The notes below the pieces were generated by a model that worked only from the letters and a program-made list of their open reading frames with translations, did no database searches and was not told the DNA's origin. From NCBI GenBank assembly GCA_016936215.1, contig JAFGPL010000071.1, positions 1 through 38,553 of the forward strand: 38,553 nucleotides of DNA, read 5' to 3'. Of the stretch, positions 1 through 38,553 are shown in pieces; positions within the stretch are counted from its first letter, which is position 1; each line of letters begins with the position of its first letter. Source of the stretch: Bacteroidales bacterium (GTDB lineage Bacteria; Bacteroidota; Bacteroidia; Bacteroidales; UBA10428). Position numbers and translations under genes: made by a program.

Positions 1-1
1 A

Positions 2-70
2 CTTGAACAGGCTGTTATTACAGAACCTGTGACATATGATAAAATTATAAATGAAAATCACGGGCGTTGA
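2..70 (+). CDS. C-terminal tail of an unidentified protein (cut by window edge)
   Basis: An open frame enters from the left edge and ends at a TGA at 68-70, giving about 22 residues that end in NENHGR. The length is too short to assign a family. It is the only frame that could be the end of a gene to the left; the other two plus frames stop at once or within ten codons. The palindrome at 161-178 lies about 90 bases after it. It may be chance. Confidence 0.3.
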   Translation, partial: LEQAVITEPVTYDKIINENHGR

Positions 71-160
71 CTGGATACCCCATTTATTTAAATTTGTCAT
101 GACGATAATTATTAAAAGATTGAATGCAATGGTACTAATTTTTGGCCGATCTTTAAAACC

Positions 161-178
161 ACCGACCAATAGGTCGGT
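161..178. promoter_or_regulatory. Perfect 7-bp-arm palindrome, operator-like or hairpin
   Basis: ACCGACC-AATA-GGTCGGT is a perfect inverted repeat with a 4-base centre, flanked by AAACC on the left and TTAG on the right. Its size and symmetry resemble operators of TetR-family repressors. As RNA it would be a compact GC-rich hairpin, but only three T follow, which is weak for an intrinsic terminator. No regulator gene is visible in the window. Confidence 0.4.
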
Positions 179-417
179 TTAGTTCAACACGCACTATAAA
201 TAATTGCCGTTTCAGTAAGTATTTCAAGGGTTGTACGCAAGCATTACTATTTTTTTTTGGCACTTAAATAAGGGCAAGTTCCATAATAAAAAATCAACTA
301 TGCATTCCGGTTTCCCATAAGGTAAGTTCAGGGTGAAGCAACCTGAACAACTTTTTTTTCATCCATTAAACATAAATAAGATTTTTGCAGTACAAAAATT
401 AATACACAAGACTCCTG

Positions 418-939
418 ATGAAAAAGCAAATTTTGATATTATTGGCAATTATTATTGTACAGCTTTCTTGTAAAGGACAAGAGCATAAAAACAAATTTGA
501 ATCAAAAATTGGTTACGGTTATTATCAGGGTTTTAACATCGGACTTAATTATTTTTATACCGGGAAACTAAAAGCCGGAATAGGAGCAGGTAGCCATCTG
601 AATATACCCCCGTTAGAAAACAATAATCATATAAATATCTATATTGAAAACACCCTTTATTTTGGAAATCTGAACAGACAGAATGTAGGGGGATGGTATT
701 TCAACCAGCAATTAATGTATTGGAAGCAAGGACCGGATAATAATAGGTGGGAAATTGTATCGTTGGGATTAAATATAGGGAAAACCATACCGATTACAAA
801 GCGTATTGGATTGGACATGGAAATAGGGCCTGCACTTAATCTGGTTGCAGATATTAATAGAGACCCGTTGGTTGAAAGCTGCGGATGGATGTGGCCTGTC
901 TTATATAATGGCAGGGTGCAGTTAACATATAAATTTTGA
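418..939 (+). CDS. Small exported, barrel-like protein of unknown function
   Basis: This encodes 173 residues. The first 17 form a Lys-Lys plus hydrophobic signal segment ending in L-S-C-K-G-Q, a form common in Bacteroidota lipoproteins although the lipobox is not canonical. The rest alternates aromatic and polar residues (YGYYQGFNIGLNYFY and similar) and ends in Phe, as many outer-membrane beta-barrels do. The predicted location is therefore the outer membrane or periplasm. The start is the first ATG and lacks a recognisable ribosome binding site. It stands alone, with about 200 non-coding bases on the 3' side. I do not recognise the family, and a lipid-anchored beta-sandwich is equally possible. 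Confidence 0.65.
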   Translation: MKKQILILLAIIIVQLSCKGQEHKNKFESKIGYGYYQGFNIGLNYFYTGKLKAGIGAGSHLNIPPLENNNHINIYIENTLYFGNLNRQNVGGWYFNQQLMYWKQGPDNNRWEIVSLGLNIGKTIPITKRIGLDMEIGPALNLVADINRDPLVESCGWMWPVLYNGRVQLTYKF

Positions 940-1098
940 CTTTACCTGCCCCATGCGTTAAGTTTAAACGCAACGCCTGCACAGAAACCTGCTTTGATGT
1001 CCTGCCTGCATCTTGCCGGAAAAAAATCCTGCATCAAAGATTTCCTGAAAAATTCGCCAATTGGAAGGCTTAGGTTGAGATATCAAACTTCAGGGCAA

Positions 1099-1106
1099 TA
1101 ATTTTG
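1099..1106 (+). promoter_or_regulatory. Candidate Bacteroidota -7 element (TAATTTTG) for the DUF1801 gene
   Basis: This matches the TAnnTTTG -7 consensus of the Bacteroidota primary sigma factor, 32 bases before the ATG at 1139. A TTG at 1075-1077 lies 21 bases upstream and could serve as the -33 element. The motif is short and A+T-rich, so chance matches are expected. Confidence 0.4.
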
Positions 1107-1138
1107 ATATATATAAAAACCATCAAAAAACTTTTACC

Positions 1139-1564
1139 ATGGCAGAACTGAAAACCAAACAAAACGAGGCAGATGTGGCCGGTTTCATCAACACTTTCAC
1201 CGACAGTGAACAAAAAAGAAAAGACAGTTTTGAGTTGTTAAAACTGATGCAGGACTTTACCGGTTATGAGCCAAAAATTTGGGGGCCTTCTATTGTTGGA
1301 TTTGGAAATTACCATTATAAATCAGAGAGGAGCAGCCAGGAAGGAGACTGGCCGCTGGTTGGCTTTTCACCGAGAAAGGCCGCTATTTCACTCTATGTTT
1401 ACACGGGCGAAAAAGAGCATGAATACCTTTTAAAGGATTTGGGCAAATATAAAATAGGAAAGGCATGCATTTACGTAAAAAAGCTTTCAGACATCAACAT
1501 AGAAACACTTAAAAGATTGATGAAAGCTACCATTGATTATCTTCAAAGAAAATTTAACCAGTAA
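1139..1564 (+). CDS. DUF1801 domain protein
   Basis: This 141-residue cytoplasmic protein looks like the DUF1801 (YdhG-like) family. It has an N-terminal helical part with a V-x-x-F-I pattern, then a WGPSIVGFG core segment (about residues 48-56), a GDWPLVGFSPRKAAISLY segment and a C-terminal helical stretch. Its length is normal for a single-domain member. The family has no settled biochemical role; the fold is small and alpha/beta, sometimes linked to iron-chaperone-like proteins. ATG at 1139 is the natural start. The gene stands alone, and a MITE-like repeat begins about 8 bases after its stop codon. Function is not inferred from context. Confidence 0.8.
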   Translation: MAELKTKQNEADVAGFINTFTDSEQKRKDSFELLKLMQDFTGYEPKIWGPSIVGFGNYHYKSERSSQEGDWPLVGFSPRKAAISLYVYTGEKEHEYLLKDLGKYKIGKACIYVKKLSDINIETLKRLMKATIDYLQRKFNQ

Positions 1565-1571
1565 AAATTTA

Positions 1572-1832
1572 TATTACCTTAAATCCGCAAGTTAATTTTC
1601 ATTTTCCAATTAGGCTTCGACTACTTGCCTGCCTTAGCAGTGCGGCGGGCAGACGCTCAGCCTGACAGTCACCCTGAGACCTTGATAGTGCTAAACCGCT
1701 ATTTAATAATTAGTTGACACTTTTGTCAGCCTGAGCGCTGTCGAAGGCTATTCCCATCGTGTCATTAGCAGCGAGGTCGAAGGGTGTTTATTGCCAATTA
1801 TTTACTATTTAACTTGCGGATTTAAAGTATTA
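1572..1832. repeat. MITE-like element with inverted termini and internal palindromes
   Basis: The ends are 24-base inverted repeats (1572-1595 and 1809-1832) with two mismatches. The inner 17 bases, TTAAATCCGCAAGTTAA, match perfectly (1579-1595 against 1809-1825). The interior holds imperfect inverted copies of GCTCAGsCTGACA (1655-1667 and 1724-1736) and of a GTCGAAGG-type motif (1613-1621 and 1740-1748), plus a TGCCTGCC/GGCGGGCA hairpin near 1626-1652. No coding frame of useful length lies inside and no clear target duplication is visible. The CCTGAGC/GTCGAAGG words recur in dispersed repeats of Bacteroidota. With the leader of the next gene it accounts for the gene-free stretch 1565-2010. 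Confidence 0.65.
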
Positions 1833-2010
1833 CTCAAAATTACAATCACCTCCTTTAATACTTCCTGCCGGTTAGTCGTTTTTATCTATCCGCTGTTCTC
1901 GAAGTATAGGTAGTTCGTTGAAGTATCAATTGTATTCTGTGAAAATGTTTGTAAATTGGCCTGAAAAAAGCATGAGGGGAAAATCCCCGGCATTTTATAA
2001 CACTGATTGC

Positions 2011-2655
2011 ATGTATTTAAAAAAGAAAGAAAAAATAAAACCTGTCTTCCCGAAAGTAATAATTATACTTGCCATGGGCTTTGGATTTAAGCTGTTTTTT
2101 AGTTGTTCACCCTATTCACAAAGCCTGATTGAAATAAACTATAACCATATTCGTGTCGAAGGAATTGATAACAGCGGCAGGTTTATGGATTATTATAACA
2201 CAACCGACACATTTTATTCTGATGCCGTTGCCTTGAAACTTACCCTGTCCGATACCTCTATGTTTTATGCAGTTTCATACTTGTCAAATGCCTTACAGGC
2301 GTTTTCTTTCTGGGCTGTACGGGCCGATGATATCAGCCCGGCTTTTATTCCCCGGATTAAAGTTACCGGTATTAAAGTAACAACCCTTCTTGATATCAAT
2401 GACTCCATAAAAGCAGGAGATGATATATCCGGGCACATTTTATCTTCTTCAAGTGATAACTTTGTAATGTACCATAATATAGAACATGCAGTTTCATGGT
2501 TAAACGGAATTCAAAATTACGAAAACAGCTCCATCGTTCTTATACTCAAAACATCTGTAAAAAACACAACAGCCCGGTTTGATATTGTTGTTACATTAGA
2601 AAACGGAGATGAGCTTTTGTTTACTACTTCAGTATTTTCAATCATAGAATCCTGA
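2011..2655 (+). CDS. Unidentified lipoprotein
   Basis: From the ATG at 2011 the product is 214 residues with a basic N-terminus (MYLKKKEKIK), a hydrophobic run and F-F-S-C, a plausible lipobox. I prefer this start because an in-frame TTG at 1918 would put 31 extra hydrophilic residues before the signal. The mature part is beta-rich with no motif I recognise; it has many Ser/Asp/Asn residues and a paired ITLxxI-like pattern. Its stop is three bases before the ATG of the next gene, so the two are co-transcribed and probably translationally coupled. The predicted location is the periplasmic face of the outer or inner membrane. The family is unknown. Confidence 0.6.
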   Translation: MYLKKKEKIKPVFPKVIIILAMGFGFKLFFSCSPYSQSLIEINYNHIRVEGIDNSGRFMDYYNTTDTFYSDAVALKLTLSDTSMFYAVSYLSNALQAFSFWAVRADDISPAFIPRIKVTGIKVTTLLDINDSIKAGDDISGHILSSSSDNFVMYHNIEHAVSWLNGIQNYENSSIVLILKTSVKNTTARFDIVVTLENGDELLFTTSVFSIIES

Positions 2656-2658
2656 AAT

Positions 2659-3507
2659 ATGAAGTTTCTTGTGTATATAGTCCTTCTTTTGATAAGCTTT
2701 AGTCTGTTAGCCCAAAACCCTAATTTTAAAAATCAGGAATTCTCATTTACCATAGGGGCTGGAGAACTCGATATCGAAAAATTCCTGCCAGGTGAAAATC
2801 TTGATTTCATAAACTATTTTGATACCGACCCTGAATATACAGACTTTATTATCGTAAAGCTTGGATACAAGTTCGACTTCTTCTCAAAAATGACTGCCGA
2901 CATTAAATTAATCCTGATGGATGACATAATACCGGACAATTATGATTTTTCAGTGCATTATTTTTTAAAACCCTGGTTAGGCATCGGTGTTGGTTCAATG
3001 CTCAACAAGAATTATATCACGTATTTTGAAAATTACCATATGCAAACCTTTACCGGTTATTACCTGGTGGATGACAATGTGCAGCAATTTACAACTTACG
3101 ATCTGGGGTTTTACCTCTCCCCTGCACTTAAACCAATTGATGGTGATCTGATAAAACTTCTGGTAAAATGCGATTTTGGTCTGTCTTCATTGATGAAAGA
3201 AGAAACTACGTTTTATCATAAAAAGAAACTTTCCAATGAACGACTGAGGTATCATTACGAAACAAAAACTACATTTCAACCCTATATTCAGCCAAAAATT
3301 GAGTTAAGGTTACGCGCTTTTAAAATTAAACAGGTTTCTTTAGGTATTTTGCTGAATTCAGGTTATTACCATGCCAACAGAAGTATAGATTATTTGCGCA
3401 CTCTACAAGAGTGGACTATGGAAAACATTATAAATGTAGACGTAAAATCGCCAAAACATAATTACTCAAGATTTGAATTTGACATGGGAATTTTCATGAG
3501 ATGGTAA
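2659..3507 (+). CDS. Exported, probably outer-membrane barrel protein of unknown function
   Basis: This encodes 282 residues. The first 19 form a classical signal peptide (MKFLVYIVLLLISF...LLAQ), with cleavage likely after A-Q. The mature protein is rich in alternating aromatic and charged segments (KLGYKFDFFSKM, FLKPWLGIGVGSML, YDLGFYLSPAL) and ends FDMGIFMRW, a terminal aromatic typical of barrels. Strand-like blocks are spread over the whole length, suggesting roughly 10-12 strands. It is coupled to the lipoprotein at 2011, so the pair may work as a lipoprotein/outer-membrane unit; that is an inference. I do not recognise a named family. Confidence 0.6.
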   Translation: MKFLVYIVLLLISFSLLAQNPNFKNQEFSFTIGAGELDIEKFLPGENLDFINYFDTDPEYTDFIIVKLGYKFDFFSKMTADIKLILMDDIIPDNYDFSVHYFLKPWLGIGVGSMLNKNYITYFENYHMQTFTGYYLVDDNVQQFTTYDLGFYLSPALKPIDGDLIKLLVKCDFGLSSLMKEETTFYHKKKLSNERLRYHYETKTTFQPYIQPKIELRLRAFKIKQVSLGILLNSGYYHANRSIDYLRTLQEWTMENIINVDVKSPKHNYSRFEFDMGIFMRW

Positions 3508-3680
3508 AGCATTCACCATTCAATAATATTGGAGAAATTTTAGGAAAAAACAAGGCATTTTCATATACCTTTTCAAGAAAGCCAAAGCCAAGTGTATTAT
3601 ACACAGTATAAAAGCAGTTTATTATTTTGTTTGAAAGGTCTTTATGTAATAACCCGCTCATGAATTGTTAATTAAAAATG

Positions 3681-3757
3681 GCACACAGATAACACGGATT
3701 GGACGGATTTACACTAATCTGTGAATATCTGTTGCATCCGTGTCATCCGTGTTCTAT
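3681..3757. repeat. Dispersed palindromic repeat (ACACGGAT type)
   Basis: The left arm AACACGGATTGGACGGAT (3691-3708) pairs with the right arm around 3735-3753, whose reverse complement begins GAACACGGATGACACGGATG. The sequence between them forms the loop. The words CACAGAT, ACACGGAT and ATCCGTGT recur here and belong to a repeat style often seen between genes of Bacteroidota and some other phyla. It lies in the convergent gap between the genes at 2659 and 3762, where it could form a large RNA hairpin on either strand. Confidence 0.6.
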
Positions 3758-3761
3758 TCTC

Positions 3762-4385
3762 TTACTTTACCCCGATTAACAGGAATACCGGGTATTTCCT
3801 CTGCTTTCCATCTACTGTTTTCTCAATCTCTGTGCAGATTTTGTATAGTTCCACCCTGAAACCGTGTTTTGAAAGAAGCGACATGATTTCGTTGCGGTCA
3901 AAACCAGGATGTCCCTGGAAATTTTGCTGTGGGTTGTGAAAAGTACCGTCTTCCGTGTCGAGGTCGGCAATACACAGGTATCCTCCCTTATTCAGCATAT
4001 GGTAAAAGATACGGAATATTTTGTCCAAATCCATAATGTGGTGCAGGGTCATCAGTGTATAAACCACATCAAAGCAGCAGGGTGGGGGATCGCCATGCAG
4101 AAGGTCGGTAAGCAGGGGGGTGAAGTTTGTAACAGAATCCTTTACGATCTTTTCCTTCAGCACTTCGATCATCCCTTCAGAATTATCAGCCAGCGTAATG
4201 CTTTTGAAAGCATCCCGTAGGAAATAGCTGAGCAATCCGGTTCCACAACCGAATTCAAAGGCATTCAGTTTTCCTTCGGGGTGAATGAAATTGTCAATTT
4301 CCTGTGCAATAATACGGGCCCTCTCAACTTTTGCCGGATCGCTGTCCCAGTCCCTGGCCCGTTTGTTAAAATGCTCTTTGGTCAT
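3762..4385 (-). CDS. Class I SAM-dependent methyltransferase
   Basis: This 207-residue protein has the Rossmann-fold methyltransferase order. Motif I FEFGCGTG is at residues 43-50, an acidic residue (LADNS) follows beta-2, and FDVVYTLMTLHHI matches the post-motif region. A KGGYLCIADL strand comes later and C-terminal strands complete the sheet. This resembles the Methyltransf_11/25 small-molecule group rather than RNA or DNA enzymes, but the substrate cannot be told. It is the last gene of a minus-strand set after trxB and a small lipoprotein, only 6 bases from the latter. The start is ATG at 4385. The function of the operon is not obvious. Confidence 0.85.
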   Translation of the reverse strand: MTKEHFNKRARDWDSDPAKVERARIIAQEIDNFIHPEGKLNAFEFGCGTGLLSYFLRDAFKSITLADNSEGMIEVLKEKIVKDSVTNFTPLLTDLLHGDPPPCCFDVVYTLMTLHHIMDLDKIFRIFYHMLNKGGYLCIADLDTEDGTFHNPQQNFQGHPGFDRNEIMSLLSKHGFRVELYKICTEIEKTVDGKQRKYPVFLLIGVK

Positions 4386-4391
4386 CCGTTA

Positions 4392-4715
4392 CTAAGATTC
4401 ATACCTTTTCTTTTTTTTGCACCCCAGGCCTTTGCCTCCAAGAATACCCCATCCGCCGCTGCCGAGAATAAATCCCAGCGCGTACCAGGCGCCGTTGTTG
4501 TTTTGGGCGTACACGGTTACGTCATCGCGCCACAATGATATCACAAGGTCAATCGGGGCAATGATGCCATGCCACAACCCGCCCAAAAAACGGTATTTGT
4601 AGCCTTCGAGACATGCTTCCACGTTCTCGTGGTTCGCGCAACCGGTAAGAAGAAGAACCAGGACAGCAAGCAAAATTATTGCCGTCAGCGATTTTTGATT
4701 TGGTTTCATAATCAT
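4392..4715 (-). CDS. Small conserved lipoprotein, unknown function
   Basis: This encodes 107 residues. A hydrophobic signal segment ends in L-L-T-G-C at about residues 22-26, a good lipobox. The mature part carries GGLWHGIIAPIDLVISL, then a W-R-D-D-V-x-V-Y segment, an NNNGAWYALGF stretch and a Gly-rich hydrophobic end with KKKKR. Similar short proteins with the HG-x-I-x-P and NNG-x-WY-x-x-GF patterns occur in many bacteria without a known role. Two ATG codons (4715 and 4709) could start it. It lies between trxB (34 bases upstream) and the methyltransferase (6 bases downstream), probably in one operon. Confidence 0.7.
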   Translation of the reverse strand: MIMKPNQKSLTAIILLAVLVLLLTGCANHENVEACLEGYKYRFLGGLWHGIIAPIDLVISLWRDDVTVYAQNNNGAWYALGFILGSGGWGILGGKGLGCKKKKRYES

Positions 4716-4749
4716 TTGATTTAGGTATTTAAAAACAATTCATTAAAAA

Positions 4750-5754
4750 TCATAACCCGTGTTCTGCAAGGTACCTTTCGGCATCAATGGCAGCCATACA
4801 ACCCGAACCTGCTGCTGTAACTGCCTGGCGGTAGACAGGGTCCTGCACATCGCCGCAGGCAAAAATGCCGGGCAGTTTGGTTTTTGATGTGCCCGGAATG
4901 GTTTTTATATATCCTGTTTCGTTTGTTTCAAGGTAATCCTTAAAGATTTGCGAGTTGGGTGTATGTCCTATGGCAAGGAAAAATCCGTCTATTTTAATAA
5001 CCTCTTCAGTTTCTTCAGGTGTCCCCTCTTTTTTAATAAGAACAGCTTCCTGTACCACCTTTTCACCCCTCAGTTCTTTGGTATTGCGTTCGAACAATAC
5101 TTCTATTTTCGGGTGGTTAAAGACCCTCTCCTGCATAATTTTCGATGCGCGGAGGTAGTCTTTTCTTACAATCAGGTACACTTTGCTGCACAATCCGGCA
5201 AGGTATAGCGCCTCTTCGCAGGCGGAATCGCCCCCGCCTACCACGGCCACATCTTTGCCTTTATAAAAGAAACCGTCGCATGTAGCACATGCCGAAACGC
5301 CCGATCCCATGTATTTTTGTTCTGATTCAAGGCCAAGGTACTTTGCAGTGGCGCCGGTTGCAATAATCACAACATCAGCAATGATTTCCTTTTCATCGTC
5401 TATGGTAACCTTATAAGGCCGTGACGAAAAATCAACAGCAGTGGCGATGCCCCAGCGTATATCCGTACCAAACCTTTCGGCCTGCTCTTTTAACTCCTGC
5501 ATCATATCCGGGCCCGTGATTCCGTTAGGATAACCGGGGAAATTCTCTACCTCGGTGGTCGTTGTAAGCTGCCCTCCCGGTTGCAGACCTTCGTAAAGAA
5601 TGGGGCTCAAATTTGCCCTGGCTGCATAGATGGCAGCGGTATAACCCGCTGGCCCCGACCCGATGATCAGGCACCTGGTTTTTTCCGATGCTTTGGCATT
5701 TCCACTAATGTTTTTACTTTCTTCTTTCGTTTCCAATGGTTTAAAAAGACTCAT
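4750..5754 (-). CDS. trxB: Thioredoxin reductase
   Basis: This 334-residue flavoenzyme reduces thioredoxin with NADPH in the cytoplasm. The FAD-binding GSGPAG is at residues 32-37, the redox pair C156-A-T-C159 sits in the SACATCDG context, the NADPH-binding GGGDSA is at about 173-178, and the FACGDV FAD motif is near the C-terminus. About 25 residues precede the usual start of the fold (MSLFKPLETKEESK...), a short hydrophilic extension relative to typical enzymes of about 310 residues. ATG at 5754 is the only good start before it. It is the first gene of a probable trxB - lipoprotein - methyltransferase operon, with a possible -7 element at 5809-5816. Confidence 0.96.
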   Translation of the reverse strand: MSLFKPLETKEESKNISGNAKASEKTRCLIIGSGPAGYTAAIYAARANLSPILYEGLQPGGQLTTTTEVENFPGYPNGITGPDMMQELKEQAERFGTDIRWGIATAVDFSSRPYKVTIDDEKEIIADVVIIATGATAKYLGLESEQKYMGSGVSACATCDGFFYKGKDVAVVGGGDSACEEALYLAGLCSKVYLIVRKDYLRASKIMQERVFNHPKIEVLFERNTKELRGEKVVQEAVLIKKEGTPEETEEVIKIDGFFLAIGHTPNSQIFKDYLETNETGYIKTIPGTSKTKLPGIFACGDVQDPVYRQAVTAAGSGCMAAIDAERYLAEHGL

Positions 5755-5808
5755 ATATTGTTATATTATTTGGTTACAATTACCTTAATTGATGCCCGAA
5801 GATGATCG

Positions 5809-5816
5809 CAAATTTA
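5809..5816 (-). promoter_or_regulatory. Candidate -7 element (TAAATTTG) for trxB
   Basis: On the minus strand this reads TAAATTTG, a full match to TAnnTTTG, 55 bases before the trxB ATG. No convincing -33 TTTG lies at the expected distance, so it is supported only by the motif and its place in the divergent gap. Confidence 0.35.
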
Positions 5817-5954
5817 TCAATTTTCTGTTGTGATGACAGCACTCTTATTTTAATTCATTACAAATAATATTTTTTTATCAATGGTAATATGAACGGCGGC
5901 TTGACAAGGTGTGTTTTTTTAGCAATAAGTAACAAGCCGGTAAACAAATTGTTT

Positions 5955-5962
5955 TATATTTG
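5955..5962 (+). promoter_or_regulatory. Candidate -7 element (TATATTTG) for the nitroreductase operon
   Basis: This is a full TAnnTTTG match, 21 bases before the ATG at 5984. It overlaps an in-frame TTG at 5960, so transcription would begin downstream of that codon. This argues for translation from 5984. No clear -33 element is visible. Confidence 0.4.
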
Positions 5963-5983
5963 AAGAATTCAATCTTTTTTAAT

Positions 5984-6559
5984 ATGAATTTTGAAGAACT
6001 GGTTTTTTCAACAAGAAGTTTTCGTCGGTTTGATGAAGAAATTAAAATAGATTTGGATGTGCTGAAAAAGCTTGTGGGCTTCGCTCATTCATCTGCTTCG
6101 AGCGGAAATATCCAGGGATTGAAGTTTGCCATTTCTGTTAAAGAGACTACTAATGCCAAAATCTTCAACTGCCTTAAGTGGGCTTTTTACCTGAAAGATT
6201 GGGAAGGCCCTGTAAAGGGTGAGCGTCCCGTAGCTTACATTATTATTTTAGGCGATACCGAAATTCACGAAACCATTGAAATAGATGTGGGCATTGCTGC
6301 GCAGAGCATTCTTCTCGGGGCTGTTGCTTTGGGATTTGGAGGGTGTATGATTGGATCAATAGACAGGTTGCAGTTAAGAAAAGAACTTGAAATCCCCAAG
6401 AGATTTCAAATACCGCTTGTCATTGCCCTGGGAAAACCGGTTGAAAAAGTTGTGACCGAAGAAACCGATGATTCAGGAAATATCGAATACTGGAGGGATT
6501 CCAACGGAACACATTTTGTTCCCAAAAGACCGTTTCAGGAATTGATCATTGAACTTTAA
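5984..6559 (+). CDS. Nitroreductase family protein (FMN-dependent)
   Basis: The product is 191 residues from ATG at 5984; an in-frame TTG at 5960 falls inside the likely promoter. The N-terminal STRSFRRF (residues 9-16) is the FMN-phosphate-binding Arg/Ser signature of the nitroreductase fold. SSASSGNIQGLKF follows where family members contact FMN, and GIAAQSILLGAVALGFGGCMIG is the conserved core helix and loop. Length and order fit a single-domain, dimeric, cytoplasmic NAD(P)H-dependent oxidoreductase. The natural substrate cannot be predicted. It is followed after 25 bases by the RraA-like gene and then by a methyltransferase, probably in one operon. Confidence 0.88.
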   Translation: MNFEELVFSTRSFRRFDEEIKIDLDVLKKLVGFAHSSASSGNIQGLKFAISVKETTNAKIFNCLKWAFYLKDWEGPVKGERPVAYIIILGDTEIHETIEIDVGIAAQSILLGAVALGFGGCMIGSIDRLQLRKELEIPKRFQIPLVIALGKPVEKVVTEETDDSGNIEYWRDSNGTHFVPKRPFQELIIEL

Positions 6560-6584
6560 CAATATCTGAATAAATACTATAACG

Positions 6585-7373
6585 ATGAAAAAGATAATTA
6601 TTCTGTTTGCTATTATATCGTCGGGACTATATTTAAATGCACAGGAAAAACCTTTGCTTACCGATGAAGAAATTCTAAGGTTATACCAGGGGCTTCGGGT
6701 GGCTGATGTTTCAGACGGCATGGATATGGCAGGTTTACGTGATGCAGGGTTGCTCGACCAGAAGATTGAAGCACTGTGGAAAGATACTGAAAATTTCGAT
6801 CACTGGTTTTGCGGGTTAGCGCTCACGGCCAGGTATGTACCTACCAATAAAGTGATAAAAAACCCGATGACACCCGAAGAATTTAAACAGTGGGAGGGCG
6901 AGTGGTATAACAGGTACTCACCCGAACCCTGGGCAGACCTTATTAAACCGGGCACAGTGGTTGTACTTGATGTGCAGGGCGATGGTGATACGGGATCGGT
7001 GGGCTCGGCCAATAGCCTTAATTATATTAAAAAAGGTGCAAGGGGGATTGTTTCCAATGGCGGAATCAGGGACACAGATGAAATTATTAAACAGAGGATA
7101 CCGGTGTACCTCGATCACGAAAACCGGGGCAGGGGTATCAGGCCGGGGCGGAACGAACTTGAATCGTTTAACAAACCGGTTACCGTGGGCGGTGTGCTTA
7201 TCAACCCGGGTGATATAATTGTTGCCGATGGTGATGGTGTAATCTGCGTACCCCGCGAATATGCAAAAACAGTTGCCGACGAAGCACATAAAATATTGTC
7301 CGCCGATAAAGCCGTGAGACGACAATTATACAACGAGATAGGCAAAGAGCCCGATGAAACAGTGAAACCTTAA
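6585..7373 (+). CDS. RraA-like (aldolase/decarboxylase fold) protein with signal peptide
   Basis: This encodes 262 residues. The first 20 (MKKIIILFAIISSGLYLNAQ) are a clear signal peptide, so the protein should be exported to the periplasm. The remainder matches the RraA / 4-hydroxy-4-methyl-2-oxoglutarate aldolase fold: VADVSDGMD near residue 40, the glycine-rich GDGDTGSVGS at about 132-141, and GARGIVSNGGIRDTDE with the characteristic R162-D163, which binds substrate and metal in family enzymes. A late VIVADGDGVICVP-like strand also fits. Typical RraA proteins are cytoplasmic and about 160-230 residues. This one has an inserted Trp/Tyr-rich segment at about 95-118. The substrate is unknown. 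Confidence 0.85.
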   Translation: MKKIIILFAIISSGLYLNAQEKPLLTDEEILRLYQGLRVADVSDGMDMAGLRDAGLLDQKIEALWKDTENFDHWFCGLALTARYVPTNKVIKNPMTPEEFKQWEGEWYNRYSPEPWADLIKPGTVVVLDVQGDGDTGSVGSANSLNYIKKGARGIVSNGGIRDTDEIIKQRIPVYLDHENRGRGIRPGRNELESFNKPVTVGGVLINPGDIIVADGDGVICVPREYAKTVADEAHKILSADKAVRRQLYNEIGKEPDETVKP

Positions 7374-7388
7374 TATTTTTTTATTTCA

Positions 7389-8078
7389 ATGAATGATATA
7401 AAACCAATAGCCATTCCGGGCATTCATGAAAGTTTTTATAAAATCTTCAAAGATTTGGCCGGGAAATATAATAAACCCAAAATACTCGAGGTTGGTGCAG
7501 GTCACGGCGCTTTTACAAGAAAGCTCTATAATGACGGCTATGATGTATCAGCCAATGATTTCTTTCCTGAGAATTTTTATTTTGATAAAGTATCATGCCT
7601 TCAGGTTGACATAACCAAAGATTTACCATACGATACGGAGTTGTTCGATATGGTTATTGCCATTGAAGTGATGGAACATATACACGATCATTCTGTTTTT
7701 TTCAGGGAGTGTAACCGCATCCTTAAACCAGGCGGTATGCTGATCATTTCCACACCGAATATTCTTTCGTTAAAATCACGCGTAAGATATCTTTTTTCCG
7801 GATTTTATTATTCATTCGGGCCTCTTGACCATGCCAGAAACGATGGTTTGCAGCATTTGTCGGGCAAAACAGTTGACCAGTTCGAGAATCTATCTGTGCG
7901 CAGCAATTTTTCATCAATGAAAGTGTTTATTGACAAACGGCAGAACACCTCTGTTATTTATTCTTTTCTTATTCCCCTTTTATGGTTGTATTGTAAATTG
8001 AAAAAGATAAATTATCGCATCCATAACAATTGGGACCTGCTTACTGGCAGGATACTTATCATTGCTTTTAACAAATAA
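7389..8078 (+). CDS. Class I SAM-dependent methyltransferase
   Basis: This 229-residue protein has motif I ILEVGAGHG at residues 32-40, an acidic end of beta-2, FDMVIAIEVMEHIHD for the post-I/motif II region and ILKPGGMLIISTPN for motif III. This order is typical of Methyltransf_11/23 enzymes acting on small molecules, quinones or sugars. A hydrophobic segment near the C-terminus (VIYSFLIPLLWLYCKLKK) could associate with the membrane. It starts 15 bases after the RraA-like gene, so the three genes from 5984 form a likely operon. A role in lipid or glycan methylation is possible but not shown. Confidence 0.85.
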   Translation: MNDIKPIAIPGIHESFYKIFKDLAGKYNKPKILEVGAGHGAFTRKLYNDGYDVSANDFFPENFYFDKVSCLQVDITKDLPYDTELFDMVIAIEVMEHIHDHSVFFRECNRILKPGGMLIISTPNILSLKSRVRYLFSGFYYSFGPLDHARNDGLQHLSGKTVDQFENLSVRSNFSSMKVFIDKRQNTSVIYSFLIPLLWLYCKLKKINYRIHNNWDLLTGRILIIAFNK

Positions 8079-8123
8079 CATGTCCCTTTGGGCTGGTGAC
8101 CTTTGCCCATTCATACCGAAGTA

Positions 8124-8906
8124 TTATATGATTCTTCTTATGCCATAAAGGAAGTGCGTATAGTCATTAATTTCAGCGTTAAAAATCCCTTTAGCATCGA
8201 GTTTATTAATTTTAACATTTCCCGAGGCATGGATAATCCGGCCTTTTTCGACAATTATCCCTACATGTGAGACTTTTTCTGTTTGATCTGTGAAAAAAGC
8301 AAGGTCACCCGGCAAAGCATCTTCAGGGGTTACAACAGGAGTTCCCTCAGCTTCCTGCTGACAGGCATCGCGGGGTAATGATATATGGTTAATTCTGTAT
8401 ACTACCTGCGTAAAGCCAGAACAGTCTATTCCAAACAACGAACGCCCGCCCCAGAGGTAAGGTGAATTAAGGAAACATAGTGCAGTTCTTATAATTGTTT
8501 CGCGTGTGGCTTTGAATGCACCGGTTTCAGGCCGCTGGTTAATAACGAGGTTTCTGTCTTCAATGATCATCATGCGTTTGGCAGGATCAAAAAACGGAAG
8601 CGTACTGCCGGGAAGTACCTGCATTACAGTGCCATCTTCAAGTGTTATTCCTATCGGCTTAATGTCGAGGGTCCATGCAGGTATTCCGGAAAGCTTGTTC
8701 AGAGTGTTCTCCGGCAGCCTGGTGGCTGTGGATTTGTCTATCCATCCTGAATAATGATCGTGGAGACTTTCGATTTTAAGCCACCCGCTTTTATCTTCAA
8801 GGACCCTGTAAACCTCACCAAACAATAACTGGTTTGTCATCTCGCTGCGGTGGGCATCAGCATTTCTAACAGCAACAGAGGTCTGAAGGCATATTCCGTA
8901 TTTCAT
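8124..8906 (-). CDS. C40 (NlpC/P60) cell-wall peptidase with bacterial SH3 region
   Basis: This encodes 260 residues. About 1-65 is an SH3-like region (VAVRNADAHRSEMTNQLLFGE, then GWLKIE and YSGWI), followed by a linker that probably holds a second SH3-like segment. From about 135 the NlpC/P60 domain is complete: catalytic C162 in GIDCSGF, H214 in VSHVGI and H226 in IIHASG. Relatives of this layout (YkfC-like) cleave murein peptides between D-Glu and L-Lys or diaminopimelate. I see no signal peptide, so it may act on recycled peptides in the cytoplasm, as YkfC is thought to do. Start ATG at 8906; convergent with the gene at 7389. Confidence 0.9.
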   Translation of the reverse strand: MKYGICLQTSVAVRNADAHRSEMTNQLLFGEVYRVLEDKSGWLKIESLHDHYSGWIDKSTATRLPENTLNKLSGIPAWTLDIKPIGITLEDGTVMQVLPGSTLPFFDPAKRMMIIEDRNLVINQRPETGAFKATRETIIRTALCFLNSPYLWGGRSLFGIDCSGFTQVVYRINHISLPRDACQQEAEGTPVVTPEDALPGDLAFFTDQTEKVSHVGIIVEKGRIIHASGNVKINKLDAKGIFNAEINDYTHFLYGIRRII

Positions 8907-9020
8907 ATATTTGTTTTCAGGGTTTGAACCATGACATGCTAAAATTGTTAATATTGAAATACTTATCTCGTTATTCAGGCAAAGGGAATTATTGAAATTT
9001 TAATTTTGCCGATTAAGTAT

Positions 9021-9028
9021 TACATTTG
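9021..9028 (+). promoter_or_regulatory. Candidate -7 element (TACATTTG) for pgpH
   Basis: This is a full TAnnTTTG match 33 bases before the pgpH ATG. A second match (TAATTTTG) is at 9001-9008. Neither has an obvious -33 TTTG at standard spacing. Confidence 0.35.
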
Positions 9029-9060
9029 AATATAAAATTAAGAAATATCTTCTTTCGATA

Positions 9061-11205
9061 ATGAGAAAAATCATCAGGTTCATAAGGTCAAATTTTAAGC
9101 TGATTACGGTTATTTTTTATTTTGCACTTTCTGCACTTATCATTGCCTATCTTTTTCCAAAGGAGGGTAAGTTCAGGTACGAATTTCAGAAAAGCCGTCC
9201 CTGGATGCACGAAGACCTGCAGGCTCCTTTTGATTTCCCGATTTTAAAATCAATGCAAGAACTGGCCCGCGAGCGTGATTCTGTATTAAAAGATTTTAAA
9301 CCCTATTTCGATTATGATACCGGTGTATATTACACGCAGGTCAGCAGGTTCAGGGAGATATTCAAATCAGAATGGATGAAATACTCTGTTAAAGAATTTA
9401 AAATTCTGTATGAAAAAACTTACGAATCTCATAACCGTTATGAACCCTTTAGAAGGCTCGGGTCAGTTTATGAAGATTATATAGCAAACCTTCTTTTGCA
9501 GGTATATCAGAAGGGGATCATCAACCTTACCGGGAACGAAAATTTTCAGCCATCAAAGATCAGTTCGGTAATGGTGGTAAAGAACAACATCGCTGAACGC
9601 GCTGATAAAGAATCGCTTTTTACCCCGAAGAAAGCATATGAATATTTAAGACAAAGAATTGACGAAAAACTCGGTTCGGAAAGAAATGCTTACGCCAACC
9701 GATATAAAGAATTTTTTGAAACGCTTGATATCAATGATTTTTTGAAAATTAATGTGAGTTATAATGCGGAAAAATCATATACAGTGCAGCAAAGCCTGCT
9801 CGAAGGAATTTCTTTGTACAGGGATAAAATACAGCGGGGACAGCGGATTATTTCAAGGGGCGATCTTGTAACAACCGAAAAATTCCAGATACTCGAGTCG
9901 TTAAAATCTGAATACGAGAGCCAGCTCGGGACCATTTCTTCGCATCTGGTTAAGGCGGGTAAGTTTATTATTGTTTTTGCCGCGATGTTTGTTATTTTTC
10001 TGTTTCTTTATAACCTGAGAAAAGAAATACTGAACGACAGCCTCAAAACTTCTTTTATCCTGATGCTTGAAATAGTAATTGTTTTTGTGGCGAGTACCGT
10101 TATAAAATCGGGCATTGCCAGTTTCTATATCATCCCTTTCACCATTTTGCCAATTATTATCAGAACTTTTTATGACGAGCGTCTTGCCTTATTTATCCAT
10201 TTTATTACCACGCTGCTGATAGGTTTTTTTGCCCCCAACAGTTTCGAATTTGTTTTTATTACATTTATCGCGGGAATTATTGCAGTATTTACCCTCACCA
10301 ATTTCAGCCGCCGTTCACGAATCGTTTATTCTGCCATCCTGGTGTTTATCAGTTATTCGTTCGTATACTTTGGTATTTCTATTATACAGGAAGGAAATGT
10401 TAAAGAGATAGATTACCAGAATTTTGCATGGTTCGGGGTAAACAGTCTGCTTATTCTTTTAAGTTTCCCGCTGATATTCGTGTTTGAAAAGCTTTTTGGT
10501 TTTCTTTCTGATGCAACCTTAATGGAACTGGCCGATACAAATCAGCCTCTACTTAGGGAACTGGCAGAAAAAGCACCCGGTACTTTTCAGCATTCACTGC
10601 AGGTGGCCAACCTTGCCGAAGACGCAATTTTTCATATCGGTGGGAATGCGCTTCTTATCCGTACAGGGGCCTTGTACCACGACATCGGTAAAATTGAAAA
10701 TCCTATTTATTTTATTGAAAACCAGGCTTCGGGAATTAATCCACACCAAAAACTTTCTTTTGAAGAAAGTGCAAAGATCATTATCAGCCATGTTGAAAAA
10801 GGGGTAGAAATTGCAAAAAAATATAACCTGCCACAGCCGATCATAGATTTTATTAAAACACATCACGGAACTTCAACTGTGCAGTATTTTTATAAGTCAT
10901 ACCTGAACAAATATCCTGGTGAAGAGGTGGATATGAAAAACTTTTCGTATGCCGGGCCTAAACCTTTTTCAAAAGAAACAGCAGTGCTGATGATGGCCGA
11001 TTCGGTCGAAGCTGCCTCAAGAAGCCTGAAAGAAACAAATGACCAGACGCTTGAAAAACTTGTTGATAGTATAATTGATTCTCAGTTGCTTGAAGGCCAG
11101 TTTAATAATGCCGATATTACCTTTAAAGACATTACCATTATTAAAGAGGTATTTAAGAAAAGGCTTAAAAATATATACCACATCCGAATTTCTTATCCTG
11201 CCTGA
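9061..11205 (+). CDS. pgpH: 7TM-HD domain cyclic-di-AMP phosphodiesterase
   Basis: This encodes 714 residues with the PgpH plan. There is a first membrane helix (about 16-32), a large extracytoplasmic region (about 35-295) of the 7TMR-HDED type, a block of seven or so membrane helices (about 300-470) and a C-terminal cytoplasmic HD domain. Metal ligands are visible: H511 in FQHSLQVANLAED, H540-D541 in LYHDIGKIENP, H601/H602 in THHGT and D647 in ADSVEA. PgpH of Listeria hydrolyses c-di-AMP to pApA, and the same activity is expected here, affecting osmotic and wall homeostasis. ATG at 9061 is the start. It converges on lolA with 15 bases between them. Confidence 0.93.
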   Translation: MRKIIRFIRSNFKLITVIFYFALSALIIAYLFPKEGKFRYEFQKSRPWMHEDLQAPFDFPILKSMQELARERDSVLKDFKPYFDYDTGVYYTQVSRFREIFKSEWMKYSVKEFKILYEKTYESHNRYEPFRRLGSVYEDYIANLLLQVYQKGIINLTGNENFQPSKISSVMVVKNNIAERADKESLFTPKKAYEYLRQRIDEKLGSERNAYANRYKEFFETLDINDFLKINVSYNAEKSYTVQQSLLEGISLYRDKIQRGQRIISRGDLVTTEKFQILESLKSEYESQLGTISSHLVKAGKFIIVFAAMFVIFLFLYNLRKEILNDSLKTSFILMLEIVIVFVASTVIKSGIASFYIIPFTILPIIIRTFYDERLALFIHFITTLLIGFFAPNSFEFVFITFIAGIIAVFTLTNFSRRSRIVYSAILVFISYSFVYFGISIIQEGNVKEIDYQNFAWFGVNSLLILLSFPLIFVFEKLFGFLSDATLMELADTNQPLLRELAEKAPGTFQHSLQVANLAEDAIFHIGGNALLIRTGALYHDIGKIENPIYFIENQASGINPHQKLSFEESAKIIISHVEKGVEIAKKYNLPQPIIDFIKTHHGTSTVQYFYKSYLNKYPGEEVDMKNFSYAGPKPFSKETAVLMMADSVEAASRSLKETNDQTLEKLVDSIIDSQLLEGQFNNADITFKDITIIKEVFKKRLKNIYHIRISYPA

Positions 11206-11220
11206 TAGGTTTAATACTAT

Positions 11221-11871
11221 TTAAAAACGCATATCAATCAACTCAAACTTCTTGTATTTTTCAGGGTTGAAAAAAAACATATCGTCGTTGATCGCTTTGT
11301 CTAAAATATAGTTTGTAAGTTCAACGGTATAATCAATGCCGTCTTTGCCAACCGATTTAACTGAATGAAGCAGCAGGTCTTTCTCACTTATCAGCACTTT
11401 AATACGGCTGTATGGCTGGTCAAGGTTATTCGGAAAAAGGTCAATTTCATGCATTGAAATGCCGCCTTGTGTAACCTGCTGTACATAACGGTATTTAAAA
11501 TCCCGGTTATACCAGGTAAAAATTTTTGCCGGGTTGCTGATAAAATCATCATCTTCCATATCGGGTTCGGTAATAATAACTTCTTTGATATCAAGGGCAA
11601 TGCTCCACATTGTTTTACCGTCAAATATTACAAGGTTATTGCCTGTTTCCAGCCTGTATTTACCACCTTTCATCATAATTGCCCCTTCACTTTCCGAACT
11701 GGTTTTTTCTTTACGATCGTCTATGGCGAGGTTGAAATTAACCTGGATGGTGGTATATACCCTGGTTTTTTCAGATACTTTGTCGAGTATCTTTTTGGCT
11801 TCCGGGTCCTGCTGCAGGTATGCACTAAGAAAAGTGAAACTGAGCATAACCGATAAAAGAATTCTTGTCAT
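11221..11871 (-). CDS. lolA: LolA-like outer-membrane lipoprotein carrier
   Basis: This encodes 216 residues with a signal peptide of about 18 residues (MTRILLSVMLSFTFLSAYL). The mature part follows LolA. The helix AKKILDKVSEKTRVYTTIQVNFNL leads into a curved beta-sheet with GAIMMKGGKYRLET, VIFDGKTMWSI, a loop with KIFTWYNRDFKYRY and LISEKDLLLHSV. LolA ferries lipoproteins through the periplasm from LolCDE to the outer membrane, consistent with the many lipoproteins here. It starts 10 bases after the ftsK stop and is probably co-transcribed with it, an arrangement also seen in other bacteria. Confidence 0.88.
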   Translation of the reverse strand: MTRILLSVMLSFTFLSAYLQQDPEAKKILDKVSEKTRVYTTIQVNFNLAIDDRKEKTSSESEGAIMMKGGKYRLETGNNLVIFDGKTMWSIALDIKEVIITEPDMEDDDFISNPAKIFTWYNRDFKYRYVQQVTQGGISMHEIDLFPNNLDQPYSRIKVLISEKDLLLHSVKSVGKDGIDYTVELTNYILDKAINDDMFFFNPEKYKKFELIDMRF

Positions 11872-11881
11872 TTTTTTCTAA

Positions 11882-14260
11882 TTAGTTATTTAACGACTGC
11901 AAATAGTGTTCCAAAGAAGTAATTTCGGGATATAATACCTGCCTTGGCTTACTGCCATCGGGCGGGCCGACAATTCCTGCTGCTTCGAGCTGGTCCATGA
12001 TTTTGCCGGCACGGTTATAACCGATAGAAAATTTGCGTTGCAGGAGCGATGTGGAACCACTCTGATGGGTAACCACAAGCCTTGCAGCATCATCAAACAT
12101 GGGGTCTCTCTTCGAAAGGTCCACATCAAGTGCATCCGGGTCACCTTCGGCGGTGTATTCGGGCAGGTAAAAAGGTGTGATAAATCCCCTTTGAATATTG
12201 ATATATTCTGTGATCTTCTCAATTTCAGGAATGTCAATAAATGCACACTGCAACCTTATCATATCGCTACCCGGTGCAAGCAGCATATCGCCCCTTCCGA
12301 CCAACTGGTTTGCCCCGGGGCTGTCGAGAATGGTCCTTGAGTCAATCATTGAGGTTACCCTGAAGGCGATACGTGCAGGAAAGTTCGCTTTGATAGAACC
12401 GGTAATGATATTTGTTGTTGGCCTTTGAGTGGCAATCACCAGGTGTATCCCGATAGCCCTTGCTACCTGTGCCAGTCGTGCCAGCGGAGTCTCAACCTCT
12501 CTTCCGGCTGTCATTATTAAGTCGGCAAACTCGTCAATAATTACAACGATGTAAGGCAGGTACCGGTGTCCCTTTTCAGGGTTCAGCCTTCTCTTAATAA
12601 ATTTGTGGTTGTACTCTTTGATGTTTCGCACCTGTGCCGATTTGAGCAGCATGTAACGCTGGTCCATCTCAATGGTAAGTGAATTGAGCGTATAGATAAC
12701 CTTTTGCGTATCGGTAATAATGGGTTCTTCGGCATCGGGAATTTTGGCCAGGAAATGTTTCTCGAGTTTCGAATAAAGTGTAAGTTCCACTTTTTTAGGG
12801 TCTACGAGTACAAACTTCAGTTCTGACGGGTGTTTTTTATAAAGGAGCGAGGTTATGATGGCATTCAGCCCAACTGATTTTCCCTGTCCGGTAGCGCCGG
12901 CAATCAAAAGATGGGGCATTTTCGCGAGGTCGAAAACATAGGTTTCGTTCGATATGGTTTTCCCGATTGCAATCGCGAGTTCGTACTCCGATTCCTGGAA
13001 TTTCCGTGAACTCAGGATAGAACGCATTGATACAATTTCCGGTTTCTGGTTAGGGACTTCAATACCAATAGTACCCTTGCCGGGTATGGGCGCAATTATC
13101 CTTATGCCTAAGGCTGCAAGGCTTAGGGCAATGTCGTCTTCGAGGTTTTTTATCCGTGCAATCCTTACACCGGGAGCAGGCACTATTTCATATAAGGTTA
13201 CCGTAGGGCCAATGGTGGCTTTAATTTTATCAATCTGAATTTTATAATGGGCCAGGGTTTCAACAATCTTGTTTTTGTTGCTGATTAACTCCTCATTGGT
13301 GACTGAGGAGTTACCTTCATCATGTTTTTCCAGCAGGTCAATAGTAGGTAGCCTGTAAGACGATAATTCAAGGGTAGGGTCGTAATCCTCGAGCACAGTG
13401 TTTTCTGAGCCGATTTCGGCATCATTATCTGTAAAAGGCATTGTTTCCAGTTCAATTTCCTCTTCTTCCGGGGAATCCTGGAGTTCTGTTACCAGGTCAC
13501 CCAAAGGATTTTTGATATCCAGTTCAGGCTGGGGAAATTCGGTTTCAAAAACCAGGTCGTCATCGGGTCCGCTTAGTAACGTATTTTTTTCTTCCGCAGG
13601 TATTTCCGGTTCATCCGAAACATTATCATGAACGGGGGTCTGGTATTTTAGCCTGAATATTTTTGCAGCTTGTTGTTTTATCCATTCAAGTGCATGATGA
13701 TTGGTAAATATAACAATGGCAAAAAGGGTTATTAAAAGAAAAAAAGCTGTTCCTGCCTTGCCCATGAAGGCATTCAGCCATTGTGCCACATACAGGCCAT
13801 GTCTTCCACCGGGCCCGCTGCCCAGGATGTTGTGAAATCCGCCAAAAATATATCCGAGCAATATAGAGAGGTAGATCGAAACAACCAGGGTGGTAATGGT
13901 TTTTCTGAACAATTTTTCGATTTTTACATTCAATAACCTGAACCCCAAGAACATAAAGATAAAAGGGATGCTAAACGATGCGAGGCCAAAGCCGCGGTTG
14001 ATAAGAAAATCAGCAAGCCAGGCACCTGCTTTGCCCGACCAGTTTTCTACCCTGATTTCAGGGGATGAGAAAACACGGTCGTTGAGAAAACTCTGGTCTG
14101 TTTTCCAAGTAAATAGATAAGATACCATACCAATAGTGAGGTACAGGGCAAACACCGATATCAGGATGCCGAGAAGAATTTTAAACCTTCTGTCTTTCAT
14201 CAACGGGTTTGCCTTTTTAGATTTATCGGTTTTTTTCCTGTTTTTGCCGTTTTTAGCCAT
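11882..14260 (-). CDS. ftsK: FtsK/SpoIIIE DNA translocase
   Basis: This encodes 792 residues. An N-terminal membrane anchor of about four helices (27-48, 95-112, 122-140, 168-187) is followed by an acidic linker (about 210-300). The alpha/beta motor follows, with Walker A AGATGQGKS at 454-462 and Walker B YIVVIIDEFADLI near 575-587. The C-terminal gamma winged helix (about 725-790, with GYNRAGKIMDQLEAAGIVGP) recognises polar DNA motifs. It pumps chromosome ends through the septum and activates XerCD at dif. The linker is short, as usual in Bacteroidota. ATG at 14260; a -7 match lies at 14279-14286. lolA follows 10 bases downstream. Confidence 0.97.
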   Translation of the reverse strand: MAKNGKNRKKTDKSKKANPLMKDRRFKILLGILISVFALYLTIGMVSYLFTWKTDQSFLNDRVFSSPEIRVENWSGKAGAWLADFLINRGFGLASFSIPFIFMFLGFRLLNVKIEKLFRKTITTLVVSIYLSILLGYIFGGFHNILGSGPGGRHGLYVAQWLNAFMGKAGTAFFLLITLFAIVIFTNHHALEWIKQQAAKIFRLKYQTPVHDNVSDEPEIPAEEKNTLLSGPDDDLVFETEFPQPELDIKNPLGDLVTELQDSPEEEEIELETMPFTDNDAEIGSENTVLEDYDPTLELSSYRLPTIDLLEKHDEGNSSVTNEELISNKNKIVETLAHYKIQIDKIKATIGPTVTLYEIVPAPGVRIARIKNLEDDIALSLAALGIRIIAPIPGKGTIGIEVPNQKPEIVSMRSILSSRKFQESEYELAIAIGKTISNETYVFDLAKMPHLLIAGATGQGKSVGLNAIITSLLYKKHPSELKFVLVDPKKVELTLYSKLEKHFLAKIPDAEEPIITDTQKVIYTLNSLTIEMDQRYMLLKSAQVRNIKEYNHKFIKRRLNPEKGHRYLPYIVVIIDEFADLIMTAGREVETPLARLAQVARAIGIHLVIATQRPTTNIITGSIKANFPARIAFRVTSMIDSRTILDSPGANQLVGRGDMLLAPGSDMIRLQCAFIDIPEIEKITEYINIQRGFITPFYLPEYTAEGDPDALDVDLSKRDPMFDDAARLVVTHQSGSTSLLQRKFSIGYNRAGKIMDQLEAAGIVGPPDGSKPRQVLYPEITSLEHYLQSLNN

Positions 14261-14278
14261 TAATTATAAAAATTTGCC

Positions 14279-14286
14279 CAAAATTA
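14279..14286 (-). promoter_or_regulatory. Candidate -7 element (TAATTTTG) for ftsK-lolA
   Basis: On the minus strand TAATTTTG matches TAnnTTTG in full, 18 bases before the ftsK ATG. This would leave a leader of only about 10 bases. No standard -33 TTTG is visible. Confidence 0.35.
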
Positions 14287-14468
14287 AACAAGAGTTTTAG
14301 TTTAAACTTAAAAAATCCTTATTTATTATGAACATTAAGATAGCATTGCCGGGTCAGCAATTCATCATTTCCCTGAAGTCAAACGATATAAATATTTAAA
14401 GTAGGGGGAAAGAATTCTGTTTTTTCAAATGCCTGCTTTGTTTCGCAATGCATTTTTTACTTACAAGC

Positions 14469-15149
14469 CTATTCCATTAACTTGCTTATGATGTGGGCCA
14501 TCTGCTCGCGGGTAACTTCGTTGCTATTCTTTGGAAAAGCTGGTTCTTCCATGGTGTTTTTCACGGTGTTTTCAAAGCTTTCGGCGGTAAACCTCATTTT
14601 TAGTCCTGATAGCGATAACTGGAACTCCATCAGCACTCCGTCTATTTTTTTGTAGGGATTCGTTATGTTCGGGTCGGAGAGATTGATATCATAGGTATAA
14701 TAAACATCGAATTTCTCCTTGTTATCATTCAGTGTTACAATTGCTTTGTGACATTTTAACCCTGCAATGGTTTTTGTTTCCCCGGTATATTTAATGTCCA
14801 TATCTTCCATGCTTTCAAAGCAGCACATCTCGTCGCCCCGCTTACCGAGGTATATATAGTTTTTATTAAGTATCTCGAGCAGGGTAGAGCACCTTTTATG
14901 TTTAAAATGCGTGATGTTGTTTAACCTGAATATCCCCATGAACCCTTCGATAACATTGGTTGAGTATTCCTGGTTGAATTCCAGTTTCATCTTTTTTGGG
15001 AGCATGTTGGGGGAAATGGAAACAAGATTGTTTTCAAGATAGGTGATTTTATAATCAATCCTGCCGCTATGAAAAATTCCTTCGTTTTTGTGCTTTGCGC
15101 AACCTGTTATCAATAAAACCAAAGCAAAAAGAATACTGCTTATCCTCAT
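14469..15149 (-). CDS. Lipoprotein resembling the GLPGLI/DUF4412 type
   Basis: This encodes 226 residues. The signal segment ends in L-L-I-T-G-C (C17), a good lipobox. The mature part begins with a strand pair (GRIDYKITYLENN), has a middle section with a C-C pair (EMCCFESM), and then ETKTIAGLKCHKAIVTL followed by FDVYYTYDI. This G-x-x-C-x-K-A element is reminiscent of GLPGLI and DUF4412 proteins, which are common and uncharacterised in Bacteroidota. It is probably a periplasm-facing lipoprotein that sorts through Lol. It stands alone on the minus strand, with 208 non-coding bases between it and ftsK. Confidence 0.6.
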   Translation of the reverse strand: MRISSILFALVLLITGCAKHKNEGIFHSGRIDYKITYLENNLVSISPNMLPKKMKLEFNQEYSTNVIEGFMGIFRLNNITHFKHKRCSTLLEILNKNYIYLGKRGDEMCCFESMEDMDIKYTGETKTIAGLKCHKAIVTLNDNKEKFDVYYTYDINLSDPNITNPYKKIDGVLMEFQLSLSGLKMRFTAESFENTVKNTMEEPAFPKNSNEVTREQMAHIISKLME

Positions 15150-15363
15150 TTATTTCCCCCACTGATTATGCCGCAAGATATGCCTAAATTTCCAATCCAG
15201 TAAATATTTCATTGTCAATTTGACCAAGCGATCGTATTATCAAATTAATACTTTTATTCTTTACATCAATGATATGCAGGCAGAATTTTTGCTTTTTTTA
15301 ATGTTTCATATTTATGCAAAATTTTTGTGATAAAAATCATTGATATTATCCTTTATATATTAG

Positions 15364-15371
15364 TAATTTTG
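15364..15371 (+). promoter_or_regulatory. Candidate -7 element (TAATTTTG) for the OTC gene
   Basis: This is a full TAnnTTTG match 68 bases before the ATG at 15440, inside the 290-base divergent gap 15150-15439. The only TTTG upstream (15324-15327) is too far away to be a standard -33 element. The gap shows nothing else beyond A+T-rich sequence. Confidence 0.35.
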
Positions 15372-15439
15372 AAAAAACAGAGATGTATCCTAAATATTGT
15401 CAATTGATATATATTAAATGTTAATAAATATATATACAG

Positions 15440-16441
15440 ATGAATTTAAAGAACAGAAATTTTCTAAAGCTATTGGACTTCAGTCCGGTAGAGATTAAGT
15501 ATCTTCTTGATCTTTCATTTGAACTTAAAAAAGCAAAATATGCCGGTAATGAGAAACAATATCTCAAGGGCAGGAACATTGCCCTTATTTTCGAGAAATC
15601 GTCTACGCGTACCAGGTGTTCATTCGAAGTGGCTGCCTTCGACCAGGGGGCGAATGTAACATATCTGGGGCCATCAGGTTCCCAGATTGGCGGAAAGGAA
15701 TCAATGAAAGACACGGCAAGGGTGTTGGGCAGGCTTTATCATGCAATCGAATATCGCGGCTACGGACAGGAGATTGTAGAGGTGCTTGCAAAATACTCTG
15801 GTGTGCCGGTATGGAACGGGCTTACGGATGAGTTTCATCCAACCCAGGTGCTTGCTGACCTTATGACCATGATGGAGCACTCAGACAAACCCTTGAATAA
15901 AATAAAATTCTGTTACCTGGGCGATGCGCGCAATAACATGGGTAATTCGCTTATGGCAGGGTGCGCGAAGATGGGCATAGATTTTCGTGCCGCTGCACCG
16001 AAGCAATGCCAGCCTAAGCAGGAGCTTGTAAATGAATGCTTAAAAATTGCAAATGAAACAGGTGCAAAGATAACCTTAACGGAAAATATTGGTGAAGCAG
16101 TAAAAGACGTTGACTTTTTATATACTGATGTATGGGTCTCAATGGGAGAACCGGATTCTGTGTGGGAAGAAAGGATTAAACTCTTAAAACCTTATCAGGT
16201 TAACAGCAACGTACTGGCGATGACAGGAAATGCAAATGTAAAATTCCTGCATTGCCTGCCGGCATTCCATAATCGTGAAACCAAAGTGGGTGAAGCGATA
16301 TATCAGAAATTCGGGCTTGAAGCCATGGAGGTTACAGATGATGTTTTTGAATCACCTGCTTCAATCGTCTTTGATGAAGCAGAAAACAGGGTGCACACTA
16401 TAAAATCAGTTATGGTTGCCACTTTAGGCAATATTGACTGA
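15440..16441 (+). CDS. argF: Ornithine carbamoyltransferase
   Basis: This 333-residue enzyme forms citrulline from carbamoyl phosphate and ornithine, or runs in reverse in arginine catabolism. The carbamoyl-phosphate loop SSTRTR is at 54-59, FHPTQVLAD contains H133-Q136, the ornithine-specific DVWVSMG holds SMG at 234-236, and HCLP is at 271-274. All hallmark residues are present at normal length. The SMG loop and HCLP argue for ornithine itself rather than N-acetyl- or N-succinylornithine, which several Bacteroidota enzymes use. No other arginine gene is adjacent, so an anabolic role (argF) or a catabolic one (arcB) cannot be decided. A terminator follows at 16468. Confidence 0.93.
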
Positions 16442-16467
16442 TTCACAATAAATTTTAGGAAAATATC

Positions 16468-16509
16468 CGGTTTTTGGTAGTTTGATAATGCCAAAAGCCG
16501 AATTTTTTA
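16468..16509 (+). terminator. Rho-independent terminator after the OTC gene
   Basis: The stem CGGTTTTTGG (16468-16477) pairs with CCAAAAGCCG (16491-16500) with one G-T pair and a 13-base loop. AATTTTTTAT follows. It starts 27 bases after the OTC stop codon. Confidence 0.75.
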
Positions 16510-16689
16510 TTCCGGATACTACCGGTAGTTTCAGACAAACAATCAGGATTATCAGCAGCATTGCCCTTTAATGATAATAGGTGTATTGCATTAGATTCAA
16601 ACCAATTATAAGTTATAATTTATATTCCTAAAGTTGGTTTTCAGAAAATAAATTATTAACTTGTATGTAAGTTTCCTAAATTACAAAAC

Positions 16690-16956
16690 ATGACTATTTA
16701 TGTAGGCAATATCAATTATTCGCTAGGCGAGGGTGATATTCAAAGAATTTTTGAAGTGATGGGCACGGTGGAGATGGTAAAGCTTGTCAGGGATAAAAAG
16801 ACCGGAAAGTCAAAGGGCTACGGGTTTGTGGAAATGCCCGACAAAAAAGAAGCCATGGAAGCAATAAAAACGCTTGATGGCAAAGAAGTTGGAGGCAGGA
16901 ATATGAGGGTGATGAAAGCCCATTCCACCAAAAAAGAGAAAGAGGCAGTTAGTTAA
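16690..16956 (+). CDS. Small RRM RNA-binding protein
   Basis: This 88-residue protein is one RNA-recognition motif with a short basic tail. RNP2 is IYVGNI at residues 3-8 and RNP1 is KGYGFVEM at 42-49, with the aromatic residues at the RNA-stacking positions. Size and layout match the glycine-poor, single-RRM proteins that are common in Bacteroidota and cyanobacteria and are often cold- or stress-responsive RNA chaperones. It is monocistronic. A perfect odd palindrome (ATTATAA-G-TTATAAT, 16605-16619) lies in the 5' region and could be an operator or an RNA structure. The target RNAs are unknown. Confidence 0.92.
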   Translation: MTIYVGNINYSLGEGDIQRIFEVMGTVEMVKLVRDKKTGKSKGYGFVEMPDKKEAMEAIKTLDGKEVGGRNMRVMKAHSTKKEKEAVS

Positions 16957-17014
16957 ACTTCTCCAATGGTTGATGATGTTGCTATGCCGGATGAACCACG
17001 GACATAGAAATAAT

Positions 17015-17713
17015 CTATTTATCCTCACCATGTGTATTTATTCTTTGATATTCCTGAAGATTCTGGGTTGCTTTGAAAACAGGCATCATGTTAAATCCCT
17101 TATCAAAAAACATACATGAGCCGCAACCAAGCTGAATGGCATTTTTTGAAAGAATATTTTTCCTGTGCCCTTCGGAGTTCATCCATGATTCAATCAGCAT
17201 ATCTGCAAGCATCAGGTAAGAATTGGGTTGAATAAGTTCGCCGTCTGGGGTGTAACTGAATTTACCCGGGCCTTTGGTATATACTTTTCTATTGGATTGG
17301 TATTGAAGTCCAAACGCAGTGGCAATGTTTTCGGCAATATAAGGATTGGATATACCTGCCTGGATTGCCCTTTCGGTGGGTGTCCTCTTTTTTCTGTCTT
17401 TAGGATTGTTATGATCGAAAAAATCCTTTTCGCACATATCCTTTGAATGAAGTACAGCCATCTTCTCAAGTCTGGATGAATATTCCAGAGGTTTAAGGTT
17501 TCGTTTTGCACGTTGCTCATTGGTTGCAAAAAAAATTACAGCATTCAGCCTTGAGAAATCAGGGTTGATAAAGTCAACTGCCTGGTTGAAAAGGCTGTCG
17601 CCCCGGAAATTTTTTTCATTCAACCTTGTATAAAAAGATTCCGCACCTGTTTTTTGTGCTATGAGGATAACAGGTAATAAGAAGAAAGTTACCGTGAAAA
17701 GTATTGTTTTCAT
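17015..17713 (-). CDS. Secreted CAP-domain (SCP/PR-1-like) protein
   Basis: This encodes 232 residues from the ATG at 17713. An in-frame TTG at 17743 would add ten residues before the signal peptide and is less likely. The signal peptide MKTILFTVTFFLLPVILIAQ is followed by a CAP fold. NEQRAKRNLKPLEY comes first, then AVLHSKDMCEKDFFDHNNP with the conserved His and acidic residues, a Y-I-A-E-N-I-A segment, and WMNSEGHRKNIL with the second His. Bacterial CAP proteins are extracytoplasmic, and a few bind lipids or act in the envelope, but most roles are unknown. Four Cys residues in the mature part could form disulfides. It sits 55 bases after the DUF456 gene. Confidence 0.88.
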   Translation of the reverse strand: MKTILFTVTFFLLPVILIAQKTGAESFYTRLNEKNFRGDSLFNQAVDFINPDFSRLNAVIFFATNEQRAKRNLKPLEYSSRLEKMAVLHSKDMCEKDFFDHNNPKDRKKRTPTERAIQAGISNPYIAENIATAFGLQYQSNRKVYTKGPGKFSYTPDGELIQPNSYLMLADMLIESWMNSEGHRKNILSKNAIQLGCGSCMFFDKGFNMMPVFKATQNLQEYQRINTHGEDK

Positions 17714-17768
17714 ACAATACATTAAACACAATCTTTCTGCCAAAGTTTCAAAATGTCTGAGAGAAAAA

Positions 17769-18275
17769 CTAAAATATATTTCCCCATACTTCTTTCACGA
17801 AGTAAACAGTGATGATAACCGCAGCCACAATTTTCATAAATGTACCTGTAAGAAACCCGATGAAAGAACCAAAAGCTGCCCTCAAGGCTTTGTTTGACTG
17901 CTGCCCGGCCAGTTTTTCTCCGATATAGGCTCCCACGAATGGCCCGCCAAGTATGGTAAATATCCCGAAAGGGCCAAAAGCAGGAAGAAAGAATAATCCG
18001 GCTATAAGACCGATCATACTCCCCCATGTTCCTGACTTCGTGCCGCCGAACTTCTTGGTTCCCCACACCGGCACGATAAAATCAACAATCTGGACAATAA
18101 TGGCCAGTGCACCAAGAAAAATAAATTCATTGGTGGTGAAGTCGGCGAATTTGGTAAAGTGTGCAATAATGATGGCGACAAAACTCAATGGGGGCCCCGG
18201 CAAAACCGGCAGTATACAGCCGAGGAATCCGAGGATGAGCAATATTATGGCCAAAACTAGCAAAAGAATGTCCAT
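17769..18275 (-). CDS. DUF456 family membrane protein
   Basis: This encodes 168 residues and is highly hydrophobic, with about five membrane segments. The N-terminal GCILPVLPGPPLSF (residues 19-32) and the Gly-rich GGPFVGAYIGE are hallmarks of DUF456. There is a basic loop, KKFGGTKSGTWGS, between helices. The family is widespread with no established role. The K-subunit terminator at 18372 separates it from the ATPase operon, so it is probably transcribed on its own or with the CAP gene downstream. Confidence 0.85.
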   Translation of the reverse strand: MDILLLVLAIILLILGFLGCILPVLPGPPLSFVAIIIAHFTKFADFTTNEFIFLGALAIIVQIVDFIVPVWGTKKFGGTKSGTWGSMIGLIAGLFFLPAFGPFGIFTILGGPFVGAYIGEKLAGQQSNKALRAAFGSFIGFLTGTFMKIVAAVIITVYFVKEVWGNIF

Positions 18276-18371
18276 AGTATATGAATGTAAAGCATTGATA
18301 TTAAAGTCTGCTTTTGCTAATTTAAAAATTTTTAGATCATTATATTAAAAACACATGTTGAATTTTCAAAT

Positions 18372-18408
18372 AAAAAAAATCCCCCATTGTTAATAAACAA
18401 CAGGGGAT
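18372..18408 (-). terminator. Rho-independent terminator of the V-ATPase operon
   Basis: Read on the minus strand, ATCCCCTGTTG pairs with CAATGGGGGAT, leaving a small A/T loop, and is followed at once by eight T (18372-18379). It lies about 20 bases after the stop of the K subunit. Confidence 0.85.
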
Positions 18409-18429
18409 AAATTATACTTTTAAAGTACC

Positions 18430-18894
<465 letters not shown>

Positions 18895-18913
18895 TTATTT
18901 AATTTATTTTCTA

Positions 18914-20713
18914 TTATTTAAAAGGTTCATATTTTTTACCGCCACCAATGAATCCGGCATTTTTGTAAAATTCGACAAAAGTAAGACGCAGAGGGTGCAC
19001 AAACGAACCCAGTGCAGCCATAAAGAAATTAAGACTATGGCCGAAAGCAAGGATCAAGATCATTACAATCTGTCCTATTACCGGAATCTCAGGGCTAAGG
19101 TCTATGGCCAATGTATTAAACACATTACCAAGAATGGCGCTTGAAATACCCAAGGCAAACAAGCGGATGTAGGACAAAATATCACCAAGCAAACCCGATG
19201 CTGTCTGATAGGTCTCCCACAACCCTACGCCCAGGTTAAGGAGTGGATTTTTACCGGGAGAGTTATAAAAAATTGCAGGAATACCTCCTGAAATCAGTGA
19301 AATGAGGGCGATATTGTTTGCCAGACCGGTATCTATTGTTTTAGTATATCCCAGTCCAAAAGCGGGTATGGTAACCATAACAATTACATTCCACCCGAGT
19401 TGTGAAATTGCATATTTAAAACCAAACATACGCGCCCTGTTAGCAGCTTTAATAAACATACCGAACAGTACCTGTATATAACCCAATGCAAGGGCAAGCA
19501 TCATCATCTGATTATCATTCAGCACGAAATTCTTATAGGAAGTAACCCATGCCCAGTCTACTTTCGCGATTAATATCCCGAAAAAGGTTCCACTTACAAT
19601 GCCCATAAAAGTTGTTGCAATTCCTAAATATAAACCGAGTCTAAGAAGAGGTTTTAAATTTGGTTTTACCCTGGAAAAACCAAAAATAGTGCCTAGAATA
19701 ATTAGTAGTCCGTATCCTGCATCTCCCAAACAAAAGCCAAAGAACAGCATATAAAAAGGGGCAAAAAAAGGAGTAAGGTCAATTTCTTTGTAATCAGGGA
19801 AAGTGTAAAGCTCACCAATAATTTCGTAAAGCTTTGCAAACTTATTGTTTTTTAATTTTATTGGTGGTGTTTCTTCAGGAACGGGGCTTGAATTTTCGTA
19901 ATATGCACCTGAAACTTTAAGATATTCGTCAAGTTTGTCTGCTTTGTCGTCCGGCACCCATCCTTCTAAAATCATTAACCGGTCTTCAGCCTCTTTCCTG
20001 GTATTTAAAACAACTTTCTCAAGGGTTAGTTGTCTGTTAATAATATCGTGTGCTTTTTCTAAAGCGGTAATATGCTGCGCGGCAAATGTGTCGAACAAGG
20101 TATTTATCTTGTTCTGTGTTTCAGTAAGTTCACCTATCTGTTTCTTAAGATTGTTTAATGAAACTTCTGGAAGCCTTATCTCCTCTGCTTCAAGTGAATT
20201 ATCTTCATCCTGCTTTTCAATCAAAACAAAATAAGAAATGCTTCCAGATTCCTGGATGAGTTTTACCGGAAAAATATTCTCAAACTGGTCTCTGAATTTA
20301 GCTGTCTGACAAGTGTAAAATCTTATCCTGAGGCCTGCTTCCCTGAGTTGTTTAATGGTCTCCCAGCTAAAATCGCCCCACGGTTCAATTAATAAAAGGT
20401 CTTTCTGCAATAAAGAAAGCTGGTGAAATATCTGTTCTTCTTCTAATTGAAGCCGTTTTAATTCCGAAAGAATCTTATGTCCGTCAGCAGGTGAGGATTC
20501 AGATTTCCTTTCCATTCCTCTTTTTTCAAGAAATTTAATGGCTTGGTTAAATTGCTGTATCTGGTGGTATTTTTCTCTCAATTCCGTATTTTCAATTTCC
20601 CCGGATTCTTTTTCAATTACGTGTACAACACCAAGGTTACGGATATCTTCCAGAAACTGTTCATACTCCCTGTGATAGATCAGGAAAGCATATTTTTTCA
20701 TCGGCACAATCAT
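18914..20713 (-). CDS. ntpI: V/A-type ATPase subunit I (a-subunit, stator)
   Basis: This encodes 599 residues. The N-terminal half (about 1-300) is soluble and rich in coiled coil (REKYHQIQQFNQ, ELKRLQLEEEQIF); it joins the peripheral stalks. From about 315 onwards seven or eight membrane helices begin with PFYMLFFGFCLGDAGYG, a family hallmark. LSYIRLFALGIS near residue 520 contains the Arg that faces the rotor carboxylate. It forms the ion half-channels with the K ring. Its ATG overlaps the stop of subunit D by 4 bases, indicating translational coupling. The length is somewhat below the usual 600-660. Confidence 0.94.
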   Translation of the reverse strand: MIVPMKKYAFLIYHREYEQFLEDIRNLGVVHVIEKESGEIENTELREKYHQIQQFNQAIKFLEKRGMERKSESSPADGHKILSELKRLQLEEEQIFHQLSLLQKDLLLIEPWGDFSWETIKQLREAGLRIRFYTCQTAKFRDQFENIFPVKLIQESGSISYFVLIEKQDEDNSLEAEEIRLPEVSLNNLKKQIGELTETQNKINTLFDTFAAQHITALEKAHDIINRQLTLEKVVLNTRKEAEDRLMILEGWVPDDKADKLDEYLKVSGAYYENSSPVPEETPPIKLKNNKFAKLYEIIGELYTFPDYKEIDLTPFFAPFYMLFFGFCLGDAGYGLLIILGTIFGFSRVKPNLKPLLRLGLYLGIATTFMGIVSGTFFGILIAKVDWAWVTSYKNFVLNDNQMMMLALALGYIQVLFGMFIKAANRARMFGFKYAISQLGWNVIVMVTIPAFGLGYTKTIDTGLANNIALISLISGGIPAIFYNSPGKNPLLNLGVGLWETYQTASGLLGDILSYIRLFALGISSAILGNVFNTLAIDLSPEIPVIGQIVMILILAFGHSLNFFMAALGSFVHPLRLTFVEFYKNAGFIGGGKKYEPFK

Positions 20714-21312
20714 AATGCTACCTCCATTTCCTGTTGACGGCTTTTCACAATTTTCTGCGCAGATTTTGAAAGATTGTCCTCATCTTCCATAAACCGCTTG
20801 ATTTTTCTTATGGCATCCTCGTAGCCGGGTATCTGTACTTTCTCAAAGAGGTTCACTTTCTGCGTGGTCTTTTTCCTGGCCCTGTCAAGCAATTCCATTT
20901 TGCGGTGAAAAACTTGTCTCTCAATACCAATACTTACTATTTTTTTTACGAGTTCCACTCCATCAAGGTACCATTTTGGTTTATTGAACACGCTGAATTT
21001 TTCAAGGTAAAAATCAATGTGGTCGAGCACAGGTGTTTTTACCCCTGCAATCTTCTTAACACTAAGGTGCACATTGTCAATCCCTATCAGCGACTTTTCA
21101 AACTCTCCCCACAGAGCTACCATATGGTCGTAAGTTTTTATGGTCTGTTTATATTCGTTATCGAGCCTTACAACTTCGTCTTTAGCTTTTTTTACTTCAA
21201 CCCTCAAGGCAGACTCTTTGTTTTTTATAGTCGGCAAAGCCCGCACCCTGACCTTAAGTTGCTTTTCAAGCTGCTGAAGTGCTGTTTTGTTATATTGGAA
21301 TTTTATTGCCAT
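20710..21312 (-). CDS. ntpD: V/A-type ATPase subunit D (central shaft)
   Basis: This encodes 200 residues from the ATG at 21312 (MAIKFQYNKTALQQLEKQLK). An in-frame start at 21384 would add 24 residues encoded by a repeat-like spacer and is unlikely. Long N- and C-terminal helices, the second with RARKKTTQKVNLFEKVQIP, form the antiparallel coiled coil that turns inside the A3B3 head. The central part (about 70-130) is the short beta region near the base of the shaft. Its normal partner, subunit F, has no gene here. It overlaps subunit I by 4 bases and follows subunit B after an unusual 94-base gap. Confidence 0.92.
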   Translation of the reverse strand: MAIKFQYNKTALQQLEKQLKVRVRALPTIKNKESALRVEVKKAKDEVVRLDNEYKQTIKTYDHMVALWGEFEKSLIGIDNVHLSVKKIAGVKTPVLDHIDFYLEKFSVFNKPKWYLDGVELVKKIVSIGIERQVFHRKMELLDRARKKTTQKVNLFEKVQIPGYEDAIRKIKRFMEDEDNLSKSAQKIVKSRQQEMEVAL

Positions 21313-21406
21313 TGAGTTTCTTTTTGTTTCTTGTCCCAGGTTCCTCGTTCCGGGTTTTTTAAAACCTTTACCCGCAACTTGCAACCCGTAACCGCATCAT
21401 CTTCAC
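21313..21406 (-). repeat. Repeat-like spacer inside the V-ATPase operon
   Basis: Ninety-four bases separate B from D, while the other junctions are 1-base and 4-base overlaps or gaps of 3 to 37 bases. On the minus strand it holds GTTACGGGTTGCAAGTTGC and then AACCCGGAACGAGGAACC, low-complexity words like those in dispersed intergenic repeats of Bacteroidota. No conserved coding frame is visible. The in-frame extension of D into it has repeat-like composition. Confidence 0.5.
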
Positions 21407-22729
21407 CTATTCCTTTGGCCAGTATTTATCTGCCAGTTCTTTTTTGATACCCACCTCTTCAGGTTTAAAATGCTTATTGAAAAGGTTCCACCCGGTATTG
21501 AGCATCTCATCTATGTCAATATTCACATCAATGGCCAGGAGCTTATTCGAATAGTCTTTTGCAAAATTCAGGCTTCGTTCGTCATAGTCTGTAAGGTCGA
21601 AACCGTTTTCAAGTTTTGTTTTGGCATTCGCAGCATCTGCAAAAAGGCGCACCGCGGCATTCATCACCTGCGGATGGTCTTCGCGGGTTTTTTTACCGAT
21701 AACCAATTGTTTTAACCTTGAAAGGCTCCTGAACGGGTCAACAATAACTTTACCGATGTCGGTGTCCCTTCTCAGGAACAACTGTCCTTCGGTAATATAA
21801 CCGGTGTTATCGGGTATCGCGTGGGTAATATCGCCTCCCGACAGTGTAGTAACTGCAATAATGGTAATCGAACCCCCGGCCGGAAACTGCACGGCTTTTT
21901 CATATATTTTGGCCAGGTCGCTGTACAATGAACCGGGCATACTGTCTTTCGAAGGTATCTGGTCCATACGGTTTGAAACGATACTCAGTGCATCAGCATA
22001 AAGTGTCATGTCGGTAAGCAATACAAGCACGCTCTGGTTTTTATCCACTGCAAAATATTCTGCTGCAGTAAGCGCCATATCGGGTACCAGTAGCCTTTCA
22101 ACAGGAGGGTTTTCAGTTGTGTTTACAAAACTGATGATCCTGTCGAGGGCGCCGGCGTTATCAAATACATTTTTATAAAAGAGATAATCGTCGTTGGTTA
22201 ACCCCATGCCGCCGAGAATAATCTTGTCGGTTTTAGCGCGCAGGGCCACCATGGCCATTACCTGGTTAAAAGGCTGGTCGGGGTCGGCAAAGAAGGGGAT
22301 TTTCTGTCCCGAAACAAGGGTGTTGTTCAGGTCAATGCCGGCAATGCCCGTGGCAATAAGTTCAGATGGTTGTTTTCTGCGTACCGGGTTAACCGACGGG
22401 CCCCCGATTTCACGTTCTTCACCTTCAACTGCAGGTCCACCGTCAATTGGTTCACCATAGGCGTTGAAAAACCTGCCGGCGAGGTCATCGCTCACCTTAA
22501 GTGTGGGAGCCTTGCCCAGAAAGGTAACCTCTGCATTCGTAGGGATACCTTCTGTGCCGCCAAACACCTGAAGTGTAACGGTATTGCCGATAATCTTTAC
22601 AACCTGTGCCAACCGTCCGTTTACCATGGCAAGTTCGTCATAACCCACGCCGGTGGCGTTAAGCGAGCATGTTGCCTTGGTAATCTGGGTTAATTTTGTG
22701 TATATTTTTTGAAATGCCCTTGTTTCCAT
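21407..22729 (-). CDS. ntpB: V/A-type ATPase non-catalytic subunit B
   Basis: This 440-residue subunit alternates with A in the head. The start METRAFQKIYTKLTQITKATC leads into a beta-barrel (VNGRLAQVVKIIGNTVTLQVFGG). The nucleotide domain has GQKIPFFADPDQPFNQ in place of a P-loop, as expected for the non-catalytic subunit. It also has RMDQIPSKDSMPGSLYSDL, THAIPDNTGYITEGQ and DPFRSLSRLKQ, where LSRL carries the Arg that reaches the catalytic site of A. The length is normal to slightly short. Its ATG overlaps the TAA of subunit A by one base (TAATG), so the two are coupled. Confidence 0.96.
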   Translation of the reverse strand: METRAFQKIYTKLTQITKATCSLNATGVGYDELAMVNGRLAQVVKIIGNTVTLQVFGGTEGIPTNAEVTFLGKAPTLKVSDDLAGRFFNAYGEPIDGGPAVEGEEREIGGPSVNPVRRKQPSELIATGIAGIDLNNTLVSGQKIPFFADPDQPFNQVMAMVALRAKTDKIILGGMGLTNDDYLFYKNVFDNAGALDRIISFVNTTENPPVERLLVPDMALTAAEYFAVDKNQSVLVLLTDMTLYADALSIVSNRMDQIPSKDSMPGSLYSDLAKIYEKAVQFPAGGSITIIAVTTLSGGDITHAIPDNTGYITEGQLFLRRDTDIGKVIVDPFRSLSRLKQLVIGKKTREDHPQVMNAAVRLFADAANAKTKLENGFDLTDYDERSLNFAKDYSNKLLAIDVNIDIDEMLNTGWNLFNKHFKPEEVGIKKELADKYWPKE

Positions 22730-24486
22730 TATGCTACTCTTCTTTCTTCAATTATACTTTGTAATTCTTTTTCAAAATTGTTGAACTTTTCTGATTTAAA
22801 CTCAGAGTAGTTCATCTGTTTATATTGATTAATGATCCTTTTAAAGTAGTTATCCACTTCGGTAAAAGATTCGAACTTAAAATCTGTGTTACAAAGGTCC
22901 AGCAGGCTTTCGAGCATGTATTCCTGCCTCTCAACAGGTGTTGACTGGTCTATCTTGTCGAATGCATCCTGCTGAAGGATAATAAAATCAATAACTTCCG
23001 ATTTCCAGAATGTAACGTGGTAATCCACTGGTACACCGTCGTCGCCAAGAATATTGATTTGCTCATAGGTTTCTTTGCCCCGCTGCAATATTGTTTTGGC
23101 CTTATTTACCTGGTCAATCCATTTATCTGAAATAGTCTTTTCGATATATTCAGAAAATTCCGGATACTCCAGGTATTTTGAATAGCTGTCAATCGGGTCA
23201 ACTGCCGGATAGCGTTTGCTGTCTGCCCTGGGTTGGGCGAGGGCATAAAAACAGCGGGCTGCTTTTTTTGTACTTTCCGTTACAGGTTCTTTAAGGTTAC
23301 CACCTGCAGGCGATACGGTACCTATAAAGGTGATAGAGCCAGTCTCGCCGTTATTTAAGATTACATAACCTGCGCGTGAATAAAAGTTTGAAATAATGGC
23401 AGGCAGGTCCATCGGGAAGGCGTCGGGCCCGGGTAGTTCTTCAAGCCGGTTCGACATCTCCCTTAAGGCTTGGGCCCAACGGGAAGTCGAATCCGCGAGC
23501 ATCAGAACCTTCAGTCCCATAGACCTGTAATACTCACCAAGGGTCATAGCCGTGTATACCGATGCTTCACGGGCTGCTACAGGCATGTTGGATGTGTTGG
23601 CGATAATGGTCGTCCTTTCCATGAGTTTCTTACCGGTACGAACATCTTCGAGTTCGGGAAATTCGGTAAAAATCTCCACAACTTCATTTGCACGTTCACC
23701 GCAGGCTGCCACAATTACAATGTCGGCCTCGGCCTGCTTGGATATTGCATGCTGTAAAACGGTTTTACCACATCCAAATGGTCCGGGTATAAAACCGGTA
23801 CCGCCTTCTACAATTGGGTTGAGGGTGTCTATTGTCCTAACCCCTGTTTCCAGCAATTTGTATGGTCTGGGTTTTTCTTTGAATGCCCTGATAGGAACTT
23901 TAACAGGCCACTTCTGCACCATCGAAACTTCGACATCTTTATTATCTGTATCTATCAAGACAGCTACGGTGTTTTTAATCTTGTATTTCCCTTCACCGGC
24001 AACGCTTTTTACCTGGTATGAACCCGTGTAAGCAAAGGGTACCATTATTTTATGGGGCATCCCGTTTTCATCAACTTCCCCAAGCCAGTCTCCCGCCGTT
24101 ACTTTATCGCCGGGTTTTGCAAGGGGTTTGAAATCCCACTCTTTATCATCGTCGAGGGCGCTGGTATATTCACCTCTTTTCAAAAATACGCCCTTCATTT
24201 TGTCGAGATCGTTCTGCAAACCGTCATAGTTCTTTGACAGGATACCTGGTCCCAGTGTAACTTCAAGCATATGGCCGGTAAAGCTGACCTCATCGTCTAT
24301 CTTAAGGTTTCTTGTGCTTTCAAATACCTGAACATAAGCATCTTCACCAATTACCTTAATTACCTCTGCCATCAGGCCTGTTCCTCCCAACTGGATGAAA
24401 CAAATCTCGTTTTGTGAAACAGGACCATCAGCTTTAACAATAACAAGGTTTGCAATAATACCTTTGACTTTTCCTTTTGTTGACAT
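22729..24486 (-). CDS. ntpA: V/A-type ATPase catalytic subunit A
   Basis: This encodes 585 residues, the normal length. The order is an N-terminal barrel (1-70), the non-homologous region with GKVKGI...GPGILSKNYDGLQ, and the P-loop GPFGCGKT at 235-242. CGERANEVVE (with the catalytic Glu) and DSTSRWAQALREMSNRLEELPG follow, and then the C-terminal helical domain. It hydrolyses ATP to drive ion export, or synthesises ATP in reverse. Start ATG at 24486, 15 bases after the DUF2764 gene. It ends in an overlap with B. Confidence 0.97.
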   Translation of the reverse strand: MSTKGKVKGIIANLVIVKADGPVSQNEICFIQLGGTGLMAEVIKVIGEDAYVQVFESTRNLKIDDEVSFTGHMLEVTLGPGILSKNYDGLQNDLDKMKGVFLKRGEYTSALDDDKEWDFKPLAKPGDKVTAGDWLGEVDENGMPHKIMVPFAYTGSYQVKSVAGEGKYKIKNTVAVLIDTDNKDVEVSMVQKWPVKVPIRAFKEKPRPYKLLETGVRTIDTLNPIVEGGTGFIPGPFGCGKTVLQHAISKQAEADIVIVAACGERANEVVEIFTEFPELEDVRTGKKLMERTTIIANTSNMPVAAREASVYTAMTLGEYYRSMGLKVLMLADSTSRWAQALREMSNRLEELPGPDAFPMDLPAIISNFYSRAGYVILNNGETGSITFIGTVSPAGGNLKEPVTESTKKAARCFYALAQPRADSKRYPAVDPIDSYSKYLEYPEFSEYIEKTISDKWIDQVNKAKTILQRGKETYEQINILGDDGVPVDYHVTFWKSEVIDFIILQQDAFDKIDQSTPVERQEYMLESLLDLCNTDFKFESFTEVDNYFKRIINQYKQMNYSEFKSEKFNNFEKELQSIIEERRVA

Positions 24487-24501
24487 ATATCTATGTAATT
24501 A

Positions 24502-25353
24502 TTATTGACCAAATTCTTCTGATAAATTCCGGGCTCCTTCCAATTCGCCAAGGAGTTTGTTAAACATCTCTTCACCGGTTTTTTTATCAAGTTTTATCCA
24601 TCTTTCAATCATATCTGTTTTCAGGGTATAGGCAAATATTCTTTCCACCGTGAAAAAATGGAAAAATGTTCTTTCATCAAGCAGTTCCCATTTTATAAGA
24701 TCAATTTTTTTCTCTTTTTCGAGCAAATCGGTTTCTTCAATTGCCCTTATTATCTGCTCTATTTTCGGGAACTCATTACCTATACCAAAATCACGTGCGT
24801 TGCTTTTAATCAGTTTTTCATTTATCTCACCTGAACCGATAAGCTGGGGTTCTACCGGTATTTCAAATTTCTTGCAATAAGCAGCAGTCAGCAGGTTGTT
24901 AAGGCTTAGTTCAAATTCATACCAATCCCTGAAAAACTGATTGCTTGTTTGCAGAAGGTATTCATAGTAAAAGTCGGTAAGCTGGTTTTCCCAACTTTTT
25001 GACTGGTTACCGGAAGAATCACTTTTAAACATCTGAATAAACCGTCCCAGGTAGGGTGGGATATTCCTCTCAAAATCGTGCAGTGCATCGTCTTTTACCA
25101 GGGCGAAAATTGTATCAAAATTCTCCCCGCCAAGGTTTGCCGGTTTGATCCATTCACTATTGGTATCGTTCAGTAAATTGAGCAAATTCTGGTTATCATA
25201 CCTCCAGAAATACGATTCAATTAACCTGTAATCAGATTCTTCAAGCTCTTCATGCAGATAGCTTTTGAATTCCGAAACAGAAAAATTCAGTTTCGAGGCA
25301 TCGAAAAGCAGATCGGGTAGTCCGGCAACAAGGCAATGATATTCTTTCCTCAT
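24502..25353 (-). CDS. DUF2764 family protein of the V-ATPase operon
   Basis: This encodes 283 residues that start KEYHCLVAGLPDL, the usual opening of DUF2764. The rest is helical and charged with no membrane segment. Genes of this family sit between E and A in the V-ATPase operons of Chlamydia and Borrelia, in the same order as here. Because these operons lack a recognised subunit C gene, DUF2764 is commonly suspected to take that place (rotor-to-membrane socket or stalk). This is an inference from context and length. The gaps are 3 bases to E and 15 to A, so it is co-transcribed. Confidence 0.85.
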   Translation of the reverse strand: MRKEYHCLVAGLPDLLFDASKLNFSVSEFKSYLHEELEESDYRLIESYFWRYDNQNLLNLLNDTNSEWIKPANLGGENFDTIFALVKDDALHDFERNIPPYLGRFIQMFKSDSSGNQSKSWENQLTDFYYEYLLQTSNQFFRDWYEFELSLNNLLTAAYCKKFEIPVEPQLIGSGEINEKLIKSNARDFGIGNEFPKIEQIIRAIEETDLLEKEKKIDLIKWELLDERTFFHFFTVERIFAYTLKTDMIERWIKLDKKTGEEMFNKLLGELEGARNLSEEFGQ

Positions 25354-25356
25354 ACT

Positions 25357-25974
25357 TTATTTTTCTTCGAATAACAACTCTGCCAGTTTGGGCCTCATGT
25401 ATTGTTTGAAAAAATTATTGAAGTCGTTTTCAGTAAAACTAATCTTATAACCGCCATCCCTGGGGCTGATCTGAAAACCTGATTTTACAGCGCCATCGCC
25501 TTTTATCTCGATGCCTTTGTCAAGTAATTCTTTAGCTGATTTGACAAAGTATTCCCTGAGTGATTTTTCATCGTTTTCAGGCACCAGGAGTGTTATATCC
25601 ATATTTCCTGCCGAAGATGCATTCCAGTTTTTTATTGCTGTTTCAATAATTCCGCGTACGAAGTCTTTATCGCCAAATGCACCGGAAACGGCATGGCTTA
25701 CAACCGAACCATTGATAAGATCTGTCAACTGTTGTTTTAATGCAGCCAGCGCTTGTCTTGAACTTAATTTAAGTTCTGCATCACCATTTGATTTGATTTC
25801 GTCAGATTTCTTTTTGGCAGCTTTCAAAAGGCTATCAGCCTCCTGTTTGGCCTCGGAAATAATATTCTCTGCCTCTTTCTTTGCTTCGGCAATAATTTTT
25901 TCAGCTTCGGCATTGCCTTTCGAAATACCTTCCTGGTATATCTTTTCTGTTAATTCCTGTAATTTATTTTGCAT
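25357..25974 (-). CDS. ntpE: V/A-type ATPase peripheral stalk subunit E
   Basis: This encodes 205 residues. The N-terminal half is a long Ala/Glu/Lys coiled coil (KGNAEAEKIIAEAKKEAE and onwards to about residue 75). The C-terminal half is a globular alpha/beta domain with DITLLVPEND and GFQISPRDGGYKISF. In other systems E pairs with G/H to form the peripheral stalk that binds the N-terminal part of subunit I; no G/H gene is seen here. It is the first gene of the operon, with a candidate -7 element at 26025-26032. ATG at 25974. Confidence 0.9.
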   Translation of the reverse strand: MQNKLQELTEKIYQEGISKGNAEAEKIIAEAKKEAENIISEAKQEADSLLKAAKKKSDEIKSNGDAELKLSSRQALAALKQQLTDLINGSVVSHAVSGAFGDKDFVRGIIETAIKNWNASSAGNMDITLLVPENDEKSLREYFVKSAKELLDKGIEIKGDGAVKSGFQISPRDGGYKISFTENDFNNFFKQYMRPKLAELLFEEK

Positions 25975-26279
25975 ATGCTAAAATTATTTCTCTTAAGATT
26001 CTTAATAAATAAAACTACCGATTACAAAGGTAACCTTTTAAATATTAAAAGCTTAGGTAGGTTAGTCTTAATTTGGCAGCCCAAAGATAATTAAAAGTTT
26101 TTTTCTGAAAAATTTTATAAAGCGAAATTAGACTTATTTAAAACAAATAAAAATAAAAGATACAGCAGTTTGGTTTTTGAAACGAAGGCATACTGCTATT
26201 GTGCTGGCAGATGGTTCAAATAATTATTTATTCGCTTTTAAGAAAAAAATATTAGATTTAAGCCCTCAAAATACCAAAA
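25975..26279. other. Divergent promoter region between V-ATPase operon and Na+/Pi symporter
   Basis: These 305 A+T-rich bases separate the two divergent starts. On the minus side there is a TACCTTTG -7 match. On the plus side only a partial match (TAGATTTA, near 26254) is seen before the symporter ATG. No coding frame, RNA gene or long repeat is visible. Confidence 0.6.
26025..26032 (-). promoter_or_regulatory. Candidate -7 element (TACCTTTG) for the V-ATPase operon
   Basis: On the minus strand TACCTTTG matches TAnnTTTG in full, 51 bases before the ATG of subunit E. No clear TTTG lies about 20 bases upstream. Confidence 0.4.
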
Positions 26280-27998
26280 ATGAATTATTCGTTTTTTGAT
26301 TTGTTGAAACTTCTGGGTTCGCTCGGTTTTTTTCTTTATGGTATGAAACTGATGAGCGAGTCGCTCCAGAAGGTTGCCGGTGAAAAAATGAGGAATATCC
26401 TCTCGGCCATGACATCGAACAGGTTCATGGGTATTTTTACCGGACTTCTCGTGACCTCAGTTATTCAGTCCTCATCTGCCACCACAGTAATGCTGGTTAG
26501 TTTTGTTAATGCAGGTTTGCTTTCACTCACGGAATCAATAGGGGTGATTATGGGCGCTAATATTGGTACTACCATTACAGCATGGATAGTATTGATTTTT
26601 GGTTTTAAAGTGAATGCCAGTGTTTTTGCACTCCCCTTGATTGCCCTTGCCTTGCCACTGCTTTTTTCAAGAATAAAAAAAAGAAGTTCGGTGGGGGAAC
26701 TGATTATCGGGTTTGCCATTCTGTTTATGGGAATTGATTTTTTAAAAGACAATGCACCGAATATCAATAATAGTCCGCACATGACTGAATATATCGCCGG
26801 TTTTTCAAACCTGGGATACTGGTCGGTATTGATTTACCTTGCTATTGGCCTGGTATTGACCACTATAGTTCAATCTTCAAGCGCTGTTATGGCCCTTACA
26901 CTGGTAATGTGCAATAACGGGTGGTTGAGTTTCGAGCATGCAGCAGCAATGGTGCTGGGACAGAATATTGGCACAACCATTACAGCCAATCTTGCGGCTA
27001 TTGTGGCCAATGTTTCTGCCAAAAGGGCGGCCATCGCGCATACCATTTTTAATGTTTCGGGTGTGTTGATTATACTGGTGTTCTATTATCCGTTTCTCAG
27101 GCTGATTGCCCAGTTAACCGGATGGTTTGGATATGACTCGCCCCTTGCTGACGGTACAACGGGAGAATCTTATTCAAAAGTTTCATTGTTAATGGCGCTC
27201 TCAATTTATCACTCGGTGTTCAATATTTTAAATACCGGGGTATTAATCTGGTTTGTTCCCCAGATTGAGAAACTCGTTAAATATATTGTTCCAGTAAAAG
27301 AAGAGGACGAAGAGTTTGGGCTAAAATACATAAACACCGGTTTAATGTCTACGGGTGAGATTGCCATATTGCAGGCGAAAAATGAAATAACGGTTTATCT
27401 CGAACGTGTCATCAGAATGTTTGGCTATGCAAAAGATTTTTATGAGGCCAAAACCGTCGGCAAAGCAGGGAAACTCTATTCCAAGGTAAAGAAATATGAA
27501 GACATAGCCGACAGGATGGAGCTTGAAATTGCCTCTTACCTTACAAGAATTTCTGAAGAAAGCGTTAGCAAAGAGGGGTCGGAAAAAATAGCCACCATGC
27601 TTGGCGTGGTGTGCAATATTGAAACACTTGCAGATACCGTTTTCAGTTTTGCAAATACCATACAGAGAAAAATTGATTCTAAAACCCAGTTTACCAAAGA
27701 AATAGAAAAAAATATCAGTAAACTAATCAGCAGTGTTGAAGAGTTGCTGGCTAACCTGAAAAAAAGTGTCCAGCGAAAAGATGGTGAGGGTATAGACACA
27801 GATTTTAAAGCTATTGATAAAAAGCTTTCGGAGACTGAAAAAATGCTCAAACAGGAACACTTCAGAAACCTTCATAAGGGAAAATATAAGGCGTCGGTTG
27901 GCGTCATCTATTCTGATTTATACACAGATACTATCAGTATTGGAAAACAGGCGGTTAATGTTGCCGAGTTATTCTTTTCAGACGGCAAAGTAACCTGA
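26280..27998 (+). CDS. Na+/phosphate symporter with C-terminal PhoU-like domain
   Basis: This encodes 572 residues. The membrane part (about 1-330) has the two inverted QSSSA repeats of the NptA/SLC34-like family, Q63-SSSA and Q198-SSSA. Each is followed by an IGTT motif (GANIGTT at 92-98 and GQNIGTT further on). After about residue 345 comes a cytoplasmic PhoU-like helical bundle (AKNEITVYLERVIRMFG onwards). Such proteins import phosphate with Na+, and the PhoU part may gate flux. It is divergent from the V-ATPase operon, whose K subunit carries a Na+ signature; the link is suggestive only. ATG at 26280. Confidence 0.92.
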   Translation: MNYSFFDLLKLLGSLGFFLYGMKLMSESLQKVAGEKMRNILSAMTSNRFMGIFTGLLVTSVIQSSSATTVMLVSFVNAGLLSLTESIGVIMGANIGTTITAWIVLIFGFKVNASVFALPLIALALPLLFSRIKKRSSVGELIIGFAILFMGIDFLKDNAPNINNSPHMTEYIAGFSNLGYWSVLIYLAIGLVLTTIVQSSSAVMALTLVMCNNGWLSFEHAAAMVLGQNIGTTITANLAAIVANVSAKRAAIAHTIFNVSGVLIILVFYYPFLRLIAQLTGWFGYDSPLADGTTGESYSKVSLLMALSIYHSVFNILNTGVLIWFVPQIEKLVKYIVPVKEEDEEFGLKYINTGLMSTGEIAILQAKNEITVYLERVIRMFGYAKDFYEAKTVGKAGKLYSKVKKYEDIADRMELEIASYLTRISEESVSKEGSEKIATMLGVVCNIETLADTVFSFANTIQRKIDSKTQFTKEIEKNISKLISSVEELLANLKKSVQRKDGEGIDTDFKAIDKKLSETEKMLKQEHFRNLHKGKYKASVGVIYSDLYTDTISIGKQAVNVAELFFSDGKVT

Positions 27999-28032
27999 GC
28001 ACTTAAAAATCTTTTTTCATATTAATACCATA

Positions 28033-28797
28033 ATGGATAAGCATCAAAGGCTTTTTATTGACAAGGTCCGAAAACGGGGGACCAAAACGATTATGAAATA
28101 TGGCCTGGTAAAAGAAGGCGATCGTGTACTGGTTGGGTTATCAGGGGGTAAAGATTCACTTGTACTGCTTGATATTTTGACACATTGCCGGAAACATGCC
28201 CCGTTTCATTTTGATATCACGGCAGTGCATGTTTCTGCTACCGGTATTGGGTACAAAGCTGATGTAAGCTACCTTGCTCAATTGTGTTCTGAAATGAATA
28301 TAAATCTTCAGATAAGTGAAATCAATATTGATTTAACCATAAACCAAAAAAAAGCACCCTGCTTTGTTTGCTCATGGGCACGAAGAAAAGAGTTGTTCAG
28401 GACTGCCGGAAAGTTAAAATGTAACAAACTGGCCCTGGGCCACCATATGGACGATGCGCTTGAGACGCTTATCCTTAATATGATGTATCACGGCTCTATT
28501 AGTTCAATCCCTGAGAAACTAACCATGCTGAATGGAAAACTGGAAGTTATCAGGCCGTTGCTCCATATTTCAGATGAAGAACTAAAAGAATTTGCTATTA
28601 TAAAAGGTTTTAAAACCGGGCTTAGCCCGTGCAAATTTGCTTCAAATACAAAACGTAAGCACATAAAAAACCTGATAAATGAGATGCAGAAAATTCATAA
28701 CAAATCAAAAATCAACCTTTTCAGGTCTATGTATAAATTTTTCCCTGAATATCTTCCTATAAATCCTGATACGCTTACCGACAGTTTTCATAATTGA
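28033..28797 (+). CDS. ttcA: TtcA-like tRNA 2-thiolation enzyme (PP-loop ATPase)
   Basis: This encodes 254 residues. The PP-loop SGGKDS is at 37-42, C110-F-V-C113 is followed by SWARRKELF, LALGHHMDDALETLILNM is the family core, and a third Cys is C200 in SPCKF. Three such Cys residues hold the iron-sulfur cluster in E. coli TtcA, which makes 2-thiocytidine at tRNA position 32. E. coli has a further Cys after the third one (C-x-x-C), which is absent here. A different thiolated base, or a TtuA-like role, remains possible. It starts 34 bases after the symporter and may be co-transcribed. Confidence 0.82.
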   Translation: MDKHQRLFIDKVRKRGTKTIMKYGLVKEGDRVLVGLSGGKDSLVLLDILTHCRKHAPFHFDITAVHVSATGIGYKADVSYLAQLCSEMNINLQISEINIDLTINQKKAPCFVCSWARRKELFRTAGKLKCNKLALGHHMDDALETLILNMMYHGSISSIPEKLTMLNGKLEVIRPLLHISDEELKEFAIIKGFKTGLSPCKFASNTKRKHIKNLINEMQKIHNKSKINLFRSMYKFFPEYLPINPDTLTDSFHN

Positions 28798-28916
28798 TAC
28801 GGGTACTGATGAATGGTATGCTGAAAACTTTTGGTATACTATTTGAAGAAAAATGAAAATATTTCTTAACTTTATAATAGAAACTGTATATATTTATTAA
28901 TGAATACATTACGAAT

Positions 28917-29696
28917 ATGAAAAGAATAGTTACAATCGTTGCATCGTTGCTGATTACGTTGGCATTAACAAATGCACAGACAAAAGATACAGATAAAATG
29001 TTTAAGGAGTTTCAGTCAACGGAATGGACTGACGTGCTCAAAGCAAAAGAAAACCTTGAGAATACGCAGGCAGGGTGCATTCCAGGGCTTATCTCATTGC
29101 TCGATGAAAATGGTGTTAAAAAACTGGTAAATTCCGGGGACCTGATTTACCCGGGTGCAGAGCGTTTTTTTGGACATGGTCAGATAATTGATTATGATAT
29201 AGATAAGGTAAATGTCAGGGCCGGCTGGCTTTTGGAAGAATTAACTTTTCAGAACTTTGGGTTCACTGGTATTCACATTAGTCCGGAAGAACTGACTGAT
29301 TATATTAAATTCAATTTTCCGAAATATTACAACAATGCAAAAAACCGCCAGTTAATTGATAAAAGTACAGATAAGGAAAAAAGAGATTTGATAAGGGACC
29401 TTAGCATTGAAGAAGCCAAAAGGTGGTGGGCTTCTGAGGGTGACGAATGGAACAGGCTCGACGCCATTGTTAATGCCCTTAAGAGCGACGATGAAAAAAG
29501 ACAAGCCAAAGCGTTGTTTTATATAAGAAACGGCAAGACAGCTTGTTCAGGGCTGACAATTGAAGTGTATAAAGCCAGGATTGAGCCAGTTGTAAAAGAA
29601 TTGTCAAAGTCACCACTGAAAAGGATTTCGGAGCAGGCAAAGCTTATTATGCTTGACACTTCTTTTGAATGGATGAAATTAAAAGCAGTTTCCTGA
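28917..29696 (+). CDS. Exported protein of unknown function
   Basis: This encodes 259 residues with a signal peptide of about 20 (MKRIVTIVASLLITLALTNA, then Q). The mature part is mostly helical and charged: FKEFQSTEWTDVLKAKENLE, a block with GWLLEELTFQNFGF, and a C-terminal stretch of Lys-rich helices that could be HEAT-like. No catalytic motif is visible. The start ATG at 28917 follows a 119-base gap after the ttcA-like gene. I do not recognise the family; it is probably periplasmic. Confidence 0.6.
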   Translation: MKRIVTIVASLLITLALTNAQTKDTDKMFKEFQSTEWTDVLKAKENLENTQAGCIPGLISLLDENGVKKLVNSGDLIYPGAERFFGHGQIIDYDIDKVNVRAGWLLEELTFQNFGFTGIHISPEELTDYIKFNFPKYYNNAKNRQLIDKSTDKEKRDLIRDLSIEEAKRWWASEGDEWNRLDAIVNALKSDDEKRQAKALFYIRNGKTACSGLTIEVYKARIEPVVKELSKSPLKRISEQAKLIMLDTSFEWMKLKAVS

Positions 29697-29728
29697 AAAA
29701 ATATGCTTTATGAATGACAGATGTAGGT

Positions 29729-29736
29729 TATTTTTG
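29729..29736 (+). promoter_or_regulatory. Candidate -7 element (TATTTTTG)
   Basis: This is a full TAnnTTTG match 24 bases before the ATG at 29761. A near-match to the -33 element (TTTA at 29707-29710) lies 18 bases upstream. Confidence 0.4.
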
Positions 29737-29760
29737 TGAAGCAAATAAAACTTTTAAACC

Positions 29761-30156
29761 ATGCAGGCACATTTAAAAAGATTGATAATTATTGTAATAA
29801 TTCTTTTGAATGCAGGTATTCTTTTTGCACAAAAGGAGATTTTTTTAAGACAGATTGAATTTAAGCTTGAAAAAATCAGCGATATAGATTATGAAAACGA
29901 GTACTTCATGACCATGAAATTCAATAAAGGCGAATCATACCTGTTCAAAATCACCAATCATCTTGATAATTATGCCGGTCAGGCTGTTATTGAGATTCTT
30001 GATGCAGATAAACTGGTGATGACCAATAACCTGGGTGAAAAATATTTTGAAACTATAAATTTTGTATGCAACAAAACCGGTTTTTATGATATTCTGGTCA
30101 GGTTTAAAGACAAAAAAGTTGGCAACTGCGTAATTGATGTTAAACTGCTTCAGTAG
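29761..30156 (+). CDS. Small exported protein of unknown function
   Basis: This encodes 131 residues with a signal peptide of about 23 (MQAHLKRLIIIVIILLNAGI...FAQ). The mature 108 residues look like a small beta-sandwich: FRVKL-like alternating strands (YFMTMKFNKGESYLFKI), AVIEILDADKLVMTNN, GFYDILVRFKDKKVGNC and a terminal VIDVKLL strand. Two Cys residues could pair. The family is unknown. It resembles carrier- or emp24-like beta domains in outline only. It converges on the lipoprotein at 30219, with a shared inverted repeat between them. Confidence 0.6.
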   Translation: MQAHLKRLIIIVIILLNAGILFAQKEIFLRQIEFKLEKISDIDYENEYFMTMKFNKGESYLFKITNHLDNYAGQAVIEILDADKLVMTNNLGEKYFETINFVCNKTGFYDILVRFKDKKVGNCVIDVKLLQ

Positions 30157-30166
30157 TTTTTCTTTT

Positions 30167-30220
30167 AAGACCGGGTTGTATAACAGATCTGAAATTTTTC
30201 GGGTAATGCAATCCGGTCTT
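30167..30220. terminator. Possible bidirectional terminator between convergent genes
   Basis: AAGACCGGGTTG (30167-30178) pairs with CAATCCGGTCTT (30209-30220) with one mismatch and a 30-base loop. The right arm overlaps the stop codon of the minus-strand gene. U-rich tails are modest on both sides, so termination is likely but not certain. Confidence 0.5.
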
Positions 30221-30635
30221 AATATTTAAGCCTTGCATCAATCCTTTCGTTTACAATTACATAACACGCATCATCGCATTCACCTGTAACACGTTTCCAT
30301 TTAATGGTGGTAGCGTCAATTACATAAATTGTATCATTGCCATAAGCATATTCTGCTTTTATAGAGTACTTTTGATCAACCCTGCTGTAAAGGTATACCG
30401 GGCTTGAATAGGCTGTGTCCACCCAGTCAACTATATCCTTCTCAACCTCATCAATATAAAGTTTCCAGGGAATTTTCGTGTACTTGTCATTAAAAGTAAA
30501 ATCAATGATGAGATCAACTGAATCGGATTTGGAATCATAACATTCACTGCAATCAACACCGGCCGTGAATATTTTTTCATTACACGAAAAGAGGATTATA
30601 AAAAATGCAGCACTAATAAAATATCTCATAATCAT
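30219..30635 (-). CDS. Small lipoprotein of unknown function
   Basis: This encodes 138 residues. The signal segment ends in I-L-F-S-C (about residues 14-18), a good Bacteroidota lipobox. Soon after comes a C-S-E-C pair (about 29-32), and a second C-x-x-x-C (CDDAC) lies near the end. These four Cys residues could form disulfides or a metal site. The rest is beta-rich (VDLIIDFTF, YSIKAEYAYGNDTIYVIDA). Two ATG codons at 30635 and 30629 are possible starts. It begins 9 bases after the ankyrin-barrel gene and is probably co-transcribed with it, so the pair may work together in the envelope. The family is not recognised. Confidence 0.6.
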   Translation of the reverse strand: MIMRYFISAAFFIILFSCNEKIFTAGVDCSECYDSKSDSVDLIIDFTFNDKYTKIPWKLYIDEVEKDIVDWVDTAYSSPVYLYSRVDQKYSIKAEYAYGNDTIYVIDATTIKWKRVTGECDDACYVIVNERIDARLKY

Positions 30636-30644
30636 AGGAGTATT

Positions 30645-32042
30645 TTATAACCAATTGATATATTTAGGGAAATAAACATTTTTCTTTCTGTTGATATTAA
30701 AGCATAAAGCAAAATTAAACCTTCCGTTCCCCATCTTTTCAAGGTTGAGGTTTAAATATTCATAGAAAAATTTTACATAAAGCGGGTTATAAATCCAGTA
30801 TACTCCTATCCTGGGTACCGTGACAAACCTGGTATCTGGTTTATTTGAAGACCCGCGATAGCTTCCGAATGTAAGTGTTTCTTTCACGCCGGCAAATATT
30901 CCGTATTCGTTTGAAGAAACACGAAAAACAGCAAACCTTTTGTCCAGTCCGAGGGAATAGGCCCCGCGCCGTTCCCTGTATTGAAAATAAACATTTTCAC
31001 TTTCTTTCTCAAGCACAGCAATAGCTGTAGGCCTGAACCGGTAGTCGCCAAATAGCTCAAAATTGTATTTTTTATCAGAAATCCCGAAAGAAAATCCCCA
31101 CATAAAATCCCTGCTGTTCCAATGAATATCGCTGCCTAAAACAAATTTATCAAAGCTTGGCCTGATAATGCGGGTGGCTTGATGAAGGCGTAAAAATGCT
31201 ATGATCGAATCGTTTTTATGCTCCCGGGCAATATTGAGCGCGTTTTGAGATCCCGACACTTTTATTTCTGTGCTTGCACCTTTGGTGATTAGAAATTTCA
31301 ACATTTCCAGGTCGTTGTTTTCAACTGCCACACAAAGGGGGGTATATCCTACCTCATCTGCCCTGTTTATATCGGCCCCAAGCGCAATAAGCGTATCAGC
31401 GGCATCAATAAACCCGTTCTGTACGGCCATGTGCAGAGGTGTTCTTAACCGGGTGTCAACCGAGTTGATATCAGAACCATATGTAACAAGTAATCCGGCA
31501 ATCTCGTTCAGCCCGAGTAACGAAGCAAGCATCAGGGCATCGGTGCCGTGTATGTCTTTTTTTGTAACATCCGCCCCGTAATATAACAACATATCTGCCA
31601 TATAATAATTACCGTTTGCAACAGCCTGCATCAACGGAGTAACTTTATAATAATCTGCAAGGTTTATATCGGCGCCATTACGAATGAGGTATTCTGCTAT
31701 TTCAAGGGTATCGTTCAATACGGCAGTAATCAGGGCTGTATTGCCGTTGTCGGGTACTTTATTTATGTCAGCCCCGTTTAGCACCAATATTTTTACAACA
31801 TCAAAATGATTCCCCTGTACAGCATACATCAGCGCGGTAACCCCATTTCCAAGGGATGCATCTGCCTTGGCCCCTGCATTCAGCAATCTTAGTACTTCGT
31901 TTTTATAACCCTTATCGGCTGCGTAGATCAGGTTGTATTCCAGGTCACCCTTAATATACCCTGAGGTGTCAATTGATGTCTGTTGTCCAAAACAGAAAAC
32001 GGGACAGATTATGCCAAAAAGAATATTAATGCTGAACTTCAT
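30645..32042 (-). CDS. Ankyrin-repeat protein fused to a predicted outer-membrane beta-barrel
   Basis: This encodes 465 residues from the ATG at 32042. An in-frame TTG at 32081 lies upstream of a likely promoter and would give a poor signal peptide. A signal peptide of about 20 (MKFSINILFGIICPVFCFGQ) is followed by eight ankyrin repeats (about 30-300). Each has a T-x-L-x-x-A and G-A-D-I-N pattern, with a first and last degenerate repeat. After about 310 the sequence changes to alternating aromatic strands (YNFELFGDYRFRPTAIAVL, YVKFFYEYLNLNLEKMG) suggesting an eight-strand or larger barrel. The repeats would then face the periplasm. Ankyrin repeats mediate protein contacts; the partner is unknown. 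Confidence 0.8.
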   Translation of the reverse strand: MKFSINILFGIICPVFCFGQQTSIDTSGYIKGDLEYNLIYAADKGYKNEVLRLLNAGAKADASLGNGVTALMYAVQGNHFDVVKILVLNGADINKVPDNGNTALITAVLNDTLEIAEYLIRNGADINLADYYKVTPLMQAVANGNYYMADMLLYYGADVTKKDIHGTDALMLASLLGLNEIAGLLVTYGSDINSVDTRLRTPLHMAVQNGFIDAADTLIALGADINRADEVGYTPLCVAVENNDLEMLKFLITKGASTEIKVSGSQNALNIAREHKNDSIIAFLRLHQATRIIRPSFDKFVLGSDIHWNSRDFMWGFSFGISDKKYNFELFGDYRFRPTAIAVLEKESENVYFQYRERRGAYSLGLDKRFAVFRVSSNEYGIFAGVKETLTFGSYRGSSNKPDTRFVTVPRIGVYWIYNPLYVKFFYEYLNLNLEKMGNGRFNFALCFNINRKKNVYFPKYINWL

Positions 32043-32059
32043 AAAAAAATTGTGAAAAT

Positions 32060-32067
32060 CAAAGATA
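32060..32067 (-). promoter_or_regulatory. Candidate -7 element (TATCTTTG) for the ankyrin-barrel gene
   Basis: On the minus strand this is a full TAnnTTTG match 18 bases before the ATG at 32042. It lies downstream of the alternative TTG at 32081, which supports the shorter start. Confidence 0.4.
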
Positions 32068-32153
32068 AATAAAATCAACAATTATTGATATAAAACAGCA
32101 CCAGGGTGAAATGATACATTTAACCCAAAACCGGCTTGCGTATGAAAAATCAT

Positions 32154-32161
32154 TATATTTG
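32154..32161 (+). promoter_or_regulatory. Candidate -7 element (TATATTTG) for the CCC transporter
   Basis: This is a full TAnnTTTG match 21 bases before the ATG at 32182. The nearest TTG upstream (32136-32138) is at a short 15-base spacing. Confidence 0.4.
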
Positions 32162-32165
32162 TTTT

Positions 32166-32173
32166 AAAAGGAG
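32166..32173 (+). promoter_or_regulatory. Strong Shine-Dalgarno AAAAGGAG
   Basis: AAAAGGAG lies 8 bases before the ATG at 32182. It is the clearest ribosome binding site I noticed in a window where most genes lack one, and it selects this start or the adjacent ATG at 32185. Confidence 0.7.
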
Positions 32174-32181
32174 AATTAATA

Positions 32182-34410
32182 ATGATGCAACCAGCACCCA
32201 AAAGGCTCAGAACTTTAAGCACAGCGCCAGTTTATTTCACAGCTGTTTCAACAATTCTGGGCGCTATTCTTTTTCTGCGTTTTGGATTTGCAGTTGGAAA
32301 CCTGGGGCTTCCAAGAGTTTTTCTTTTGATTATTCTCGGCCACCTGATTACCATCCCCACAGCACTTGCCATATCAGAGATTGCTACAAACCAGAGGGTA
32401 GAAGGGGGAGGGGAGTATTTCATAATTTCAAGGTCTTTTGGTCTTAATGTCGGTGCAACCATTGGTTTGGCCTTGTATCTTTCACAGGCAATCAGCGTAG
32501 CGTTTTACGTAATTGCATTTACCGAGGCCTTTGCTCCATTGTTTGAATGGATAAAAGAAAAATATCAGGTTGAATTATACCGCCAGGTAATAAGCATACC
32601 TGCTTTGCTGACATTGGCATTCGTTATCCTGAAAAAGGGTTCGAACATCGGTATAAAAACACTTTTTATTGTTGTTGCTATTTTGTTTATTTCGTTGTTA
32701 TTTTTTTTTTTAGGGAAATCATCGTATGCCGAGACGCACCAGGTAAGTTTTTTTATGCCTGGAAACAATAACACAGGTTATTCTTTTTTTACTGTTTTTG
32801 CGATATGCTTTCCTGCATTCACAGGTATGACAGCCGGGGTGGGGCTTTCGGGTGATCTTAAAAATCCCGGGAGATCAATTCCGATCGGCACCATAGCAGC
32901 CACATTTACCGGTATGGTAACCTATTTTTTTGTATCGTACAAACTTGCCATATCGGCAAGTCCCGAAGACCTTATTAACGATCAGTTTATCATGGGCAAA
33001 ATTGCATTTGCCGGGCCCGTTATTGTTCCATTAGGCCTTGCTGCCTCCACCATTTCTTCAGCCATAGGCTCTATATTGGTTGCACCGAGAACTTTGCAGG
33101 CACTTGGGGCGGACCGCTCATTGCCGTTGGGTAAATTTAACCGTTTATTGGCGCGGGGCAGGGGAGAAACGAACGAACCATTCAATGCCACCCTGCTCAC
33201 GGCAATAATTGCATTGGTTTTTGTAGCACTCGGAGATGTAAATGCTGTTGCCCAGATTATTACAATGTTTTTCATGGTAACCTATGGCTCGCTCTGCCTG
33301 ATATCTTTTCTCTATCATTTTGGTGCCGACCCTTCTTACAGACCGGTATTCAGGTCAAGATGGTATATCTCGTTAGCCGGTTTTCTCATGTGCCTCTGGC
33401 TTATGTTTAAAATAAGCACTGCATATGCCCTGGTGTCGGTGCTTATTATTACATTTCTCTATCTCTTTGTATCACATTCACATAAAGAGAGGTCAGGGAT
33501 GCAGGAGATATTTCAGGATACCATTTTTCAGCTAAGCAGGCAGTTGCAGGTATTTTTGCAAAAATCAAAGAAAACCACATCTGAGCACAAATGGAGGCCT
33601 TCTGCAATATGTATTTCTGAATCTACTTTTGAGCGGCCAAAAGCATTAAAATTAATGGACTGGATTAGTAACAAATATGGTTTTGGAACATATATTCACC
33701 TTATTCTTGATTACTATTCAAAATCTTCGTACAACAAATCAAAAGAAACACTCGCAAGGCTTATCAACCTGTCCGATGAGAAGAGCAAGGTATACATGGA
33801 TACCCTTGTTTCACCATCATATACTTCTGCAATAGCCCAAATTATTCAGCTTCCCGGAATATCAGGCATGGAAAACAATATGATGATCTTTGAATTTGAT
33901 AAGGACAATCCATCAAATCTGCAGCAGATTGCTGAAAACATACCTCTAGTAAAGGCCGGGAACCTTGATGTTTGTATATATGGAACAACAAAGAGGCTGA
34001 TCAATTACAGGCAGGGAATTCATGTATGGATCAGAAGTCATGATTTTAACAATTCCAACCTCATGATCCTTCTTAGTTATATTATTCTTGGACATCCGGA
34101 TTGGCGTAAAGGAAAAATCAAGATTTTTGACCTGTGCAGAGAAGATGATATGGAGAATACCCGCAAACAACTTACTGACCTGATTCAAACAGGGAGATTG
34201 CCGATTTCACCGGATAATGTTGAGCTTATCAAGACCGAAGAAAAAATTCATGCTAAAACGCTTATAAATTCGAAGTCTGCCGATGCAGGCCTTATTGTTA
34301 CAGGATTTCTTGAAGAGCAACTGCGTAATTATGACGAACTGTTTACCGGTTATGAAAATGTTGGCGATGTACTTTTTATAAATGCCAATGCATTGCGGGA
34401 AATAAAATAA
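32182..34410 (+). CDS. Cation-chloride cotransporter (SLC12/APC) homologue
   Basis: This encodes 742 residues. Helix 1, PVYFTAVSTILGAILFLRFGFAVG (about 16-39), is the signature of bacterial and eukaryotic CCC proteins, with the broken G-A-I-L-F-L-R-F unwound region. About 12 membrane helices run to residue 430, including SEIATNQRVEGGGEYFIISR and GLSGDLKNPGRSIPIGT. A cytoplasmic C-terminal domain (about 450-742) with two alpha/beta halves follows, as in SLC12 transporters. The likely role is Na+- and/or K+-coupled chloride movement in the inner membrane; amino-acid transport cannot be excluded by eye. It is monocistronic and divergent from the ankyrin-barrel gene. Confidence 0.85.
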   Translation: MMQPAPKRLRTLSTAPVYFTAVSTILGAILFLRFGFAVGNLGLPRVFLLIILGHLITIPTALAISEIATNQRVEGGGEYFIISRSFGLNVGATIGLALYLSQAISVAFYVIAFTEAFAPLFEWIKEKYQVELYRQVISIPALLTLAFVILKKGSNIGIKTLFIVVAILFISLLFFFLGKSSYAETHQVSFFMPGNNNTGYSFFTVFAICFPAFTGMTAGVGLSGDLKNPGRSIPIGTIAATFTGMVTYFFVSYKLAISASPEDLINDQFIMGKIAFAGPVIVPLGLAASTISSAIGSILVAPRTLQALGADRSLPLGKFNRLLARGRGETNEPFNATLLTAIIALVFVALGDVNAVAQIITMFFMVTYGSLCLISFLYHFGADPSYRPVFRSRWYISLAGFLMCLWLMFKISTAYALVSVLIITFLYLFVSHSHKERSGMQEIFQDTIFQLSRQLQVFLQKSKKTTSEHKWRPSAICISESTFERPKALKLMDWISNKYGFGTYIHLILDYYSKSSYNKSKETLARLINLSDEKSKVYMDTLVSPSYTSAIAQIIQLPGISGMENNMMIFEFDKDNPSNLQQIAENIPLVKAGNLDVCIYGTTKRLINYRQGIHVWIRSHDFNNSNLMILLSYIILGHPDWRKGKIKIFDLCREDDMENTRKQLTDLIQTGRLPISPDNVELIKTEEKIHAKTLINSKSADAGLIVTGFLEEQLRNYDELFTGYENVGDVLFINANALREIK

Positions 34411-34551
34411 ACAAAAAGGCCATATCGAATGTTTTGTTAACAGGTAATGAACGTTTGCAGTCATATTCCAGCCTTTTGTCAAAATGGGTTGTAAGCTTTT
34501 TATAACCTCTCCGTTTTTAACTAATTTTAGGGCGAATCAACCTTAAAAAAC

Positions 34552-35037
34552 TTGAAAAACCCGCACAATTCTGTTATTTTCATCATAGATGAAAACCGGA
34601 CATACAGGCACTTAATTCAGGAGTGCCTTAAAGTTTTCAGGAATTCCCAGTTGTTTATGTTTCAAAATCCTGATGATTGTTTGCAAACCAAAATTTTAAA
34701 GCCTGATATTATTATTACAGAGTTTAAATTCAGTAATGGAAATAAACAAGGTTTAAGCCTCCTGAATGTTTTGAAATCAAATTATCCCCGGTCAAGGGTG
34801 ATATTTTTATCATCTTACGGCAATGTAGAATCGGCCATTCAGGCAATTAAGGCTGGTGCGACAGATTATATCCTTAAAAGTAAATTTGCATTTATTAAAC
34901 TTCTGGAAAAGGTAAATACTGCCATTTCTGTCAAAGAAGCGGTTAGGAGAAACATTGCCACAAGCAGGTTACTTGTTGCCACAGCAGGAATACTGGCCAT
35001 GCTAATTTTTGGGCTTGTTTTTATCTATACTCATTAA
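34552..35037 (+). CDS. Receiver-like domain with Glu at the phospho-site and a C-terminal membrane anchor
   Basis: This encodes 161 residues. It starts at a TTG; no in-frame ATG, GTG or other TTG lies between the stop at 34528 and this codon, and the next ATG (residue 36) would remove the acidic pocket. The receiver fold is intact: D13-E14 in IIDEN, the beta-3 end ITEFKF, S87-S88 in FLSSYG, and K109 in YILKS. Numbering coincides with CheY, where position 57 is the phosphorylated Asp; here it is E57, which often mimics the phosphorylated state. Residues 140-159 (LVATAGILAMLIFGLVFIY) form one membrane helix. There is no output domain. A constitutive or scaffold role is possible. No kinase is nearby. 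Confidence 0.75.
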   Translation: MKNPHNSVIFIIDENRTYRHLIQECLKVFRNSQLFMFQNPDDCLQTKILKPDIIITEFKFSNGNKQGLSLLNVLKSNYPRSRVIFLSSYGNVESAIQAIKAGATDYILKSKFAFIKLLEKVNTAISVKEAVRRNIATSRLLVATAGILAMLIFGLVFIYTH

Positions 35038-35082
35038 AAGAATTTAACCCGGGTAATAATTAGTGTTTGTCCATAAAGTCGT

Positions 35083-35204
35083 GTGGCTGTTCTTTAAAGT
35101 TCGCAGACGAGGCGCATGAAGTCCGAAAAAAGGGAGTTTACCATGCGTAAATGACCTTTTTGAGGACGAGCACAACGAAGTATGCAGACTTTAAAGACAG
35201 CCAC
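35083..35204. repeat. Nested inverted-repeat element (about 120 bases)
   Basis: The outer arms 35083-35106 (GTGGCTGT-T-CTTTAAAGT...GCAG) and 35184-35204 match in inverted orientation with two single-base gaps. The inner arms 35121-35140 (GTCC-GA-AAAAA...TTTAC) and 35147-35166 also match imperfectly, around a CATGC centre that itself pairs with CGCATG at 35113. As RNA it would form one long, interrupted hairpin. The right arm touches the stop codon of the LysM gene (35204-35206). It looks like a non-coding dispersed palindrome, possibly also acting as a terminator between the convergent genes. Confidence 0.6.
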
Positions 35205-37168
35205 TAATTAGTTGTTAGTGGGGGTTGCAATTTTACACCATCATTAAAAAGTATTCTTTCAACTGTATAATCTTTATTAAACCTGAGATAGATCATACCT
35301 TTGTTTTCAAAACCCCCTGCCGGATTATTCTGCTTAAAGGAATAATTGTTGAGCAGCGATTTGTTTTTAATACATTGAATACAGTTATCGAGATTATTTC
35401 CATAGTACAGGTAAGATTGGATAAAATAATAGGCAATATCATAACCAAGAAAAGTAAGGTTATATCCTTTTGATTTCAGCTCCAATGGTTCGTAACCAAG
35501 GGTGTTGATTGCATTTCTTATAAACTTTTTAACTGCAATATCATTGTAATCAATATAAAATGGTGTATACAGGTGAAGGCCAAGGTTATGAAAATATTCA
35601 AGGTCAATATTGTTGAAGGTCAGCCACGCAGGTTGTCCGATTACGGTTATGTCATACATTTTTTGAAACCTGTCAAGGTGCGACAACAACTCACTCAGGT
35701 ATGCTTCATTATTGGTGGTAATGATGGCCACGTTTTTTCTGCCGTGCACAAGTGAATGTCTTAGGTTGCGAACAAGTGTATCGGAATGTCTTACCTCCTT
35801 GATTGTAAATAATGAAGAATCATTTTTATGATGCATAATGCCGGTAAAGACATTTTTCAAATCTTCGCTGTCTTTTTTATTCGTGGTATCTGCATCGTGA
35901 AAAATCAGCAGGTTGCTATGCGGGCATGCCGATGCAATTGTGGCGATTGCCTCATGTTCTGTTTCACGCGATGGGACGAACTGAAAAGCATAGGGAAAAC
36001 CTGAAAGTTGCTCAGATCGCGAATAAATTGGTGAAACGATTATAATGTTATTTGTAGAGGCAAATTTTGCAGCCAATTTGAAAGTTTCAGGAAAAACAGG
36101 CCCTATCATCAGGTCGGGTTTATTCACTTCAAGGCCTTTTAAAATGGTCTTCACCCTTGTGGTATCCCTTTCGGTATCAAAAACCCGGAGATTAATGTCC
36201 TGCCCTTTTTTACGCAGGGTATCAAGCGCCAGCAAAACACCTTCGTAAAACTCGAAATAATAATCGCCTTTTATAGTGCCGGGCCTTCTTAATGATGCAT
36301 TAACATTTGGGTCTTCAGAAATATAGCTGGTGTCTTCAATGGCCTTTTTAACTTCAAGCGTAAAGTCAGCATACAATGGCAACATCAAAACCACATTAAT
36401 GGCACGGGCCATACCAGCCTGCCTGATCGAATCGCATTGCCTTTGGCTCATTGGCAGGATATCAGGGAGTATGGGCAAAGTATCGGTAATAATGCTGATG
36501 GTATCTAACGCATATTTAGAAAACCTCGGTATTTTAATTATCATCCCTGTCTTTAAACCCCATCTGAGTTCGGGATTATGTTCAACAATGTCTGCAACCT
36601 CTACATTGTAAAATTTTGCAAGCGAATAAAGGGTATCTTTTCGCTTTACTTCGTAATAGCGATAATTCTCATAGTCCCTTATATTTTCTGCTACCTCTTT
36701 TACTACCTTCTTTTTCGGAACTTTAATGATCTGGTTTACTTTTATTCCTGTCTCAGAACCGGGATTCAGCCTGTAAATAACTTCAAGCGGCACATTATAT
36801 TTTCTTGAAAGTTGAAAAGCATTTTCACCTTTTGATACCTGGTGATAAATAAGGTCGCCTTTTTTAAGCCCCAGTTCCGCAAGAATCGTTTCCTCTGATT
36901 TTGTTTCTGCCGGAATCTTAATAACCTGGCCTGGCCGCAGTTGCTCCGGTATGAGCCCCGGGTTTTCGTTTTTAAGGTCCTGGATACTTATGCCGTATGC
37001 CTTGCATATTGAGAAAGCGGTTTGTCCCTGCTGTACTGCGTGCATGTAAAATATGCGACCGTTTACCAGTACTTTTTCTGTTGACTTCCTGATTTCTACC
37101 TGTGGTTCCTGTCCGGCAACGCTATTCAGAATTAATAAAGCCAGTATGGTATAGAGTAACTTTTTCAA
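35204..37168 (-). CDS. Exported LysM x3 / periplasmic-binding-protein-like fusion
   Basis: This encodes 654 residues with a signal peptide of about 19 (MKKLLYTILALLILNSVAG). Three LysM domains follow at about 43-86, 109-151 and 172-214, each with the G-x-x-x-F/L-S pattern and an ending in IKIP or IKVP. From about 254 to 640 is a type-1 periplasmic-binding fold (VVLMLPLYADF, then LMIGPVFPETFKLAA, NIIIVSPIYS, GYDIAYYFIQSYLY). The LysM part should bind peptidoglycan, and the C-terminal part may bind a peptide, glycan or partner protein. This layout is common in Bacteroidota, but no transport genes accompany it. The stop is TAG. Confidence 0.88.
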   Translation of the reverse strand: MKKLLYTILALLILNSVAGQEPQVEIRKSTEKVLVNGRIFYMHAVQQGQTAFSICKAYGISIQDLKNENPGLIPEQLRPGQVIKIPAETKSEETILAELGLKKGDLIYHQVSKGENAFQLSRKYNVPLEVIYRLNPGSETGIKVNQIIKVPKKKVVKEVAENIRDYENYRYYEVKRKDTLYSLAKFYNVEVADIVEHNPELRWGLKTGMIIKIPRFSKYALDTISIITDTLPILPDILPMSQRQCDSIRQAGMARAINVVLMLPLYADFTLEVKKAIEDTSYISEDPNVNASLRRPGTIKGDYYFEFYEGVLLALDTLRKKGQDINLRVFDTERDTTRVKTILKGLEVNKPDLMIGPVFPETFKLAAKFASTNNIIIVSPIYSRSEQLSGFPYAFQFVPSRETEHEAIATIASACPHSNLLIFHDADTTNKKDSEDLKNVFTGIMHHKNDSSLFTIKEVRHSDTLVRNLRHSLVHGRKNVAIITTNNEAYLSELLSHLDRFQKMYDITVIGQPAWLTFNNIDLEYFHNLGLHLYTPFYIDYNDIAVKKFIRNAINTLGYEPLELKSKGYNLTFLGYDIAYYFIQSYLYYGNNLDNCIQCIKNKSLLNNYSFKQNNPAGGFENKGMIYLRFNKDYTVERILFNDGVKLQPPLTTN

Positions 37169-37295
37169 TTATAATAAAATGAGTGGTTAATTGGTATTTT
37201 TGTTCGGATGGTAAAAGTAAGAAAGTAAAAGAAATATTCAAAATAGAAGAAATTGAACGGGCATTTTCAGGCAAGAGGAAAATGGATAAATAATT

Positions 37296-37616
37296 TCAGT
37301 CGAATTTGTTTACACGGCAGCCTGCTTCATTTACAACCCAGCCGTAAAACAGGATGTTGTTAAAATTTTTTGCATAGTTCCGGAATGCTGTGTGTTGTTC
37401 CTGATCGTCGGCATTGGCTGTTTCTATTTCCAGAATATAAGTTTCTTCGGCTTTAATAGCATATATATCAGGTATATATCCTTCTATTTCGGGAGGCCTA
37501 TCAAAACCGGGAATATGGTCTGCCATTACATGCCACCCCAGTTTAATAAGATTGAATGCTTCCCTGTAAATTCCTTTGTTATGGGCATTTTGCCCTATGG
37601 GACTTCGATTTGCCAT
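37296..37616 (-). CDS. Small protein with a possible PD-(D/E)XK-like core
   Basis: This encodes 106 residues. An N-terminal helix with HNKGIYREAFNLIKLGWHV is followed by GYIPDIYAIKAEETYILEIET, which has the PD...E-x-(E) spacing of restriction-endonuclease-like folds. The catalytic Lys position would be E in E-I-E, so activity may be lost or different. The remainder (HTAFRNYAKNFNNILFYGWVV) resembles the fold's last helix and strand. Small stand-alone members exist in many genomes and are mostly of unknown function. It lies 127 bases upstream of the LysM gene on the same strand. The assignment is weak. Confidence 0.5.
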   Translation of the reverse strand: MANRSPIGQNAHNKGIYREAFNLIKLGWHVMADHIPGFDRPPEIEGYIPDIYAIKAEETYILEIETANADDQEQHTAFRNYAKNFNNILFYGWVVNEAGCRVNKFD

Positions 37617-37821
37617 TGGTTTGTGTTGTTTGTTTAACCGGTTGTTAATGTACTCTATATACGTATTTTAGGATGATTAAGTTTGTCACTAAACCAATAA
37701 TTTTTGTTGATTTTCATCACCATTTACCAATTTGGTACATGAAAAATTTACGAATACAACTGGATTAAACTTCTTTAAATTCAGGTATGAGGGCGGAAGG
37801 CCTGTTTATAAAATATTAATG

Positions 37822-37871
37822 AAAAAAGAGGCTGTGAAGGATGTCATTTGTCAGTCCTTAAGCACAGCCTC
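37822..37871 (-). terminator. Rho-independent terminator after purC
   Basis: On the minus strand GAGGCTGTG (37871-37863) pairs with CACAGCCTC (37836-37828). The stem continues inside through AAGGA/TCCTT with small bulges and is followed by TTTTTTC. It begins 23 bases after the purC stop codon. The rest of the gap 37617-37821 shows nothing I can assign. Confidence 0.85.
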
Positions 37872-37893
37872 ATTCAAAAGAATAATCAGACTT

Positions 37894-38553
37894 TTATTGA
37901 ATTGAAGAAAGAAAACCCCTTATATTGCGGTCAATCCTTTCTGCGATATTTGATGTATCTTCCCGGATGAAGGTATCGCCGGTTATATTTTCATACAATT
38001 CAATATATCTTTCAGAAACCTGTTTTACGAAATCATCGGGCATTTCGGGGACTGTTTGTCCTTCTTTGCCCTGAAAATTTCTTTCAATAAGCCACTGCCG
38101 TACAAATTCTTTCGAAAGTTGTTTTTGTGGCTCACCCTTTGCAAGCCTTTCTTCATATCCTTCGGCATAAAAATACCTTGATGAGTCAGGGGTGTGGATT
38201 TCATCAATCAGGTAGATTTTGCCATCTTTCTTTCCAAACTCGTATTTTGTGTCAACAAGTATTAAACCTTTTTCAGCAGCTATTTTTGTCCCTCTTTCAA
38301 ATATTTTGTAAGTATAATCTTCAAGCTGCTCATAGTCTTTTTCGGTTACAATACCCTGTTTGATTATTTCCTCTCTCGAGATATCAAGGTCGTGTCCTTC
38401 TGAGGCTTTGGTAGTAGGGGTGATGATGGGTTTGGAAAATTTCTGGTTCTCTGCCATTCGTTCTGGCAGCGGAACACCACAGAGCATTCTTTTTCCCGAT
38501 TTATACTCCCTCCAGGCATGACCGGTAAGGTAACCGCGGATAACCATTTCAAC
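37894..38553 (-). CDS. purC: Phosphoribosylaminoimidazole-succinocarboxamide synthase, 3' part
   Basis: The frame is open to the right edge and gives the last 219 residues (beginning V-E-M-V-I-R-G). The missing N-terminus would be about 95 residues if the protein has the usual length of about 310 in Bacteroidota. The ATG three codons in is internal, not the start. Visible signatures are [28 protein letters not shown] and the late [13 protein letters not shown], where the conserved Glu, His and Asp bind metal and substrate. It joins CAIR and aspartate to SAICAR in purine synthesis. A terminator follows at 37871-37822. Confidence 0.93.

Follow-up and report, generated by a model that had tools for sequence, protein, structure and literature searches.

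An ankyrin-repeat protein with a predicted outer-membrane barrel and its partner lipoprotein in the Bacteroidales

A single gene in a 38,553-nucleotide stretch of DNA from a member of the Bacteroidales (contig JAFGPL010000071.1; hereafter the window) raises the question of how an exported array of ankyrin repeats might be held in the cell envelope, and with what it might work there. A sequence-only reading of the gene had proposed a signal peptide, eight ankyrin repeats and a C-terminal outer-membrane barrel from which the repeats would hang on the periplasmic side. Our analysis leads to an answer that involves two genes rather than one. With a probability of about 0.57, we propose a two-protein outer-membrane complex, in which a barrel-anchored periplasmic ankyrin array is joined by a dedicated lipoprotein that cooperates with the barrel.

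The gene lies on the minus strand and runs from an ATG at 32042 to a stop codon ending at 30645 (30645..32042, 465 amino acids); the ORF listing starts the frame at an upstream TTG (32081), and the ATG at 32042 is used here. The putative signal peptide spans residues 1 to about 19 (31986..32042, minus strand), with a cleavage site that we guess to lie after the motif CFG. A hydrophobic core of the signal-peptide type precedes the repeats in all 120 untruncated ORFs of the family, accompanied by a cleavage-like site in 113 and by a lipobox-like pattern in four; these are simple counts, the core being sought by a plain rule, not a trained predictor, across all of the open frame that precedes the repeats. 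The signal peptide argues against a cytoplasmic location of the protein, with which the original proposal is incompatible.

The eight ankyrin repeats occupy residues 34-286 (31185..31943, minus strand). Pfam assigns them to Ank_2 (E 1.6e-63, 211.7 bits against a cut-off of 27.3) and to Ank (133.6 bits against 21.1), and all seven Pfam families that match the 465-residue protein are ankyrin families, with their best stretches within residues 38-284. The full-length AlphaFold2 model, built on six aligned sequences (mean pLDDT 82, pTM 0.59), consists of an N-terminal helix, eight helix pairs (34-55, 70-88, 103-121, 136-154, 169-187, 202-220, 235-253 and 268-286) and then strands only, from residue 299 to 451. 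Both the number of repeats and the domain borders had thus been read correctly from the sequence, and the length of the array across the family (see below) agrees with them. The NCBIfam names that the ankyrin part attracted, mostly those of Legionella Dot/Icm effectors, of MzaA and of a TRP channel model, all score far short of their cut-offs, which we take as generic repeat similarity and not as membership. Matches in PHROGs were likewise confined to the ankyrin part and belong to families of unknown function.

What follows the repeats is a domain of strands (residues 299-451; 30690..31148, minus strand) and a C-terminal tail (residues 452-465; 30648..30689, minus strand) that AlphaFold2 models with a pLDDT below 50 and whose W464 has a weighted frequency of 0.68 across the family. 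Pfam gave no match over the C-terminal domain of the 465-residue protein, none of its outer-membrane barrel models included, and a profile of the barrel found no PDB sequence at E <= 10. When Pfam was run on 20 relatives of the barrel, four families appeared with one member each (E 0.022-0.14), among them PF17251, Pom (Protochlamydia outer membrane protein), in one relative at E 0.054. Modelled in isolation (181 residues, pLDDT 79, pTM 0.69), the domain has strands at its positions 15-24, 29-39, 44-52 plus 57-64, 67-91, 94-111, 121-134, 137-145 and 156-167, that is, eight strands if the third, which is kinked, counts as one, the third and fourth being long.

Comparison of this model with solved structures by Foldseek placed OmpA first (E 1.6e-5), followed by NspA, OmpX, Ail and PagP, and the 12 PDB entries matched at E <= 0.001 all represent outer-membrane barrels or models thereof, at modest TM-scores of 0.41-0.55 by query length. 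VIA-align gave the highest scores to the OprF barrel (Z 16.4; 131 residues, 2.9 A), NspA (Z 15.9; 143 residues, 2.8 A) and OmpA (Z 15.7; 130 residues, 2.4 A), while the best soluble barrel, a designed fluorescent one, reached Z 13.4 (108 residues, 2.1 A); further soluble barrels in the list are BcnB of Burkholderia, which we take to be a lipocalin-like protein (11.8), NHBA and a YceI-like protein (both 9.7) and TbpB (9.1). The predicted model thereby shows what characterises an OmpA-like fold, namely eight antiparallel strands and an outer-membrane barrel as the best solved match. Hydropathy also alternates along the eight strands (2.80, against 1.06 +/- 0.27 in within-strand shuffles, 0 of 5000; 120 family ORFs), as measured with strand borders trimmed by hand and by a test that is in itself blind to which face points outward. 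A soluble barrel would alternate too, and the weight therefore rests on which fold matches rank highest and on the lone barrel of genome G156 described below. From the model we favour an outer-membrane barrel, short of proof, and to that extent the C-terminal prediction of the earlier reading holds.

The same architecture had been suggested as something to look for in other genomes, and it recurs across the order, which indicates that the observation is no product of chance. Among 60 relatives (own genome included), the match extends to residue 433 or beyond in 27, and those in G046 and G058 enter the barrel and end at residues 408 and 393. Of the 393 genomes sampled from the order, 112 matched the barrel profile (alignment A2) at E <= 0.01; leaving out four fragment rows (G504, G471, G024 and G593; E 1.25e-3 to 8.5e-3, 29-58 profile positions) yields 114 rows in at least 108 of the 393 genomes, and all such counts are lower bounds, with absences that are not firm, since the genome searches score a limited set of first-look candidates (e.g. 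8 of 37). Across 395 genomes of the phylum, own genome and five of the same order included, G156 is the sole other credible match. A match in G225 (L023) was set aside as a different, OmpA/MotB-like protein by eye, and so was a row in G867, from the class of G156, that is full of stops.

The ankyrin array is of nearly constant size. Its repeat region measures 245-260 residues, i.e. the size of eight repeats, in 108 of the 120 untruncated ORFs (the truncated L115, L122, L144 and L038 being excluded for array length and conservation); four others have 186 residues, three have 221-222, and five have 239, 263, 266, 268 and 290. G484 and G585 have the 186-residue form (L172, L174, L175 and L176), with about six repeats, as an additional copy; in G058 and G480 it is the sole copy detected. 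One further locus (L153, G793:C23) carries two adjoining ankyrin-barrel genes, its lipoprotein being on a different contig. Within the array, some positions of repeats 1, 2 and 4 are more conserved than the average of their repeat, among them Y73, N at 61, Y155, M72, M151, D150 and Q76. The near-constant length would suit a fixed ligand and, taken with the conserved surface positions, may point to one specific ligand in the periplasm.

In the barrel, the most conserved residues by weighted frequency include Q354 (0.93), E357 (0.90), R337 and R359 (both 0.89), K368 (0.85) and P410 (0.82). Known even-stranded barrels have their N terminus in the periplasm; if this one does as well, R337, Q354-R359 and Y395 would lie toward the outer side. 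Conservation is higher in the predicted outer-side zone, averaging 1.65 as opposed to 1.26 bits (p 0.01, with zones drawn post hoc).

A second gene, absent from the sequence-only reading, starts 9 nt past the stop codon of the ankyrin-barrel gene and encodes a lipoprotein of 138 amino acids (30219..30635, minus strand), with its lipobox Cys18 at 30584-30582. A pattern rule finds a signal peptide with a lipobox cysteine in 109 of 115 partner ORFs, which identifies the family as lipoproteins; the six ORFs missed by the rule comprise four in which, by eye, a cysteine ends the hydrophobic run and two long, unclear frames. Among the 109 N termini, which the same rule selected, a few may be misassigned, that of L078 certainly so. 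Relatives of the partner share a DCxECY-like start and a CDxxCW/Y end, and 102 of the 109 mature sequences have five or six cysteines, the lipidated one counted, which makes two disulfides likely. Pfam, run on 37 members, matched 20 families in one or two members each, the best being PF11246 (E 2.7e-4, one member) and some others being of Fn3 or beta-sandwich type, and a lipoprotein profile found no PDB sequence at E <= 10. As for sorting signals, the accessible text of one study gives C-X-K-(D/E)2 as the surface-export signal of Bacteroidetes lipoproteins (PMC5080379). This motif occurs in 0 of the 109 partner N termini and the looser C-polar-(D/E)2 in one, while at least one acidic residue is present at +2 to +6 in 94 and at least two in 52.

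The gene pair is flanked in the window by several other genes. Convergent with the lipoprotein gene are two plus-strand ORFs (28917-29696 and 29761-30156) whose products of 259 and 131 residues begin with signal-peptide-like stretches and match no Pfam family, and ORFs of like length and order occupy the same place at two related loci (L024 and L025). On the other side, and divergent from the ankyrin-barrel gene, lies a transporter gene (32182-34410, plus strand) whose best NCBIfam match, the K-Cl cotransporter model TIGR00930 (E 4.8e-97), is below its cut-off; an ORF of similar length stands upstream in L024 (divergent) and L025 (same strand). It is followed by a plus-strand ORF (34552-35037) with a response-regulator receiver domain, matched by NtrX-type receivers of NCBIfam, that ends in a membrane-helix-like hydrophobic stretch without an output domain and is possibly a membrane-anchored lone receiver. 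On the minus strand, 35204-37168 encodes LysM repeats joined to a Pfam match to ANF_receptor, of the periplasmic-binding type (33.8 bits).

How closely do the barrel and the lipoprotein belong together? The lipoprotein profile (A7) matched at least 106 of the 393 genomes, which we take to be identical to those searched for the barrel (same handles, same counts), and by eye these matches are spread over 41 family labels. In raw genome counts that ignore kinship, and for which a Fisher test therefore gives no true probability, the lipoprotein was detected in 105 of 108 genomes with the barrel and in 1 of the 285 others, the exceptions being G058, G466 and G585 (barrel alone detected) and G598 (lipoprotein alone). 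The lipoprotein gene is downstream of the barrel gene on the same contig and strand in 84 of 106 cases, in 83 of which the gap between the matched stretches is at most 332 nt. In 21 genomes, the two are on different contigs. Of the unlinked lipoprotein loci, 20 were examined and none had a barrel ORF; the upstream neighbour of the lipoprotein was, by eye, another gene in 16 and the contig end in four. A shared neighbourhood alone does therefore not account for the pairing, and this unlinked co-occurrence is the best evidence we have to suggest that barrel and lipoprotein work together.

The unlinked loci have recurrent neighbours of their own: a UPF0047 gene in 7 of the 20 (L081, L087, L088, L090, L091, L092 and L095), a Reg_prop/Y_Y_Y gene of two-component type in four and a DUF4301 gene in four. 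The Reg_prop/Y_Y_Y set comes from families f120 and f124 and the DUF4301 set from f99, for which reason we read them as inherited gene order, and the UPF0047 set may have the same origin. A mirror-tree comparison was also tried as a pointer to the domain that tracks the lipoprotein. Partial correlations of distance matrices with the lipoprotein were 0.329 for the barrel and 0.332 for the ankyrin part over 105 pairs, 0.381 and 0.270 over the 87 linked pairs, and 0.171 and 0.541 over the 18 unlinked ones; the linked and unlinked subsets point in opposite ways, and we discarded the approach for this purpose.

The relative in G156 bears on which parts make up the core of the system. Its gene (L022, 865-278) encodes a protein of 195 amino acids that consists of a signal peptide and the barrel, without ankyrin repeats (per-genome E 1.1e-7). 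Just downstream, on the same contig and strand, is a relative of the lipoprotein (per-genome E 2.5e-9) whose ATG overlaps the barrel stop by four bases (ATGA) and which has a lipobox of its own (AAGC) before it runs off the contig end. The lipoprotein search over the 395 genomes of the phylum returned seven genomes at E <= 0.1, and at E <0.001 only the genome of the window itself and G156. In the class to which G156 belongs, 149 genomes yielded no second ankyrin-less pair; the pair is thus known from a single genome, whether counted against the 395 of the phylum or the 149 of this class. It follows that the pair of barrel and lipoprotein can occur independently of the repeats, and likely that the two form the core of the system, to which the ankyrin array is added as a periplasmic docking arm.

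Taken together, the domain architecture, the barrel fold, the co-occurrence of the lipoprotein, the gene order and the ankyrin-less pair in G156 support the two-protein complex computationally. We infer from them insertion into the membrane, a periplasmic position of the repeats, contact between barrel and lipoprotein, and a docking or scaffold role, the last in keeping with the envelope scaffold or docking platform first offered as a hypothesis. In such a complex, a barrel of the size of OmpA would anchor the eight ankyrin repeats at the periplasmic face of the outer membrane, most likely with no channel function. The lipoprotein, made of a lipid anchor and a small cysteine-rich, probably beta, domain, would bind the barrel, and the ankyrin array would extend into the periplasm and hold a specific partner there.

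OmpA carries a C-terminal peptidoglycan-binding domain. The protein described here resembles OmpA and OprF in combining an eight-stranded barrel with a soluble domain predicted to face the periplasm, and in fold (Z 15.7-16.4). It differs in that its soluble part is N-terminal and made of ankyrin repeats, whereas that of OmpA is C-terminal and binds peptidoglycan, and in sequence, with 8-12% identity in the named top matches. It does not belong to the OmpA family proper, as only a 14-residue tail, without a peptidoglycan-binding domain, follows the barrel, which also lacks a Pfam outer-membrane barrel match. Another exported ankyrin protein is AnkB of Pseudomonas aeruginosa, cited as periplasmic, ankyrin-like and needed for optimal KatB activity in the accessible text of a study that also reports an ank-katE operon in Leptospira (PMC7567364); that text does not mention a barrel for AnkB, in contrast to our protein, and the NCBIfam scan of neighbouring ORFs in the window showed no catalase. 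Ankyrin proteins are further listed, as Imm-Ank, among toxin immunity proteins in the portion of PMC3482391 at hand.

Could the ankyrin-barrel protein instead be an exporter? The accessible part of PMC5449769 describes Slam as having a periplasmic N-terminal TPR part and a C-terminal barrel predicted to be 14-stranded (DUF560), with a lipoprotein gene adjacent in about half of the Slam loci and with predicted substrates that carry an eight-stranded barrel domain of the TbpB type. As far as that text goes, N-terminal repeats, a C-terminal barrel and an adjacent lipoprotein gene are common to both systems, and the near one-to-one pairing of barrel and lipoprotein would fit a Slam-like protein that, with ankyrin in place of TPR, brings its partner lipoprotein to the cell surface. 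We nevertheless hold this to be very unlikely, as our protein matches ankyrin and no TPR families, its barrel has eight modelled strands against 14 and no DUF560 match in Pfam, and the ankyrin part is absent from G156; the partner, for its part, matches no Pfam family consistently and is virtually devoid of the two surface-signal patterns counted above, albeit with a frequently acidic N terminus. The order of parts, an N-terminal passenger and a C-terminal barrel, is also that of autotransporters, and one might imagine that the ankyrin array itself crosses the barrel to the surface. However, autotransporter translocators are 12-stranded, eight strands do not suffice for a translocation pore, and a dedicated lipoprotein is foreign to the scheme, which makes this reading highly improbable.

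Two other alternatives concern the barrel. The C-terminal domain could be an eight-stranded barrel of the soluble kind, in an entirely periplasmic protein that the lipoprotein perhaps holds. Hydropathy alternation is equally expected of such a fold, and the VIA-align list does contain soluble barrels, from the designed one and BcnB down to the YceI-like protein, NHBA and TbpB at 9-10. This soluble fold, which would have been at odds with the original prediction, is nonetheless quite unlikely, given that outer-membrane barrels rank higher in both Foldseek and VIA-align and that the relative in G156 is a signal peptide and a barrel with little else. Alternatively, the system might be an envelope sensor with the lipoprotein in or on the barrel and with ankyrin repeats that relay the signal or hold a signalling partner, on the model of RcsF, which associates with outer-membrane proteins. 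That barrel and lipoprotein look like the core, that the predicted outer-side zone, as drawn post hoc, is the more conserved, and that a Reg_prop/Y_Y_Y gene lies near the unlinked lipoprotein in four of 20 loci would all agree with sensing; but those four loci come from two families and may reflect inherited gene order, and clustering showed no such regulator in the remaining 16. We regard a sensor as unlikely, and retain the anchored array with its cooperating lipoprotein as the preferred reading.

In the accessible part of the open-licence literature, we found no description of a fusion between ankyrin repeats and an outer-membrane barrel. What is new here is the conserved arrangement, in two genes, of folds that are themselves known. 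More tentatively, and with less than even odds in our estimate, the pair may be an undescribed two-protein outer-membrane machine of the Bacteroidota, whose eight-repeat arm in the Bacteroidales would form a ligand-specific bridge from the outer membrane to the periplasm, possibly with a new way of placing or gating a lipoprotein. The near one-to-one pairing over 393 genomes, which persists even when the genes are apart, makes this a testable two-gene system, and one that could show how the envelope uses an ankyrin array and what part a dedicated lipoprotein plays beside a small barrel.
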